From Tissierellia bacterium (GTDB taxonomy: Bacteria; Bacillota; Clostridia; Tissierellales; Peptoniphilaceae): DNA of 64,000 nucleotides. The notes beneath the pieces are model-generated. The model did not search any database. It had not been told where the DNA came from and saw only the letters and a list, made by a program, of their open reading frames with translations. The translations under genes were made by a program, and so were the position numbers. Location: positions 1-64,000 of the forward strand of contig JAUNVW010000003.1 in the NCBI GenBank assembly GCA_030540635.1. The letters are read 5' to 3'. This document shows, piece after piece, positions 1-64,000 of the stretch (positions are counted from its first letter, which is position 1; each line of letters opens with the position of its first letter).

Positions 1-806
1 CCACCGCTAATATCGATACGATCACCACCTGATGTCGTAAAACTTCGAGTCGCCCCGATATTATCGTATTTGGCCTTTAATTCTTCCACATATTTTTGCA
101 CCATATCTCCATTTACTGCATTATTTTCATCCATATAGTCCAGGGGCTTTAACTGATCCTCTGTTCCATCGGGAAGGAGCAATTTAATATTCGCCTTTGC
201 AATTTTATTTAATTGTTTCAGAGAATCTTCTAAATCTTCCTTACGGATCTCAGGTTCTTCATATTCTGAATCAAGATTTAATTCGTACTCTCCCTTGGTA
301 AAGGCTTGGACAATCGCCGAATATAACCGTTCTTTATGGATTAAATTCCCTTCCCTTTCCGGAGAGATGATGAATCCATCCTCTTTACGCTCAATATGGG
401 CATTTTGCGGATTAATCGGATTCTTCATTATTTCCAATTGATCCAATGAAGCCTGTAATCTTTCCCCATCGATTTTTCTTGTCATTTCTTCTTGAATTTC
501 ATGTTCTTTTAGAATTTCCAATGGCCAGGCCCAGGGATTTTGTTGATAATCGTAAAGATGATCTGCCCGCTCCATTAAGCCAGAAGCCTTTAAATTTATG
601 ATTTCTTCGTGATCATCTCGGCCCTTTATCGTAAGTTCTCGACTTTCTGCGTATTTAGGCAAAGAAGAAATTTTTACAAGGGAAACATCTTGATGACCAA
701 AATAAGTATTGGGAAAAGTGTAAATGCTAAAATAATAGCCTAGACCAAAATAAATGGCACCGAGTATTAATATTAATATTAAAAATAGGGATAATTTCTT
801 TTTCAT
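1..806 (-). CDS. L,D-transpeptidase-type cell-wall protein, 3' part cut off by the window edge
   Basis: An open frame runs from an ATG at 806 to the left edge without a stop, giving about 268 residues of the N-terminal part. An AAGGAG ribosome binding site lies just upstream. Residues 1-25 form a single hydrophobic N-terminal segment after MKKK, a signal anchor or signal peptide. The rest looks like two consecutive PG_binding_4-type domains. The second ends in a stretch with the pattern YVEELKAKYDNIG, then TRSFTTSGG and DRIDISGG, which in this family immediately precedes the YkuD catalytic domain. The catalytic Cys/His domain would therefore lie outside the window. The likely role is 3-3 cross-linking or modification of peptidoglycan outside the membrane. 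The assignment rests on domain resemblance; a VanW-type protein with the same binding domain is the main alternative. Confidence 0.72.
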   Translation of the reverse strand, partial: MKKKLSLFLILILILGAIYFGLGYYFSIYTFPNTYFGHQDVSLVKISSLPKYAESRELTIKGRDDHEEIINLKASGLMERADHLYDYQQNPWAWPLEILKEHEIQEEMTRKIDGERLQASLDQLEIMKNPINPQNAHIERKEDGFIISPEREGNLIHKERLYSAIVQAFTKGEYELNLDSEYEEPEIRKEDLEDSLKQLNKIAKANIKLLLPDGTEDQLKPLDYMDENNAVNGDMVQKYVEELKAKYDNIGATRSFTTSGGDRIDISG

Positions 807-993
807 CAAAGCACTCCTTGGTTTTCGTTGCATCTATTATTATAGAACATTATTTATAAAGAGTTAATAGAGTTTACTATATTGTAACTATTATATACAT
901 TTTAGATCATTTATATCAACTTTCCTTTCCATTTTTCTGTTTATAACGACAAATTAAAAGAGATTTTTCCTATAAAATCTTAAGATTTTGTTG

Positions 994-999
994 TATAAT
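994..999 (+). promoter_or_regulatory. -10 box upstream of ppsR
   Basis: A perfect TATAAT stands 60 bases before the ppsR start. No convincing -35 box is present at 17 bases. A small stem-loop (ACCGTT at 1015-1020 pairing with AACGGT at 1029-1034) falls in the predicted leader. The position suits transcription of ppsR-ppdK. Confidence 0.5.
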
Positions 1000-1058
1000 G
1001 ATAGTAGTACCAATACCGTTTTCTCAAGAACGGTTTACCATTTAGAGGAGGTGAATCT

Positions 1059-1865
1059 TTGATCCATTTAATCGTTGTCTCCGATTCTACCGGCGAAACC
1101 GGGGAGCAAATTGTACGGGCGGCAGCTGCCCAGTTTAATATTGAGAGCCCCCATATAAAAAGGTATTCCCATGTACGGGATCTCGGTAATCTTAAAGAAG
1201 TATTGGAATCCATTGATACATTAGACAATAAAATCGTTTATTATTCACTCGTTGACGAAGCACTCATTGATTATACGAAAAAATTCTGTGATTATAACGA
1301 TATCTATGCCGTGGATATTTTAACGCCTTCAATTATCGCCATTGAACGTTTGACCAATCTTACGCCCATGACCCAGCCTGGGGCTTTACGTAAAATGGAC
1401 GAGAAGTACTTCAAAAGGGTAGACGCCATTGAATTTGCTGTACGATATGACGACGGAAAAGATCCACGGGGCGCTCGAAATGCAGATATTACCATCATCG
1501 GTGTATCGAGGACATCAAAAACCCCTTTATCGATGTACTTAGCAAATCGCAATTACAGAGTTTGTAATATCCCATTGGTACCGGAATCTCCAGTGCCTGA
1601 TGTCCTTTTTGAAATTCCACCAAAAAAAATCATTGGTTTAACCAATACCCCGGAAAAATTAAATAAAATTCGAAAAGAACGCTTAAAAGCCCTTGGCCTA
1701 CCCTCAAATTCATCCTATTCCGATTACGAAAGAATATTTCAAGAACTGGAATTTTCCCATGGAATTATGAAGAGAATTGGCTGTCCAATTTTTGATGTTT
1801 CCGATCGGGCCATTGAAGAAACCGCTGAGTTAATTATTCGTCACATGAAAAAGTTCAAAAGTTGA
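1059..1865 (+). CDS. ppsR: Pyruvate, phosphate dikinase regulatory protein (bifunctional kinase/pyrophosphorylase, PPSR/DUF299 family)
   Basis: This 268-residue protein belongs to the PPSR family, which switches pyruvate phosphate dikinase off by ADP-dependent threonine phosphorylation and on by phosphate-dependent dephosphorylation. The N-terminus (LIVVSDSTGETGEQI) is the family signature, and the nucleotide-binding loop GVSRTSKTPLSMYLA sits near residue 148. The start is TTG at 1059: an AGGAGG site (1045-1050) lies eight bases upstream and no better start is in frame. The target gene, ppdK, follows after 28 bases in the same direction, so the two form a regulator-enzyme operon, as is common in Firmicutes. 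Length and motifs are normal for the family. Confidence 0.93.
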   Translation: MIHLIVVSDSTGETGEQIVRAAAAQFNIESPHIKRYSHVRDLGNLKEVLESIDTLDNKIVYYSLVDEALIDYTKKFCDYNDIYAVDILTPSIIAIERLTNLTPMTQPGALRKMDEKYFKRVDAIEFAVRYDDGKDPRGARNADITIIGVSRTSKTPLSMYLANRNYRVCNIPLVPESPVPDVLFEIPPKKIIGLTNTPEKLNKIRKERLKALGLPSNSSYSDYERIFQELEFSHGIMKRIGCPIFDVSDRAIEETAELIIRHMKKFKS

Positions 1866-1893
1866 ATGAACCCACAAATTAAGGAGTGATCAA

Positions 1894-4527
1894 ATGACCA
1901 AATATGTTTACAGTTTTAAAGAAGGTAACAAAGATATGCGTTCCCTTATGGGAGGTAAAGGTGCCAATCTCGCCGAAATGACCAATATGGGGATCAATGT
2001 TCCCACAGGCTTTTGTATTACCACAGAGGCTTGTAATCGATTCCTCGACGAAGATAAGGTGCTTTGGGATAGTTTATTTGATGAAATCAAGGGACATATT
2101 GAAGAAGTTGAAAAAGATCTCAATAAAAAATTCTCCGATACGGAAAATCCACTACTTTTTTCCGTAAGATCCGGTGCCGTTTTTTCCATGCCCGGCATGA
2201 TGGATACAATATTGAATTTAGGCTTAAATGATCAAGCGGTAAAAGGACTCGCCCATTCCACAGGAAATGAGCGTTTTGCCTATGATTCCTATCGCCGATT
2301 TATCCAAATGTTCTCCGATGTTGCCATGGAAATCCCCGGCGTGCTTTTTGAAGATCGCCTAAGTGAAATGAAAAAACGCCATGGCGCAGAATTGGATAAC
2401 GATTTAACAGCAGACCATTTAAAAGAGCTTGTTGAAGAATTTAAAGAGATCTATAAGGAAGAAATGGGCGAAGATTTCCCCCAAGAGCCCATGGATCAAT
2501 TACGTTTTGCCATTGAAGCCGTATTTAAATCTTGGGACAATCCCCGGGCTCGAGTTTATCGTAAACTCAACGATATCCCCGATAATTTAGGAACAGCAGT
2601 CAATGTGCAATCCATGGTCTTTGGAAATATGGGAAAAACTTCGGGAACTGGTGTTGCCTTTACTCGAAATCCAGCGACGGGAGAAAATGTATTATTTGGT
2701 GAATATTTAATGGATGCCCAAGGGGAAGATGTCGTTGCCGGTATCCGTACACCAGAACCCATCTCCCATTTGGAAGATATTATGCCCCATTTATTCCATG
2801 AATTTAAAGATACGGCAATGAAACTTGAAGAACATTATCAAGATATGCAGGACTTAGAATTTACCATTGAGAATGAGCGTTTATTTATTCTCCAAACGAG
2901 AAATGGAAAAAGAACGGCCGATGCCGCATTAAATATCGCCGTAGATATGGTGGAAGAAGGATTAATCACAAAAGAAGAAGCCATTATGCGGGTCGAACCA
3001 AAGTCTTTGGATCAATTATTACATCCGAATTTTGATGAAAAAGAATTAAAAGAAGCACAAGTCATAACGAAGGGATTAGCCGCATCTCCAGGAGCCGCTT
3101 CCGGTCGTGTGTATTTCCACGCTTCCGATATTGTTAAAAACACCAAAGACGGCGTAAAAACAATACTTGTTCGTCAAGAAACATCGCCAGAAGATATCGA
3201 AGGAATGATCAATGCCGAAGGTATTGTAACCGCACGGGGGGGAATGACTTCCCATGCAGCCGTTGTCGCCCGTGGTATGGGTAAATGCTGTGTTGCCGGT
3301 GCCAGCGAAATCCATGTGGACGAAGATCAACGAGTTTTTAAATGTCGAGATATTGAAATCAAAGAAGGAGATCTCATTTCCATTGATGGATCCACTGGAA
3401 ACATCTACCTTGGGGATATCCAAAAAGTTGAGCCGAAATTAACCGGTAATTTTGGAAAATTCATGGAGTGGGTCGATGAAGAACGTCAATTGGGCGTACG
3501 CACCAATGCCGACAGTCCAAAAGATGCAAAACAAGCCTTAGAATTTGGTGCAGAAGGTATCGGGTTAACACGAACAGAGCATATGTTCTTCACCGAAGAC
3601 CGTATTCCTGCTGTCCGTGAAATGATCCTATCGAAATCCATTGAACAAAGAAAAAAAGCCTTAGATAAAATAAGACCTATGCAGGAAGAAGATTTTTATG
3701 GAATTTACGAAGCAATGGGCGAACGCCCCGTTACCATTCGTTTATTGGATCCACCACTACACGAATTTTTACCAACATCAACCCAAGAAATTGAAAAATT
3801 AGCATCGGATATGAATTTAACCGTAGAAGATGTACGAGGCACTATTGGCGAATTACAAGAGGTTAATCCTATGCTTGGCCATAGAGGTTGCCGTTTAGCC
3901 ATAACCTTCCCTGAAATCTACCGCATGCAAGTTAGGGCCATCATGACGGCTGCCCTACGGGTTAAAAAAGATAAAAATATTGAAATTCTACCGGAAATCA
4001 TGATCCCATTGGTATCCGATGTCAAAGAATTAAAATATGTGAAAGATGAAATTACCGATGAAATCGAAATGGTCTTTGAAGAAATGGACGATCGTATGGA
4101 TTATCACATTGGAACAATGATCGAAATCCCCCGCGCTGCATTATTGGCCGACGAAATAGCAACGGAGGCAGATTTCTTCAGTTTTGGAACCAATGATTTA
4201 ACGCAAATGACCTTTGGTTTCTCCCGGGATGACTCCGGTAAATTCCTCACAGAATATGCCGAAAAGAAAATCTATCCCGTTTCACCCTTTGAACGATTGG
4301 ATCAACATGGTGTTGGTATCCTCGTCGAAAATGCCGTAAAACTTGGACGAAAGACCAAGGAAAATATCCATATGGGTATTTGTGGAGAACATGGTGGAGA
4401 CCCAGAAACCATCCAGTTCTGCCATAAGATTGGACTAGATTATGTATCTTGCTCCCCATTTAGAGTACCCATTGCCCGTTTAGCAGCAGCTCAAGTCGCA
4501 ATTGCTGAACGAAATCAAGAACAATAA
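1894..4527 (+). CDS. ppdK: Pyruvate, phosphate dikinase
   Basis: An 877-residue enzyme interconverting pyruvate, ATP and phosphate with phosphoenolpyruvate, AMP and pyrophosphate. In an anaerobe it can work in gluconeogenesis or as a PPi-linked glycolytic step. The three expected parts are visible: an N-terminal ATP-grasp nucleotide domain (GGKGANLAEMTNMG near residue 21), the central phosphohistidine domain with the catalytic His454 in GGMTSHAAVVARGMG, and a C-terminal TIM-barrel PEP/pyruvate domain with the catalytic Cys830 in GICGEHGGDP. The threonine two residues before His454 is the site the upstream PPSR protein would phosphorylate. The gene has a good AAGGAG site and ends at a strong terminator. 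Confidence 0.97.
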   Translation: MTKYVYSFKEGNKDMRSLMGGKGANLAEMTNMGINVPTGFCITTEACNRFLDEDKVLWDSLFDEIKGHIEEVEKDLNKKFSDTENPLLFSVRSGAVFSMPGMMDTILNLGLNDQAVKGLAHSTGNERFAYDSYRRFIQMFSDVAMEIPGVLFEDRLSEMKKRHGAELDNDLTADHLKELVEEFKEIYKEEMGEDFPQEPMDQLRFAIEAVFKSWDNPRARVYRKLNDIPDNLGTAVNVQSMVFGNMGKTSGTGVAFTRNPATGENVLFGEYLMDAQGEDVVAGIRTPEPISHLEDIMPHLFHEFKDTAMKLEEHYQDMQDLEFTIENERLFILQTRNGKRTADAALNIAVDMVEEGLITKEEAIMRVEPKSLDQLLHPNFDEKELKEAQVITKGLAASPGAASGRVYFHASDIVKNTKDGVKTILVRQETSPEDIEGMINAEGIVTARGGMTSHAAVVARGMGKCCVAGASEIHVDEDQRVFKCRDIEIKEGDLISIDGSTGNIYLGDIQKVEPKLTGNFGKFMEWVDEERQLGVRTNADSPKDAKQALEFGAEGIGLTRTEHMFFTEDRIPAVREMILSKSIEQRKKALDKIRPMQEEDFYGIYEAMGERPVTIRLLDPPLHEFLPTSTQEIEKLASDMNLTVEDVRGTIGELQEVNPMLGHRGCRLAITFPEIYRMQVRAIMTAALRVKKDKNIEILPEIMIPLVSDVKELKYVKDEITDEIEMVFEEMDDRMDYHIGTMIEIPRAALLADEIATEADFFSFGTNDLTQMTFGFSRDDSGKFLTEYAEKKIYPVSPFERLDQHGVGILVENAVKLGRKTKENIHMGICGEHGGDPETIQFCHKIGLDYVSCSPFRVPIARLAAAQVAIAERNQEQ

Positions 4528-4534
4528 AGTAAAG

Positions 4535-4565
4535 AAAGTGGATTCCTTGGGGAATCCACTTTTTT
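4535..4565 (+). terminator. Intrinsic terminator after ppdK
   Basis: A 12-bp stem (AAAGTGGATTCC at 4535-4546 with its complement at 4551-4562), a four-base loop TTGG and a following T-run lie 8 bases after the ppdK stop. Confidence 0.9.
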
Positions 4566-4924
4566 ATTGAATCTTTTTAGATAGGGAAAATCACGAAAAT
4601 TATTCCCTCCATTAAAATATCCTTTTTGAATACTTGAAATAAAGGGAGTGTCCATTATAGTAGAATGGACAAAAATGAAAAAATCATCTTTTCCCATGTT
4701 TTTCATTAAATTCATATACCCTATTCTTCAAATTCAATTTCCCAAAAATAATCGAAGGATGGGATATCGCAAATATGCAATTTAATCTTGGGAATGAAAT
4801 ACCATAGGATTGTCCCAAAATATCTTTCCTTTCCAAAGATCAATGAACTCTCCCCTGTACAATGGTCAAAACAATTTTATCCCATCAAAGTTTTGCCTAT
4901 ATTTTAATGAAAATTTATCCGTAG
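4566..4924. other. Non-coding stretch between ppdK and asd, with an orphan dyad
   Basis: About 360 AT-rich bases separate two convergent genes. I find no convincing gene; short open frames here lack ribosome sites and plausible composition. The only structure is a perfect dyad, TGTCCATT (4649-4656) and AATGGACA (4664-4671), with a seven-base loop and no gene that it obviously controls. Confidence 0.5.
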
Positions 4925-4954
4925 ATAAATCGAGGATGATCATCCTCGATTTAT
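4925..4954 (-). terminator. Perfect 30-bp palindrome at the end of asd
   Basis: ATAAATCGAGGATGA followed directly by its exact complement makes a loop-less 30-bp palindrome that touches the asd stop codon. It lies where an asd terminator is expected. The downstream side on the minus strand is AT-rich but has no clean T-run, so its strength as a terminator is uncertain. Confidence 0.55.
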
Positions 4955-5919
4955 TATACAAATAATTCGGCGATTTGAACTGTGTTCGTCGCGGCACCTT
5001 TACGAATATTATCGGCGACACACCATAAATTCAATCCGAATTCCACTGAATCATCTCTTCGTAGACGACCGACACTGACATCATCGGTTCCATCGATTTT
5101 TTCTTGCAATGGGTACAGGAGTTTTTCCGGTTCATCTTCTACGATAATCCCCTCAAAATCTTCGAGTAATTGTCGTACTTCCTCAAGTGAAAAATCTTTC
5201 TCAAATTCGATATTCATATTGACGGCATGGCCATTTAAGATGGGTACTCGAACCGTCGTCGCAGTCACTCTCAATTCGTCATTATCCAGAATTTTCTTTG
5301 TTTCTTCCATCATTTTCATTTCTTCTTTGGTATAGCCATTGTCGAGGAAATCGTCGATTTGGGGAATGCAGTTCTTTTGAATATTGTAGGGATATTGCTC
5401 GCAAACCCCTTCCTCCAAATCACGGATTCCGCCGACTCCAGAACCAGAAACCGCTTGATAGGTCGAATAGATCACCCGTTTTATGCCAAATTTCTCCAAT
5501 GCTTTCAATGGCATTACCGATTGGATCGTGGAACAATTGGGATTGGCAATGAGACCATTATTATTTTTTGCCGCTTCCTTGTTAATTTCAGGCACAATTA
5601 ATGGTACATCTTTGTCCATTCTGAAGTGGGATGAATTGTCAATACAAAGAATCCCCTTCTCTTTTAAATAGGGACCATATTCTTCCGACACTGCCCCTCC
5701 AGCTGCCATTAAACATAGATCTACCTTAATATTATCAAAAGCTTCTTTACTTAAAGCTGTCGTCTTATATCTTTTACCTTTTACTTCCAGTTCTTCACCG
5801 GCAGATTTTTCGGATGAAAATAAATATAATTCACCAAAGGGAAAATCTCTTTCCCCAAGGATTTCTAAAATTTGTCGCCCAACATTTCCCGTAGCTCCTA
5901 GTACCGCTAGGTTTTTCAT
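4954..5919 (-). CDS. asd: Aspartate-semialdehyde dehydrogenase
   Basis: A 321-residue NADP-dependent reductase that converts aspartyl phosphate to aspartate semialdehyde, the branch point to lysine/diaminopimelate, threonine and methionine. The N-terminal dinucleotide fold is seen in LGATGNVGRQILEIL, the catalytic cysteine in NPNCSTIQ, and the substrate-binding part in the region around YQAVSGSGVGG. The gene stands alone and diverges from trpS. It is preceded by a GGTGAT-type ribosome site. Its length is slightly short for the family (usually about 330-370), with no motif missing. Confidence 0.95.
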   Translation of the reverse strand: MKNLAVLGATGNVGRQILEILGERDFPFGELYLFSSEKSAGEELEVKGKRYKTTALSKEAFDNIKVDLCLMAAGGAVSEEYGPYLKEKGILCIDNSSHFRMDKDVPLIVPEINKEAAKNNNGLIANPNCSTIQSVMPLKALEKFGIKRVIYSTYQAVSGSGVGGIRDLEEGVCEQYPYNIQKNCIPQIDDFLDNGYTKEEMKMMEETKKILDNDELRVTATTVRVPILNGHAVNMNIEFEKDFSLEEVRQLLEDFEGIIVEDEPEKLLYPLQEKIDGTDDVSVGRLRRDDSVEFGLNLWCVADNIRKGAATNTVQIAELFV

Positions 5920-6063
5920 TTTATCACCTGTTCCTTTACTATTCTAATGTAATAAATTCTATCATCAATGGCTTTTTACGTCAAGTTTCTCCCACTTTTT
6001 TTAGGAATTCATGATATAATAATGAAAGTATTGTTTCTTATTCATGGACTTAAAGGAGGATTT

Positions 6064-7059
6064 ATGGATAAAAAAATAGTCTTTAGTGGCGTGCAACCCT
6101 CTGGTGATTTAACCATCGGAAATTATATTGGCGCCATTAAGGAATTCAAAAAATTACAAGAAGAATACAATTGTATCTTTTCTGTTGTTGATATGCACTC
6201 GATCACCGTGCCACAAATACCAAAAAATTTACGTCAAAGAACTTATGAAATACTGGCGACTTATATTGCCTCCGGCATCGATCCTGAAAAATCGGTATTA
6301 TTTGTTCAGTCCCATGTACCAGCCCACGCGGAATTAAGCTGGGTACTTTCCACCATATCCTATATGGGCCAATTATCTCGGATGACTCAGTACAAAGAAA
6401 AATCTCAGCGTTCCGATGAAAATCTCAATGCCGGTCTATTTACTTATCCCGTGCTAATGGCCGCCGATATACTTCTTTATCAAACGGATCTTGTCCCCGT
6501 TGGAGAAGATCAGCGTCAGCATCTCGAATTGGCGAGGGATTTAGCGGAACGATTTAATTACCGATACTCTCCTACTTTTGTCGTACCTAAAGGATTGATT
6601 CCAAAGGAAACAGGGAAGATTTACTCCCTAAAAGAACCCAATAAAAAAATGAGCAAATCGGACGAAGATCTTAACGCATCCATTTTACTCAAAGACGATC
6701 GAGATACGATTATTCGAAAGATCCGAAAGGCCGTGACGGACTCCAAAGCGGAATTTCGTTATTGCGAAGAACAAAAAGGTCTCCAAAATCTCATAAATAT
6801 CCACAGCGCCTTTTCCGGTGAATCCGTAGAGGATATTGTTGGACATTACAAAAATAGCCCATATTCGGCATTTAAAGAGGATTTAGGTTTTCTTGTCGCC
6901 GATGCCTTGGATCCGTTCCGCCATCGTTTCGATGATTTAATGAAAAATAAAAAAGAATTAGACGAAATTATGAAAACGGGAGCCGATAAGGCTTCCTATC
7001 TCGCCCATAAGACTTTACGAAAAGTCTATCGTAAAATTGGTTTTGTACAGCCTAAATAA
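6064..7059 (+). CDS. trpS: Tryptophanyl-tRNA synthetase
   Basis: A 331-residue class I aminoacyl-tRNA synthetase that charges tRNA-Trp. The start is ATG 6064 because an AAAGGAGG site lies just upstream and the protein then begins with MDKKIVFSGVQPSGDLTIGN, the usual N-terminus. A longer in-frame extension upstream is not family-like. The HIGH-class signature appears as TIGNYIGA and the second signature as KMSKS in KKMSKSDEDLN. The region between asd and trpS is under 150 bases, too short for a T-box leader. A terminator follows immediately. Confidence 0.96.
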   Translation: MDKKIVFSGVQPSGDLTIGNYIGAIKEFKKLQEEYNCIFSVVDMHSITVPQIPKNLRQRTYEILATYIASGIDPEKSVLFVQSHVPAHAELSWVLSTISYMGQLSRMTQYKEKSQRSDENLNAGLFTYPVLMAADILLYQTDLVPVGEDQRQHLELARDLAERFNYRYSPTFVVPKGLIPKETGKIYSLKEPNKKMSKSDEDLNASILLKDDRDTIIRKIRKAVTDSKAEFRYCEEQKGLQNLINIHSAFSGESVEDIVGHYKNSPYSAFKEDLGFLVADALDPFRHRFDDLMKNKKELDEIMKTGADKASYLAHKTLRKVYRKIGFVQPK

Positions 7060-7065
7060 CAAAAG

Positions 7066-7092
7066 ACCCAATCCTTTAAGGATTGGGTTTTT
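7066..7092. terminator. Bidirectional terminator between trpS and the MATE gene
   Basis: ACCCAATCC (7066-7074) pairs with GGATTGGGT (7080-7088) around a five-base loop, with T-rich flanks on both strands. It serves the two convergent genes. Confidence 0.85.
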
Positions 7093-8437
7093 AAATGGTG
7101 TTTTCAATATGCTTTTTAATGTATTTTTTATAATAGAAATAAAAGATAAGTGTTACAGAGATTCCCTTTAATATGGATAATATCGTAATATCCCACCAGA
7201 TATAAACTAATCCAAAATTATGTTTTACGATAAAGTAAGCGACGGGAATTCTCAAAAAATTAAAGATAATTCCGTTCACCGAAGGGATGCTTGTTTTTCC
7301 AAGGCCATTAAAGGATCCATTGGTAACAATTTCAGCACTCATAAAGATCTCCGATAGTGCGAGGATTTTTAAATATTCTGTACCTATGGCAATGCCCTTG
7401 ATATCTCCCGGTAAGAAAATCGATAAAAGAGATTCGCCACCAAAATACAGTAGGAACGATGTAAATAGACCGATGGCCACAATGATTCGCATACCGATGA
7501 AATAACCTTTCATCACCCGATCCCACTGTTTTGCTCCGTAATTTTGGGCAACAAAGGTAGATAAAGCCGTCGAGAAACCTGTTGCACTCATCCAGGTAAT
7601 GGATTCAATTTGATTACCTACTTTTTGTGCCGCCACAGCTTCTTGACCAAAATTTGCGACAAATCGCGTCATAACCATGGTAAAGATTGCAAACAAACAA
7701 GATTGGCCCGCAGCAGGAATACCTAGTCGATAAATTTTTGAAAGATAGTTTTTACTTACTTTTTCTTTGCAATAGGAGATATACTCTTTTCCAGAAATAA
7801 CAAAGAGACCGCTGACGATGCCCTGTGCAATTAATGTGGCCCAGGCCGCCCCTTTAATGCCCATTTCTGGAAGTCCAAAATAACCAAAAATTAATAAAGG
7901 GTCTAAGATCATATTGACCATTAATCCAATGGTATTGATAATAAAGGGCGTTTTCGAATCCCCTGAACCATTGTATATCCCACTCATTACGGGATTAAAA
8001 AATGTAAAGGGCATTGCTAAAGCATAAATTTTCAAATAATCCAGTGCCAGTTTCGTCACGATGTCCCCAAGATGATAAAAGGAAATTAAGGGTTCTCGTA
8101 ATCCGTAAAGAATTGCCATGAACACCAGAGAAATGAAAAGGTCGGATTTAATACCACTGGAAATATAATCGCGAAGTGATTGATGATCGTTTCTCCCAAT
8201 GGATTGGGCGACACTAATTTCCACGCCAATCCTAGGGGCCATAACAACGGAATTTGCGAGCCAACCAAATAAGCCAATGGTACCTACCGCAGATACGGCC
8301 TCTGTTGAAAGTCGGCCAAGCCAAAACATATCCATCAGATTGTACGACATGGTGATAAAAGATGTTAACATAATCGGCATAGACAGGGCAAATATCGAGC
8401 GATAGATATTACCTTCTGTTAATTTAATTTTTCTCAT
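7091..8437 (-). CDS. MATE family multidrug/metabolite exporter
   Basis: A 448-residue membrane protein with about twelve hydrophobic helices in the two-fold arrangement of the MATE family (NorM/DinF type), which exports drugs or metabolites in exchange for sodium or protons. The N-terminal region (SMPIMLTSFITMSYNLMDMF) and the loop PRIGVEISVAQSIGR are typical. The start ATG has a GGAGGG site upstream. The gene is divergently placed from a two-component system, and a symmetrical dyad overlaps its promoter. The transported substrate cannot be told from sequence. Confidence 0.9.
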   Translation of the reverse strand: MRKIKLTEGNIYRSIFALSMPIMLTSFITMSYNLMDMFWLGRLSTEAVSAVGTIGLFGWLANSVVMAPRIGVEISVAQSIGRNDHQSLRDYISSGIKSDLFISLVFMAILYGLREPLISFYHLGDIVTKLALDYLKIYALAMPFTFFNPVMSGIYNGSGDSKTPFIINTIGLMVNMILDPLLIFGYFGLPEMGIKGAAWATLIAQGIVSGLFVISGKEYISYCKEKVSKNYLSKIYRLGIPAAGQSCLFAIFTMVMTRFVANFGQEAVAAQKVGNQIESITWMSATGFSTALSTFVAQNYGAKQWDRVMKGYFIGMRIIVAIGLFTSFLLYFGGESLLSIFLPGDIKGIAIGTEYLKILALSEIFMSAEIVTNGSFNGLGKTSIPSVNGIIFNFLRIPVAYFIVKHNFGLVYIWWDITILSILKGISVTLIFYFYYKKYIKKHIENTI

Positions 8438-8463
8438 TTCTTCCCTCCATCAAATCTCTACTT

Positions 8464-8492
8464 ATCGTAAATGATTCTTATCATTTAATCAA
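8464..8492 (-). promoter_or_regulatory. MATE promoter with an operator-like dyad in its spacer
   Basis: On the minus strand a -35 box TTGATT (8487-8492), a 17-base spacer and a -10 box TACGAT (8464-8469) stand upstream of the MATE gene. The spacer holds a perfect dyad, TAAATGAT (8468-8475) and ATCATTTA (8480-8487), spaced by four bases. The position suggests a repressor site. The halves resemble Fur-family half-sites but the spacing is wider than in a classical Fur box. Confidence 0.6.
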
Positions 8493-8566
8493 GTACAATC
8501 ATAAACGACATAATTTCTCAACACGATTACTTAATAATTTGATACAATGGAGAAAAGGAGGTTTCT

Positions 8567-9265
8567 ATGAATAAAATTGAAATTCTCATCGTAGAAGACG
8601 AAAAAGGAATTAATGATATTGAAAAAAAATATTTAGAAAAAGAAGGTTATGAAGTGGATCAAGCCTTTGATGGCAAAGATGCTTTAGAACAATTATCAAA
8701 AAAGGATTATGATCTTGTCATACTCGACCGGATGCTACCGAAAGTTTCTGGAGAAGAAATCATGCATCAAATCCGGGCATCTTCCGATACCGCCGTCATA
8801 ATGATTAGTGCGAAAGTCGAAGAAGACAATATCATTGAAGGTCTAAAAATCGGAGCCGATGATTATATTACCAAGCCCTTTAGTCCAAGGGAAATGGTGG
8901 AGCGAGTTAAGACGGTACTACGACGGACAGAACGAAATAAAATGCCACGGGCTTCCCTCTTAGTTTTTGATCAGGGACGATTTCAAATCGATCATGAAAA
9001 TAAAATGGTTTACAAAGATGATGAATTGGTGAATTTAACGTCCAATGAATTTAAAATTGTCACCACTTTATTTTCCAATCCGAAAAAAATCTTTACAAGG
9101 GACGAGATTATCGAAATTGCCTTTGGCATTGATTATGACGCCTTTGACCGTGCCATCGATACCCATATTAAAAATATCCGCCATAAAATTGAAGATGATC
9201 CTAAAAATCCACGGTATATTAAAACCATTTATGGAATGGGGTATAAAGCAGGGGTTGAAAAATGA
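8567..9265 (+). CDS. Two-component response regulator, OmpR/PhoB family
   Basis: A 232-residue transcription factor with an N-terminal receiver domain and a C-terminal winged-helix DNA-binding domain. The acidic pocket (VEDE), phosphoacceptor Asp54 in VILDRMLPKVSG, and conserved lysine in ITKPFSP are all present. The effector domain ends in the typical wing sequence IKTIYGMGYKAG. The start has an AAAGGAGG site. The histidine kinase gene overlaps its end by four bases (ATGA), so the two are translated together. Target genes are unknown; the divergent MATE exporter is the obvious candidate. Confidence 0.95.
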   Translation: MNKIEILIVEDEKGINDIEKKYLEKEGYEVDQAFDGKDALEQLSKKDYDLVILDRMLPKVSGEEIMHQIRASSDTAVIMISAKVEEDNIIEGLKIGADDYITKPFSPREMVERVKTVLRRTERNKMPRASLLVFDQGRFQIDHENKMVYKDDELVNLTSNEFKIVTTLFSNPKKIFTRDEIIEIAFGIDYDAFDRAIDTHIKNIRHKIEDDPKNPRYIKTIYGMGYKAGVEK

Positions 9266-10644
9266 GATTTAAAAATAAAGTCACCCAATATTTTGTCACG
9301 GCATTTATTTTTCCTTTCATCATCCTTTCGATATTATCGGTGATTTTATTTTCCAATACTTTCCATGATTATTTAACGGGAGAACAAACGAAGAAATTTG
9401 AACGATTAGAACTATTGACTAAACAGATGTTTTTAAACGCTTCTTCACCGAAGGATTTAAATCGTTATCTGTGGTATATCGCCGAAGAAAAAGTCGATAT
9501 TACCTTTTATGATCAAGAAGGAGATATCCAATATCAATTTAGTAATGCCGTCGATCGTTCACCGTTTACGAGAAAGAGTGATTATCTCGAGAAAAAATCA
9601 GCGGTAATCCAAGATGGCAGGAAAATCGGTAGCATAACCATTGGCTATTATGACGACTCTTATCTCAGTCCCGCCGCTTTAAATTTTAGAAATACCCTTG
9701 CATTATCCATCGCACTATCGGCAATTTTAGCGTGTATTATCGGTTTTTTAATGAGTCATTATTTCTCAAAAAATATATCCTCTCCCGTCCTATCCCTTTC
9801 TAAGAATACCGATTTGATTCGATCGGGAAAATACGAAGATCTCGATCTTCCCCGTTCCAATTTCTTTGAAATTAATCAGCTTTCCATGGACTTGGGATAT
9901 CTGGCGAAGGCATTGGATCTTCAGAAGAAAATTAGGACGAGTTATGCCCAGGATATTAGTCATGAACTTCGAACGCCCATTACCAATATGCAACTCCACT
10001 TAGAAGCCATGGAGGATGGAATTATCGATTGTGATAAAGATAATATCCAAATCCTCTTGGGGGAAATTCATCGATTAAATGGTTTAATTAAAGATTTAAA
10101 ACAATCCTTTGATGATGATGCATCAAAAATGAATTATGTCGAATCGACCTTCGAGATTTCAGAAATGCTCTCTCAAATTGTCGACTCCATCGGTCCCCGT
10201 TTTTTAAGAAATGATGTTCAATTACAATTTGATGCTCCCTTTGAAATGGAAATTACAACCGATGAAGATAAGTTGCGGACTATGGTTTACAATTTACTCA
10301 CCAATGGATTGAAAGCAACGAAGGGCAGTGAAAATGCCCATGTTAAATTAGGAATTACGAGGACATCCAATCGATTACTAATCCATGTAAAAGATAATGG
10401 AATAGGCATTAAGCCGGAGGATCTCACGAAAATATTCGATCGTTTTTATCGCGTCGATGATGCAAGAAATACAAAAGATAATGGATATGGTCTAGGTTTA
10501 TCCATTGTAAAAAATATCGCAGATTTACTAGGGATCAAAGTCCTTGTCCACAGTAAAGTAAATCTTGGAACAGAATTCATCTTAGAAATGGATTTAGACC
10601 ATATCAATGGTTTGGAATTATACAAAGCCAAGGAAGAAAAATAA
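9262..10644 (+). CDS. Sensor histidine kinase, HAMP-containing
   Basis: A 460-residue membrane kinase paired with the preceding response regulator. It has a transmembrane helix near residues 11-30, an extracytoplasmic sensor part of about 120 residues, a second membrane helix near 147-168, a HAMP-like linker, the phosphoacceptor His234 in DISHELRTPITNMQ, and a HATPase domain with the N box (LLTNGLKA), the G1 box (VKDNGIGI) and the G2 box (YGLGLSIVKNIA). The sensor domain is not recognisable, so the signal is unknown. A strong terminator follows directly. Confidence 0.94.
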   Translation: MRFKNKVTQYFVTAFIFPFIILSILSVILFSNTFHDYLTGEQTKKFERLELLTKQMFLNASSPKDLNRYLWYIAEEKVDITFYDQEGDIQYQFSNAVDRSPFTRKSDYLEKKSAVIQDGRKIGSITIGYYDDSYLSPAALNFRNTLALSIALSAILACIIGFLMSHYFSKNISSPVLSLSKNTDLIRSGKYEDLDLPRSNFFEINQLSMDLGYLAKALDLQKKIRTSYAQDISHELRTPITNMQLHLEAMEDGIIDCDKDNIQILLGEIHRLNGLIKDLKQSFDDDASKMNYVESTFEISEMLSQIVDSIGPRFLRNDVQLQFDAPFEMEITTDEDKLRTMVYNLLTNGLKATKGSENAHVKLGITRTSNRLLIHVKDNGIGIKPEDLTKIFDRFYRVDDARNTKDNGYGLGLSIVKNIADLLGIKVLVHSKVNLGTEFILEMDLDHINGLELYKAKEEK

Positions 10645-10679
10645 AAAGAAGTGAGAGCTTTTTGCCATCACTTCTTTTT
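10644..10679. terminator. Bidirectional terminator between the histidine kinase gene and folD
   Basis: AAAAGAAGTGA (10644-10654) pairs with TCACTTCTTTT (10668-10678) around a 13-base loop, with T/A runs on both sides. It separates two convergent units. Confidence 0.85.
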
Positions 10680-10684
10680 AAAAT

Positions 10685-11530
10685 TTAAAGCGAATTTTCA
10701 GCCGCTTTGACTACTTGTTTCGCCAAAACAAAGGTCGTAACCGATCCGACACCGCCAGGAACCGGTGTAATATTTGCCACAATATCTTTAACGGCATCAT
10801 AGTCGACATCGCCACACATATTCCCCTCTTCATCTTCGTTGATGCCGACATCGATGATGGTTTGACCTTCGGAAACATATTCTTCATTGACCATTTTTGC
10901 ACGACCAACGGCAGAAATGATAATATCGGCTTCCCGACATTCTTTCTTCGTATCTGGTGTTCTGGAATTACAAGCGGTAATCGTCGCCCTTTTATTCATC
11001 GCCATTAAGGATACGGGTTTACCAATGACTAAGCCCGTACCAATTATGGTGATTTTCTTACCCGTTAAATCTCCCACAACTGTTTCCAAGATATCAATAA
11101 CCCCCTGTGCCGTACATGGGGCAAATCCGGTTTCATCGCCTTGATATACTTTTGCCATATTTTCCGTCGTCAATCCGTCAATATCTTTTTTAGGATTGAG
11201 TATTTCAATGACTTTGTCAATGGAAAGCTGTTCGGGTAATGGGTTCAATACCAAGATTCCATGGATATTATCATCTCGATTTAATTTTTCAATGACTTCA
11301 TTAAAGGATTCTTGATCAATATCTTGATCTAAACTTTCTTTATGAACATTTAGTTCTAATTTCTTGAAACGATTTGTCGCTCCACGTTCATAAGCCATAT
11401 CGTCAGGCCTTTCCCCCACCCGCACAATCGCAAGCGTGGGCGTCACTCCTTTTTCCTTTAATCCTTTTATTTTATCGATTAATTCTCCTTGATTTTGTTC
11501 GACAATGGCTTTACCTCGGATATCTGCCAT
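10685..11530 (-). CDS. folD: FolD-family methylenetetrahydrofolate dehydrogenase, variant active site
   Basis: A 281-residue FolD-family enzyme, which interconverts 5,10-methylene-THF and 10-formyl-THF using NAD(P). It is the last gene of gcvH-fhs-folD. The Rossmann part (GTGLVIGKPVSLMAMNKRATITACNSRT) and the C-terminal PVPGGVGSVTTFVLAKQVV signature are normal. The active site is not. Tyr47 is kept, but the lysine of the usual Tyr-x3-Lys motif is Ala51 (AYERGA), and the usual glutamine before PLP is Leu95 (LVLNPLP). Asp118 is kept. These residues carry the cyclohydrolase step in classical FolD, so this protein may be a dehydrogenase only, working with a separate cyclohydrolase such as FchA elsewhere. 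Clostridial FolD relatives with similar changes probably exist, so this may be a subfamily trait rather than decay. Confidence 0.9.
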   Translation of the reverse strand: MADIRGKAIVEQNQGELIDKIKGLKEKGVTPTLAIVRVGERPDDMAYERGATNRFKKLELNVHKESLDQDIDQESFNEVIEKLNRDDNIHGILVLNPLPEQLSIDKVIEILNPKKDIDGLTTENMAKVYQGDETGFAPCTAQGVIDILETVVGDLTGKKITIIGTGLVIGKPVSLMAMNKRATITACNSRTPDTKKECREADIIISAVGRAKMVNEEYVSEGQTIIDVGINEDEEGNMCGDVDYDAVKDIVANITPVPGGVGSVTTFVLAKQVVKAAENSL

Positions 11531-11555
11531 ACAGTAAATCTCCTTTCTGATAAAT

Positions 11556-11582
11556 AAACGGCCGTCCGAAGACGACCGTTTT
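11556..11582 (-). terminator. Stem-loop between fhs and folD
   Basis: On the minus strand an 11-bp stem with one mismatch closes a TTCG tetraloop (GTC-TTCG-GAC), followed by a short T-rich tract. It sits in the 62-base gap between two genes of one operon. It may act as a partial terminator or as an mRNA 3' stabiliser that lowers folD expression relative to fhs. Confidence 0.55.
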
Positions 11583-11592
11583 AATGTTATTT

Positions 11593-13269
11593 TTAGAACA
11601 ATCCTGTAATTTTTCCGGATTCTTCAACATCAATTTTTTCTGCAGCTGGCACTGTCGGTAATCCCGGCATGGTCATGATGGCTCCTGTAAGAACCACGAT
11701 GAATCCTGCACCTGCAGATACTTTTATATCACGAATCGTTACACGGAATCCTTCTGGACGACCTAATAAAGCCGGATCATCGGAGAAGGAATACTGGGTT
11801 TTCGCAACACAGATTGGAAGTTTTTGGAAACCTAATTTTTCCAAATTCTTCATCTCTCGGATAACTTTTGGTGTAAAGTCTACGCCAGCTCCGCCATAGA
11901 TTTTTGTAACAACGGCTTCAATTTTTTCTGCAATGGGTAGATCTTCATTGTAGCTGAATTGGAATTTGTTCTCTTCTTCTTCACAGATACGAACAACTTC
12001 CCGTGCAAGATCTTCTGCCCCTTCGCCACCCTTTGCCCAATGTTCTGCAAGGACAACATTGATGCCTAAATCTTTACATTTATCTTCAATAAATTTCAAT
12101 TCTTTATCGGTGTCTGTTGGGAATTTATTAATGGCAACAACGGCAGGTAAACCGAATACTTGGGTCATATTTTCAATATGCTTTTCAAGATTTGGCATTC
12201 CTTTTTCTAAGGCATCTAAATCTTCAACACCAAGATTGTTTTTGTCTGCTCCACCGTGTAATTTAAGGGCACGAACTGTGGCCACTATGACCGTTGCACT
12301 TGGTTGAATATCTGCTTTTCTACATTTAATATCACAGAATTTTTCTGCACCTAGATCCGCACCAAATCCACCTTCTGTTACGACATAGTCGCCAAGCTTC
12401 ATGGCTAATTTTGTCGCCATAACAGAGTTACATCCATGGGCGATATTGGCAAAAGGTCCACCGTGAATAAATGCCGGATTATGCTCCAATGTTTGAACAA
12501 GATTGGGTTTAATGGCATCTTTTAATAATGCAGCCATTGCTCCCTGGGCATTTAATTCCTTCGCAAATACCGGTTCATTTTCCCTTGTATAGCCGATAAT
12601 AATATTTCCAAGGCGTTCCTTTAAATCATCGATATCATTGGATAAACATAGAATAGCCATGACTTCGGAAGCTACAGTAATGTCAAAGCCGTCTTCTCGT
12701 GGAACTCCATCCCCTTTATTGCCTAATCCACAAACGATATTTCGTAATTGACGATCGTTCATGTCAACACAACGTCTCCAAGTAATATTACGAACGTCGA
12801 TTCCTAATTTATTTCCTTTTTGAATATGATTGTCAATCAATGCCGAAAGTAAATTATTCGCTGCGCCAATTGCATGGAGATCCCCTGTGAAATGCAGGTT
12901 GATATCTTCCATAGGCACTACTTGTGCATAACCACCACCGGCCGCACCGCCTTTAACACCAAATACTGGTCCAAGGGAAGGCTCTCTTAAAGCCAATATA
13001 CTCTTCTTACCAATACGGTTTAAGCCGTCAGATAATCCAATGGACGTCGTCGTCTTTCCTTCACCTGCTGCAGTCGGTGTGATTGCAGTGACCAGGATTA
13101 ATTTTGCCTTTGGTTCATCATCTTTAAAACGATGAAAATCGACTTTTGCTTTATATTTACCATATAAATCATAGTCCTCATCGCTTAAACCAAGTTTCGA
13201 AGCAACTTCGGAAATAGGTTCTAACTCACACTCTTGTGCTATTTCAATATCTGATTTAAATTCTGCCAT
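11593..13269 (-). CDS. fhs: Formate-tetrahydrofolate ligase
   Basis: A 558-residue enzyme that makes 10-formyl-THF from formate, THF and ATP. It is the entry of formate into the methyl branch of acetogenesis and into glycine synthesis. The P-loop [11 protein letters not shown] is at residues 64-74, and the long conserved blocks ([18 protein letters not shown] and [14 protein letters not shown]) are intact. ATG 13269 is chosen over an in-frame GTG fifteen bases upstream because the AGGTGGGAG ribosome site overlaps that GTG. gcvH ends 15 bases upstream, so the genes are tightly coupled. The length matches the family. Confidence 0.96.
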
Positions 13270-13284
13270 ATAATGTTCTCCCAC

Positions 13285-13665
13285 CTATTCTGCTTCTACA
13301 AACTTTTTGTAAGCGTCTGCGTCCATTAATTCATCGAGTACCGACGCGTCTTCTAATTTTAATTTAACGATCCAATTGTCATATGGAGCTTCATTTAATA
13401 ATTCTGGCTCATCTTCTAAGGCTTCATTGACTTCAACAACTGTTCCGGCAACTGGAGTAAATACTTCCGATGCTGCCTTAACGGATTCAACGGATGCTAC
13501 AGAATCCCCTTGGTCGAATTCATCATCTTCTTCGGGCAATTCAACATATACCACATCTCCCAGTTGGCTTTGTGCGTAATCAGCGATACCTAAATAAACC
13601 GCATCACCGTCTTTTTCCAACCACTCATGGTCTTCTGTGTAAAATAATCCATCTTTAACGTTCAT
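13285..13665 (-). CDS. gcvH: Glycine cleavage system H protein (lipoyl carrier)
   Basis: A 126-residue lipoyl-domain protein that shuttles the aminomethyl group between the P, T and L proteins of glycine cleavage/synthesis. The lipoylated lysine is Lys63 in VASVESVKAASEVF, in the expected hairpin. gcvP and gcvT are absent from the window; instead gcvH heads an operon with fhs and folD and lies close to the glycine reductase operon. This suits a role in making glycine from methylene-THF, or in glycine oxidation, depending on conditions. A general lipoate-relay role is also possible. It has a strong AAAGGAGG site and a good promoter. Confidence 0.95.
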   Translation of the reverse strand: MNVKDGLFYTEDHEWLEKDGDAVYLGIADYAQSQLGDVVYVELPEEDDEFDQGDSVASVESVKAASEVFTPVAGTVVEVNEALEDEPELLNEAPYDNWIVKLKLEDASVLDELMDADAYKKFVEAE

Positions 13666-13747
13666 AATATGCCTCCTTTAAATAATTAAAACTTTCGTAG
13701 ATCTTGGATCGTTCAAGGAACAATCCTTTTCATAGTACTACAATTCT

Positions 13748-13776
13748 ATAATACCCCAAATCTTGTAATTTGTAAA
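13748..13776 (-). promoter_or_regulatory. Promoter of the gcvH-fhs-folD operon
   Basis: On the minus strand TTTACA (13771-13776) and TATTAT (13748-13753), each one base from consensus, are 17 bases apart. This leaves a leader of about 75 bases before gcvH. Confidence 0.75.
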
Positions 13777-13819
13777 CCAATTCGGCTAAATCCAATGGAA
13801 TATTCCAAATCTTTGAATC

Positions 13820-13851
13820 AAAAAAAATGCCGAGGAAAATATTTCCTCGGC
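13820..13851 (-). terminator. Terminator of the selA-selB-tRNA-Sec unit
   Basis: GCCGAGGAA pairs with TTCCTCGGC around a short AT loop (13829-13851), followed on the minus strand by eight Ts. It lies directly after the CCA end of tRNA-Sec. Confidence 0.9.
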
Positions 13852-13853
13852 TG

Positions 13854-13950
13854 TGGCGGGAGTGCGTGGGAGTCGAACCCACCTAAGAGGCTACAAACCC
13901 CTCAAGCTGGTGTTGAAGACCAGTAGGCACACCGGCACCTATCCACCCCC
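13854..13950 (-). tRNA. selC: Selenocysteine tRNA (anticodon UCA)
   Basis: A 97-base tRNA that decodes UGA as selenocysteine. On the minus strand it shows an anticodon arm CTGGT-CTTCAAC-ACCAG with TCA in the 7-base loop, an extended D stem (TAGGT with GCCTA), the long variable arm typical of serine/Sec tRNAs (a GAGG...CCTC stem), a T arm GTGGG-TTCGACT-CCCAC, and an encoded CCA. The acceptor stem pairs GGGGGTG with the complementary CACTCCC through one G-U pair. The eighth position, expected to pair in a bacterial tRNA-Sec 8+5 fold, is a G-G apposition as I read it. It is the last element of the selA-selB unit, and its client genes grdA and grdB lie 7 kb away. Confidence 0.93.
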
Positions 13951-14006
13951 CTGTCCACAATAAAATATACCATAGTTGAAAAAATATTGCAATCCTCTTC
14001 TCGAAT

Positions 14007-15881
14007 TTATGATCGGGTAAGAACCCTTCCTTCCCCTTCCCTTTTCGTGAAATTCTCTCGATCAAAGGCATCGAGTAATAAAAGGGCATTTTTCCTCGAA
14101 GAATCAAGGAGATCACGAAACTCTCCCAAGGTAATCATTCCATTTTCAAGGATAAAGGTCTTGGTTTTTTCCTTTGCTTGTTCATACAAGGCTTTTGAAA
14201 TAATATGATCATCCAATAAAAATAATTCTTCGCCTAAAAGATATTCGAAAACATCCTTTTCTTGACCATTGGTGATTAGCTCATCCTTTGTCAACAATTG
14301 ATATTTGCCATTGGCGATTTGATGCAATATTTTTTCTTTAATCTTTTCGTCTTCCTTCGATAATATCGGCTGGAAATCGGCTAGGGCAATATAATTTCTT
14401 CCACTTTGGAAAACTTCCTTGACAACATCTAAAAGCCCATTAAATTCCTTTGTCGATAATCCCTTGGCAAATTGATGTTTTACTTCTTCCTTTGGTAAAC
14501 CATGGCGTAAGGGATGTTCCTTGTGATATTCTTGAAGTTTCATTTTTATTTTCTCTTCTAAAGTCTTTAGATAATCTTTGTGAATGAATCGATCACGGAG
14601 TGGAATAAGAATTCCTTTATTTTCCAACTCCTCCAAGGCCCTTTGTACTTCTTCTTTGGATTCTCCCGTATAGGAAAGGATCTCGTTTAAATCTGGGTAG
14701 AATTCATTATGTTGTAAAATGTATGCCCCGATAATCTCTGATAATTCTCCTTTTTCTTTCATTTTTAAAAGCTCTAAAACTTCTTCATTGTGAAGATTGT
14801 GTTTCTTAGAAGAAGTATCGATAATCACGCCGCCTCCGATGGTTTTCATCGGCGAATAAGTCCTTGCCACAAAAATATCCTCTTTTTTACAATAAATAGG
14901 CTCTTCCAAACGCAATTGTACAAAACCTTCCTCTCCCGGTTCTAAAACCTCATTATCCAAGGGTACCGCCCGACAAAATATTTCCCTTGAACCATGGAAC
15001 AAACGAAGTCGATCCCAATGTTCCAATGGCTTCCAGGCGTGTTTTGACATCTTGAAACGGACATCGATCATATGGGATTCTTCTAAAGAATAGGGGGCCG
15101 CCAAAACATCTCCCCGGTGAATTTCATCTTTTTTCAAATTTGAAATATTAATCGCCGTACGTTGACCGGCATAGGCGCGATCCACGTCTTGATCATGAAC
15201 CTGAATATTGCGGATCTTCGCGGATTTTTCCCCGGGATAGATCACCAATTCATCGCCATTGGCCAATTGCCCCTCCATTAAAGTACCGGTAATAATCGTC
15301 CCATGACCTTTTAAAGTAAATACCCGGTCAATATTAAGGCGTAAAGGAGCATCTACATCTCGCTCTTCCACTTTCTGACTAATTTCTAAAATCGTCTTTT
15401 TCAAATCCCCAAGGCCTCGCTTTGTAACCGAATCTACAGGGATAAGGGGAGCATTTTCTAGAAATGATCCTTCCAATTGATCACGGACATCCATCTCGGC
15501 TAAATCAATCATTTCATCATCGACTTTATCACATTTCGTTAAGACAATGATTCCTTCTTTGATTTGCATATATTCTAAAATATCAAGATGTTCCATGGTC
15601 TGTGGCATAACCCCTTCATCGGCGGCAATAACAAATAAAACGATATCGATACCGGCGGCACCGGATAACATATTTTTAATAAACCGTTCATGGCCAGGTA
15701 CATCGATAATACCGGCCCTTGTGCCATCGTCTAAATCGAAATAGGTGAACCCTAGATTAATGGAAATTCCCCGATCCTTTTCTTCCTGTAATCGATCGGT
15801 TTCCCGACCTGTTAAAGCCTTGATTAAAGTTGATTTCCCATGATCAATATGGCCAGCTGTTCCAATGATTAAATGTTTCAT
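14007..15881 (-). CDS. selB: Selenocysteine-specific elongation factor SelB
   Basis: A 624-residue GTPase that brings Sec-tRNA to the ribosome at UGA codons marked by a SECIS hairpin. The GTP-binding motifs are clear: GHIDHGKST (about residues 10-18), DVPGHERF and TKCD. EF-Tu-like domains follow, and the C-terminal third is a series of small winged-helix domains (for example around the LSTKEFNGLLDVVKEVFQSG region) that bind SECIS RNA. The start overlaps the selA stop (ATGA), and tRNA-Sec follows about 55 bases downstream. The length is normal for SelB. Confidence 0.97.
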   Translation of the reverse strand: MKHLIIGTAGHIDHGKSTLIKALTGRETDRLQEEKDRGISINLGFTYFDLDDGTRAGIIDVPGHERFIKNMLSGAAGIDIVLFVIAADEGVMPQTMEHLDILEYMQIKEGIIVLTKCDKVDDEMIDLAEMDVRDQLEGSFLENAPLIPVDSVTKRGLGDLKKTILEISQKVEERDVDAPLRLNIDRVFTLKGHGTIITGTLMEGQLANGDELVIYPGEKSAKIRNIQVHDQDVDRAYAGQRTAINISNLKKDEIHRGDVLAAPYSLEESHMIDVRFKMSKHAWKPLEHWDRLRLFHGSREIFCRAVPLDNEVLEPGEEGFVQLRLEEPIYCKKEDIFVARTYSPMKTIGGGVIIDTSSKKHNLHNEEVLELLKMKEKGELSEIIGAYILQHNEFYPDLNEILSYTGESKEEVQRALEELENKGILIPLRDRFIHKDYLKTLEEKIKMKLQEYHKEHPLRHGLPKEEVKHQFAKGLSTKEFNGLLDVVKEVFQSGRNYIALADFQPILSKEDEKIKEKILHQIANGKYQLLTKDELITNGQEKDVFEYLLGEELFLLDDHIISKALYEQAKEKTKTFILENGMITLGEFRDLLDSSRKNALLLLDAFDRENFTKREGEGRVLTRS

Positions 15882-17278
15882 TGATCATCCTCCAGTATGT
15901 TTTCCAGCACTTCTTTTATTTTTTCAAAATCTTCTTCAAAAAGACATCGTATATCTAAAAGATACTCCTCTTCACGGATCATGCCAATTAAATGGATCGA
16001 CGAAAGACGAAGTTTTTCTTCGATGACATGGGCCGGTTGATTGCTCGTTATGGCAATTACCTTTGTCGGCAACTCCTCCATTGGAAATGCGCCTCCACCT
16101 ACCGTTGATACGCCATCGATAATCCTTATCTTAAGACCATCCAAAGAACTTAATTGTTCTTTTAATTTTTCTGCCTTTTCCTGCAACTTTTTCTCATCCA
16201 TCGTCATTAATCGCAAAGTTGGAATCTTTTCCATGGCATCTTTTGGATCTAAATACAATAATAAAGTCGATTCTAAAGCCGCTAAAGTAAATTTGTCTAC
16301 ACGAAAAGCCCGTAATAATTGATTCTTTTTTAATGCATCAATATATTTCTTTTTTCCAACAATAATACCGGCCTGTGGTCCCCCTAGAATTTTATCCCCA
16401 GAGAAAGAAACGAGATCGGCACCCTCCTCTAAGGCTTCCATCACCGTCCGTTCTGGAGACAATCCATAGGGAGTAAAATCGATTAAAGTACCACTTCCTA
16501 AATCTTCCACAACGGGAATGTTATATTTTTCACCGAGTAAAACCAATTCTTCAATGCTCACCGATTCATGAAAACCAAGGATTTTAAAATTCGAGGTATG
16601 AACTTTCATTAACACCGCCGTATCTTCTGAAATCTCATTTTCATAATCGTATAAATGGGTTTTATTCGTCGCCCCAACTTCCACTAAATTAGTGCCGGAT
16701 TCTTCCATGATTGATGATATTCGAAAAGAATCACCGATTTCCACTAACTCCCCCCGGGAAACGATGGTCTCTTTGCCTTTGGCCATGGAATTGAGCATAA
16801 GAAATACAGCAGCAGCATTATTATTGACGATCAACGCGTCTTCTGCTCCCGTAATCCTTGTTAGAATTTCTGTAATAATATTGTAGCGAGAACCCCTTTC
16901 CCCCTTTTTAATATCATATTCCAAATTGGAATAAGCCGTAGATACTTCCATCATATGATCCACGGCTTCTTTTGCTAAAAGAGATCGCCCTAAATTTGTA
17001 TGGACGACGGTTCCCGTTCCATTTAATGTACGGACAAAGGATGGCTTAAAAAGATCCTTTACCGATTGACAGATATCCTGAATAACTTCCTCTTCTCGAA
17101 TGTTTAAAACGCCATTATCCGGAAGATTTAAAATCTTTTTTCGATATCCATCGACAACAAGACGGATTTGCTCCTTGACGAACTTTTCCGAATATTGTTC
17201 CATGAGATCTTGAATTTTCTTTTTTTGTATAATTCCATCGATCGATGGTAATTGCCGAAATAATTCTTTCTTTGCCAC
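15878..17278 (-). CDS. selA: L-seryl-tRNA(Sec) selenium transferase
   Basis: A 466-residue PLP enzyme that converts Ser-tRNA-Sec to Sec-tRNA-Sec using selenophosphate. The PLP lysine lies in LVSFSGDKILGGPQAGI, and the N-terminal part (RQLPSIDGI and LNGTGTVVHTNLGRSLL) is typical. GTG 17278 is chosen as the start because an AGGAGGGG site (17283-17290) precedes it; an in-frame ATG 15 bases further up overlaps that site. It heads selA-selB-tRNA-Sec. selD (selenophosphate synthetase) is not in the window. Confidence 0.96.
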   Translation of the reverse strand: MAKKELFRQLPSIDGIIQKKKIQDLMEQYSEKFVKEQIRLVVDGYRKKILNLPDNGVLNIREEEVIQDICQSVKDLFKPSFVRTLNGTGTVVHTNLGRSLLAKEAVDHMMEVSTAYSNLEYDIKKGERGSRYNIITEILTRITGAEDALIVNNNAAAVFLMLNSMAKGKETIVSRGELVEIGDSFRISSIMEESGTNLVEVGATNKTHLYDYENEISEDTAVLMKVHTSNFKILGFHESVSIEELVLLGEKYNIPVVEDLGSGTLIDFTPYGLSPERTVMEALEEGADLVSFSGDKILGGPQAGIIVGKKKYIDALKKNQLLRAFRVDKFTLAALESTLLLYLDPKDAMEKIPTLRLMTMDEKKLQEKAEKLKEQLSSLDGLKIRIIDGVSTVGGGAFPMEELPTKVIAITSNQPAHVIEEKLRLSSIHLIGMIREEEYLLDIRCLFEEDFEKIKEVLENILEDDQ

Positions 17279-17309
17279 AATACCCCTCCTCATCTTATGA
17301 CTTGATCCT

Positions 17310-17338
17310 ATTGTATCAGATAAATTCTACCCTGAAAA
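17310..17338 (-). promoter_or_regulatory. Promoter of the selA operon
   Basis: On the minus strand TTTTCA (17333-17338) and TACAAT (17310-17315) are 17 bases apart, about 30 bases upstream of the selA start. Confidence 0.6.
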
Positions 17339-17719
17339 ACAATTCCGCAGTATTTAAATCCTTCATCCTTTATGATTAAGGATAATGAAATTCCACAAAA
17401 AATCTTCAGAATATAAATTTCATATCCTTGATGTTGATAAGCATTATCTGCATTTGTGAATTTTATTTTTTTAGTTGTTTCTTTTTATTTATTATTTTGT
17501 ATGGCGCCTATGAAATAATTATTTAATCAATCATCTAAATTGTGTTTAAAAATGTCATGGCTATGGGCTTTTTATAAACATCTTAGGTTTTTAAATTAAG
17601 TTTTTCGTTAATTAATTTCTTATCCAAGGGATAAATCTCCTTTTCCCCTTTTTTCCATGGAGAACTCATTATATAATATATATAGTATGTAAAAGTTAAA
17701 CCCCTTCTATGTTTAAAGT
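17339..17719. other. Non-coding divergent region between the selA and grd promoters
   Basis: About 380 strongly AT-rich bases with no convincing gene. Minor features are a six-base dyad (ATCCTT/AAGGAT near 17367-17385), a GATAAGCATTATC near-dyad around 17444, and additional AT-rich promoter-like boxes near 17680. It is roomy enough for regulator binding but nothing specific stands out. Confidence 0.45.
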
Positions 17720-17748
17720 TTGCATTCAGATCTCGATCCATGTATAAT
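17720..17748 (+). promoter_or_regulatory. Promoter of the glycine reductase operon
   Basis: TTGCAT (17720-17725) and a perfect TATAAT (17743-17748) are separated by exactly 17 bases. The predicted start near 17755 places the glycine aptamer about 30 bases into the transcript. Confidence 0.8.
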
Positions 17749-17785
17749 GGAGTTAGAGTTGAATGATAATTTTTAATCATATGAA

Positions 17786-17895
17786 GATGCAAGAAGATTT
17801 CTTTGTGCGCAATTTTTTACCAAAGAAAACCGAAGGTACAAGCAGTGCAGTCTACCCATTGCCCTGTGAAATTCTCAGGTCCAAGAACTTGTGTC
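17786..17895 (+). promoter_or_regulatory. Glycine riboswitch aptamer (single)
   Basis: The aptamer can be folded by hand. P1 is GATGCAAG (17786-17793) with CTTGTGTC (17888-17895), P2 is AGAA...TTCT, one hairpin is CTTTG/CAAAG, and another is GCAGTG/CATTGC. The conserved glycine-aptamer cores ACCGAAGG..CAA and TCTCAGGTCCAAGAAC are at the expected places. Only one full aptamer is present. The bases after it (CTCTG...CAGAG, 17904-17925) resemble the short ghost stem found with single glycine aptamers. It stands between the grd promoter and grdX, so it should sense the substrate of the operon. Confidence 0.88.
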
Positions 17896-17915
17896 CGATG
17901 ATACTCTGAAGCGAA

Positions 17916-17956
17916 GCGACAGAGAGACAGGGGTTCTGTTTCTGGTCGCATTTTTT
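17916..17956 (+). terminator. Riboswitch-controlled terminator before grdX
   Basis: GCGAC, GAGA and ACAG (17916-17930) pair with CTGT, TTCT and GTCGC (17936-17949) around a GGGTT loop, followed by six Ts. An alternative stem, CTCTG (17904-17908) with CAGAG (17920-17924), would take up the 5' arm and prevent termination. The layout suits glycine-induced antitermination, as expected for a glycine-degrading operon. Confidence 0.8.
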
Positions 17957-17975
17957 ATTGTATTGGAGATATTTT

Positions 17976-18350
17976 ATGAAAATTTTAACCAATAATCCTT
18001 TAATTCGAGATCAAATGCATTACGATAAATTTAAAATTGAATATTGCAATATCGATTATCTGGATATTCTCCGTCGAGGACGGGACGAGATTCACCGAAA
18101 AAAACGTCTACTCACCCATCCCCTTTACGGTTCTGTAAAACCCAATGAAACGGTTTATCGTACCCTCGTTTTAACTGATGCCAAGGAGCTTGATTTTGAA
18201 TCCTTGCGTTTCATTGAAGAAGCGATTCAAACCGCAGAAAGATTTTTGAAGAATTCTGATCCAAAGGATTGGCCAGAGAGAATCCTAAATGATTTTCAAG
18301 TGATTGATTACGATCTTATTGATCACGCCATTCAACGGATGATTCTATAA
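17976..18350 (+). CDS. grdX: GrdX family protein, function unknown
   Basis: A 124-residue protein encoded first in the glycine reductase operon. It matches GrdX, a small protein found upstream of trxB-trxA-grd clusters in glycine- and betaine-reducing clostridia, by position, size and its N-terminal pattern (ILTNNPLIRD and a following RGRDEIHRKKRLLTHPLYG stretch). There is no signal peptide or membrane segment, so it should be cytoplasmic. ATG 17976 is preferred over an upstream in-frame TTG because a GGAG site lies seven bases before it. The role is not established; a part in regulation or assembly of the complex is inference from position only. Confidence 0.85.
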   Translation: MKILTNNPLIRDQMHYDKFKIEYCNIDYLDILRRGRDEIHRKKRLLTHPLYGSVKPNETVYRTLVLTDAKELDFESLRFIEEAIQTAERFLKNSDPKDWPERILNDFQVIDYDLIDHAIQRMIL

Positions 18351-18381
18351 TATAAGGATATTAATAAGGAGGAAATGAACT

Positions 18382-19323
18382 ATGGCCTATGATTTAGTCA
18401 TCATCGGCGGTGGTCCTGCTGGAATGAGTGCAGGATTATACGCAGCGAGAGGTTTGCTTAAAACCTTAATTATTGAAAAAGAAAAAGAAGGTGGACAAAT
18501 TGTTACCACAAATGAATTGGAAAACTATCCAGGTGGCCTTGGAGATTCCGGTCCATCGGTAACGAAGCGAATGAAAGAACAATGTGACGCCTTCGATGTA
18601 GAATTTAAAAGAGCCGATGTCGTCGATATGGACTTTAGCCAAAAAATGAAAAAAGTCATTTTAAAAGACGGTTCTGAAATTGAATCGAAAGCCGTTATCA
18701 TTGCGACAGGGGCAACTCCTCGTAAGATGAATATTCCCGGGGAAAAAGAATTTACGGGAAAAGGCGTTAGCTATTGTGCAACTTGCGATGCCGCTTTCAT
18801 GGAAGGCTTGGAGGTATTTGTCGTCGGTGGAGGAAACTCTGCAGTTGAAGAAGCGACCTATCTTGCAAAATTTGCCCGTAAAGTAACTGTCGTCGTTCGT
18901 GGAGATACTTTCGATTGCGATAAAGTGGCATTAATGCGTGCAAAAGAAACGGAAAATCTCGAATTCCTTATGAATACTTCCATTACCGAAGTTCGTGGAG
19001 ATGGTTTAGTCGAATCCATTGTTCTAAAAAACAATGAAACCGGCGAAGAAACCGTCCATGAAGCCGATGAAGATGACGGAACATTTGGCGTATTCGTATT
19101 TATCGGATATTTACCACAAGCCGAAGTCTTTAAGGGTCATGTGGAGTTAAACGAATGGGGCTATATTGTCAGTGATGAAAATATGCACACCGATGTCGAT
19201 GGCGTATTTGTAGCCGGAGATGTTCGAAACAAAAACCTACGTCAAGTCATTACCGCCGCTGCCGATGGAGCTATCGCTGCAACGGAAGCCGAAAAATATA
19301 TCGATAAGAATTTTGAATCTTAA
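18382..19323 (+). CDS. trxB: Thioredoxin reductase of the glycine reductase system
   Basis: A 313-residue FAD enzyme that reduces the thioredoxin encoded next to it, supplying electrons to glycine reductase. The FAD fold is seen in IIGGGPAGMSAGLYAARG, and the redox pair is Cys132/Cys135 in SYCATCDAAF. The second nucleotide fold GGGNSAVEEA is present. The usual NADPH phosphate-binding motif after it (HRR followed by a further Arg) is replaced by VVVRGDTFDC. Use of NADH or another donor is therefore possible. The gene has an AAGGAGG site and trxA follows after 13 bases. Confidence 0.93.
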   Translation: MAYDLVIIGGGPAGMSAGLYAARGLLKTLIIEKEKEGGQIVTTNELENYPGGLGDSGPSVTKRMKEQCDAFDVEFKRADVVDMDFSQKMKKVILKDGSEIESKAVIIATGATPRKMNIPGEKEFTGKGVSYCATCDAAFMEGLEVFVVGGGNSAVEEATYLAKFARKVTVVVRGDTFDCDKVALMRAKETENLEFLMNTSITEVRGDGLVESIVLKNNETGEETVHEADEDDGTFGVFVFIGYLPQAEVFKGHVELNEWGYIVSDENMHTDVDGVFVAGDVRNKNLRQVITAAADGAIAATEAEKYIDKNFES

Positions 19324-19336
19324 GGAGGATTTTAAA

Positions 19337-19663
19337 ATGGTAGAATTAGATCGTAAGAATTTTGATGAAGAAGTTTTGAATGCAAAGGGATATACCTTTG
19401 TTGATTTTTGGAGCGAAGGTTGTGAGCCCTGTAAGGCTCTAATGCCAAAAGTCCATGATCTTGCAGAAAAGTATGGCGATAAAATTAAGTTTTGCGCTTT
19501 AGATATTGCCAAAGGTCGCCGTGTCGCCATTAGCCAAAAAGTATTGGGTTTACCAACAATGTTAATGTACAAAGATGGCGAAAAAGTCGATGAAATCGGC
19601 GCAGATGACGCTTCGATTGAAAATATCGAAGATATGATTAAAAAGTATTACGAACAAGCTTAA
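19337..19663 (+). CDS. trxA: Thioredoxin with CEPC active site
   Basis: A 108-residue thioredoxin that carries electrons from TrxB to selenoprotein A of glycine reductase. The active site is Cys29-Glu-Pro-Cys32 in WSEGCEPCKALM, not the classical WCGPC; the tryptophan next to the first cysteine is Gly. The cis-proline region LGLPTMLMYKDGE is normal. Glycine reductase clusters are known to carry thioredoxins with changed CxPC sequences, so this is probably tuned to GrdA. The true start is ATG 19337 after an AAGGAGG site; the open frame extends further upstream inside trxB. Confidence 0.95.
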   Translation: MVELDRKNFDEEVLNAKGYTFVDFWSEGCEPCKALMPKVHDLAEKYGDKIKFCALDIAKGRRVAISQKVLGLPTMLMYKDGEKVDEIGADDASIENIEDMIKKYYEQA

Positions 19664-19725
19664 ATTCGTTGATGATCCCCCATACGGGACTTCAAAATAT
19701 AATTATCTTAATAGGAGGTTAGAAT

Positions 19726-21018
19726 ATGCGTCTTGAAATAGGCAAAGTCTTCATAAAGGATATTCAATTTGGAGACGAGTCAAAGATTGAAGATGGTGTG
19801 CTCTATCTTAATAAAGAAGAGCTTGCCGAAGCATCCGGCGCAAATGATGACGAGCATATCGAGTCCATCGATTTCGACATCGCAAGACCCGGTGAATCGG
19901 TGAGAATTACACCGGTGAAAGACGTCATTGAACCAAGGGTTAAAGTTGAAGGAAATGGTGAAATCTTTCCGGGAATTCTAAATAAGGTCGACACTGTCGG
20001 CGAAGGAAAAACAATAGCTTTGAAAGATATGGCTGTTGTTACAACCGGTAAAATTGTAGGTTTCCAAGAAGGTATTGTCGATATGACAGGCCTTGGAGCT
20101 GAATATACTCCATTTTCCAAAACAAATAATCTCGTGGTTATTGCTGAGCCGGTAGAAGGTTTAAAACAACATTTACACGAAGAAGCCGTAAGATTAATCG
20201 GTTTTCGCGTCGCTGATTTCATCGGTCGTTTAGCTGAAAATATCGAACCGGATGAAACAGAATGTTTTGAAACAAAACCTCTATTGGAGCAAGTGGAAGA
20301 ATATAAAGATCTTCCAAAGGTAGCATATGTATATATGTTACAAACACAAGGTCTACTCCATGACACCTATGTTTATGGTGTAGATGCAAAACAAATTGTA
20401 CCGACAATCCTCTACCCTACTGAGATTTTTGACGGTGCAGTTGTTAGTGGTAACTGTGTATCCGCTTGTGATAAGAACCCAACTTATGTTCACCAAAATA
20501 ATGGAGTCATCAATGAACTCTATAAAGAACATGGTAAGACCATTAACTTCTTAGGGGTTATTATTACAAACGAGAATGTTTATTTAATGGATAAACAACG
20601 TTCATCCAACTGGACTTCGAAACTTGCAGAATACATGGGCGTAGATGCGGTCATCGTATCCCAAGAAGGATTTGGTAACCCTGATACGGACTTAATCATG
20701 AACTGCACGAAAATCGAAGACAAAGGCATTAAGACGGTTATTATCACCGACGAGTATGCCGGACGTGATGGTGCATCACAATCCCTTGCCGATGCCAATG
20801 AAAAAGCAGATGCTGTAGTTACCGGTGGAAATGCTAATCAATTAGTAACTCTTCCAAAATTAGATAAAGTAATCGGCCATATCGATGTTGTCGATGTTAT
20901 CGCAGGTGGAGCGAAAGGTTCCCTGAAAGAAGATGGCTCAATCGTCGTTGAAATTCAAGCGATCACAGGTGCAACAAACGAAACTGGATTCGGTTATTTA
21001 TCGGCAAAAACTTATTAA
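19726..21018 (+). CDS. grdE: Glycine reductase component B proprotein (alpha and beta subunits)
   Basis: A 430-residue proprotein of the glycine-specific part of protein B. In this family it is cut before a cysteine to give two subunits, and the new N-terminal residue becomes a carbonyl (pyruvoyl-type) group that forms a Schiff base with glycine. The expected site is between Asn243 and Cys244 in VVSGNCVSACDKNPTY. The remainder is collinear with GrdE. It precedes grdA and grdB, the other parts of the complex. There is no grdF or grdH equivalent in the window, so the system is for glycine rather than sarcosine or betaine. The gene has an AGGAGG site. Confidence 0.96.
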   Translation: MRLEIGKVFIKDIQFGDESKIEDGVLYLNKEELAEASGANDDEHIESIDFDIARPGESVRITPVKDVIEPRVKVEGNGEIFPGILNKVDTVGEGKTIALKDMAVVTTGKIVGFQEGIVDMTGLGAEYTPFSKTNNLVVIAEPVEGLKQHLHEEAVRLIGFRVADFIGRLAENIEPDETECFETKPLLEQVEEYKDLPKVAYVYMLQTQGLLHDTYVYGVDAKQIVPTILYPTEIFDGAVVSGNCVSACDKNPTYVHQNNGVINELYKEHGKTINFLGVIITNENVYLMDKQRSSNWTSKLAEYMGVDAVIVSQEGFGNPDTDLIMNCTKIEDKGIKTVIITDEYAGRDGASQSLADANEKADAVVTGGNANQLVTLPKLDKVIGHIDVVDVIAGGAKGSLKEDGSIVVEIQAITGATNETGFGYLSAKTY

Positions 21019-21059
21019 TCAATTACAATTAAAATTTTAAATGAAGAAAGGATGTTATG

Positions 21060-21536
21060 ATGAGCTTATTAGAAAATAAGAAAATTGTCGTAATCGGTGA
21101 CCGTGACGGTATACCAGGACCGGCAATCGAAGCTTGTGTCAATACCGTTGACAATACAGAAGTCGTATTCTCTTCCACAGAGTGTTTTGTGTGAACGAGT
21201 GCCGGCGCAATGGACCTTGAGAACCAAAAAAGAGTAAAAGATTTCGCTGATGAATATGGTGCAGAAAATCTTGTGGTTCTTTTAGGTGGCGCTGAGGCAG
21301 AAGCTGCAGGACTTGCAGCCGAAACAGTAACAGCAGGAGACCCTACTTTCGCAGGACCTCTAGCAGGTGTAGATTTAGGACTACTTGTCTATCATGTTGT
21401 TGAACCAGAAGTTAAAGAATTATTTGACTCTGCCGTTTATGATGAACAAGTTGGTATGATGGAAATGGTTCTAAATGTCGATGAAATCATCGAAGAAATG
21501 AAAGAAATCAGAGAAGCGAACTGTAAGTTTTTATAA
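21060..21536 (+). CDS. grdA: Glycine/sarcosine/betaine reductase selenoprotein A (in-frame UGA = Sec45)
   Basis: A 158-residue selenoprotein read through one in-frame TGA at 21192-21194. It takes the carboxymethyl group from protein B as a selenoether and passes it to protein C. The motif around the UGA is ECFV[15 protein letters not shown], the hallmark CxxU of GrdA, with Cys42 and Sec45 as the redox pair. ATG 21060 is chosen over the adjacent ATG 21057 because it lies seven bases from AAAGGA. Conventional callers will report only the fragment after the UGA. selA, selB and tRNA-Sec are all in this window. Confidence 0.97.
21192..21212 (+). promoter_or_regulatory. Sec UGA of grdA with possible weak SECIS hairpin
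   Basis: The UGA is 21192-21194. The following bases contain TGC-CGGC-GCA (21200-21209), a short stem with a four-base loop at the distance used by bacterial SECIS elements. The stem is only three pairs as read by eye, so the call is tentative. Confidence 0.4.
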
Positions 21537-21563
21537 AAATTAAAAAAAGGAAGGGCGTTTATA

Positions 21564-22874
21564 ATGGATAAAATTAAAGTTGTTCATTATATCAACCAGT
21601 TTTTCGCAGGAATTGGTGGAGAAGAAAAAGCCGATACGGCTCCATTTGTCGCAGACGAATTACCTCCACTAAGTAAACAACTCGATGGAAAACTTGGCGA
21701 CGATTATGAAATCGTAGCAACCGTTGTTTGTGGGGACTCCTACTTCAACGAGCATATCGAAGAATCGACAAAAGAAGTTCTTGATATGATTAAAAAGTTT
21801 GATCCCGATATGTTTATTGCAGGGCCTGCGTTTAACGCTGGACGATATGGAGTAGCTGCCGGTACAATTACAAAAGCCGTTAAGGATGAATTAAACATTC
21901 CATCCCTTACTGGAATGTATATTGAAAATCCAGGTGCGGATATGTTTAAAAAAGATGTTTATATCATCGAAACGGCAGACTCTGCAGCAGGGATGCGTAA
22001 AGCCATCCCGGCAATTGCTAAATTAGCACAAAAATTAGGTAAAGGCGAAACGATCGGTTCCCCTGAAGAAGAAGGATATATGGAACGTGGCGTTCGTGTA
22101 AACTTCTTCGCAGAAGAAACTGGATCACGACGTGCCGTCAATATGCTTTTAAAGAAAATCAATGGCGAAGAATTCACCACTGAATATCCAATGCCAGTAT
22201 TTGACAGAGTTCCTCCGAACCCTGCCATTAAAGATTTAACAAAAGCAACCATTGCTCTTGTCACTTCCGGTGGAGTTGTGCCAAAAGGAAATCCTGATCG
22301 TATCGAATCATCAAATGCCACAAAATATGGTGAGTATGATATTGAAGGTATGGATGCATTTACTGAAGAAAATGCAGAAACAGCCCACGGCGGATATGAC
22401 CCAGTATATTGTAATGAAGATCCAAACCGTGTTCTTCCATTGGATGTACTCAGAGAAATGGAAAAAGAAGGTAAAATCGGAAAACTTTACAACAAATATT
22501 ACACCACAGTGGGAAATGGTACAGCAGTTGCCAGTGCAGAGCAATTTGCACAAGAATTCTCGAAAACATTGTTGGATGACGGTGTCGACGCAGTTATTCT
22601 AACTTCCACCTGAGGTACCTGTACACGTTGCGGTGCAACGATGGTAAAAGAAATTGAACGAGCAGGAATCCCTGTTGTTCATATTTGTACAGTTACTCCA
22701 ATCTCAATGACCGTTGGTGCAAACCGAATTGTACCAGCGATTGCAATTCCCCATCCCCTTGGAGATCCAGGATTGGATGAAAAAGAAGAGTATCAATTGA
22801 GAAGAAAATTAGTGGAAAAATCACTTCATGCATTAACTGTAGATGTTGATGACCAAACAATTTTCGAAGACTAA
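21564..22874 (+). CDS. grdB: Glycine reductase component B gamma subunit, selenoprotein (in-frame UGA = Sec350)
   Basis: A 436-residue selenoprotein that, with the GrdE subunits, binds glycine and transfers its carboxymethyl group to GrdA. The in-frame TGA at 22611-22613 encodes Sec350 in LTST-Sec-GTCTRCGATMV, followed by cysteines 353 and 356 (UxxCxxC). The frame continues through the UGA to 22874, and both halves match GrdB; the C-terminal part reads IPVVHICTVTPISMTVGANR. The gene is preceded by an AAGGAAGGG-type site. Automatic annotation would split it into two open frames. A strong stem-loop follows it. Confidence 0.97.
22611..22640 (+). promoter_or_regulatory. Sec UGA and SECIS-like hairpin in grdB
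   Basis: A six-pair stem, CGTTGC (22626-22631) and GCAACG (22635-22640), closes a GGT loop about 20 bases after the UGA. The distance and a GU in the apical loop fit bacterial SECIS elements recognised by SelB. It is clearer than the one in grdA. Confidence 0.65.
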
Positions 22875-22885
22875 ATAATACAATC

Positions 22886-22929
22886 ACCTGGTGTTCCGCT
22901 CAGGGGTATCCTGAGCGGAACTTTCAGGT
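22886..22929 (+). other. Long stem-loop between grdB and grdC
   Basis: GTTCCGCTCAGG (22893-22904) pairs perfectly with 22910-22921 around a GGTAT loop. An outer five-pair stem (ACCTG 22886-22890 with CAGGT 22925-22929) extends it. There is no T-run, so it is not a standard terminator. It lies between the genes for proteins A/B and those for protein C. Confidence 0.85.
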
Positions 22930-22953
22930 ATAAAAAATAAGTGGAGGGATAAA

Positions 22954-24489
22954 ATGAGTTTTCCAGTATTAAAAGGTGCCGGATACGTGTTAGTTCATAC
23001 ACCGGACATGATTGTTCAGAATGGTAGTACATGTGGTACAGAAAGAGTGGTAAATCCTGATTCTGAATTTTTAAAGAAAATCAACGACCATATTCGTTCC
23101 TATGACGAAGTCGTAAATTATTTACCGAATCAGGCGTATATCGGAAATATTCACCCAAAAGAATTAAAAGAAATCGGACAACCTTTCTATGAAAAAGAAG
23201 AGAAAGATCGTTCAAGGGATGGAAAATACGGTGATATTGCACCTCAAGACGAATTCATCGCTTTGATGCAAATTTGTGATGCTTTTGAACTGGTATATTT
23301 AGCCGAAGATTTTGTCGAAGAAATAAAACCAGTAATCGAAGAAAAGTATCCCGAAGTCCAAGAATTCATGAACCGTCTAAAAGGTTCAGATATCGCTTCA
23401 AAAGCTTCAGAATTAATTGAAGAACACAAAGCAGAAGGTCTTTATCACGACGGTGAATTATGCGGTTATGTCAAACAAGCCCATGATATTGATGTGAACT
23501 TAAATGCGCACACAATGTTTGAAAACCTCGTGGTGAAAACTTCCGGCGTTATGGCAGCGATCCAACTCTTGCGAAAAAATGATATCGATCCACTGTCCAT
23601 CGATTATGTGATCGAATGTTCTGAAGAGGCATGTGGGGATGTAAACCAACGTGGTGGCGGAAACTTCGCAAAATCCATTGCAGAAATGATCGGCATTAAA
23701 AATGCAACAGGTTCCGATACACGCTCATTCTGTGCAGCACCAACCCATTCCCTCATTGAAGCTGCAGCCATGGTAAAAGCTGGCGTACACAAAAATGTAT
23801 TAGTTGTAGCCGGTGGATCCACAGCAAAACTTGGAATGAACGCAAAGGATCACGTGAAAAAAGATCTTCCAGTATTAGAAGATGTCGTGGCTGGATTTGC
23901 CGTATTGGTATCTGAAAATGATGGAGAGCATCCAGTATTACGAACGGATTTAACAGGACAACATAATGTTGCAACGGGATCTTCCCCACAAGCGGTAATG
24001 TCTTCCCTAATCTCCGAACCATTGGAAAAAGGCGGATTAAAAATTACCGATGTTGATTCCTACTCCGTTGAAATGCAGAACCCAGATATTACAAAGCCAG
24101 CAGGAGCTGGGGATGTACCAGAAGCAAACTTCAAAATGATTGGAGCTTTGGCCGTCATGAAGGGACATATTGAACGAACAGATCTTCCAAAATTTGTTGA
24201 AAATGGATTACCAGGTTGGGCACCAACCCAAGGTCATATTCCATCGGGAGTACCTTATTGCGGATTCTGTATTGACGATTTAACAAAAGGTGATCAAGAA
24301 CGAGCCATGATCGTTGGTAAAGGTTCCCTATTCCTAGGACGTATGACGAATTTATTTGACGGTGTATCCATCATTGTCGAAAGAAACACTGGTGAATTAG
24401 AAGAAGAAACAGCAGGATCCAACGAGGAAATTAAAAAAGTCATCGCGGAAGCCATGAGAAATATTGCTGAAAATATGATGGAAGAATAG
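22954..24489 (+). CDS. grdC: Glycine/sarcosine/betaine reductase component C, beta subunit
   Basis: A 511-residue thiolase/FabH-like subunit of protein C, which receives the carboxymethyl group from selenoprotein A and, with GrdD, releases acetyl phosphate. Visible blocks are the N-terminal VLVHTPDMIVQNGSTCGTER, the condensing-enzyme-like ECSEEACGDVNQRGGGN, the cysteine block GSDTRSFCAAPTHSLIEAAA, and the C-terminal GVPYCGFCIDDL. It has a GGAGGG site and is followed by grdD after 10 bases. The length agrees with GrdC. Confidence 0.95.
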   Translation: MSFPVLKGAGYVLVHTPDMIVQNGSTCGTERVVNPDSEFLKKINDHIRSYDEVVNYLPNQAYIGNIHPKELKEIGQPFYEKEEKDRSRDGKYGDIAPQDEFIALMQICDAFELVYLAEDFVEEIKPVIEEKYPEVQEFMNRLKGSDIASKASELIEEHKAEGLYHDGELCGYVKQAHDIDVNLNAHTMFENLVVKTSGVMAAIQLLRKNDIDPLSIDYVIECSEEACGDVNQRGGGNFAKSIAEMIGIKNATGSDTRSFCAAPTHSLIEAAAMVKAGVHKNVLVVAGGSTAKLGMNAKDHVKKDLPVLEDVVAGFAVLVSENDGEHPVLRTDLTGQHNVATGSSPQAVMSSLISEPLEKGGLKITDVDSYSVEMQNPDITKPAGAGDVPEANFKMIGALAVMKGHIERTDLPKFVENGLPGWAPTQGHIPSGVPYCGFCIDDLTKGDQERAMIVGKGSLFLGRMTNLFDGVSIIVERNTGELEEETAGSNEEIKKVIAEAMRNIAENMMEE

Positions 24490-24499
24490 AGGTGGGATC

Positions 24500-25657
24500 A
24501 TGAGCAATAAAATCATTGCAGATACACTCTTAGAAATTGCTGATGCCATAGAAAGTGGCGAATTCGGTAAAAAACCAACCATCGCCGTTACCAATATTGG
24601 ATGTGAGCACGGCATTGAAAATATCGCCAAAGCCTGCGAACTCGCCCAATCACCTCAATACAATGTGGTAATGATTGGTAAGGCTTGCGATAACTATAAA
24701 CATATTAAAACCATTGAAGTCGACGGCGAAGACGAAATGTACGAAAAAATGGAGCAAATGCTTGATCAAGGAGAAATTGATGCCTGCATCACCATGCACT
24801 ACAATTTCCCCATTGGCGTTTCAACCGTTGGTCGTGTCGTAACACCGTCTACGGGAAAAGAAATGTTCATCGCAACAACCACAGGAACCTCAGCGACCCA
24901 TCGTGTGGAAGCGATGATCCGTAACACGATCTCTGGTATTGTTGCTGCAAAATCCACGGGAATTAAAGAGCCGACTGTCGGTATATTAAATATCGAAGGA
25001 GCTCGTCAAGTGGAAAAAGGCCTTCGCCAATTAAATGAAAATGGCTACCCCATTCATTTTGCTGAATCTAAACGATCTGACGGTGGCGTTGCCATGAGAG
25101 GTAATGACCTTTTAATGGGAACACCCGATGTCATGGTTACCGATTCCTTAACGGGTAATCTATTGATGAAAATATTCTCATCCTACACCACAGGTGGCGC
25201 CTATGAAGCCATGGGCTTTGGTTATGGACCAGGAATTGGCGAAAACTTTAAACGTCGCGTATTCATCGTATCGAGGGCATCTGGAGCTCCCGTAATCGCC
25301 AATGCCATTCGTTACGCTTACGATACCGTAAAAGATCAAGATATTGTCGCCATTAGTGAACAAGAATTTAAAAAAGCCCATCAAGCAAAATTAGATCAAA
25401 TCTTAGGAGAACTAACGGCTAAAAAAGATGAAGGACCAAAAGAAGAAGTAAAAATGCCGGAAAAAGAAGTCGTTTCTGAAGCCATCTCCGGAATTGACAT
25501 CCTAGAAATAGAAGATGCAACAAGAGCCCTCTGGAAAGAAGGAATCTATGCAGAATCTGGAATGGGTTGTACAGGTCCAATCGTCCAAGTAAATAGCGAC
25601 AATTTAGCGAAAGCTCGACAAATCCTACGGGATCAAAAATATATCATGGAAGATTAA
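24500..25657 (+). CDS. grdD: Glycine/sarcosine/betaine reductase component C, alpha subunit (acetyl phosphate forming)
   Basis: A 385-residue PlsX/Pta-like subunit that forms acetyl phosphate from the thioester on protein C. The two cysteines considered important in the family are present: Cys96 in GEIDACITMHYNFPIG and Cys357 in SGMGCTGPIVQVN near the C-terminus. It is the last grd gene and is followed by a terminator, so the operon runs from grdX to grdD. Acetate kinase, needed to turn acetyl phosphate into ATP, is not in the window. Confidence 0.95.
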   Translation: MSNKIIADTLLEIADAIESGEFGKKPTIAVTNIGCEHGIENIAKACELAQSPQYNVVMIGKACDNYKHIKTIEVDGEDEMYEKMEQMLDQGEIDACITMHYNFPIGVSTVGRVVTPSTGKEMFIATTTGTSATHRVEAMIRNTISGIVAAKSTGIKEPTVGILNIEGARQVEKGLRQLNENGYPIHFAESKRSDGGVAMRGNDLLMGTPDVMVTDSLTGNLLMKIFSSYTTGGAYEAMGFGYGPGIGENFKRRVFIVSRASGAPVIANAIRYAYDTVKDQDIVAISEQEFKKAHQAKLDQILGELTAKKDEGPKEEVKMPEKEVVSEAISGIDILEIEDATRALWKEGIYAESGMGCTGPIVQVNSDNLAKARQILRDQKYIMED

Positions 25658-25663
25658 TTCCAT

Positions 25664-25695
25664 AAAAAATCTCCTCGAAATCGAGGGGATTTTTT
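25664..25695 (+). terminator. Terminator of the glycine reductase operon
   Basis: A long stem (AAAAATCTCCTCGA with the facing TCGAGGGGATTTTT, one G-T pair) ends in six Ts, 7 bases after the grdD stop. Confidence 0.9.
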
Positions 25696-25750
25696 AATTC
25701 CTCCTTCTTTTTATGGTATCATAATATAGGAATGAATGAAGGAGTTTGAT

Positions 25751-26905
25751 ATGATTAATTATTTATACGAAAAATATCGACAAAAAGGAGATATCACTGA
25801 TCCAAAAGTTCGAAAAAACATCGGAGTGAAGGCATCATCACTGGGGCTTATCTTAAATCTAGTATTAGCCATTATAAAAATTATCATTGGTTTTTTTATC
25901 TCTTCCATCGCTGTTCTAGCCGATGGCATCAATAATGTCTTTGATACGGCTTCTTCCATTGTCGCCATCATCGGCTTTACCATGGCTGCGAAACCTGCAG
26001 ATAAAGACCATCCATACGGCCACGGACGCATTGAATATGTATCGGCGATGATGATCTCCTTTCTCATTGTAATCATCGGCATATCTTTTTTACGAACTTC
26101 CTATAAAAGAATCCTCGCACCAAAGGATCTCACCTATCACCCTGTCGCTTTACTCCTGCTAATCATATCCATTGGCGTGAAATATTGGTTCTCCCGATTC
26201 AATCATTATATCGGGGAAAAAATCCAATCGAAAACCCTATTGGCCAATGCCTATGATTCCATGGGTGATGTTATCACAACCATCGTCGTGTTAATTCCCC
26301 TGATAACCAGTCGTTATACCAAAATTCCCATTGATGGATATATCGGACTATTGGTTTCTCTAATGATTATTAAAAATGGACTTACTTTAATGAAAGAATC
26401 ACTGTCTCCCCTAATCGGTGAAGCGCCGCCGGAAGACTTACTGGAAGATATTAAAAAAACCGTACTATCCTATCCCCATATTTCTTGTATTCATGATATC
26501 ATTTACGAAAATCGTGGCGGTGAACGGGCCCTTATGACAATGAATGTAGAAATGCCCCGGGATTTAACCCTTGGGGAAGCTCATATCTCGATCGATCGAG
26601 CAGAACGGGAAGTCTTAGAGAAACACCGGGTACTCCTCGTCATCCATCCCGACCCCATGGGTAAAAAATCAATCCTTGAGAAAAAAGTCAAAGAAAAAAT
26701 CAAACAAGCTTTAAATTCATTTGTCAATATAAAATCCTTCTACGATTTTTGGATTGACGAAAAATCCAATAATGCTTATTTAGATATTGAAGTCCAATGT
26801 AAAAATCCCATCGATGTCGATTCATTTAAAAAAACCGTTCTCGATGAATTAGAACAAGTTGCTGATTATCAATGGCATTTAAAAGTGATCTTAGTATTTT
26901 CATAA
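25751..26905 (+). CDS. Cation diffusion facilitator exporter, possibly for manganese
   Basis: A 384-residue CDF transporter with six membrane helices and a cytoplasmic C-terminal domain; it would export divalent metal ions using the proton gradient. The helix-2 metal site reads ADGINNVFD, giving Asn61 and Asp65; the helix-5 site reads YDSMGD, giving two aspartates four apart. The conserved DHPYGHGRIEY stretch follows helix 2. The N/D and D/D pair resembles bacterial manganese exporters rather than zinc CDFs, which use His in helix 5; this is inference. ATG 25751 is taken because an AAGGAG site (25739-25744) overlaps the earlier in-frame ATG. A second repeat of the cytoplasmic domain may extend the C-terminus. 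Confidence 0.88.
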   Translation: MINYLYEKYRQKGDITDPKVRKNIGVKASSLGLILNLVLAIIKIIIGFFISSIAVLADGINNVFDTASSIVAIIGFTMAAKPADKDHPYGHGRIEYVSAMMISFLIVIIGISFLRTSYKRILAPKDLTYHPVALLLLIISIGVKYWFSRFNHYIGEKIQSKTLLANAYDSMGDVITTIVVLIPLITSRYTKIPIDGYIGLLVSLMIIKNGLTLMKESLSPLIGEAPPEDLLEDIKKTVLSYPHISCIHDIIYENRGGERALMTMNVEMPRDLTLGEAHISIDRAEREVLEKHRVLLVIHPDPMGKKSILEKKVKEKIKQALNSFVNIKSFYDFWIDEKSNNAYLDIEVQCKNPIDVDSFKKTVLDELEQVADYQWHLKVILVFS

Positions 26906-26910
26906 ATAAT

Positions 26911-26942
26911 AAAAATCCCCATGATAATCATGGGGATTTTTA
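26911..26942. terminator. Bidirectional terminator between the CDF gene and the subtilase gene
   Basis: AAAAATCCCCATGAT pairs with ATCATGGGGATTTTT almost without a loop; T-runs are available on both strands for the two convergent genes. Confidence 0.9.
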
Positions 26943-26943
26943 A

Positions 26944-29900
26944 TTATTGGGTGATATCTAAAATCACTTGATTACTTAATGTCGCTGTTCCTCCGATGAG
27001 ATAAACAGAATTTACATTTTCATCAATATATTCTTTTACTACTTCTGTTGTCTTGTTTTGTAAAGTCAATAGAACTGGACTGTCAAGATATACCGCTAAT
27101 GGCGATGCTGATAACGCATCAACAAATACTGTTCCACTTGCTAATAAAGCTTCATCCGATGGGATGAATTTTTTAGCGATTTCTACTGATGTCGCATATC
27201 GATCTTTTCCTGATACGCGTGTCATACCTTGTGCTAAATTTGCACTTATCGAACTATTTCCACCAATAGCGTATACTGTTTTAGCTGACCCGGTGATCTT
27301 TTCCATACCAGGAACAAGAACTTGACCATCTGTTAAAAGAATTGGTGAGTTGTTTTTAGCCGCTGCTGGTGATGCTGTTAAAGCATCTGCTTGAGAAATA
27401 CCATTGGCAACATAGGCATCGTTTACGCCTAGAACTTGAACAACTCTTTCTGCAATTGCCAATGAGGTTTCAAATCGATCTTTACCTGCAAAACGTTCAA
27501 CTGTTAATCCAATTTCCTTTAACTTCTTCTCGACTTTTTCACTTACAGAAGCATTTCCACCAGCAATATAGACTTTTTTTGCTCCTAATCGCTCGATTTC
27601 AGATAATGTTCTGTTATCTAATTGATCGCTTCCCGTTAATAATATAGGTGCACTAGATGCTTTTGCTAACGGACCGGATGTCAGAGCATCTGGCGTTGCA
27701 TAGCTACCCGCTAAGACAATATTGTCTGCTTTGTTAAATACCTTTTTAGAGATAGCAATTGCCGTATCAATTCGATCTTTACCGGCAATACGCCCCTTAA
27801 CCTTTACCTGTCCAAGATCATCTTTATCCTTGTCTTTATGAGGCTCTTCCGGGGTTGTAATTGGATAATCATTTCCACCGCTTCCAGGTGTTGGTTTTGG
27901 CTTAATTGGTTTTGGTTTATTTGGTTTTTCTTTGAATTTTGGTAACAATTCCTCGAATCCTTCAATTAAATCCTCCAACTCTTTCGCCGATGGATGATCT
28001 CCTAAATTATTGTATTGCCCCATTAACTCTTCTAGTTTTCCAAGATCTTCTTCCGAATAATCGTATTTATTTTTCTGATCGAGAATCTCTTGTCCTTTTT
28101 CTGCTAATTTGTTCAATTCATCTTTAAGAGCTTCTTTATCTTTTAATTGGAACTGTTTTATTAGAGCATCTAATTCATTGATCATTTTTCTTGCTTCTTC
28201 ATCCGTTGTATCTTCTTGTTCTAGTAATGAAGTAGCGTTTTTGATCCCTTCTTTTAATGCGTCGAATGCTCCATCATTTTCCACATATTCACTATATTGA
28301 TCCCGAATATCTTGAGCTTTTTCTACCATTTTGAGCAATTCGTCTAAAATCGTACGGTTCTTCGCATTTTCCGGGCGATTAATAATTAAAGTCTCAATGG
28401 TTTCATTTCCTGCATCATCATAGGCAGCAATTGTAAACTCATTTTCGTCCTCTGGTAAATCGACAATGCGCTCAACGTGACCTGTGACTTCTTCTGGGAG
28501 CAAATTCTCCCAAGTTCTATCGACTCGTAATACTAAATTATCATTGATATAAACCTCGAAGTAGTTCATATTCTCTTTGGCATCGATGATAATTCGGCCG
28601 TAAGGAGAAGTATCCGACAAGGGATTTCCTTTTAGCTTTAACTCAACAGGTGTAATATCTTTACGAACCCGGCGAATCACTTCCTCATATACTTCTTTTC
28701 CTTTGGGATCTCTTCCCTTTAATGCAATCTTGATATTAAGAATTCCTTCCGGCATATCTTGAATATCCATTTTACCATTAAATTCTACTTCGATATTATG
28801 AAGTTCATTATGATCTTCAGGTACATTTGTTTCTAAATTGACCCGAGTACCCTCAATTTCATTATTATTCCCATCGACAAAGTAGGCAACAAGCTCATCG
28901 ATTTTTGCGATTTGAGTGATGGTACCTTTTAATGATATCATCGTATCGTCGACGATTTCTCTCGTTTCTTTATCGAATCGCTTTTGATTAAAGGCTTCAT
29001 AATAACCAGGCTCTTTAACAGCGATATTGGGATATTCATAACTCTCTTGATCGATTTCTTCTGGAATATCTTGATCGGGCTTTTCAGATCCTTCGCTATC
29101 TATTTTTATAAATAGATTTAGTAAATCTTCTAGTTCTTGCAACCATTTTTCCAGTTCTTTAGGTTCTGCTTGCCTAAAATTCTTCTCTTTCAGTTCGTTG
29201 ACTTTTTCAGTTAATTTTGCTAATACTTCTTCTTTCGTTTTCGATTCGTCATTTAACTCAAAATCATCTGGACTGTTTAAAATAGCCTTCGCCGATTCCA
29301 TTAAATTTTCCATTTTTGCAATATCTAAATGTTTTACATAGCCTTCACCACTTATTTCGATGGCATTGGAAGAGAAATCTTCCACATAAATGGCAAAGTC
29401 ATCCATACTTTCAGCAACAGCATTCTCCACAGCTAATGTGATTTCTTTTTCTTCAACATCGAGAGCATATTCATCTAGATACTGTCTAACAGTTTTTATT
29501 TTATTATTTGTATCTAAATATTGAACTTCAACATATGCTAAACCTGAAAAATCATCTTTTAATGTTAAATGAACCTTACCATCTTCATAACGGTTATCTA
29601 TTAAAGTAGGAGCAATATTATCAAGAATTAATTGATAACGATATTCCTGTTCCTTTGCTCCAGGATAATTCACTCTACCTTTAATACGATATTGGTATTC
29701 ACCATCTGGAACAGTTGTGCCATTGATCGTTCCATCCCAACGACTAGATGGTTTAAATTGGAACATATTCATTATCGATCGATATAAACGACCTGTTTTT
29801 ATGATCCGAGGTTCTTTATGAAGTTCTCGAAGAACTTTATTTCCATCTTTGTCGAGAATGTCAAAGTGAACATCAAGGGCTGATCGCAATACGCCTAACA

Positions 29901-32469
29901 AAGGCATGACACCGCCTCGGTAAAATGGATTATCCCGGGTATTGAAGAAGATATAAGGTGTTTCATCAATTCTTCTCGCATTCCAATATTCCCACCAGCT
30001 TCCATCTTTGTTTAGATTTACAAAATCTAATCCAAAATAACCTTCAAGGGGTTTAAAATTCACTTCATCACCATCAAGGATACTCATTTTATCTAAAAAT
30101 GGTAAATTACCCCATCCATCGTCTCCAGTACCTTTAAATCCTAAGACTGGTACACCGATATTGTCTTGTTCTCCCGTACTAGCTTCTAAGAAGAAATAGC
30201 CTTCAACATAAGAACGAGTCTTAATCTTTGATAAATCGACGGTGAAAGTTTTGCTTTCGCCTGCTGTTATTGTTCCTAAATCTTGAGTATCTTTTGTAAA
30301 GGCATGTTCGGTAAAACGACCGGCTGCCACTTCCTCTTCTAATAGAACGACTTTTACGCGGTAAGTGATGTCTTTATCAAAGTCAGGTAATTTATGAATT
30401 TCAAAAGTAGCATCGAAAGAACCTTCTACTTCTTTAATTTCTAATTTACCATCTTTTACATCATCATTGGTTCCAGTCGCATAAAGAACAACTGGTGCAT
30501 TTACTGCTTTTTCTAAATTCATCATACCGGCACCTTGTTGGCGTGGAGTGTAGTATGTCGCTCCATCTCGAGGATCTAGTAATGGATCTGCCGTATTTAA
30601 AAGAATTACCTGTCCAATATCATCTTGATCTCCGTAGTAGGTAACACCATTTTTTTCTGCTGTGACTTTTGTGATTCCTCGCTCCCTTAGGGCTTGTAGC
30701 ACAACAGCAGAGCCTCCTGCAATATGTGGAGCCGCCATGGATGTCCCACTCATATTTCCATAGGTATTATCGTTTTGTAACGAATTAATATTTCCACCAG
30801 GAGCTGCTAAATCCGGCTTCATTCGTAGATCAAACGTTGGTCCCCAAGAGGAAAAAGTACTGACTTCGTTTCCTACTGGGTTTTCCGTTAGTTTCTCTTC
30901 GACGGGTATAGATACAAGGAGATCTGAATTTTTAGCTAACGCTGCTTTTAATTTTTGTCCATCGGCGTAATTAATGCTCACGGCTGGATAAGAATCAATC
31001 AATTCCACGCCTCCCATGGCAATTGGTATGACAGCATCTTCAACATTATCTACTATGATGACGCCGTCCGCTCCATTCTCGATAGCATTCTGATATTTTT
31101 CATTAAAACTTATTTTACCACGGTCGATAAGTGCAATCTTACTATTAACATCACTGCCTAGGAAATCATCCGGTTCTCCGAAAGACACATACTCGATTTT
31201 CTTATCCACTACCCCTTTGTCCGGGAATGGAGATAATGCGAATAGAGATTCATCGTTATATTCTACGGCCTTTGCCTTTAGATATGAATTCTCAATGGCT
31301 GCCGCCGCAAATGAATTCGGCATATTTGCAGGGCTTCCTAGGGCAGAAACATCTGGATGCTCAGCTAAATTATTGTAATCTGCTCCATAGGTGTTATTTC
31401 GGTCATTGCTAGCTGCAACAACACAGACCATACCGTGATCCCTTGCTTTTTGGAAAACCTGTTCTGAAATTGGCGATTCTTCTTCGACATAGAATGCCGC
31501 AGGTCCTCCAAGGGACATATTCATGGCATCTGCGCCAAGAAGTATAGCATCTTCCAGGGCTTCTAAATAAACATGTTCAAAAACAATGGAAGCATCTTTA
31601 TCATCACTAAATACTTTCATCGCTAAAATCTGAGCATGGGGTGCCACACCATTGATACCACCTTTTTCTTTTCCAAAGGCTGCTATGGTACCTGCAACGT
31701 GTTGACCATGTTGGCCATCTGCAGATGTATCTACGATTTTATTATTTTTATCGGCATAATTATAACCAAATACAACTTTATCATTGAACCACTTTCCTCG
31801 AACATGATTCTCTGATTTAAAACCATAACCATCTGTTTCAAGGATTTGATTCATTTTATCTTGATCGTATTTATTCCGATCAAGGGTTTTCATTTTATCC
31901 ACATTCCAGTCCTTGTGATTTGGATCAACTCCCGTGTCAATCACTGCCACGAGCATGCCATCCCCTTTGTATCCGAGATCCCAAGCTTTGGGCGCAATCA
32001 CTTGATTTACGGAACTATTCATGGCTGGCTCCATCACGGGCCGATGGAAAGCTTTTTCTTGTTGAATGGATTTAATACCACGGATACCGTGTAGTTTATC
32101 TACATCTTTTACTTTGACTTTCGCTGAAAAACCAGTTATTAGTACGTGAAAATCACCAGTTTTTTCTAAATTCATACCCTTTTTCTCAGAATCTGTCGTG
32201 ATTCGTTTCTCTGTTTTTTGAACATCGACTTCTGCTTTACGGGCATTTCGTGATAAAGCCGAACGGCCACCTCTACGATCGATCGCCGGCTCATCTTCCG
32301 TTTCAATCAGGATATCCACTTCATCATTTTCATTCAATCCTATTTCCAAAAGTTCCTTAGTACTGAGCAAATCCTTTTCATCATTTGCATAGGATCTTGT
32401 CGGAAATAATGGTAAGATCATTGCCAGTACAAGGACGAATGAAAATATTCTTTTCAAATTACTCTTCAT
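26944..32469 (-). CDS. Very large secreted subtilase (S8) with C-terminal CWB2 cell-wall anchors
   Basis: An 1841-residue exported protease. It has a signal peptide (residues 1 to about 28), a propeptide-like region to about 150, and a subtilisin catalytic domain with Asp178 (AVIDTGVD), His254 (GQHGQHVAG), oxyanion Asn355 and Ser577 (NMSGTSMAAPH). A PA domain is inserted at about 425-520, as in lactocepin/C5a-peptidase relatives. Fn3-like and Ig-like domains follow to about 1370. A charged helical linker (about 1380-1520) and a Pro/Lys-rich hinge lead to three CWB2 repeats (about 1555-1650, 1655-1745, 1750-1841, each with a GKDR motif) that bind the cell wall non-covalently. It would cut host or dietary proteins at the cell surface and feed the neighbouring Opp importer. 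All catalytic residues are present. Confidence 0.95.
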   Translation of the reverse strand: MKSNLKRIFSFVLVLAMILPLFPTRSYANDEKDLLSTKELLEIGLNENDEVDILIETEDEPAIDRRGGRSALSRNARKAEVDVQKTEKRITTDSEKKGMNLEKTGDFHVLITGFSAKVKVKDVDKLHGIRGIKSIQQEKAFHRPVMEPAMNSSVNQVIAPKAWDLGYKGDGMLVAVIDTGVDPNHKDWNVDKMKTLDRNKYDQDKMNQILETDGYGFKSENHVRGKWFNDKVVFGYNYADKNNKIVDTSADGQHGQHVAGTIAAFGKEKGGINGVAPHAQILAMKVFSDDKDASIVFEHVYLEALEDAILLGADAMNMSLGGPAAFYVEEESPISEQVFQKARDHGMVCVVAASNDRNNTYGADYNNLAEHPDVSALGSPANMPNSFAAAAIENSYLKAKAVEYNDESLFALSPFPDKGVVDKKIEYVSFGEPDDFLGSDVNSKIALIDRGKISFNEKYQNAIENGADGVIIVDNVEDAVIPIAMGGVELIDSYPAVSINYADGQKLKAALAKNSDLLVSIPVEEKLTENPVGNEVSTFSSWGPTFDLRMKPDLAAPGGNINSLQNDNTYGNMSGTSMAAPHIAGGSAVVLQALRERGITKVTAEKNGVTYYGDQDDIGQVILLNTADPLLDPRDGATYYTPRQQGAGMMNLEKAVNAPVVLYATGTNDDVKDGKLEIKEVEGSFDATFEIHKLPDFDKDITYRVKVVLLEEEVAAGRFTEHAFTKDTQDLGTITAGESKTFTVDLSKIKTRSYVEGYFFLEASTGEQDNIGVPVLGFKGTGDDGWGNLPFLDKMSILDGDEVNFKPLEGYFGLDFVNLNKDGSWWEYWNARRIDETPYIFFNTRDNPFYRGGVMPLLGVLRSALDVHFDILDKDGNKVLRELHKEPRIIKTGRLYRSIMNMFQFKPSSRWDGTINGTTVPDGEYQYRIKGRVNYPGAKEQEYRYQLILDNIAPTLIDNRYEDGKVHLTLKDDFSGLAYVEVQYLDTNNKIKTVRQYLDEYALDVEEKEITLAVENAVAESMDDFAIYVEDFSSNAIEISGEGYVKHLDIAKMENLMESAKAILNSPDDFELNDESKTKEEVLAKLTEKVNELKEKNFRQAEPKELEKWLQELEDLLNLFIKIDSEGSEKPDQDIPEEIDQESYEYPNIAVKEPGYYEAFNQKRFDKETREIVDDTMISLKGTITQIAKIDELVAYFVDGNNNEIEGTRVNLETNVPEDHNELHNIEVEFNGKMDIQDMPEGILNIKIALKGRDPKGKEVYEEVIRRVRKDITPVELKLKGNPLSDTSPYGRIIIDAKENMNYFEVYINDNLVLRVDRTWENLLPEEVTGHVERIVDLPEDENEFTIAAYDDAGNETIETLIINRPENAKNRTILDELLKMVEKAQDIRDQYSEYVENDGAFDALKEGIKNATSLLEQEDTTDEEARKMINELDALIKQFQLKDKEALKDELNKLAEKGQEILDQKNKYDYSEEDLGKLEELMGQYNNLGDHPSAKELEDLIEGFEELLPKFKEKPNKPKPIKPKPTPGSGGNDYPITTPEEPHKDKDKDDLGQVKVKGRIAGKDRIDTAIAISKKVFNKADNIVLAGSYATPDALTSGPLAKASSAPILLTGSDQLDNRTLSEIERLGAKKVYIAGGNASVSEKVEKKLKEIGLTVERFAGKDRFETSLAIAERVVQVLGVNDAYVANGISQADALTASPAAAKNNSPILLTDGQVLVPGMEKITGSAKTVYAIGGNSSISANLAQGMTRVSGKDRYATSVEIAKKFIPSDEALLASGTVFVDALSASPLAVYLDSPVLLTLQNKTTEVVKEYIDENVNSVYLIGGTATLSNQVILDITQ

Positions 32470-32529
32470 TTTTCCTCCTTTTAATTTGTATTTATATAAA
32501 GTTTTTATAATAACTTCATATATTTATAT

Positions 32530-32558
32530 ATGATACACTAATATTCTAATTAAGTAAA
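32530..32558 (-). promoter_or_regulatory. Promoter of the subtilase gene
   Basis: On the minus strand TTTACT (32553-32558) and TATCAT (32530-32535) are 17 bases apart. The leader to the start codon is about 55 bases and includes an AAGGAGG site. Confidence 0.6.
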
Positions 32559-32572
32559 GTCATTTCTAAAAT

Positions 32573-32600
32573 AAAAACTGGACGAATTCGTCCAGTTTTT
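32573..32600 (-). terminator. Terminator of the opp operon
   Basis: A 28-bp perfect palindrome built on AAAAACTGGACGAA and its complement, with T-rich sequence beyond it on the minus strand, stands directly after oppF. Confidence 0.88.
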
Positions 32601-32603
32601 ATT

Positions 32604-33632
32604 TTAATATAGATGACAAGCCACCCAATGATCTTCTTCAACCTCTTTAAATTGTGGTTTTTTTGATTTACAAATGTCCATACATTCTCGACATCGTGGT
32701 GCAAAAGGGCATCCCTTTGGCGGATTGATTGGCGAAGGAACTTCTCCTTCCAAATGGATCCGTTCCTTTTTCTCGATGTCTAAATCTACGACAGGGATTG
32801 CAGATATTAGGGCTTGGGTATACGGATGGAGGGGCTTATTATATAATTTTTTATTATCCGTTAACTCCACTAAATGACCTAAATACATTACACCGATCCG
32901 ATCGGAGATATGTTGTACCATCGATAAGTCATGGGAGATAAAGAGATAGGTTAAACCCATTTCCCATTGAAGATAATTTAAAAGATTGACGATTTGCGCC
33001 TGAATTGATACATCAAGGGCCGATATCGGCTCATCACAAACGATGAAATCCGGCTCAAGTGCCAAGGCTCTCGCAATGCCGATTCGTTGCCTTTGTCCCC
33101 CGGATAATTCGTGGGGAAAGCGTGCACCGTGTTCAGGATTTAATCCGACAATTTCCAATAAATGGGAAATTCTTGCGTGTTTTTCTTCCGTTGTCATTTT
33201 AGGAAAGTGAACATCTAATCCTTCCTGAATAATATCACCTATGGTCATTCGAGGATCCAGTGAAGAATAGGGATCTTGGAAAATCATTTGAGCATTCCCT
33301 TTAAATTCTTGGACATCCTTGCGATTTTTAATCTCTTTGATATCTTGCCCTTTAAATTTTACCGTTCCATCCGTCGGGTCGTAAATTCTAAGTACCGTTC
33401 GCCCAACTGTAGTTTTCCCACAACCTGATTCTCCGACTAGACCAAAGGTCTCCCCTTTATATATTTTAAAACTAATGCCATCAACGGCTTTTAGATCAAG
33501 ACCTTTTCCAACGCGGAAGTATTTTTTCAAATCATCGACTTCCAAAAGTACTTGCTTCTCATCGAGTAATTTTTGATGTTCTTTTTGAAGATGGTTCATA
33601 AATTGTTGATCATTTAATTTTGTCATTTCCAT
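32604..33632 (-). CDS. oppF: Oligopeptide ABC transporter ATP-binding protein OppF
   Basis: A 342-residue ATPase of the peptide importer. Walker A is GESGCGKTT, the ABC signature is LSGGQRQRIGIARALALEPD, Walker B is FIVCDEPISALDVS, and the C-terminal Opp-type extension with four cysteines (GCPFAPRCRECMDICK) may hold an iron-sulfur cluster, as in other OppD/F proteins. ATG 33632 is preferred because an AGGAGG site lies nine bases upstream; the frame stays open a little further into oppD but without a start that fits. It pairs with OppD at the inner face of the membrane. Confidence 0.94.
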   Translation of the reverse strand: MEMTKLNDQQFMNHLQKEHQKLLDEKQVLLEVDDLKKYFRVGKGLDLKAVDGISFKIYKGETFGLVGESGCGKTTVGRTVLRIYDPTDGTVKFKGQDIKEIKNRKDVQEFKGNAQMIFQDPYSSLDPRMTIGDIIQEGLDVHFPKMTTEEKHARISHLLEIVGLNPEHGARFPHELSGGQRQRIGIARALALEPDFIVCDEPISALDVSIQAQIVNLLNYLQWEMGLTYLFISHDLSMVQHISDRIGVMYLGHLVELTDNKKLYNKPLHPYTQALISAIPVVDLDIEKKERIHLEGEVPSPINPPKGCPFAPRCRECMDICKSKKPQFKEVEEDHWVACHLY

Positions 33633-33645
33633 GGAAAAACACCTC

Positions 33646-34656
33646 CTAAATCGGTCTTTCCACATCCGGAGCATCCGGATGATCTAACCAACAAAAACAA
33701 TGATGGGTTTCTGAAAAGTCCGTTCGTGGTGGACTTTGTTCTTTGCAAATTTTCATGGCGTAATCACAACGATCGGCAAAGGGACAGCCGTGAATATCCA
33801 TAATTAAATCTGGAGGCGTTCCCTGAAGGGAATAAAGATGTTCTGACCCATCGGTGCTAATCTTTGGTACTGAGCGTAATAATGCCCAAGAATAAGGATG
33901 ATGGGCTTTACGGAAAATTTCTTCAACAGTTCCCTTTTCCATGACTTCACCGGCATACATAACCTGAATTTCATCGGCGAAATTTGCTACAACGCCTAAA
34001 TCGTGGGTAATGAGTATAATTGCAGTATTTAATCGTTCTTTCAATTCATCTAATAGATCGAGGATCTGGGCTTGTATTGTAACATCAAGGGCCGTCGTTG
34101 GCTCATCTGCAATTAAAATTTTGGGATCACAAGCCAATGCAATGGCGATCATAACCCGTTGACGTAGACCCCCCGATAGTTGATGGGGATATTGATCAAC
34201 TCGAGATTCTGGACTTGGGATTCCAACGAGCTCTAGTAAACGAAGGGCTTCCTTCTTTCGCGCCTCTTTATCCATTTCCTTACGGTGAATTTTTAAGGAT
34301 TCTGTAATTTGATTCCCCACAGTCATTGTCGGGTTTAAACTCGTCATAGGATCTTGGAAAATCATTGCAACATCGGCACCTTTATATTCTTGAAGGCGTT
34401 CTTTACTCATTTTCGTAACATCTTCACCCATAAAATCAATGATTGATTCTTCTTTTATTTCGGCAGGAGGTTCTTTCAATAATCGGAGGATCGCTTTGGA
34501 TGTTACGGTTTTTCCACAGCCCGATTCTCCGACCAATGCCAGAGTCTCTCCTTTATGAAGTTGAAAGGATACGCCCCTTACGGCTTTCACTTCACCGGCA
34601 TAAGTGTGGAAGGATACTTTTAAATCCTTCACATCTAAAATTAATTCTTTTTCCAT
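33646..34656 (-). CDS. oppD: Oligopeptide ABC transporter ATP-binding protein OppD
   Basis: A 336-residue ATPase partner of OppF. Walker A is GESGCGKTVTSKA, the signature is LSGGLRQRVMIAIALACDP, and Walker B is ILIADEPTTALDVT. The C-terminal oligopeptide transporter extension with the cysteine pattern GCPFADRCDYAMKIC is present. The gene lies 9 bases after oppC and 13 bases before oppF. Confidence 0.94.
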   Translation of the reverse strand: MEKELILDVKDLKVSFHTYAGEVKAVRGVSFQLHKGETLALVGESGCGKTVTSKAILRLLKEPPAEIKEESIIDFMGEDVTKMSKERLQEYKGADVAMIFQDPMTSLNPTMTVGNQITESLKIHRKEMDKEARKKEALRLLELVGIPSPESRVDQYPHQLSGGLRQRVMIAIALACDPKILIADEPTTALDVTIQAQILDLLDELKERLNTAIILITHDLGVVANFADEIQVMYAGEVMEKGTVEEIFRKAHHPYSWALLRSVPKISTDGSEHLYSLQGTPPDLIMDIHGCPFADRCDYAMKICKEQSPPRTDFSETHHCFCWLDHPDAPDVERPI

Positions 34657-34665
34657 TATTGCCTC

Positions 34666-35598
34666 CTACTGTCTCATTTTTGGATCCAATGCATCCCGTA
34701 ATCCATCCCCAATTAATGTAAACACCAACATCGTTAATGCTATCATCAATGCTGGGAAGAATAATTGATAAGGATAGAATAAGAAATTTGTTTGGGCATA
34801 GGACGCCAAAGCTCCCCAGGATGTTGCCGGTTGTTGGATTCCTATACCTAAGAAGGAAAGGAATGCTTCTCCGAAAATATATCCCGGTACATCAAAGGAT
34901 ATGGCAATCAATATGACATTTAATGTATTTGGAATCAAATGTTTCAAGATAATATTCTTATTGGACACGCCAAGGGTTTCGGCGGCCAATATAAAATCTT
35001 GATTTTTCAGGGATAGTAATTGCCCCCGCACCAATCGAGCCATACCGGTCCATCCGGTAATGGTCATGGCGATAACCAAGGTTTTAATATTTGTTTCTCC
35101 GGCATATAAGGAGACGAGGATAACGATTAATAGATATGGAATCGATGCTAGAATTTCTACAATACGCATCATCACCGTATCCACTCTTCCACCAGCATAG
35201 GCAGAAATCGCTCCGTAAATCGTTCCGATAATCGTAGAAACAAGTGCTCCTACTAAACCAATAGTAATGGAAACTCGTCCCCCGAGACATACGCGAAGGA
35301 ACAAGTCCCGTCCTAAATTGTCGGTACCAAACCAGTGCTGACTATTGGGGCCTAAATTCTTCGCAGAATAATCTTGGGAGTTAATTTCGTATCCATATAG
35401 ACTATGGGATATGACTGGTCCTAGGATAACAAGTAACATTAAAAGGATTAATATCACAAGGGATATGATCGCTAATTTGTTCTTTTTAAAACGTCTCCAT
35501 GCATCGCCCCAAAAGGTTACCCGAGGCCTTGCGATAAACTCAGCCGACTTCTCGTCATCGGGAATACGTTCAAATTTTTCTTTTGAAATATGTTCCAT
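34666..35598 (-). CDS. oppC: Oligopeptide ABC transporter permease OppC
   Basis: A 310-residue inner-membrane permease. There is a cytoplasmic N-terminus, one membrane helix (about 38-60), an extracytoplasmic loop including HWFGTDNLGRDLF, the family signature, and then five more helices with the ABC-coupling loop around AAETLGVSNKNIILKHLIPN. It forms the channel with OppB. The spacing of 9 bases to each neighbouring gene shows one operon. Confidence 0.94.
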   Translation of the reverse strand: MEHISKEKFERIPDDEKSAEFIARPRVTFWGDAWRRFKKNKLAIISLVILILLMLLVILGPVISHSLYGYEINSQDYSAKNLGPNSQHWFGTDNLGRDLFLRVCLGGRVSITIGLVGALVSTIIGTIYGAISAYAGGRVDTVMMRIVEILASIPYLLIVILVSLYAGETNIKTLVIAMTITGWTGMARLVRGQLLSLKNQDFILAAETLGVSNKNIILKHLIPNTLNVILIAISFDVPGYIFGEAFLSFLGIGIQQPATSWGALASYAQTNFLFYPYQLFFPALMIALTMLVFTLIGDGLRDALDPKMRQ

Positions 35599-35607
35599 AA
35601 TTCCCTC

Positions 35608-36537
35608 CTATTCGTCTTGCAGACGGATTCTTGGATCCGCTACACCATAGAGTAAGTCAACGATTAATTGAGCCAATACAAAGAGCGCCGCATAAAATAC
35701 CGTTGTTCCAATAATCATATTATAATCTCTGTTTTGGATCGCCGTTACATAGTAAAAGCCCAATCCAGGAATACTAAACATGGACTCTACAATAAAAGAT
35801 CCAGTAAATATGGCCGCAATTTGTGGTCCTAATAATGTTATAACGGGTAATATTGCATTACGTACAATATGTTTCCAGATAATTCCCATATTGGAAACTC
35901 CCTTAGCTTCTGCCGTTAGGATATAATCTTGACCAACCACTTCCAACACATTGGATTTCATATAACGAGAATAAGTGGCAATAGGTCCAAAACACATCGC
36001 CATCGTCGGTATAATCGTATGTTTGAACGTTCCCCAACCTGATGTTGGAAATAAACGTAGTTTTACCGCAAAAACATATTGGAATAATGCCGCTAAAATA
36101 AACACGGGGATGGTGATTCCTAATATGGCAACGACGGAAACAAAATAATCAATGACTGTTCCTTTTTTCATTGCAGCTAATATCCCCAATAATACCCCAA
36201 TGGGCAAACCAATGGCGAGGGCTTGGAGTCCTAACCATAGAGAAACAGGAGATGTATCGCGAATGGTGTCTGTAATCGAACGACCAGGATATTTAAAAGA
36301 AATCCCAAAATCTCCCTTTGTGACTAAATTTTTAATATATTTGGCGTATTGCACATGGGTCGGTTGATCCAAACCATATTGTTTATTGTAGTTTTTCTGT
36401 ACCTTTTCCGGCATTAGTCGCATTTGCGTGCTTAATGGATTGCCGGGAATGGAGTGCATCATAAAAAATGTTACCGTTGTAATGATAAATAAGGATAGAA
36501 ACATATAGATCATCCTTTTACCTATGTATTTAAACAT
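35608..36537 (-). CDS. oppB: Oligopeptide ABC transporter permease OppB
   Basis: A 309-residue permease with six hydrophobic helices. The N-terminus (a short run of about ten residues, then a long hydrophobic helix ending in FFMMHSIPGNPL) is the family pattern, and the EAA-like coupling loop is AEAKGVSNMGIIWKHIVRNA. It is the first permease gene after oppA, at a distance of about 75 bases, which leaves room for the usual drop in expression after the binding protein. Confidence 0.94.
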   Translation of the reverse strand: MFKYIGKRMIYMFLSLFIITTVTFFMMHSIPGNPLSTQMRLMPEKVQKNYNKQYGLDQPTHVQYAKYIKNLVTKGDFGISFKYPGRSITDTIRDTSPVSLWLGLQALAIGLPIGVLLGILAAMKKGTVIDYFVSVVAILGITIPVFILAALFQYVFAVKLRLFPTSGWGTFKHTIIPTMAMCFGPIATYSRYMKSNVLEVVGQDYILTAEAKGVSNMGIIWKHIVRNAILPVITLLGPQIAAIFTGSFIVESMFSIPGLGFYYVTAIQNRDYNMIIGTTVFYAALFVLAQLIVDLLYGVADPRIRLQDE

Positions 36538-36612
36538 ACCATTCTCCTTTTATTTGAGATAATAACCTCCTTCATCGAAGGAGGCCATTATCAAATATTA
36601 AAATTCTTATTA

Positions 36613-38313
36613 CTATCTTCCGGAAGTATAACCGTATTTAATTCCTTGAGTAGCAAATGGATTGATCGTGTAGCCAAAGAGATAGTCATATCGATAAACA
36701 TTGTTTACCGGGTTAAATATTGGTACGACTGGAGATTCTTCCATTAGAAGTGTTTCGGCTTCTTCATACATTTCTTTTTGTTTTTCAACATCTTCTTCTG
36801 CTCTAGCATCTCTCACTAATTGGTCATACTTTTCATTGGACCATCCTGTGTAAAGACCATTGACATCGGTCAAGTGTAAAGATAACATCGCATATGGATC
36901 ATTATAATCTGCCATCCAAGCCATATAACCAATTTCGAAGTTACCATTGTTGACTTGATCAACAAATGCGGACCATTCATTGGTTGCTACTTGAATATCA
37001 ACACCTAAAGTTCCCTTAATGGAGTTTAGGAAATAGTCTCCAATTTCTTTCATTTTTTCGCCAGTTCCACCGAATTCCAATTTAACCGTTAAATCTGCTG
37101 GATCCTCGCTTAAGCCTTCTTCTTTTAATCCTTCAATCAATAATTCTCTAGGGTCTTCATCCTTCATTGCTTCCAATGGTCCTGGAATAACATCTCTATA
37201 TTCATCATCACCAATTTGAATCGTTGGAACGACCCAACCATAGGCCGGATTACCTACATCATTATAGATTGCAGTAATGGCCTCTTCACGATTAACGGCC
37301 AAGGAGAAGGCACGTCGAACCTTTGCGTTATTAAATGGCTGTTTCGTTGTATTGAAGAATAAATAATCCAATGCATTATTCGTTACTTCGTCATGATTCA
37401 CATTATCTAATGTCTCAAATTGTTGTCTCCATTCCATCTTGTTGGAACCTACAGAATCAATTTCACCATTTAAGAAAGCATTCATTCTTGTATTTTCTTG
37501 ATCAATGATTCTCCAAGATACATTTTCATAATTTACACTGTCTGCATCCCAGTAATCTTCATTTTTTGATAATTTCAATTCAGTTTGATGTACCCATTCA
37601 TCTAAATTAAATGGTCCACAAGTAACAATAGAGTCGGCTTCTCCACCATAACCTTGCCCTTGCTCTTCATAAACATCTTGACGAATTGGCATCGTTGGTC
37701 TTGTGGAGCATAATTCTAAGAAATAGCTTGTTGGCTCTTCCACTTCGATGACTAATGTGTGATCATCTGTAGCAGTAACGCCAACTTCAGAAGATTCGAT
37801 TTCTCCGTTCATGGAAGCAACGGCGCCTTTAATACAATCGATTAAATAACCTGCTCCACCTGCACCATCAACGGCATCTAAAGCTCTTTTAATTCCGAAT
37901 TCATAATCATGGGCGGTTAGAGCTTCGCCATCAGACCATGTCATACCTTCACGAATATGGAAAGTATAAGTTAAACCATCTTCGCTTAAATCCCAGCTTT
38001 CTGCAGCGGCCGGTTCAATTTCTAAGGTATGATCTTCCTTCTCAACGGAACGAACTAAAGGTTCCATCACATTGAGTAATACTAAATAAGATGATTGATC
38101 CGAATTCTTCGCACTATTTAATGTCGTTGGCTCTTCCTGTTGCCAAGTATTTAAATATTGCTCGGCATCTTTTTCACCTGGTTCTACAGCCTCTTCATCG
38201 GAGGTGTCCTCAACACCATTTCCTTCATCGACTGGCTTATCCTCGCCTCCGCCACAAGCTGAAAGAACAAGTCCCATTACCAGCAATAAGGCCAATAATC
38301 TCTTTTTAAACAT
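36613..38313 (-). CDS. oppA: Oligopeptide-binding lipoprotein OppA
   Basis: A 566-residue solute-binding protein (SBP family 5) that captures peptides outside the membrane for OppBCDF. A lipoprotein signal ends at the lipobox LSAC (Cys20), followed by an acidic linker and the binding domain. The family features HIREGMTWSDGEALTAHDYE and VRRAFSLAVNREE are clear. ATG 38313 is chosen because AGGAGG lies before it; the frame is open for 17 more codons upstream without a good site. The signal peptide is almost the same as that of a tiny lipoprotein 1 kb upstream. It is the first gene of oppABCDF. Confidence 0.95.
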   Translation of the reverse strand: MFKKRLLALLLVMGLVLSACGGGEDKPVDEGNGVEDTSDEEAVEPGEKDAEQYLNTWQQEEPTTLNSAKNSDQSSYLVLLNVMEPLVRSVEKEDHTLEIEPAAAESWDLSEDGLTYTFHIREGMTWSDGEALTAHDYEFGIKRALDAVDGAGGAGYLIDCIKGAVASMNGEIESSEVGVTATDDHTLVIEVEEPTSYFLELCSTRPTMPIRQDVYEEQGQGYGGEADSIVTCGPFNLDEWVHQTELKLSKNEDYWDADSVNYENVSWRIIDQENTRMNAFLNGEIDSVGSNKMEWRQQFETLDNVNHDEVTNNALDYLFFNTTKQPFNNAKVRRAFSLAVNREEAITAIYNDVGNPAYGWVVPTIQIGDDEYRDVIPGPLEAMKDEDPRELLIEGLKEEGLSEDPADLTVKLEFGGTGEKMKEIGDYFLNSIKGTLGVDIQVATNEWSAFVDQVNNGNFEIGYMAWMADYNDPYAMLSLHLTDVNGLYTGWSNEKYDQLVRDARAEEDVEKQKEMYEEAETLLMEESPVVPIFNPVNNVYRYDYLFGYTINPFATQGIKYGYTSGR

Positions 38314-38812
38314 ATACCTTTTCCTCCTCTTGCTTTCGCATTTATATAGTATATTGATTTGCAATGGAATAAGAAATCATTTGCTTAATATTCTAATGGA
38401 TATGTAACTCATCCTCTTTCATTTCTTCAAATATTTTTAATGATTTCCTTTTCCTGCTGCTAAATAAATATTACCATAAATTTACATATCGTTCAATAAT
38501 TAGAATTTAAAATATCAAATTATTGTCTGAAATGGTCTTATTTTATCCAACTGATATTGAACTTTATCATAATATGGTAAATTACAAGCTATTGAGTACA
38601 CTCCATAAAAGTGCTACACTCTTCTGTCATAGGCGAAAAACTCATGGATTAGCCGTTTTTTTCTTTTGTTATTATTATATCTTATACTTACTTCACTTTT
38701 AATTGAATATGAAATATTCTTCATAAATTTAATGAATATCCTAAAGATATGTTAAATTGATTTCATCAATTGATAATGATTTTAAAATTACGTTTTCATC
38801 GATTAAAAATCA
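38314..38812. other. Long AT-rich leader between rnpB and oppA
   Basis: About 500 bases with no convincing gene. It must contain the oppA promoter, but I see only weak candidates (TATACT near 38350). A T-rich tract (GCCG followed by seven Ts near 38655) might terminate a plus-strand transcript, but its stem is only a few pairs. No known riboswitch is recognised. Confidence 0.4.
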
Positions 38813-38840
38813 ACAAAAAAAACGACTGCTAATGCAGTCG
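38813..38840 (-). terminator. Terminator of rnpB
   Basis: CGACTGC (38823-38829) pairs with GCAGTCG (38834-38840) around TAAT, followed on the minus strand by eight Ts. Confidence 0.9.
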
Positions 38841-39161
38841 ACCAAGTCTATAAGCCGTGTTCTGTATTTGATAATCATCTATCTCCTTTTTCCGTCGCCG
38901 GAAAAATCTAGCAATCTACCTTCCGGAAGTGACGAGCAGCCACTTAACAAGCCTATTTGATTTTGCACCGGATGGGGTTTACATGGCTCCATAGTTGCCT
39001 ATGGACCGGTGAGCTCTTACCTCACCATTCCAACCTTACCGAAATACGGCGGTATATTTCTGTTGCACTAGCCTTAGGGTCGCCCCCACCAGGCGTTACC
39101 TGGCATCCTGCTCTTTGGTGCACGGACTTTCCTCCAATATATGGCGATTATCTGACTTAGT
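38841..39161 (-). ncRNA. rnpB: RNase P RNA
   Basis: The catalytic RNA of RNase P, which trims the 5' ends of tRNAs. On the minus strand the 5' part carries GAGGAAAGTCC and GGGGGCGACCC-type conserved segments, and the 3' part carries ACAGAA...GGCTTAT. The P1 helix is formed by ACTAAGTC near the 5' end and GACTTGGT at the 3' end, which fixes the ends to within a few bases. About 320 bases is short for a Firmicute B-type RNA, so the exact 5' end or some helices may deserve checking. It lies between two lipoprotein genes. Confidence 0.93.
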
Positions 39162-39167
39162 AAGTCC

Positions 39168-39173
39168 ATTATA
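39168..39173 (-). promoter_or_regulatory. -10 box of rnpB
   Basis: A perfect TATAAT on the minus strand ends 7 bases before the predicted RNA start. A weak TTCAAG is 17 bases further up. Confidence 0.65.
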
Positions 39174-39201
39174 TCATAATTTGATCTGATCTTGAAATTA
39201 A

Positions 39202-39226
39202 ATAGAGAGGCTTTACGCCTCTCTTT
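39202..39226 (-). terminator. Stem-loop after the small lipoprotein gene
   Basis: AGAGAGGC pairs with GCCTCTCT around a five-base loop, with T-rich sequence beyond it on the minus strand. It lies just after the small acidic lipoprotein gene and before rnpB. Confidence 0.7.
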
Positions 39227-39236
39227 TCTTTACAAA

Positions 39237-39449
39237 TTATTCTGCTTCTTCTTCAGTTTCATCGTTTTCAGCATCAGCATCTGCATTATCTTCTACTTCA
39301 TCTTCTGTTTCATCTGTAGTTTCATCCGTAGCTTCGTCTGCAGGTTCTTCAACTTGCGTTTCATCTGCAGGCTCTTCGTTATTGCCACCGCAACCGGTAA
39401 GGGCTAAACCTGCAACAAGCATCAATGCTAATAATCTCTTTTTAAACAT
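39237..39449 (-). CDS. Tiny acidic lipoprotein of unknown function
   Basis: A 70-residue open frame. The first 20 residues are a lipoprotein signal ending in the lipobox LTGC (Cys20), and they match the OppA signal at most positions, including the identical first nine (MFKKRLLAL). The rest is about 50 residues made nearly only of Glu, Asp, Thr and Ala, in repeats such as EEPADE and DETTDE. There is no folded domain. It has a strong AAGGAGG site, its own promoter with an extended -10 box, and a stem-loop after it, so it looks like a real expressed gene. It may be an anionic membrane-anchored tether, or a remnant of a duplicated oppA start. The function is unknown. Confidence 0.72.
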   Translation of the reverse strand: MFKKRLLALMLVAGLALTGCGGNNEEPADETQVEEPADEATDETTDETEDEVEDNADADAENDETEEEAE

Positions 39450-39829
39450 GAATTGTTTCCTCCTTTTTGCCTTGTGCAAAAAATATTCACATAAAGGGGA
39501 TATGTTATTGAGAATAATCGCCGATCAACTATCGACATCATTCACGATAATCCTTACTTTATGCTATATAGATCATAGCATATTCCATGGACAGGTGCAA
39601 GAATTCCTCCATAAATAAAATTAAAAACTTTGGGATGAAAATTATATTGCCGATAAAGTTTATCCCTTCATTCGACTTTGTTATATCTCTTTTATGTTTT
39701 TTACTATGTTTCCAAATATTCGAAATATAAATTTATAAAATCCCCATATTAAGCCTTTTCCCCTTTTCTCTTTTTAAGATCCTTTAATTGTTTTCTTCGG
39801 GAATACTAAATATTAAATATTTGTAATAC
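39450..39829. other. Non-coding region between nif3 and the small lipoprotein gene
   Basis: About 380 AT-rich bases. The left part holds the long leader and promoter of the small lipoprotein gene. The right part, just after nif3, is pyrimidine-rich and contains an AAATATT/AATATTT dyad near 39810 that may help end nif3 transcription. No gene is seen. Confidence 0.45.
39572..39600 (-). promoter_or_regulatory. Promoter of the small lipoprotein gene
   Basis: On the minus strand TTGCAC (39595-39600), a 17-base spacer ending in TGC, and TATGAT (39572-39577) form an extended -10 promoter. It would give a leader of about 115 bases. Confidence 0.6.
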
Positions 39830-40612
39830 TTAAAGGAATTTACGAAGGGGCTTTCTTCGATCATATATTTCTATTTCTAATTGTGGATATTCCGTACAAA
39901 AAAGTTTTTTTACTTGCTCCAATACTGGAAATTCCGATTCATAATGACCAATATCGACTAAGAGCAAACCATAATCCATGGCCATTTCACCATCATGATA
40001 TTTGATATCTCCTGTAATATAAATATCGGCTTCTTCTTCAATGGCGTTTTTAATAAAATCAGAACCTGATCCTCCACATAATGCGACTTTATAAATATCT
40101 CGATTTAAATCTCCATACACAATGATTTCATTTAAATGTAAATTCTTTTTGATTCCCTTGAGATATTCTTCCGCGGGTACCGGTTCCATATAGCCGACTC
40201 GACCTAATCCGTTAAGCTTTGAGCTTTCATTTGGTGCCAATGGCCTTGTCTCTTCCAATCCTAAATATTTCGCCAATACATCATTGACGCCTCCGTGGAC
40301 AGAATCAAGATTGGTATGGGAAGAATAGCAACTGATTTGATTTTCGATGGCTTTCATGACAACTCCTTCTACGGAAGGGGAATCGGTGATTTCTTTTAAA
40401 GGAGTAAATATTAGCGGGTGATGGGAAAAAATTAAATCGGCGCCAATCTCGATGGCATGGTCAACGGTATCGTGATCAATATCCAGGGAAAGTAGGATTT
40501 TCTTTATTTCTTGATCTTTTTTTCCAATTTGTAATCCGCAGTGATCCCATTCCTCTTGTAAATTTAAAGGGACGATATTTTCATAAAATTCCATGAGTTC
40601 TTTTAATTTCAT
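39830..40612 (-). CDS. Nif3-like dinuclear metal-centre protein (YqfO family)
   Basis: A 260-residue member of the Nif3/GTP cyclohydrolase I type 2 family. The metal ligands are in SHHPLIF, in the SSHTNLDSVHGGVNDVLA region and in the C-terminal DIGHYESE. It is the short form without the central PII-like insert found in B. subtilis YqfO. The gene follows rpoD-trmK, the same order as in Bacillus and clostridia, and its start overlaps the trmK stop (ATGA). The cellular role of the family is unsettled. Confidence 0.9.
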   Translation of the reverse strand: MKLKELMEFYENIVPLNLQEEWDHCGLQIGKKDQEIKKILLSLDIDHDTVDHAIEIGADLIFSHHPLIFTPLKEITDSPSVEGVVMKAIENQISCYSSHTNLDSVHGGVNDVLAKYLGLEETRPLAPNESSKLNGLGRVGYMEPVPAEEYLKGIKKNLHLNEIIVYGDLNRDIYKVALCGGSGSDFIKNAIEEEADIYITGDIKYHDGEMAMDYGLLLVDIGHYESEFPVLEQVKKLFCTEYPQLEIEIYDRRKPLRKFL

Positions 40613-41304
40613 TGTTCTACCTCCATTTTCTCCAAAACCATCTCGATTGTTTCTATCCGTTCTTTCAGCTCTTTTTTCCGTTCTTCACTGGATTTTGTTC
40701 GAATATCTTTAATTTCATGATAAATACCTTCTTTTTTTTCAATTTCTAGTTGCAAATATTCTTTTAAGATGGGGTCTTTTTGATCAATTAAATATTTCCC
40801 ATATTCGTATTCATAATCGTAATGGTACTTTTCAAGATTTTTGATGGTTTTAATGAGCACATAATATTTCCCTTTATCGTAGAGATTGATTTCTCTTTCT
40901 ATGGCAAATCCATTTTTATGAAGTAATTTTCGTAAATAAAAACGTCCATTATTGGCTTGCAAGATCATATGATCGGCGCTACGGGCTACTTCCAAGGACC
41001 CTTCGATCATTTCACCAATAAGGGCACCACCTAATCCCGTGATGATAATATGATCAACTTCAAAGGGACGGATTGGCTGTAATCCATCGCCACAACGACA
41101 TTGAATTCGATCTTGAAATTCTTCATTTTTTTCAATGAATTGCCTTAATTTATCCAAGGATTTCTCGGAAATATCTGTGGCAATTATCTTTTTACAAGAT
41201 TTCATTTTTTCCAATTGAATAGGCACCTTACCATGATCGGTGCCTATATCACAGGATATGGAGTTTTTTGCAATCATCGACGATATACATTCTATGCGAT
41301 TCAT
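40609..41304 (-). CDS. trmK: tRNA (adenine(22)-N1)-methyltransferase
   Basis: A 231-residue SAM-dependent methyltransferase that modifies A22 in the D loop of tRNAs. The SAM motif CDIGTDHGKVPI is the family hallmark, followed by IIATDISEKSL, and the catalytic-region motif is ITGLGGALIGEMIEG. The C-terminal part is a charged coiled coil (about 185-231) typical of TrmK. The start overlaps the rpoD stop by one base (TAATG). Confidence 0.93.
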   Translation of the reverse strand: MNRIECISSMIAKNSISCDIGTDHGKVPIQLEKMKSCKKIIATDISEKSLDKLRQFIEKNEEFQDRIQCRCGDGLQPIRPFEVDHIIITGLGGALIGEMIEGSLEVARSADHMILQANNGRFYLRKLLHKNGFAIEREINLYDKGKYYVLIKTIKNLEKYHYDYEYEYGKYLIDQKDPILKEYLQLEIEKKEGIYHEIKDIRTKSSEERKKELKERIETIEMVLEKMEVEQ

Positions 41305-42491
41305 TATTCTAAGAAGTCCTTTAGCTTCTGAGATCGAGAAGGATGTTTTAATTTACGGAGGGCTTTTGCCTCAATTTGACGAATTCTTTCTCGGGTTACT
41401 TCAAATTCCTTTCCAACTTCTTCTAAGGTCCTTGGTGTACCGTCAATTAAGCCAAAACGTAGGGCGAGGACTTTACGTTCCCTTTCATTTAAAGTGTCAA
41501 GAATACCTGCTAATTCTTCCCGTAACATCGTGAAGTCTGCGGCCTCATCGGGGGCTATGGCCGAATCATCTTCAATGAAATCGCCTAAATGGGAATCTTC
41601 TTCTTCCCCAATGGGCGTTTCCAAAGATACCGGTTCCTGTGCAATTTTGCGTACATTCCGTACTTTATCCACAGTAATTCCCATTTCCTTCGCAATTTCT
41701 TCATTTGTAGGATCCCGACCTAGATCCTGTATCATTTGCCGTTCAATACGAACTAATTTATTAATTGTCTCCACCATGTGTACCGGAATTCGAATCGTCC
41801 TGGCTTGATCGGCAATTGCCCTTGTTATGGCTTGACGTATCCACCAAGTTGCATAGGTTGAGAATTTAAATCCCTTTGTATAATCAAATTTATCGACGGC
41901 TTTCATTAATCCTAAATTTCCCTCTTGAATCAAATCCAGAAAAGACATCCCCCGTCCTACATAACGCTTCGCAATGGACACCACAAGGCGGAGATTGGCC
42001 TCGGCCAATTCACTGGCTGCCGTTGTATCTCCCGCTTCCATTCTTTTGGCAATTTCCACTTCCTCATCGGCGGTCAATAAAGGCACCCGTCCAATTTCCT
42101 TCAAATACATTTTGACGGGATCGTCGACGGTAATATTTTTTGATTCTTTCGATGGTTTTTTCTTTTTTTTCTTTGATTCTTTTTTCTTTTCTTCTTCTTC
42201 AAATTCATCAAAGTCTTCGATTTCATCGTCATCATCGTCGTAATCATCGAGATCATCATCTTCATCTTTTAGATTTTTACCGGCTTCAAGGACATCTTCA
42301 TCATCGACAATTTCTATATTTTTATCTTGTAATTCTTTGACGATTTCTTCGATATCTTCCTGTTCCAACTCGGAAAAACAATCGAGGGATTCAAATCTCT
42401 TTTTCGTCACAAAACCTTCGTTATCATCGGCAATATCGATTAATTCATCGATCATATCTTTTTTTAATTCTTCATTATCTATAGCACTCAT
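41304..42491 (-). CDS. rpoD: RNA polymerase primary sigma factor (sigma-70/SigA)
   Basis: A 395-residue housekeeping sigma factor. Region 1.1 is at the N-terminus. It is followed by a strongly acidic then lysine-rich linker (about 60-115), with runs of Asp and Lys. Region 1.2-2.4 contains [19 protein letters not shown] and [20 protein letters not shown], which bind core and the -10 box. Region 4.2 contains [20 protein letters not shown] for the -35 box. ATG 42491 is chosen after an AAAGGGG site; the frame extends upstream to an in-frame TTG. Gene order dgt-dnaG-rpoD is the classical macromolecular synthesis type operon. Confidence 0.96.
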
Positions 42492-42505
42492 GATAGATGC
42501 CCCTT

Positions 42506-44287
42506 TCAATTGCGTTTTAATTTTTTATCGATTTCATTTAATTTTTGCAAAAGTTCCCTTTGTTTCTCCCGTAACTTTTCGTTGCAATCGGTAAAATCGA
42601 GTATTTCAATTTCTTCCACAATCCGTTCCCTTTCATCGACTAATGACTGACGGACTAAACCTTGAATAAATTTCTCTAAATATTCCCTTCCTTGATATAT
42701 GCTTGGATCATCGACACGATATAAATATTGGATAATTTTTTTTGCTTTTGGAAATTCTTCGTCCATTTCTTCTTTCAATGGGCGATGATTTTGCAGTTTC
42801 GATTGATTAAAATATTCGACAAGATCTTCCCATAGGGTAAAATTCTTTTGAAACATCTCCCCATAGTCCTTAAAGGAGTTTCGAGATTCTGGATTAAAGA
42901 TCATAAAACGAATCGCCTCATAGATGATGATCCGTTGTTTTCTTTGCTCCCTTTGTTTCATATTCGGAAGATTTGTATCTTTATTCTTCGTTGTTAATTT
43001 CTGTTTATTCCGGGATTTTTTGCGAATTTCATCCTGTAATGCTTCTGGACGAATACCTAAAGATTGTGCGATCCTTTCACTGTACTCGTCCCGAAGAATG
43101 GGACGATCAATCTGGGCAAGGATTTTGGCCATTTCATCCACTAATTTAACCTTTTCTTGAACAATATCAACATTGTATTTTTTCTTCAATTTACCATATT
43201 GATAGAGGATAGGATCCTTGGCCTTCTCCTCCAAATTTTGGAAAGCTTCGGCTCCATAGGCCTTAATATAATCGTCGGGATCTTGACCTCCAGGTATTTC
43301 AATGATCCGCGGTCCAATTTCTAAATCATGGAAAATTTTTATGGCCTTATCCGTTGCTTTTTGTCCGGCTTCATCACCATCATAACAAATATACACATTT
43401 TCGGTATAGCGTTTAATTAATTTCCCCTGTTCCTTCGTCAAAGCCGTCCCCAAGGAGGCTACGGCATAATCAATTCCTTTATTAAAAAGGGCGATGACAT
43501 CCATATAACCTTCCACCAATAGGACTTTGTTTTTCTTGGCAATTTCATTGAGATTGCCCACTCCATAAATATGGAGGGATTTGTTATATATTTTCGAATC
43601 TTTGGAATTAATATATTTTGCAGGATGATCAACTAAGGTACGTCCTCCAAAACCAATAACCTTCTTTTTAATATCGAGGATCGGGAAAATTAATCGATCC
43701 CGATATTTGTCGTAATATCCCTTTGAAAATGTAGACTCGCCAATTAAGCCCAATTCCAACATATCCTTTTCTTCATAACCCTTATCCTTTAAATGTCGGT
43801 ATAGACCTGTGCCACTGCCATCGGCATAACCGATGACAAATTCATTAATACATCGGCGATCAAGTCCTCTTTTTACCAAATACTCCCGAGGGGTTTTATG
43901 GACGAGTAATTGACGAAAGAAATACTGCTTAGCCTCTTCATTTATGGCCAAAAGTTTATTTCTTTGTTGATAGGCTTTTTGATCAAATTGTCCTGTTTCA
44001 ATAAAGATACCACCTTTGTCCGCCAGAAATCGTATCGCTTCTGGATAAGAAAGATTTTCTTTTTTCATAATAAACCCAATCACATCGCCACCTTCTCCAC
44101 AACCAAAACAACGGAAAATCCCCTTTTGGGAGGAAACCGTAAAGGAAGGTGTCTTTTCATTATGAAAAGGACAAAGGCCGACAAAATTTTGTCCTGATTT
44201 TTTAAGATCGACATATTCTGAAACAATGGAAACAATATCCATTTGATCTTTTACTTCTTGTATTTTATCCTCCGGTATGCGAGCCAA
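42506..44287 (-). CDS. dnaG: DNA primase
   Basis: A 593-residue primase that makes RNA primers for replication. The zinc-binding domain has the CHCC ligands in [11 protein letters not shown] and [11 protein letters not shown]. The TOPRIM core includes [10 protein letters not shown] and [12 protein letters not shown]. The C-terminal helicase-binding part is less conserved. I take TTG 44287 as the start, because a TGGAGG site lies six bases before it and the protein then begins [11 protein letters not shown], as DnaG proteins do. An ATG at 44314 inside dgt is the alternative. Confidence 0.93.
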
Positions 44288-44301
44288 GTATTGCCTCCAA
44301 T

Positions 44302-45315
44302 CTATATGGACCATGATTTGGGGATAAATATCTCCTCATAAATATTTTTTGCGTAAATATCGGTCATGCCTGCGATATAATCGGTAATGATATCGTCAGA
44401 ATTCACTGGAGAATTAAATTTATCATATATTTCTAAATGGGATTTCGGGATTTTCTCCATGTTCTTTTTAAAGTAATGGTACAAAGTTTCCAGCACATGA
44501 TAGACCCGTTCCATTTCCCCTTTTTCTGAAACCTTTTGATAAACATTTTGAAATAGAAATGTCCGTAAATTCATCATCTCACGGTAAATATCTTTTTCCA
44601 TGGTAATTTCCTTTAAATCCTTAGAAGAACGGATCACCGATCGAACCAATGTATCGATTCTCTCTGAATGATTTTTTCCCAATATTTGATGTACCGATGA
44701 GGGGATATCTTCTTCTTGGAGCAAATAACACCGTTTCGCATCATCTAAATCGTGGTTAATATAGGCGATACGATCGGAAATCTGAACGATCTTCCCCTCC
44801 AATGTTTTGGGCTTTCCTTGGGAAGAATGATTGACAATACCATCTCGCACTTCCCCAGTTAAATTCAATCCCGGATAATCATGTCGTCCTTCTAAATACT
44901 CGACAATCCGTAAAGATTGCTCATTATGTTTAAAACCATTGGGGTGGAGATCATTTAGTACCCGCTCTCCCATATGACCATAGGGGGTATGGCCTAAATC
45001 ATGGCCCAAAGCAATGGCTTCTGTCAAGTCTTCATTTAAGGCCAATGCCCGGGCAATGGTCCTTGCAATTTGGGATACTTCCAGTGTGTGGGTCAAACGG
45101 GTTCGATAATGGTCTTTCTCCGGATGAATATAAACCTGGGTCTTATGCTCCAATCGACGAAATGCTTTCGAATGGATAATTCGGTCTCGATCCACTTGGA
45201 ATTTATTTCGTATCTCACAATCCGGTTCATCATAAACTCTTTTTGCCAAAGAAGAGCGGGAGGCTTTTTGATCGAAAAACCCATCTTCTTTTCCCTTTTT
45301 ATCGAAATGATCCAT
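44302..45315 (-). CDS. dgt: dGTP triphosphohydrolase-like HD protein
   Basis: A 337-residue HD-domain phosphohydrolase that would remove triphosphate from deoxynucleotides. The family signature blocks are HSKAFRRLEHKTQV, TRLTHTLEVSQIAR and the HD-type GHDLGHTPYGHMGE. It begins the dgt-dnaG-rpoD operon as in many clostridia. ATG 45315 is used because of the GGGGG-type site before it. The exact nucleotide preference cannot be read from sequence. Confidence 0.92.
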   Translation of the reverse strand: MDHFDKKGKEDGFFDQKASRSSLAKRVYDEPDCEIRNKFQVDRDRIIHSKAFRRLEHKTQVYIHPEKDHYRTRLTHTLEVSQIARTIARALALNEDLTEAIALGHDLGHTPYGHMGERVLNDLHPNGFKHNEQSLRIVEYLEGRHDYPGLNLTGEVRDGIVNHSSQGKPKTLEGKIVQISDRIAYINHDLDDAKRCYLLQEEDIPSSVHQILGKNHSERIDTLVRSVIRSSKDLKEITMEKDIYREMMNLRTFLFQNVYQKVSEKGEMERVYHVLETLYHYFKKNMEKIPKSHLEIYDKFNSPVNSDDIITDYIAGMTDIYAKNIYEEIFIPKSWSI

Positions 45316-45353
45316 AATTTGACCCCCTTGGTGATAATAAAACACCTATTGCT

Positions 45354-45359
45354 ATTATA
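45354..45359 (-). promoter_or_regulatory. -10 box of the dgt-dnaG-rpoD operon
   Basis: A perfect TATAAT on the minus strand lies 38 bases before dgt, between the dgt start and the 45.3-45.45 kb gap. The TTGAAA upstream is only 14 bases away, so the -35 box is unsure. Confidence 0.45.
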
Positions 45360-45396
45360 CCCATTCCCGGGGTTTTCAACATTTTAATGGGCCTAA

Positions 45397-45433
45397 AAAA
45401 ATAAGTATTGAGTAAATACCCCAATACTTATTT
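45397..45433 (-). terminator. Terminator after ispH-rpsA
   Basis: AATAAGTATTG pairs with CAATACTTATT around a 12-base loop. On the minus strand a run of Ts follows. It ends the long operon that begins beyond the right edge with smc. Confidence 0.85.
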
Positions 45434-45458
45434 TCATTAATTTTTATTTAAGAAATGC

Positions 45459-47711
45459 CTATGCTTCTTCGTTTTCTTCTTCAGAATCTTCTTCGTTTTC
45501 TTCTTCATCTAACGAACAAGTTTCTTCTTCCGCATTTTCTTCAGTTTCTTCTTCATTTGTTTCTTCTTCTACTTCTTCTTGTGTTTCAGAAACTACATCT
45601 GTTTTTGCATCGGCACGATCTTCTTCGACAACTTCTTCTTGTTCTGCGGTAACATCGGTTTCAGCTTCTTCTCCACTGCCGAAATCTCCCATGTCCAGTC
45701 CAGCTTCATCTAATAAGAAGCCCAAGTCTGTATTTAATGCATCATCATCAAATAGGCTATCTTGTGTTTCTTGACGTTGTTGACGTGGTTTTTTTCGCTT
45801 GACTTGTTTCTTAGGACGTGGCTTTCTTTCAGGTTTTTTCGGTGCCTCTTTTGTTTCTTTAATGGAAAGGGCGATTCGTTTTTCTTCAGGATTAATCTCA
45901 AGGATTTTAACATCGACCACATCGCCATTATTTAATTCATCCGATGGTTTTTCCACATGGGCGTGACTGATTTGTGAAACGTGAACCAAGCCCTCGACCC
46001 CTTCTTTTAAACGAACAAATGCACCGAAGTCAACAAGATTTACAACAGTACCTTGAACAACATCACCGACTTCATTATTTTCTACAAAAGCTTCAAAGGG
46101 CTTTTGTTGTAATTGTTTTAAACCTAAGGAGATTCGATTTCGCTCCCGATTAGCGCGTAGGATTTTAACTTCAACTTCTTGTCCTTCTTTTAATTCATCC
46201 GATGGATGACTGATTCGATTCCAAGAAATATCTGAAATATGAATTAAACCGTCTACACCACCAATATCAACAAAGGCTCCGAAATCCGTTAAACGTTGGA
46301 CGGTACCTGTAACGACCTTATCTACTTCGATATTTTCCCAAGCTTTGTCGAGTTGTTCTTGTTTCTTTTCCACTAAAACATCTTTTCTCGAAATAACTAA
46401 GCGTCGTTTTCTTTCGTCTATATTAATGATTTTACATTCGCAGGTTTCACCGACAAATTTTCCAAGATTTTTCACGAAATAATCTGCCACATGGGATCCT
46501 GGGATAAATGCTGTAATTCCATCAACATAAGCGAGTAATCCACCTTTGACTTCTTTAAAGATTTCCGCTTCTACGGTTTCTTCGTTTTCATAGGCTTTTA
46601 CTAATTCTTTCCACGCGCGGACATCTTCCACTCTCCTTGTTGAAAGGACAACATTACCTTCACCATCATCGAGCTTAATGACATAAACTTCGATATCATC
46701 ACCTTCGGAAAATAAATCCTTTGGGTTTTTTGACTCATCGGAGCTTAGCTCATCACGATTAATGATACCATCGGATTTATAACCGATATTTACCATTACT
46801 TCGTCATCGGTAACATAGATGACGGTTCCCTTCACAATTTCCCTTGGGTAGATTTTATTCATGCTCTCTTCTACCTGTTCCATAAACTCATCTTTACTGT
46901 AATTTTCCATTACGTTTACAACCTCCTCGATTACCCAGTCCGGCGTTGAGGCTCCGGCAGATAATCCTATTATATTATATTCTAATACTTTTGCCCGTGG
47001 TAAATCCCGGTAATTTTCAATGCGAAAGGAATTGGGATTATGGGCTTTAGCGATTTGAAACAGCTTATTTGTGTTGGAGCTATTCATTCCTCCGATTATA
47101 ATCATGGCATCTACTTCTTGAGCTAATTCCTTTACGCCTTCTTGCCGAACCTTCGTTGCATTGCAAATGGTGTTTTCCACGATAACATCCGTATTATTTC
47201 CTACTATTATATCAGAAAGTTCCTTAAATTTCACAAATTGATTGGTTGTTTGTGAAATAACATAAAACTTTCCATGAACTACGGCATTGGCCTCTTCCCT
47301 TGTCTCCACGACAATGGGATTTTCACCGTAGCTTTTCATTGCAATAATTTCCGGATGAGTAGGATCACCGATAATTACTGTTCGATAACCCCTGTCTTCC
47401 ATTTTACGAATCTTCCCATAGATTTTTAATAAAACGGGACAGGTGGCATCGATCAATTGATTGCCACTGTTCATTATATCATCTTTTTGGTCATTTGGTA
47501 AACCATGTGCCCGTATTATTACGTTTTTTGTCTTAATTTTTTCATTTTCTTCATATAAACCCATCTTCTTTAATCGATCGGTTTCATCTTTATTATGAAT
47601 CAACTGTCCCATGGATGTGGCAGGGCCTTCTTCCAATGCTTTTTCCGTCATCGTCACTGCCCTTTTCACGCCAAAGCAAAAACCAGCGTTTTTCGCGATT
47701 TTAATAATCAC
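45459..47711 (-). CDS. ispH-rpsA: IspH (HMBPP reductase) fused to ribosomal protein S1
   Basis: A 750-residue fusion seen in clostridia. Residues 1 to about 280 are IspH, the last enzyme of the MEP isoprenoid pathway, with its iron-sulfur cysteines at 12, 91 and 183 (GFCFGVKRA, DATCPVL, ENTICNATKVRQ). Residues about 291-625 hold four S1 RNA-binding repeats; the third and fourth carry the classic DFGAFV pattern. The last 120 residues are a Lys/Arg-rich segment (KPRPKKQVKRKK) followed by a tail of nearly pure Glu/Asp. The start codon is GTG, overlapping the plsC stop (TAGTG). The fusion joins isoprenoid synthesis with translation initiation; why is unknown. Confidence 0.96.
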   Translation of the reverse strand: MIIKIAKNAGFCFGVKRAVTMTEKALEEGPATSMGQLIHNKDETDRLKKMGLYEENEKIKTKNVIIRAHGLPNDQKDDIMNSGNQLIDATCPVLLKIYGKIRKMEDRGYRTVIIGDPTHPEIIAMKSYGENPIVVETREEANAVVHGKFYVISQTTNQFVKFKELSDIIVGNNTDVIVENTICNATKVRQEGVKELAQEVDAMIIIGGMNSSNTNKLFQIAKAHNPNSFRIENYRDLPRAKVLEYNIIGLSAGASTPDWVIEEVVNVMENYSKDEFMEQVEESMNKIYPREIVKGTVIYVTDDEVMVNIGYKSDGIINRDELSSDESKNPKDLFSEGDDIEVYVIKLDDGEGNVVLSTRRVEDVRAWKELVKAYENEETVEAEIFKEVKGGLLAYVDGITAFIPGSHVADYFVKNLGKFVGETCECKIINIDERKRRLVISRKDVLVEKKQEQLDKAWENIEVDKVVTGTVQRLTDFGAFVDIGGVDGLIHISDISWNRISHPSDELKEGQEVEVKILRANRERNRISLGLKQLQQKPFEAFVENNEVGDVVQGTVVNLVDFGAFVRLKEGVEGLVHVSQISHAHVEKPSDELNNGDVVDVKILEINPEEKRIALSIKETKEAPKKPERKPRPKKQVKRKKPRQQRQETQDSLFDDDALNTDLGFLLDEAGLDMGDFGSGEEAETDVTAEQEEVVEEDRADAKTDVVSETQEEVEEETNEEETEENAEEETCSLDEEENEEDSEEENEEA

Positions 47712-48280
47712 TATTTTTCCTCCATTTGATAAATTTTATCATAAACAGCTTTTGTAATCTTATAATATTGTTCTTTTTTATTTCCTTCATATTCTCTAGG
47801 ATCGACGATTCCTTTTCCATGGATCACGACCTTTGAGAATAATTTGTATTTACTTTCAATATATAAAACGAGTATCGGCGCCTTTGAACGGGAGGCCAAC
47901 AAGCCGATCCCTTCTTTCATATTACCCAGATCTACATTTTTTACTCGGGTACCTTCTGGAAATATCCCCAATACTTCATCATTTTTCAATACCCCAAGGG
48001 ATTTTTTTATTGATTTTATATCTGTGGCATCACGATCCACCGATATAACACCGGCACCATTTAATAGGGGACGCAGTAAAGGATGATCAAATAATTCCCT
48101 TTTCCCCATAAAACGAATTGGCCGTTTGAAATGGGTAGCGACAAAAAAAGGATCCCACCCACTATTGTGATTGCTACATACAATTAAAGGTCCTTCTGGA
48201 ATTTCTTCCAATCCCTTGATTTCAACACGAAATAAAATTTTAATGACAACCGCCATAATTGAACATAAAACTTTGTACAT
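47711..48280 (-). CDS. plsC: 1-acyl-sn-glycerol-3-phosphate acyltransferase
   Basis: A 189-residue membrane-associated acyltransferase of phospholipid synthesis. The catalytic NHxxxxD motif is CSNHNSGWDPFF, and the second block is IFPEGTRVKN. One hydrophobic N-terminal segment (residues 1-18) anchors it. It sits between cmk and ispH-rpsA with overlapping or touching codons, as in other clostridia. Confidence 0.92.
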   Translation of the reverse strand: MYKVLCSIMAVVIKILFRVEIKGLEEIPEGPLIVCSNHNSGWDPFFVATHFKRPIRFMGKRELFDHPLLRPLLNGAGVISVDRDATDIKSIKKSLGVLKNDEVLGIFPEGTRVKNVDLGNMKEGIGLLASRSKAPILVLYIESKYKLFSKVVIHGKGIVDPREYEGNKKEQYYKITKAVYDKIYQMEEK

Positions 48281-49099
48281 TTATTCCCCCGCCTTCTTTA
48301 GGATAATCTCCATCACTTTCTGAATGGTTTCCCCTTCATCCATATTGGAATTATCCAATCGAATTCCGTCTTCTGCTTTTTTCAACGGTGAGATTTCCCT
48401 TGTGGTATCATATTCATCCCGGCGATTAATATCCGACAATACCATTTCAAAGGCTATGGCTTCATTCATTTGTTTAAATCGCCGTTTTGCTCGAACTTCC
48501 GGAGTAGCCGTTAAATAGATCTTGACCTTCGCCTGGGGTAAAACGACGGTGCCTATATCTCGCCCATCTAATACCGTCGATTGTTTTTTCGAGATTTCCC
48601 GTTGGGTATCAACGAGTTTTTCCCGAACAAAACCATAGGAAGAAACGAGGGAAACTTGATCGGTTACTTCTTTACTACGGATTCGATCTTCTAAATCTTC
48701 ACCATTTAAAAGAAGTTTTCCATGGTCATATTGGAAAGACATTTCCTCCAAGGCCACTTTAATGGCCCCTTCATTGTGTAAATCAATCTTCTTTTCCATC
48801 AATGCGTAGGTAATTCCCCGATACATAGCCCCCGTATCTAAATAGGCGATATTTAATTGCTTCGCAATCTTTTTGGCAATGGTCGATTTCCCCGAACCCG
48901 ATGGACCGTCAATGGCAATATTAAACTCCCGATCCAGGGGAAAATAATGATATTCACCGTCTTTTGATACTGTCGTGATAAATTCTTGAAAATCGATATC
49001 GAAATCTTCTTCCCGAAGGATTTCCCCTAAAGGATGGGCGATAAGGATCCTCGAAATATTCTTTTTATTCACCCGATCCAACAATTCTTTTCTATTCAT
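48281..49099 (-). CDS. cmk: Cytidylate kinase with an unexplained N-terminal extension
   Basis: A 272-residue protein. Residues from about 59 on are a complete CMP/dCMP kinase: P-loop IAIDGPSGSGKST, NMP-binding block DTGAMYRGITYA, and LDGRDIGTVVLPQA. Before it is an added segment of about 58 residues that I do not recognise (it starts MNRKELLDRVNKKNI and has IAHPLGEILREEDFDIDF). Ordinary Cmk proteins start within a few residues of the P-loop. ATG 49099 has a GGGAGG site and overlaps the end of the preceding gene by 8 bases. Confidence 0.92.
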   Translation of the reverse strand: MNRKELLDRVNKKNISRILIAHPLGEILREEDFDIDFQEFITTVSKDGEYHYFPLDREFNIAIDGPSGSGKSTIAKKIAKQLNIAYLDTGAMYRGITYALMEKKIDLHNEGAIKVALEEMSFQYDHGKLLLNGEDLEDRIRSKEVTDQVSLVSSYGFVREKLVDTQREISKKQSTVLDGRDIGTVVLPQAKVKIYLTATPEVRAKRRFKQMNEAIAFEMVLSDINRRDEYDTTREISPLKKAEDGIRLDNSNMDEGETIQKVMEIILKKAGE

Positions 49100-50303
49100 T
49101 ATCTTTACCTCCCGCTGATTTCCCAGCAACAAAACCCGTAGACCAAGCAATTTGTAAATTAAATCCACCGGTTAATCCATCGATATCTAATATTTCCCCG
49201 GCAAAATATAAGTTTTCCACGTATTTCGATTCCATAGTCGACGGATCGACTTCATCAACATGAACGCCACCGGCGGTGATAATCCCTCGATGGGCATCTT
49301 CTGTTCCCAGAATGTGATAGCGTAAATCCTTTATGGTTTCTACTAAATCTATCCGTTCTTTTCGCGTTAATTGATTGATTTTACGGTCCTCTGGGATTTT
49401 GCTTTTCGTTAATACTTCATGGATCATCTTATTCAATAATAAATCCTTCAAACCATTTTTTATATCGCGATTGGCATATTTTTCAAAATCCCGTAAAAGA
49501 CGGCGATCAAGTTGTTCTTTTGTCAATCCCGGCTTTAAATCCAAATGGATGATTCCCCCGGGGGATTTACTGATTAAAGACGATAAAGTCAATATTAAGG
49601 GACCCGATAAGCCCCTTTTCGTGTATAGGACTTCCCCGATTTCATCATAGAAAAGCTCTTCTTTTCGATAACTTATTCCAATATTTCGAAGGCTAATTCC
49701 TTCTAAATCGGACACATCCTCTTTTACATTCAAGGCAATGAGTCCTGGTCTTGGCCTTATGATTTTATGTCCCATCTTCGACGCAAATTCATAGCCATCT
49801 CCCGTGGAACCCGTTGCTGGATAAGTGATTCCCCCAGTGGCAATGATGACTTTATCGGCAACGTAATTCTTTTTATTGGTGTATACCATAAACTTTTCTT
49901 TCTTTTCGATGGCATTGACCTTGGTATTATAAAGGATCTTTACATTATTTTTATGAAGTCTTCTTTCCAATGCCTTCATAATATCCGAGGATTTATCACT
50001 TACGGGAAAAACCCGCCCTCCCCGTTCTACTTTTAAGGGCACATCTTCTTCCACCATTTTCATCATATCTTCATTGGAAAACTGATATAAAGAAGAATAC
50101 ATAAAATATGGATTATTCACAAGGGAAGAAATGATATCTTCCACTGGGCAATCATTGGTTAGATTACAACGCCCCTTCCCTGTAATATAGACTTTTTTCA
50201 TGAGTTTTTCATTTTTTTCAAAAATAATTACTTTTTCTTTTGTTCCTGCGCCAATACCTGCCAAAACGCCGGCGGCTCCACCACCAATAATTGCAATTGT
50301 CAT
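49092..50303 (-). CDS. FAD-dependent oxidoreductase, BaiN/HI0933 (YhiN) family
   Basis: A 403-residue flavoprotein. The N-terminal FAD-binding fold is IIGGGAAGVLAGIGAG, then the family signature KVYITGKGRCNLTND, and the C-terminal FAD block is LYFAGEILDIDGLTGGFNLQ. It is common beside cmk in clostridia. The family includes a bile-acid converting enzyme, but most members, including this one, have no proven substrate. Confidence 0.92.
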   Translation of the reverse strand: MTIAIIGGGAAGVLAGIGAGTKEKVIIFEKNEKLMKKVYITGKGRCNLTNDCPVEDIISSLVNNPYFMYSSLYQFSNEDMMKMVEEDVPLKVERGGRVFPVSDKSSDIMKALERRLHKNNVKILYNTKVNAIEKKEKFMVYTNKKNYVADKVIIATGGITYPATGSTGDGYEFASKMGHKIIRPRPGLIALNVKEDVSDLEGISLRNIGISYRKEELFYDEIGEVLYTKRGLSGPLILTLSSLISKSPGGIIHLDLKPGLTKEQLDRRLLRDFEKYANRDIKNGLKDLLLNKMIHEVLTKSKIPEDRKINQLTRKERIDLVETIKDLRYHILGTEDAHRGIITAGGVHVDEVDPSTMESKYVENLYFAGEILDIDGLTGGFNLQIAWSTGFVAGKSAGGKDNE

Positions 50304-50310
50304 ATTTCAC

Positions 50311-50856
50311 CTATAATTTTTCCAATACCAATACGAAAGGCGGATTGTTCTTTTGATTGATAAAATCGTATTTCATACAATTCCACTGTTTTTGGTCGAA
50401 CTCTTTGATTTTCTTCAATAAATACATTTCTTCTTCTTTTCCCGATGGATGACCGGGATAAAAAGTCATGATGATCAATCCCTTAGGCAATAGTAAATCC
50501 ATCGCTTTTTTTAAGGATCGATAGACCGTAATTTTATCTGTTGTTATGGTTTTATCGCCACCGGGAAGATAGCCTAAATTATAAATAAATAAATTTGCTT
50601 CTTTAATATATTTATCGACATTTTCATGACTATCATGGATAAGCCTTTTGTTTGTAAAATCCGATAATAATTTCGCCGATGATCTAATGGCCTTTTCTTG
50701 AAGATCAAAACCATAGAGAAAACCTTGGGGAATTTGTTTTAAAATCCATAAACTGTCTTTGCCATGGCCCAAGGTCATATCCACGCAAATTTCATTTCCC
50801 GTTAGGAAATGATTCAATAATTTACGGGTTATTTCAACGGTATTAATGGGAAGCAC
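50311..50856 (-). CDS. mnmM: Class I SAM-dependent methyltransferase, MnmM/YtqB family
   Basis: A 181-residue methyltransferase. The SAM motif is VDMTLGHGKDS, and the characteristic block IYNLGYLPGGDK and the PGHPSGKEEE stretch match YtqB/MnmM, which adds the methyl group in mnm5s2U34 of tRNA. GTG 50856 is preferred because AAGG lies before it and the protein then starts at the family-typical LPI segment. An ATG at 50880 is possible but lacks a ribosome site. It overlaps the preceding gene by 14 bases. Confidence 0.85.
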   Translation of the reverse strand: MLPINTVEITRKLLNHFLTGNEICVDMTLGHGKDSLWILKQIPQGFLYGFDLQEKAIRSSAKLLSDFTNKRLIHDSHENVDKYIKEANLFIYNLGYLPGGDKTITTDKITVYRSLKKAMDLLLPKGLIIMTFYPGHPSGKEEEMYLLKKIKEFDQKQWNCMKYDFINQKNNPPFVLVLEKL

Positions 50857-51199
50857 GGCAATCACCTTGGAATAATTCATCGAGGATAATTTTCTTTCCG
50901 GGATAAAAGTCCTCGGTACAGCCCTTTCGATCATAAAATACTCCATGGCCCAATTGATGAACCTTAAATCCCGTGGACTTTAAAAAAAATAAAGCGTATT
51001 CTTTTTTATCCGAAAGGATTTGAAAATCTTCCAAATAAACTTTATCCCCAATGGTTATCCTCGAATAACCTAGAATTTTTTCATTTTCTCGAAAAACATA
51101 GAGATAACTCGGTAATTCCAAAGAGATATTTAAATCCATGGGGAATTTTTCCATTAATATTTCCAAATCATCGGGCACCATATCTTTTAACGATAACAT
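50843..51199 (-). CDS. Small hypothetical protein, GNAT-like by impression
   Basis: A 118-residue cytoplasmic protein I do not recognise. It has a central strand-rich part (YLYVFRENEKILGYSRITIG) that looks like the start of a GNAT acetyltransferase fold, and a C-terminal GHGVFYDRKGCTEDFYPGKK with no known motif. There are no membrane segments. It overlaps the rluB stop at one end and the mnmM start at the other, so it is translated as part of the operon and is very likely real. A function linked to tRNA or rRNA modification is a guess from its neighbours only. Confidence 0.75.
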   Translation of the reverse strand: MLSLKDMVPDDLEILMEKFPMDLNISLELPSYLYVFRENEKILGYSRITIGDKVYLEDFQILSDKKEYALFFLKSTGFKVHQLGHGVFYDRKGCTEDFYPGKKIILDELFQGDCRASH

Positions 51200-51897
51200 T
51201 CTTCTTTCAACTCTTTCAACTCATTTTTCTTTAATTCACGATATTCTCCAGGGGCTAAATTTCCCAAATGAAGGGGCCCCAATTGAATCCGACACAATTC
51301 GATCACCGGATGGCCAATACGATGAAACATTTTTCGAATTTGTCGATTTCGCCCCTCATCAATGGTGACAAAATACGAAGATGTATCCTTTCCCGTGGCT
51401 TTTCCTTCAATCGTACAGGGATTTAATAAATAATCATCGATGATGATTCCTTTTTCTAATCGAGATATGTTTTTTTTCGATGGATGACCGGATACTAAAA
51501 CATCATAGGTTTTCTTAATCCCGTAACGGGGATGGGTGATTCGATGGGTGAGAATTCCATCATTTGTTAACAATAACAAGCCCGTTGAATCCTTATCTAA
51601 ACGGCCAGCCGGATAAATCCTTTCCTTAGTATCGATAAGATCAACCACTTGGAGCTTCTCATGGGGATCGTCCACCGTTGTGACATAATCCAAAGGCTTA
51701 TGTAGGAGATAATAAACTAATTTTCCTTCTAATTTTATCACATCGCCATCGACTTCCACTACATCCTCTTTACCGATATCAATCCCCGGATGATCCACCG
51801 TATTTCCATTTACTCTAACCCTTCCATTAAATACGAGTTCATCGGCTTTTCGCCTCGAAGATATCCCCGCCCTTGCAATGTATTTATTCAGTCGCAT
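51187..51897 (-). CDS. rluB: Ribosomal large-subunit pseudouridine synthase, RluB/RsuA family
   Basis: A 236-residue enzyme with an N-terminal S4 RNA-binding domain (LNKYIARAGISSRRKADELV) and a pseudouridine synthase domain with the catalytic Asp in AGRLDKDSTGLLLLTNDG. The block EGRNRQIRKMF is typical of the RluB/RsuA group. The gene overlaps scpB by 14 bases. In many Firmicutes scpA-scpB-rluB are together. The exact uridine is predicted to be in 23S rRNA. Confidence 0.92.
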   Translation of the reverse strand: MRLNKYIARAGISSRRKADELVFNGRVRVNGNTVDHPGIDIGKEDVVEVDGDVIKLEGKLVYYLLHKPLDYVTTVDDPHEKLQVVDLIDTKERIYPAGRLDKDSTGLLLLTNDGILTHRITHPRYGIKKTYDVLVSGHPSKKNISRLEKGIIIDDYLLNPCTIEGKATGKDTSSYFVTIDEGRNRQIRKMFHRIGHPVIELCRIQLGPLHLGNLAPGEYRELKKNELKELKEECYR

Positions 51898-52435
51898 GAT
51901 CCTTCTCCTGTTCGATTTTGTATTTTTCCATTTCCGTCAATTGTGGCAAATCCTTTAAATCTTCTAAATTAAAGGATTGTAAAAACCGATTTGTCGTACG
52001 GTATAATATGGGTCGTCCAATTTGATCCAAACGGCCGGCCTCTTCAATCAATCCCCTTTTTTGTAAAGTCTGTATCGTCGAAGTCGAAGAAACCCCCCGT
52101 AGATTTTCAATATCAATTCGAGTAACCGGTTGCTTATAGGCGATAATCGCCAATGTTTCCATACATCCCGAACTGAGACTTGTCACCTTCTGCTTCTCAA
52201 CAAATTTCGAAACAATACCTTTAACTTCTTTCACCGTTTGTAATTGATAACAATCGCCGACTTTTTTAATCATCAAGCCCCGTTCATCTTTTTGGAATTC
52301 TTCTTTCATTTCTTCAATGATCAATCGGGCATCTTTTTTCGAGACATCTAAAGCCCTGGCAATTTCTGTTAATTCCAAGGGTTCCCCCCAAAGAAACAAA
52401 ATGGCTTCGATGGCTTTTTTATGTTGTCTATCCAT
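51884..52435 (-). CDS. scpB: Condensin subunit ScpB
   Basis: A 183-residue kleisin-associated winged-helix protein (kite). It dimerises and binds ScpA in the SMC condensin. The family blocks KAIEAILFLWGEPLEL and LAIIAYKQPVTRIDIENLRG are present. It overlaps scpA by 8 bases and rluB by 14. The Smc gene begins the same operon. Confidence 0.93.
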   Translation of the reverse strand: MDRQHKKAIEAILFLWGEPLELTEIARALDVSKKDARLIIEEMKEEFQKDERGLMIKKVGDCYQLQTVKEVKGIVSKFVEKQKVTSLSSGCMETLAIIAYKQPVTRIDIENLRGVSSTSTIQTLQKRGLIEEAGRLDQIGRPILYRTTNRFLQSFNLEDLKDLPQLTEMEKYKIEQEKDHATE

Positions 52436-53153
52436 GATTTGCCTCCACTCGAATATCGTCGTTAAAATCCCGTTGAATCACCTGTATCTTTTTATTTTTC
52501 ATCAATTCCAATAGGGATAAGAATATCGTGATGATTTCAAATTTTGATCCATCTCTTTTCACAAAATCCATAATTCCATAATTTTTCCCCGGCCGTAACA
52601 TCCACTCAATTTCATCGACATATTCCTCCACACTAAACTCATCGGCACGGATAATCTCAAAGCGATCTTCCTCCACCTCTTCCACGGAGGCGAGTAATTG
52701 ATCCAAGGCCGATACTAATTTTTCAATATCGTATTCTAAGATAATCTCCCGTTGATCCCTCTTAAAGGGCCCTAAATCCGATGGCACTTTGGAGTAATGG
52801 GATTCTTGTTCCTTTCCATAGATCATTAAAGATTTCGCCAATTCTTTCATTTTTTGATATTCAATAATCCGTTGTTTTAATATTTCCTCTGAAATCTCTT
52901 CCCCATCTTCCTCCTCTTTTTGTGGCAATAGGGATTTCGATTTGATATAAATTAAAGTCGATGCCATATCAATAAAATCCGTCATATCCTCTTTTTCCCG
53001 GGCCATAATTTCCAATTGTTCCAAATAATTCTCGGTAATTTTCGATATTTTTACATCGGCAATATCGACTTCTTCTTTCTCAATTAATTGTAACAAGAGA
53101 TCCATTGGCCCTGAAAAATAGGCTTGATTAATATCGATCGCCAAAAATATCAC
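52428..53153 (-). CDS. scpA: Condensin kleisin subunit ScpA
   Basis: A 241-residue kleisin that bridges the Smc heads. The N-terminal FSGPMDLLLQLIEKEEVDI is the family signature, and the C-terminal winged helix that binds Smc ends at about residue 235. The start is GTG, overlapping the stop of the M50 peptidase gene (GTGA). With scpB and smc the whole condensin is encoded in this one co-directional run. Confidence 0.93.
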   Translation of the reverse strand: MIFLAIDINQAYFSGPMDLLLQLIEKEEVDIADVKISKITENYLEQLEIMAREKEDMTDFIDMASTLIYIKSKSLLPQKEEEDGEEISEEILKQRIIEYQKMKELAKSLMIYGKEQESHYSKVPSDLGPFKRDQREIILEYDIEKLVSALDQLLASVEEVEEDRFEIIRADEFSVEEYVDEIEWMLRPGKNYGIMDFVKRDGSKFEIITIFLSLLELMKNKKIQVIQRDFNDDIRVEANHG

Positions 53154-53755
53154 CGAACCAATTGTAAAGTAAAATTTCCAAGACCATTGATTATTTTCGT
53201 CGCCAATGGCGATAAAAATCGAGGGAGTATTCCCGATACAATCAATAGGATCAAGAGAATATAAATGTATTTTTCATACTTAAACAGATATTCTAAAGCA
53301 TTACCCGGTAAAAGGGAGGCTAAAGCCTTCGATCCATCCAATGGAGGCAATGGAATACTATTAAAAATGGCGAAATACACATTGTAAATAAGTAATAGTA
53401 AAAAGAACTCTTGCAGTATTTCACCCTTTACCACCCAAATAAAAAAAGCACCGATAATCGCCAATATCATATTCATGGTAACACCAGCTATGGACACCAA
53501 AAAAGTACCTAGACGTTTTCTTTTAAAGTAATACATATTAATTGGCACAGGTTTTGCCCAGCCAAATCGAAATATGATCATACTAAGAACGCCTAGGGGG
53601 TCCAAATGTCGTAAAGGATTCAGTGAAAGTCGTCCCTGGGTTTTTGCCGTTGTATCGCCCATCCACAATGCCACATAGCCATGGGCTAACTCGTGGGCGA
53701 CAATTGTGATAACGAGTACGGGCACCAATAGGGCATATTCTCTAAATTTGTCCAT
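53150..53755 (-). CDS. Site-2 protease family (M50) membrane metallopeptidase
   Basis: A 201-residue intramembrane protease with four to five hydrophobic segments. The zinc-binding motif is HELAH in TIVAHELAHGYVAL, and the second motif is PLPPLDGSKAL. It is of the short type without a PDZ domain, often found next to scpA in Firmicutes. Its substrates are unknown. It overlaps scpA by 4 bases and the nudix gene by 14. Confidence 0.9.
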   Translation of the reverse strand: MDKFREYALLVPVLVITIVAHELAHGYVALWMGDTTAKTQGRLSLNPLRHLDPLGVLSMIIFRFGWAKPVPINMYYFKRKRLGTFLVSIAGVTMNMILAIIGAFFIWVVKGEILQEFFLLLLIYNVYFAIFNSIPLPPLDGSKALASLLPGNALEYLFKYEKYIYILLILLIVSGILPRFLSPLATKIINGLGNFTLQLVR

Positions 53756-54299
53756 TATCCATCATTTTCTTCACATATAAAACGCCCATGATCGTTTTGG
53801 AATCGGTAATTTCTCCCGTATCAATCATTTCAATGACCCTTTCAAAGGGCATTTTCACAATTTCTAGAAATTCATCATCATCCCCTTCTTTCTTCCCTTC
53901 ATAAATATCATTGGTAAAGAAAAACGATGTTTTTTCGTTGGTAAATCCAGGGGAAGAATAGGCGTCAAAGAGATACTCCAAATGATTGGATCCATAACCA
54001 ATCTCTTCTTGCATTTCCCGAAGTGCCGTTTCCCTCGGCTGTTCATTGGATTCCACTAAGCCGGCTGGTATTTCTAATATAAAATCATCAATGGCCTTTC
54101 GGTATTGACGCACTAAAAAGATCTCCTCTTTATCCAGCACAACTAAGGCGACAGCTTTACTATGGTCGACGATTTCCCGCTTTGAATATTTTTGATTGGG
54201 CAGTTCTACGGTTTCCACGCGAAGATTTAAAATTCGCCCTTCATAAATCATTTCGGATTTCACTGTTTTTTCAATACTTTGATCTCCTCGTTGATCCAT
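53742..54299 (-). CDS. NUDIX hydrolase, ADP-ribose pyrophosphatase type
   Basis: A 185-residue enzyme. The full nudix box is in GLVESNEQPRETALREMQEE followed by IGY, and the earlier LVRQYRKAIDDFILEIPAG is typical of the ADP-ribose pyrophosphatase (NudF) group. ATG 54299 follows a GAGGGG site; the frame runs further upstream into recN without a better start. It would clear ADP-ribose or related nucleotides. Confidence 0.9.
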   Translation of the reverse strand: MDQRGDQSIEKTVKSEMIYEGRILNLRVETVELPNQKYSKREIVDHSKAVALVVLDKEEIFLVRQYRKAIDDFILEIPAGLVESNEQPRETALREMQEEIGYGSNHLEYLFDAYSSPGFTNEKTSFFFTNDIYEGKKEGDDDEFLEIVKMPFERVIEMIDTGEITDSKTIMGVLYVKKMMDNGQI

Positions 54300-54300
54300 C

Positions 54301-55989
54301 TTATCCCCTCTTTCTTTCTTTGCGAAGTGATTCTGCTTGTTCCAGCATTTCTTCAGCTTGTTTTCTTGTGATCTCGGTAATGTCGACACCGGCAATTAAA
54401 CGGGCCATTTCCTCGATTCGTTCCTTTTTCTCAATGCTTCGGATCCTTGAAATGGATTCGTTCTTTCCTTCTACTTTTTCAATTAAAAGATGATGATCCG
54501 ATAATGCGGCAATTTGGGGCAAATGGGAAATCACAATAACTTGATGGCTCCCACTGATTTCCATGATTTTTTCACCGACAATCTGTGCCGTTCTTCCACT
54601 AATCCCCGTATCGATTTCATCAAAGATTAAAGTATCCAATTCATCGACATCGGCCAACACGGCCTTAAGTCCCAACATGATTCGAGACATTTCCCCACCC
54701 GATGCAATTTCCCGTAAAGGATAAAGTGTTTTTCCTGGATTGGTTTTCAGTAAAAATTCCGCCTTATCGTAACCATCCATGGATAATTCTTTTTCTTCCA
54801 GTAAAATTTTAAAATCTGCCGATTTCATATTTAAATCCTTTAAATTCTGAAGAATATCCTTTTCTAAATTACGGGCAATATCTTCTCGTAATCCATGGAG
54901 TTCATGGCCAAAGGCCATTGCCTTTTCCCATTTTGCATCGATTTCTTTTTGAATCCTTTCACTGTGGCTTTCCCAATCCTCTAAATCGTTCAATCGCCTT
55001 TCTATTTTCTCCCGATATTCAATGAGTTTATCGATACGATCTCCATATTTACGTTTTAAATCCGTAAATATTCCCATCTTTTCACTTAATTCATGTAGAC
55101 GTTCTTCATCAAAGTAAAGGGCCGAGCGATAATGTCCAATTTCCCTTGAAATATCGTCAAGTTCATAATAAGCCGAGGACATCCTCTGACTTAATTCTTC
55201 CAATTCTTGATCAAAAACCTCAACCTCTTTAAACTCCTGTAGACCATCGTTTAATTGGGAGAGTATTCCCCCATCGCCGAAATCTTCCCCATGGAATAAA
55301 TTTTCCAAACGGGATAAAGATTGTTGAATATCACTGGTTTTGTTGATTTTATCAAATTCTCGATTTAATTCTTCTTCATCAAAATTTTCCAAATCCAACA
55401 TATCCAGTTCCCGACATTGATAATGTAAAAGATCCCGTTCCCTCTCTCGCTCAACAGGATCCAGATCAAATTCCTTTAATGCCTTTTGAAGTTTACCGAT
55501 GGATTGTAATATTTTTTGGATTTTCTTTTTTCTCTCCATCGTTCTATTGTCATGGCGATCGATGATTTTTAAATATTCCTCTCGGCGCATGAGGGACTGA
55601 TTTTCATTTTGACCATGTATATCGATTAATTCTCCAGTAATTTCACCAATGACCGATAAATTTTGTAATCGTCCATTAATATAGGCCTTCGACTGACCCT
55701 TCTCATCAATAACTCGAGTAATCGTCAGTACATCTTCGGTGAAACCCCGTTCGGCCAATTTCCGTCTCTTTTCCTCCGAAGGTGTGAAATTTCCTTCCAC
55801 AATTGTTCTACGACGGACATCTTTAACCATGGACTTTCGAAAACGCTCACCGGTCAATAACTCTAGGGCTTCAATTAAGATCGATTTTCCTGAACCCGTT
55901 TCCCCGGTGATGACATTGAGGCCCTTTTGAAAATTTACCGTAACTTTATCAATAATCGCAAAATTTTCGATATACAATTGATCTAACAT
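54301..55989 (-). CDS. recN: DNA repair protein RecN
   Basis: A 562-residue SMC-like ATPase for double-strand-break repair. Walker A is ITGETGSGKSILIEAL at the N-terminus, a coiled-coil middle spans about 150-370, and the C-terminal ABC part has the signature ASGGEMSRIMLGLKAVLAD and Walker B DTLIFDEIDTGISG. It follows argR directly (7 bases), the classical order in Firmicutes. Confidence 0.96.
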   Translation of the reverse strand: MLDQLYIENFAIIDKVTVNFQKGLNVITGETGSGKSILIEALELLTGERFRKSMVKDVRRRTIVEGNFTPSEEKRRKLAERGFTEDVLTITRVIDEKGQSKAYINGRLQNLSVIGEITGELIDIHGQNENQSLMRREEYLKIIDRHDNRTMERKKKIQKILQSIGKLQKALKEFDLDPVERERERDLLHYQCRELDMLDLENFDEEELNREFDKINKTSDIQQSLSRLENLFHGEDFGDGGILSQLNDGLQEFKEVEVFDQELEELSQRMSSAYYELDDISREIGHYRSALYFDEERLHELSEKMGIFTDLKRKYGDRIDKLIEYREKIERRLNDLEDWESHSERIQKEIDAKWEKAMAFGHELHGLREDIARNLEKDILQNLKDLNMKSADFKILLEEKELSMDGYDKAEFLLKTNPGKTLYPLREIASGGEMSRIMLGLKAVLADVDELDTLIFDEIDTGISGRTAQIVGEKIMEISGSHQVIVISHLPQIAALSDHHLLIEKVEGKNESISRIRSIEKKERIEEMARLIAGVDITEITRKQAEEMLEQAESLRKERKRG

Positions 55990-55996
55990 AATCGTC

Positions 55997-56449
55997 CTAC
56001 CTTATGATTGATTGTATCTTTTCCACTAATTCATCCAATCCATTTTTATCTTCTACAGCAATAAAAATAGTATCATTTCCAGTGATAATGCCGGCAATAT
56101 TTTCTAGTTTTTGATTGGTAATGGTCATCCCGCAAACCGTTGCCGTGTGGGAAATAGTCTTGACAATGACCATATCTCCATTATGTCGAATGGATAATAC
56201 GGCAGAACGGAAGATCCGATCCAATCGTTCATTTAAAGAATCGTGGACCGTATCGATAATGGCGTAAATATAATCCCCTTCCGTCGTCTGTACTTTCGTA
56301 ATACGAAGTTCTTTAATATCCCGACTAATGGTGGCTTGGGTTGCCGTTGCACCGTGTTTTTCCAATAAGCCGGCTAATTCTTCCTGTGTGTGGATATTGT
56401 GTTTCTCAATTAAATCCAAGATTAATCGTTGTCTTGTATATTTCTTCAT
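55997..56449 (-). CDS. argR: Arginine repressor
   Basis: A 150-residue transcription regulator. The N-terminal winged helix (TRQRLILDLIEKHNI then ATQATISRDIKELRI) binds ARG boxes, and the C-terminal domain with GIITGNDTIFIAVED binds arginine and forms hexamers. ATG 56449 gives the standard length; a GAGAGG site stands nine bases upstream. It precedes recN, as usual, but nadK is missing from the usual nadK-argR-recN order. Confidence 0.94.
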   Translation of the reverse strand: MKKYTRQRLILDLIEKHNIHTQEELAGLLEKHGATATQATISRDIKELRITKVQTTEGDYIYAIIDTVHDSLNERLDRIFRSAVLSIRHNGDMVIVKTISHTATVCGMTITNQKLENIAGIITGNDTIFIAVEDKNGLDELVEKIQSIIR

Positions 56450-56471
56450 CCTCTTCATCCTCTCTTTGGTA

Positions 56472-57227
56472 TTAATGCAATTGTTTGAAGGCGATTTGGG
56501 CAAGATTTTTTCGATAAACCGATGGTCCTTCCTCCCTTGTCAGATGGAAAAAGTACTCAATATTCCCCTCTGATCCGACAAATTCCGAATACCACATATC
56601 GGAAAGGATAAATCCTTCTTCTTCTAAAAATTCAACCAGATCATCTAGGATTCTCTGATGATGTTCCCAGGTATTGACAAATTTCCCCTGGCTTTCAAAC
56701 TGTGGCTTCACTAAGACCAACATTTCAAAATGATGAAAAATATCAATGATTTTCGGTAAAATTTTTCGAATGGAGATGAACGATACATCCATTGTCCCAA
56801 AATCAATTTTTCCCAAATGTAATTGCTCCAAATCCCGGGCATCCGTATCCTCAAAGGACACCACACGGGGATCATTTCGTAATTTAGAATGGAGCTGATT
56901 CTGCCCCACATCTACTGCATATACTTTTTTTGCTCCCCGGGAAAGTAATTCTTCGGTAAACCCCCCGGTGGAAGCTCCAATATCGATACAAATTTTATCG
57001 TTAATCTTTATATCGAAATATTCAAACGCCTTCTGTAATTTCCTTCGGCCCCTTCCGACATAGTCCAATTGTCCAATTATTTCAATGCCCTCTTTATCCG
57101 CCTTCTGGGAAGCTTTAGATACCACTTTTCCTTGATACTTCACAAATCCCTCTTGTATCATTTGCTGTGCCTTATTTCTCGATTCCACAATACCCATTTC
57201 TTTTAATAATGTATCGATACGTTTCAT
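56472..57227 (-). CDS. tlyA: TlyA family rRNA 2'-O-methyltransferase
   Basis: A 251-residue protein with an N-terminal S4 domain and an FtsJ-like methyltransferase domain. The SAM motif is CIDIGASTGGFTEELL, followed by KVYAVDVGQNQL. Family members methylate rRNA; older notes call it hemolysin A. It overlaps the ispA stop (ATGA). Confidence 0.93.
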   Translation of the reverse strand: MKRIDTLLKEMGIVESRNKAQQMIQEGFVKYQGKVVSKASQKADKEGIEIIGQLDYVGRGRRKLQKAFEYFDIKINDKICIDIGASTGGFTEELLSRGAKKVYAVDVGQNQLHSKLRNDPRVVSFEDTDARDLEQLHLGKIDFGTMDVSFISIRKILPKIIDIFHHFEMLVLVKPQFESQGKFVNTWEHHQRILDDLVEFLEEEGFILSDMWYSEFVGSEGNIEYFFHLTREEGPSVYRKNLAQIAFKQLH

Positions 57228-58030
57228 CCTCTATCCACGGTTATTTGGATCAGATTTTTCAAAAATCCCGTATCCTCCTTTTCGGCAATTTCCATGGCTT
57301 TTTCTTGAAATAAAGCAATCATTTCAGTCGTTGACTCTTTCCCCTTCATCGTTACAAATGTTTTTTTACCGGCCTTTTGATCATCTTCAAAATCTTCTAA
57401 ATCATCGGTTAATTGAAACAAATAGCCGTAATATTTCCCAAAATCCAGCGCGTCTTTTATCTCCTCTTCCGAGGCCCCCTGTAAAATTGCACCGGCACCA
57501 CATGCGCCAATAAATAAATTGCAAGTTTTATAATAAATCATCTCAATGGGATGATTGTTTTCATTGATATCCAATTCCTGACCATGGATCATACCGTCGA
57601 TCCCGGCACATCGAGATATTAATTCCCCTGCCCGTACTTTATCTTTATTTTCACCTTTCGTCTGTAAAATATTTCGAAAGATTAATTCATAGGCTTTATT
57701 TAAAAGGGCATCGCCGGATAATACGGCCATGGCTTCTCCAAATTGCTTATGGACCGATGCTTTTCCCCGTCGATAATCATCATCATCCATACAGGGTAAA
57801 TCGTCATGGATCAATGAATAATTATGAATCATCTCTAAGGCCAGGGCAAAATCCATGGCTTTTTCATCATCCTTTGCGAAAAACAGAAGTAATACGGGAC
57901 GAATCCTTTTACCGCCATCATCAACGGCGTAATGTAGGATTTTCCTCAACGGCGTATCTTCCGTTTCCATCGCCCTTATTTCTCGATCGATTTTTTCTTT
58001 CAGTTTGTAATAAAGCGGGTGAAATTCCAT
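57224..58030 (-). CDS. ispA: Polyprenyl (farnesyl/geranylgeranyl) diphosphate synthase
   Basis: A 268-residue prenyltransferase that joins IPP and DMAPP to make farnesyl-type diphosphates. The first aspartate-rich motif is DDLPCMDDDDYRRG and the second is DDLEDFEDD. It follows xseB, as in many Firmicutes. dxs, which often follows ispA, is absent here. The protein is slightly short compared with a usual 290 residues. Confidence 0.93.
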   Translation of the reverse strand: MEFHPLYYKLKEKIDREIRAMETEDTPLRKILHYAVDDGGKRIRPVLLLFFAKDDEKAMDFALALEMIHNYSLIHDDLPCMDDDDYRRGKASVHKQFGEAMAVLSGDALLNKAYELIFRNILQTKGENKDKVRAGELISRCAGIDGMIHGQELDINENNHPIEMIYYKTCNLFIGACGAGAILQGASEEEIKDALDFGKYYGYLFQLTDDLEDFEDDQKAGKKTFVTMKGKESTTEMIALFQEKAMEIAEKEDTGFLKNLIQITVDRG

Positions 58031-58264
58031 TTAAAACTCCGTTTCCAAAAAATTCATCTCTTGAATCTCTTCTTCCCGCTCTTCTTTTAAAACTTTTAAT
58101 TTCCCTTCCTGGGTCTTTAATATTTTCTTCAATTCCTGATGAAGTTTCACCCCTTCTTCATAAAGGCGAATATTTTCCTCTAAGGATAAATCATCTTCTT
58201 CCAGTCGATGGACGATTTCTTCTAAACGTTTAATGCCTTCATCATATAATTTAATATTCCCCAT
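58031..58264 (-). CDS. xseB: Exodeoxyribonuclease VII small subunit
   Basis: A 77-residue helical protein, the small subunit of exonuclease VII. The pattern YDEGIKRLEEIVHRLEEDDL followed by SLEENIRLYEEG is the family hallmark. ATG 58264 has an AAAGGAGG site and overlaps xseA by 14 bases. Confidence 0.93.
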   Translation of the reverse strand: MGNIKLYDEGIKRLEEIVHRLEEDDLSLEENIRLYEEGVKLHQELKKILKTQEGKLKVLKEEREEEIQEMNFLETEF

Positions 58265-59588
58265 TGAAATCCTCCTTTCCGGTAACTTCTGAATATACCC
58301 TTCCATCTTTTAAAAGGAAACACAATTTGTCCCCCAATGATACATCGTCGATTTTTCCAATTAATTGATTTCCTTTATAAATCTTCGTATAACCTTTGTC
58401 TTGGAGAAGACGGGGATTGAGTAAATCCAAGGAATTTTTAAGCAAATCGACTTTCGATTGTTCCTTTTGTATATATTGTGACCAATTATTTTGAAGTTTT
58501 TGCAAATAATTATCCAGGCGATTTTCTTCTTGTTCCACTGCCCCTAAGGGGGAAGCCCGATGTAATCGATGGGATAGCCTTGCCCGTTCATTTATTCGAT
58601 TTACAAGATTATGTTTATAGTATTTTTTCAACGAAAGGGTTAAATCCTCTAAATCTTTTTCCATTTCAAGGAGGCGCTCTTCTGGACCATAATACTCTAA
58701 ACGCTTCTCCAACTGTTCCAATTCCCATCGTTCATTGTCGATACGGTGCTTTATCCGATGTTCCAAATCTTTTTCCACCTTAATAAGATTCTCAAGCATT
58801 TCTTGGATATTCGGCGTCGCCAATTCCGCTGCCGCCGTCGGGGTAGCAGCCCGCAAATCGGCGACATAATCGGTAAGCATTGTATCGGTTTCGTGGCCGA
58901 CTGCTGAAATTGTCGGCGTTTTCATGGAAAAAACTGTGCGAAGTAATTCTTCATCATTAAAGGCATTGAGATCTTCAAAGGATCCACCACCTCGACCAAA
59001 GATAATCGTATCGAGATTCAGCTGATCCAATCGCCGTAAACCGTCGGCGATTTCTAATGCCGCTCCATAACCTTGTACTTTAGATGGACAGAAATAAATA
59101 TCGCAAATAGGATATCTGCGCCGAATCGTATCGATAATATCGTGTTTTGCCGCCCCTGTATCTGCTGTAACAACACCAATTTTCTCCGGATATCTAGGGA
59201 TTTCTTTCTTCCAACGGATATCAAATAGACCTTCTTTTTCTAATTCTTCTTTTAAAAGGAGAAACTTTCGGTAGATTTCACCAACTCCCGCATCTTCGAC
59301 TTCTGTCACAAGAATTTGATACATGGACGCCCGATCAAAAGTCGTAATTTTCCCGCGACAATTAATTTTTTGCCCATCTTCTAAAATCAATTTTTTTGCT
59401 AGATGCATCGATTTAAATACGACACAACGTATCATCGCGTCCTCATCCTTTAATGAGAAATAAATATGACCACCGGAACGTTTAAAGTTAGAAACTTCAC
59501 CGGTTACATAGACATTGGATAAAATTGCATCTCGTTTTAACACATTAAAAATATATTTACTTAACTCCCGAACTTCAATTGGTTGCAT
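58251..59588 (-). CDS. xseA: Exodeoxyribonuclease VII large subunit
   Basis: A 445-residue nuclease subunit. It has an N-terminal OB fold (YVTGEVSNFKRSGGHIYFSL), a catalytic core with DTIIFGRGGGSFEDLNAFND and SAVGHETDTMLTDYVADLRA, and a C-terminal coiled coil. It overlaps nusB by 14 bases. With XseB it degrades single-stranded DNA. Confidence 0.95.
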   Translation of the reverse strand: MQPIEVRELSKYIFNVLKRDAILSNVYVTGEVSNFKRSGGHIYFSLKDEDAMIRCVVFKSMHLAKKLILEDGQKINCRGKITTFDRASMYQILVTEVEDAGVGEIYRKFLLLKEELEKEGLFDIRWKKEIPRYPEKIGVVTADTGAAKHDIIDTIRRRYPICDIYFCPSKVQGYGAALEIADGLRRLDQLNLDTIIFGRGGGSFEDLNAFNDEELLRTVFSMKTPTISAVGHETDTMLTDYVADLRAATPTAAAELATPNIQEMLENLIKVEKDLEHRIKHRIDNERWELEQLEKRLEYYGPEERLLEMEKDLEDLTLSLKKYYKHNLVNRINERARLSHRLHRASPLGAVEQEENRLDNYLQKLQNNWSQYIQKEQSKVDLLKNSLDLLNPRLLQDKGYTKIYKGNQLIGKIDDVSLGDKLCFLLKDGRVYSEVTGKEDFNGEY

Positions 59589-59988
59589 CCTTAGAACTTC
59601 CTTTCACCACAGCAGCCAAAACGCCATTGATAAATCGATAGGATATGGCGGTGGAATATTTCTTTGATAATTCCACAGCCTCATTAATGACAACGGATAC
59701 AGGAGTGATCCCATTGGTGATTTCCAACAAAGCCAATCGCAAGATCGACAGATCTAAACGATTCAACCGTTCGAAATCCCAATCCTCAATATATTCTTCG
59801 ATGATTCCATCAATTTTGTCCTTTTGTACAATATACTTGCGAAGGATATTTGTGACAAATTGTTCTTCATCATCCTGCATCTCATGATAAGCCATAAATT
59901 CATCGGGAAATAAGGGATCTACACTATCCTTTATTTCCATTTCATAAAGGGCCTTCATCGCCCAGGATCTCGCTACTTTTCTACTCAT
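59575..59988 (-). CDS. nusB: Transcription antitermination factor NusB
   Basis: A 137-residue all-helical factor for rRNA antitermination. The N-terminus RKVARSWAMKALYEME and the C-terminal VVINEAVELSKKYS are family signatures. ATG 59988 follows a GGAGG site; the frame extends seven codons upstream without a better start. Confidence 0.94.
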   Translation of the reverse strand: MSRKVARSWAMKALYEMEIKDSVDPLFPDEFMAYHEMQDDEEQFVTNILRKYIVQKDKIDGIIEEYIEDWDFERLNRLDLSILRLALLEITNGITPVSVVINEAVELSKKYSTAISYRFINGVLAAVVKGSSKDATN

Positions 59989-60017
59989 ATATCCTCCACA
60001 ATCCTTCAATCGTTCAA

Positions 60018-60356
60018 TTATTGTTCCAATTCTAAAACATTAATATTGACAGTTGTTACATGAAGACCTGTCATGATTTCTATTTTATCTTTAATATTTT
60101 TTTGGACATTTCTCGCCACAATATTAATCCTACTATTATAATCCACACCAATATTGATATCTAAAATAACGGTATTTCGAATGATTTGCATATCCACTGA
60201 TTTCATTGCATTATCATCGATTTTGTCCATTGCCGTTCCATTCTCAGTAATGAGATGGGTAACCCCATCAATATCCATCGCCGCCTCACAGGCGATGAGC
60301 TTTATAATATCATTGGATATCCGTACACGGCCTTTTTTAAACTTTTGTTGTTCCAT
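60018..60356 (-). CDS. Asp23/Gls24 family envelope stress protein
   Basis: A 112-residue cytoplasmic protein of the Asp23 family (YqhY in B. subtilis). The block ISNDIIKLIACEAAMDIDGV and the C-terminal VTTVNINVLEL fit. The position between ftsY and nusB is a known place for YqhY, which in B. subtilis affects acetyl-CoA carboxylase. The precise role here is unknown. Confidence 0.9.
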   Translation of the reverse strand: MEQQKFKKGRVRISNDIIKLIACEAAMDIDGVTHLITENGTAMDKIDDNAMKSVDMQIIRNTVILDINIGVDYNSRINIVARNVQKNIKDKIEIMTGLHVTTVNINVLELEQ

Positions 60357-60406
60357 GCTTTTCCCTCCATTTAATAAATTTTATCAAATTTTCTCGATAA
60401 ATTCAA

Positions 60407-61561
60407 TTAACTGACAATGGCGTCAATGAACTCATCGACTTTAAAATCGACCAAATCATTCATTTGTTCGCCAATGCCAATGAGCTTAACCGGTAGACCT
60501 AATTCTAGCTCTAAGGGAATCACCATTCCACCCTTCGCCGTACCGTCTAATTTTGTAATAATAACACCGGTTAAATCCGTTACATTTTTAAATTCCTTCG
60601 CTTGGAAAATCGCATTTTGTCCAGTGGTACCATCGACCACAAGGAAAACTTCCTTTTGCGCTTCCCCATATTCCCGTTGAATGATACGATTGATTTTCTC
60701 CAATTCATTCATTAAATTCTTCTTATTATGGAGCCTTCCTGCAGTATCACAAATTAATACATCGGTTTTTTTCGATTTTGCCGATTGAATGGCATCGTAG
60801 ATTACCGCTGCCGGATCAGCACCTTCACTATGGGCGATTATTGGTACATTGGCTCGATTGGCCCATTCGGTCAATTGCTCAATAGCCGCCGCCCGAAATG
60901 TATCCGCTGCCGCCAATTGTACGGTTTTCCCCTCTTTCTTAAAACGGTGGGCCATTTTCCCAATGGTCGTCGTCTTTCCGACACCATTGACTCCAACAAC
61001 GAGGATAATACTCGGTGGTGCAATGGAAAGCCCATGATCCATCTCATTTTCTTCAATTTTCTCTTTAATAATTGAAACTAATTCCTTTTTAACTTCAGAA
61101 GGATCATCCATCCGTTTTAATTTAATCCTTTCCTCTAAGGCATCGACAATATCCATGGTGGTTTCCACACCCATATCCGATGAAATTAAAATATCTTCCA
61201 AATCCTCCATCATTTCCCCATCGACTTTATGGTAGGACGCCAACATTTGATCGATTTTATTGGATAAATTAGATCGGGTTTTCGTCAAGCCATCTTTTAA
61301 TCGTTGGAGAAAGGAACGGGAATCCCCTTCCAGGTCTTCCTTATTATTTTCATCATCCATATCTATTCCTTGGGAAGCAGTTTCTTCTATTTTTTCGCCA
61401 TCATCTTTTTCCCTGAGCTGAATCTCTTCATTCTTTTCCTTATCCTTTTCAGGACTTTCTTCTTTTTCCTCTTCTGTCTTGGTATCCTTTATCACCTGTT
61501 CTTCTTCAATACTTTCTTCCTCTTTCTTCTTCTTGAATTTATTAAAAAAAGATTCTAGCAT
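60407..61561 (-). CDS. ftsY: Signal recognition particle receptor FtsY
   Basis: A 384-residue GTPase that docks ribosomes carrying membrane proteins. Residues 1 to about 85 are a strongly charged A domain, then comes the N domain (LKDGLTKTRSNLSNKID), and the G domain with GVNGVGKTTTIGKMA, DTAGR and TKLDG. It follows smc with a gap of 9 bases, the usual gene order. The AGGAGG site is five bases from ATG. Confidence 0.96.
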   Translation of the reverse strand: MLESFFNKFKKKKEEESIEEEQVIKDTKTEEEKEESPEKDKEKNEEIQLREKDDGEKIEETASQGIDMDDENNKEDLEGDSRSFLQRLKDGLTKTRSNLSNKIDQMLASYHKVDGEMMEDLEDILISSDMGVETTMDIVDALEERIKLKRMDDPSEVKKELVSIIKEKIEENEMDHGLSIAPPSIILVVGVNGVGKTTTIGKMAHRFKKEGKTVQLAAADTFRAAAIEQLTEWANRANVPIIAHSEGADPAAVIYDAIQSAKSKKTDVLICDTAGRLHNKKNLMNELEKINRIIQREYGEAQKEVFLVVDGTTGQNAIFQAKEFKNVTDLTGVIITKLDGTAKGGMVIPLELELGLPVKLIGIGEQMNDLVDFKVDEFIDAIVS

Positions 61562-61570
61562 GAAAACCTC

Positions 61571-64000
61571 CTATATTTCATAATCATATTCTTCCATATT
61601 TAATTTGATCACCGACGATACCCCTTGTTTTTCCATGGTAACACCGTATAAAGAATCGCATATTTCCATCGTGGATTTTCGATGGGTAATCATAATAAAT
61701 TGGGTATCATCGGAAAACTCCCGAAGATAATCGGTATAACGATAAATATTCGCTTCATCCAATGATGCATCGATCTCGTCTAAAATACAAAAGGGGGAGG
61801 GACTGGTTTCAAAAATCGCAAATAACAGTGCAACGGCCGTCAGGGACTTCTCTCCTCCGGAAAGTAAATTTAAATGTCGTAGTTTTTTCCCCGGGGGCCG
61901 GGCAACGATCTCAACACCACTGTGTAAGACATCATCGGATTCTAAGATTAATTTTGCTTCTCCCCCATGGAATAGGATTTTAAATATTTTTTCAAAATGA
62001 CGGGAAATCTGCCTAAAGGAATCCACAAATGATTTTGTCATCTCCCGATCCAATTCCCGGATAATTTCTAGTAAATCCTCTTTTGACTGAAGCAAATCAT
62101 CTTTTTGATCCCTTAAAAAGTCCACATCTTTTTTACAGGATTGATACTCTTCGATGGTCTCGATGCTGAAATACCCAATTTCCGATAGCTTTTTCCGGTA
62201 TTCCGCGAGTTTTTTCGGATCGAAGGATTCCCCGCTTTCTTCAACTTCTGCCAAAGAAACATTATACTTTTCTTTAATATCCTCTTCCAGGTTTGCAATT
62301 TCCTCAATAAGACGAATCTTGTCCTTCTCCAAAGATTCCATACGGTAAATCATTTTATTAAAATCCTTTTGTTGCTTAATTTCCTCCCCTTGAAGATCTT
62401 CTAACTGTTGGGATAATCTCTTCGTTTCTTTTTCCAACACCGGCAATTCTTCTTTTCTTTTTAAAATATCTCGGTTTTTTTCATCACGAATTCTTTGAAA
62501 ATCCTCATATTCCCTTTTTAATTCTTTCCCTTTTTCCAGGGCTTTTTTCCGTTCTTCTTTGTATTTTTCCCTTCGTTCTCTCCCACTTTGGAGACGATCC
62601 TTTCCATCGGCCAATTCATTTTCCAATAATTGTAAATCCCGCTCATCACGGTCTAAAATCCCAAGAAAACGCTGAAATTCCAATTGTTCTTTTTGAATAT
62701 TCTCTCGAAATTCTTGAATTTCATGGCTCTGTTTTTCCTGTTCAAATTCGCCGATTTCTTTCTTTTTTTCCATTTCTCGAAGATTTCTTTCATCTTCTTT
62801 TGTAAATGAAAGACCTATCCCCTCTTCTTTTTGACGATGGATTAAACTTTTCTTCTCCTCTTCAATGAGAATAATCTCCAATTTTTCTTTTTCCAAATCA
62901 TCCTTCAATGGTTCCAATTGGGCGATCTCTTGTTGAAAAACCCTCGTTTTTTCCTTCCATTCCTCTAATTCTTCAGCAAAATGACCTTTTTCTATTTCTA
63001 AACTTTTCCCAAATTTTTGAACCTTTTCTTGGGTCTTCTTGACATCGGCTTCTGCTTTATTTAAATTTTCCCTTTGGCTTAATAATCCAGATTCCTTCGT
63101 TTTTGATGAATATCCTCCCACAATGGATCCGCCGATATTAATAATGTCCCCATCAATGGTGGCGATGCGAAAGGCACCGGGATATTTTCGAGATAAAGCG
63201 ATGGCATCGTCCATATTTTTTGTAATTACCGTTTGATTTAAAAAAGACTCCAGTATCCCCCGATATTTTTCGTCAAATTCCAAAACATCGGTGGCAATGG
63301 CTAGGATTTTATCATCCTCAATGGCCACGCGCTTCCTTCCCTTTATCTTGGAAAGGGGAAGAAAGGTACAGCGGCCAATTTTCTTTTCCTTTAAAAATTC
63401 GATTAAGACTTTAGCCTCTTCTTCCCCTTGGACGACAATATTTTGCAAACTCGATGATAACAGGGTTTCAATTACTTTGCCAAAGGATTCCTTGACGGTA
63501 ATTAATTCGGCCAATGTCCCAATCATATTTTTCCTTAAAGGTGATTTTTGTACAGCCTTAATAAAGCGTTGAACATTATAATAATAACCGTCGTAATTGT
63601 TTCGTATTTTTAAATAAAAAGAATATTTATTCTGTTTATCCGTTAATTCTGATTTTAAACTTCGGAAATGATTATCTTTTTCTATTAAATCTTCCCGTTT
63701 TTCTTCGAGAAAACTTTGCTCTTTTTCTAGGGTTTTTTTACGAAATTCTAATTTTTCCCGTAATTGATGATATTCTTCCTTTTTACGCTGGTAATTTTTC
63801 TTTCCTTCGTCCAATTGTTTTTTTATCTCATGGAGCTTTTGATCCAATTCTTCGGCCATATTTTTCTTGGAACTTTCCAGTTCTTCCCGGGTTCTTTTAT
63901 GGATATAAAGATCGGTGATTTCCGAAGATAATTGACGGATTATCCTTTCATTCTCTTGAAATTCTTCATTTCTCCTTTGAAGCTCCCTTTGAAGTTTCGA
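61571..64000 (-). CDS. smc: Chromosome condensation ATPase Smc, 5' part outside the window
   Basis: About 809 C-terminal residues of Smc; the frame is open to the right edge, so the N-terminal Walker A head is missing from view. Visible are the end of the first coiled coil, the hinge (around GTLAELITVKESFGKVIETL to the GGSIVGGYSSK block), the second long coiled coil, and the C-terminal head with signature LNLLSGGEKSLTAVALLFAI and Walker B FCILDEIDASLDEANI. An internal ATG at 63859 is not the start. It is followed by ftsY after 9 bases. Confidence 0.96.
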   Translation of the reverse strand, partial: SKLQRELQRRNEEFQENERIIRQLSSEITDLYIHKRTREELESSKKNMAEELDQKLHEIKKQLDEGKKNYQRKKEEYHQLREKLEFRKKTLEKEQSFLEEKREDLIEKDNHFRSLKSELTDKQNKYSFYLKIRNNYDGYYYNVQRFIKAVQKSPLRKNMIGTLAELITVKESFGKVIETLLSSSLQNIVVQGEEEAKVLIEFLKEKKIGRCTFLPLSKIKGRKRVAIEDDKILAIATDVLEFDEKYRGILESFLNQTVITKNMDDAIALSRKYPGAFRIATIDGDIINIGGSIVGGYSSKTKESGLLSQRENLNKAEADVKKTQEKVQKFGKSLEIEKGHFAEELEEWKEKTRVFQQEIAQLEPLKDDLEKEKLEIILIEEEKKSLIHRQKEEGIGLSFTKEDERNLREMEKKKEIGEFEQEKQSHEIQEFRENIQKEQLEFQRFLGILDRDERDLQLLENELADGKDRLQSGRERREKYKEERKKALEKGKELKREYEDFQRIRDEKNRDILKRKEELPVLEKETKRLSQQLEDLQGEEIKQQKDFNKMIYRMESLEKDKIRLIEEIANLEEDIKEKYNVSLAEVEESGESFDPKKLAEYRKKLSEIGYFSIETIEEYQSCKKDVDFLRDQKDDLLQSKEDLLEIIRELDREMTKSFVDSFRQISRHFEKIFKILFHGGEAKLILESDDVLHSGVEIVARPPGKKLRHLNLLSGGEKSLTAVALLFAIFETSPSPFCILDEIDASLDEANIYRYTDYLREFSDDTQFIMITHRKSTMEICDSLYGVTMEKQGVSSVIKLNMEEYDYEI

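Follow-up and report, generated by a model that had tools for sequence, protein, structure and literature searches.

The leader that precedes grdX in the window (the whole stretch of 64,000 nucleotides that was analysed) is very probably a singlet glycine riboswitch of type 1 that works as a transcription-termination ON switch for a glycine reductase operon. A glycine aptamer with covarying helices, a ghost stem, a terminator that is mutually exclusive with this stem and the operon itself were all identified by computation (Table 1). Type-1 singlets and the glycine riboswitch of the Clostridioides difficile grd operon are already known, and the window element is a well-formed further example, mostly ordinary. 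With covariation behind it, the element places a compact glycine switch in front of a glycine fermentation operon that depends on selenium, in anaerobes of a family that has been studied little.

Table 1. Features of the leader and of the glycine reductase operon in the window.
Feature	Position	Strand	Evidence
Promoter-like site TTTGCA-18-TATAAT (putative)	17719..17748	+	10/12 consensus matches
P0 helix of leader-linker kink-turn	17776..17779 with 17899..17902	+	helix 1: 88.2% of cells paired, 4/4 pairs changed on both sides
Glycine riboswitch aptamer (RF00504)	17781..17900	+	41.4 bits, gathering 32
P1	17786..17793 with 17888..17895	+	helix 2: 98.5% of cells paired, 8/8 pairs changed on both sides
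P2 hairpin, loop longer than in relatives	17798..17828	+	fold; about 22 extra bases compared to the shortest relatives (alignment A3)
P3 arm with CCGA.GG and CUCAGG core	17829..17880	+	6/8 P3a pairs invariant (n=17); P3b covaries, 3/4
Ghost aptamer stem, proposed antiterminator: CTCTG 17904-17908 with CAGAG 17920-17924	17904..17924	+	-6.9 kcal/mol; aligns to second-aptamer P1 of RF03166
Intrinsic terminator hairpin; 5' arm 17916-17930 includes ghost 3' strand	17916..17949	+	-17.1 kcal/mol
Terminator U-tract	17951..17956	+	sequence
Ribosome-binding site TTGGAGA	17963..17969	+	sequence; outside the switching helices
grdX	17976..18350	+	NF038093, 128 bits, cut-off 40
trxB, thioredoxin reductase of grd operon	18382..19323	+	TIGR01292, 356.5 bits, cut-off 343.5
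trxA, thioredoxin	19337..19663	+	NF047697, 164 bits, cut-off 140
grdE (component B alpha, glycine-type reductase)	19726..21018	+	NF040793 (sarcosine GrdG) full-length, 640 bits, below cut-off 780; name from neighbours
grdA selenoprotein, in-frame UGA 21192-21194	21057..21536	+	NF040748 on the part after the UGA; read-through translation
grdB selenoprotein, in-frame UGA 22611-22613, SECIS 22614-22651	21564..22874	+	TIGR01917, 613.5 bits, cut-off 602.2; SECIS RF01990; translation
grdC	22954..24489	+	NF040746, 787.6 bits
grdD	24500..25657	+	NF040747, 581.5 bits

A first-pass annotation of this DNA had proposed a single glycine aptamer and named a covariance score below threshold among the results that would speak against it. 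When the 64 kb window was searched with Rfam models, RF00504 scored above its gathering cut-off (E 5.4e-5). This match is the only one in the window and the only one in the whole assembly from which the window comes (1.30 Mb in 54 contigs, incomplete at 69%); as in a type-1 singlet, one aptamer is thus present. Fourteen of the 17 elements found before grdX in the same bacterial family served to build a second covariance model, R1; those of the window, G346 and G355 were held out. In the window R1 hit 17770-17924 (100.6 bits, E 8.7e-23), while its runner-up there reached only 13.3 bits, and it matched the two other held-out rows, L100 and L035, with 98.2 and 78.5 bits. The Rfam model RF03166 (glycine-GGAnGA) aligns to the whole element including the ghost stem (17777-17926), with 54.3 bits and therefore below its gathering score of 110. 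In this alignment CTCTG and CAGAG occupy the P1 of the second aptamer, with 3 bases between replacing 45 model positions. By both RF00504 and RF03166 the second aptamer is a hairpin only, and not the second complete aptamer of a tandem. We rejected RF03166 as a specific label for the family since the window element falls short of its gathering score and glycine riboswitches throughout the class are picked up by the model: at E <= 0.001, 112 of 291 genomes of the class were matched, with 0 above the cut-off. A literature text search for GGAnGA gave only chance strings among the matches listed.

The 17 elements preceding grdX were aligned, and a structure was assigned to them with the window fold and the pattern of the Rfam model as guides. 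A four-pair P0 and a UAU-GA/GA element, which we take to be kink-turn-like from the general form of kink-turns, surround an eight-pair P1. Standard pairs fill 91.6% of the cells, compared to 74.4% after shuffling, and both partners change in 18 of the 33 pairs. Shuffled alignments reach a covariation score of 0.201 and those with slid partners 0.08-0.12 (maximum 0.122), compared to 0.551 for the observed one. Every pair of P0 and P1 covaries. P3a is paired in 94.1% of cells and P2 in 64.7%, the alignment being poor in the latter. The window carries the RF00504 core (CCGA.GG and CUCAGG) together with helices P1-P3; across the 17 sequences these two motifs, and likewise both adenosines of J1/2, show no or hardly any variation. 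These adenosines form part of the glycine pocket. The stability of the whole-leader fold is modest (z -1.44; 16 of 200 shuffles equal or better). Nothing on the glycine pocket was found in the available part of PMC3764141.

The promoter that had been proposed upstream of the aptamer was recovered as a site in the expected form, and 12% of 50 shuffles score equally, so that a promoter at this position is plausible. A best promoter-like site is present upstream of all 17 family elements; in 10 of them 8% or less of 50 shuffles equal it, and in the other 7, the window included, more than 8% do.

The first-pass annotation had listed both a ghost-like stem and a competing pairing of CTCTG with CAGAG that could break the terminator arm. 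Both are present, at exactly the positions given, and they are one and the same helix and not two elements. As in a type-1 singlet, this ghost stem lies 3' of the aptamer. It shares bases 17920, 17923 and 17924 with the terminator, and the two structures are therefore mutually exclusive. Across the 17 elements the ghost helix (helix 6) is paired in 91.2% of cells, a count lowered by G346 and G355, which are misaligned there, and 1 of its 6 pairs changes on both sides. Sequence conservation with little covariation is expected at this place if the 3' strand has a second role in the terminator, and the predicted terminator reuses at least 3 of the 5 ghost bases of this strand in 16 of the 17 elements. 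Conservation and reuse together support the antiterminator role.

The terminator also stood up to its control. Its hairpin, with a 3' arm at 17936-17949, is followed by A and six U (AUUUUUU). When the sequence 3' of the ghost stem was shuffled with its dinucleotides preserved, 0 of 200 versions were as stable. A simple consensus terminator scan, which allows neither internal loops nor bulges, found 0 sites, with 0.6 expected; this stem contains one of each, and the empty result was rejected as evidence against the terminator. In the 13 of 17 family elements with usable controls, 0 to 4 of 200 dinucleotide shuffles match the observed terminator stability. The controls were unusable for L149, L100, L160 and L103, in which 5, 5, 1 and 5 ghost bases respectively are shared when the U-tract is adjusted; the predicted terminator is weak in L160 (G310), 1 of the 17. 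Overlap of the ghost strand with a downstream hairpin was also seen in 64-170 of 200 shuffles for the 13 elements, which means that it is the stability of the hairpin, and not the overlap, that goes beyond chance.

Folds of the growing transcript were predicted from a common start at 17755 to ends at 17924, 17930, 17936, 17940, 17944, 17949 and 17956. The ghost stem is predicted with a probability of 0.94-1.0 for ends 17924 through 17944. At 17949 the terminator is predicted to take over (ghost stem 0.04, terminator about 0.95), and at full length (17956) the values are about 0.71 for the terminator and about 0.29 for the ghost pairs. In constrained folds, the best full-length state with a ghost stem is a misfold in which P1 is broken. 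When P0-P3 and the ghost stem are enforced, the energy is -41.8 kcal/mol, compared to -49.1 kcal/mol for P1-P3 with the terminator. The terminator state is thus better by 7.3 kcal/mol, and read-through would need the ligand or kinetics to hold the ghost stem. The predicted folds contain what a transcriptional ON switch should have, namely a terminator that excludes the helix to be stabilised by the ligand. A full-length misfold in which the 5' part of P1 (17783-17790) pairs with the terminator tail (17948-17956), lies near the terminator state at -49.0 kcal/mol and is probably due to chance.

The genes downstream form the series grdX-trxB-trxA-grdE-grdA-grdB-grdC-grdD, and a tRNA-Sec is encoded near it. 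The proposal of a glycine-degrading operon beginning with grdX was confirmed by the GrdX model and the grd genes; GrdB clears the cut-off of the glycine-specific TIGR01917 but not those of the sarcosine and betaine models. A second grdX-grdE-grdB-like group is present on another contig of the same genome (L241, 7291-10084 in G000:C40). The GrdE/GrdB pair there is less glycine-like, GrdB scoring 438.6 bits with TIGR01917 against the cut-off of 602.2, and the R1 search gave no riboswitch match upstream of this second grdX, which fits a glycine-specific switch at the first. Downstream of the operon in the window, on the minus strand (26944-32469), lies a gene for a subtilisin-like serine peptidase of 1841 residues with an S-layer-type C-terminal part.

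From these elements the following mechanism can be proposed. As the polymerase leaves the promoter, the aptamer would fold first and the ghost stem next. With glycine bound, tertiary contacts between aptamer and ghost stem, aided by the P0 kink-turn, would keep the ghost stem closed; CAGAG would then be barred from the terminator and transcription would read through into grdX-trxB-trxA-grdEABCD. Without glycine, the 3' arm of the terminator would invade the ghost stem, the stronger hairpin would form and transcription would stop at the U-tract. The ON polarity would follow from the ghost stem serving as an antiterminator that excludes the terminator. We infer it, as we do the size of the effect, and the polarity suggested earlier for this leader is supported both by this layout and by its agreement with what the available part of PMC11477304 describes for C. 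difficile, where glycine induces the grd operon.

An OFF switch, or a switch acting on translation instead of termination, appears unlikely. The available part of PMC11477304 does describe glycine riboswitches before transporters as OFF switches, but in the window a terminator with a U-tract is present, the ribosome-binding site stands apart from the switching helices, the antiterminator is the ghost stem adjoining the aptamer, and the genes downstream degrade glycine. We consider it very unlikely that an altered core responds to another ligand such as sarcosine or betaine. At J1/2 the window has GAAGA in place of GGAGA, a U-U mismatch occurs in P3a of 8 of the 17 elements, the window included, and RF00504 scores in the family go as low as 38.7 bits, all of which would fit such a change. 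The near-invariance of CCGA.GG, CUCAGG and both J1/2 adenosines argues against it, as does the behaviour of GrdB with the three reductase models; glycine is the probable ligand.

The substitutions in the core and the long P2 insert of the window copy could also be taken as marks of decay, in which case the element would be a remnant without function whose terminator is always on. This is hardly credible, since P0, P1 and P3b are kept by compensating changes, the ghost stem is kept as well, and the operon downstream is intact with its two in-frame UGA codons. The reading as a glycine-responsive ON switch remains the preferred one.

Several known systems resemble the switch proposed here. In the available part of PMC6944388, type-1 glycine riboswitches are singletons with a 3' ghost aptamer; the window element likewise has one aptamer and a 3' ghost stem that corresponds to the P1 of a lost second aptamer. 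According to the same part of that work, 93% of type-1 singlets precede glycine cleavage genes, whereas the window element precedes glycine reductase genes. The reference list of PMC9481103 includes Ruff 2016 and Torgerson 2018 on the singlet, the latter with helical switching in its title, and the available text describes two triplets of type-1 singlets. The closest counterpart by operon and position is the riboswitch before the C. difficile grd operon, an operon induced by glycine according to the available parts of PMC11477304 and PMC10880999, and this riboswitch is also thought to be a glycine ON switch. In a Clostridioides metagenome-assembled genome (locus L164) the singlet, the ghost stem and the shared terminator arm are arranged as in the window. 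Unlike Clostridioides, the window comes from a different bacterial family, its P2 loop is longer, and its terminator stem begins further upstream, at GCGAC, with an internal loop. The B. subtilis gcvT tandem, an ON switch in the available part of PMC5666159, which also states that singlets need the ghost aptamer, shares with the window element glycine activation through a transcription terminator, as proposed here, and the leader-linker kink-turn; in contrast to its two full aptamers, the second aptamer of the window is shrunk to a 21-base hairpin.

In the 130 genomes of the bacterial family to which the window belongs, Peptoniphilaceae in NCBI terms, GrdX was detected in 40 and a glycine aptamer in 31, at 32 places in total. 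The downstream gene, assigned from the reading frame that follows and by visual inspection, is grdX at 17 places (window included), trxB-like at 11, transporter-like or masked at 3, and another gene at 1. Each of the 17 elements before grdX consists of one aptamer followed on its 3' side by a ghost stem. The earlier remark that single glycine aptamers are less common than tandem ones is correct overall, with 782 singletons among 2,998 glycine riboswitches in the available part of PMC6944388, but does not apply before grdX in this family. R1 matches were found at 17 of the 59 grdX places of the family, leaving 42 without an element; one further match, of 14.3 bits, was dismissed as noise. Judged by eye, the 11 riboswitches directly before a trxB-like gene comprise 7 tandems (L132, L133, L134, L140, L141, L144 and L158) and 4 singles (L137, L151, L152 and L155). 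One R1 match of 106 bits (L139, G355:C46:18268-18367) precedes neither grdX nor trxB and has a long reading frame downstream.

In order to extend the comparison beyond the family, contigs of named genomes were scanned with the GrdX alignment. An upstream R1 match was present at 75 of the 80 best loci kept from 456 relatives, a set biased to family-like GrdX; 7 of the 75 are training sequences. By motif, 33 of the 75, L224 among them, have single elements only, 40 have tandems only, and 2, from Peptoclostridium, have several elements. Eight of the named single loci lie on the same contigs as the family set. In a large group of operons, grdX is thus as a rule preceded by the single-aptamer form. 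Of the 39 single elements at named grdX loci (L224 included), 37 have at least 2 of the 5 ghost bases within the predicted hairpin, and both exceptions are in L203. In L224 (2713-2859 and downstream, Anaerophilus nitritogenes), the second aptamer lacks the CCGAAGG and CTCAGG cores and keeps P1; it resembles an intermediate between a tandem and a ghost aptamer.

The GrdX tree has 81 rows and few columns (122), many of its forks are open and its root is unknown, so that gain and loss of the second aptamer are indistinguishable. For this tree L224 was set to tandem by hand, its second aptamer being there, though decayed. One branch (SH-aLRT 95) separates 34 singles, including the window, and 1 row without a switch from 41 tandems, 4 rows without a switch and the single L186. 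The minimum number of changes between single and tandem is 2. L186 (Caloramator) is placed among the tandems in the free tree, and a tree with all singles in one clade is compatible with the data (p-AU 0.43). The single side is common to Peptoniphilaceae, Peptostreptococcaceae, Peptoclostridium and Gemella. The tandem rows L188, L215 and L227 (G445, G460 and G465) probably belong to the same order as the window. Holding together ten Peptoniphilaceae-side rows and nine rows that we take, from NCBI family membership, to be other Tissierellales was rejected (p-AU 5e-5), with groups picked after inspection of the tree.

Together, these comparisons suggest that the one- or two-aptamer architecture at grdX tracks the GrdX protein tree, against taxonomy, and that operon and switch move together. 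It is conceivable, if not quite probable, that at grdX the change between single and tandem happened essentially once and that an operon-plus-switch cassette then spread between Peptostreptococcaceae, Peptoclostridium, Gemella and the family of the window. For the aminomethyltransferase and symporter genes studied in PMC6944388, limited evidence of such transfer is reported in the available part of that work. The literature searched gave no description of a single/tandem split along GrdX and no paper in which Peptoclostridium and a glycine riboswitch are both named. Matched single and tandem switches on the same operon form a set on which the role of the second aptamer could be tested.

Serial arrangements were observed at two loci, L222 (1474-2704, Peptoclostridium litorale) and L203 (1916-2787, a Peptoclostridium metagenome-assembled genome), where three single aptamers stand one after the other before grdX, and a separate promoter-like site and ghost stem accompany each of the three. 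For the middle and last aptamers of L203, no hairpin involving the ghost strand is predicted. A tandem element lies there in the opposite orientation.
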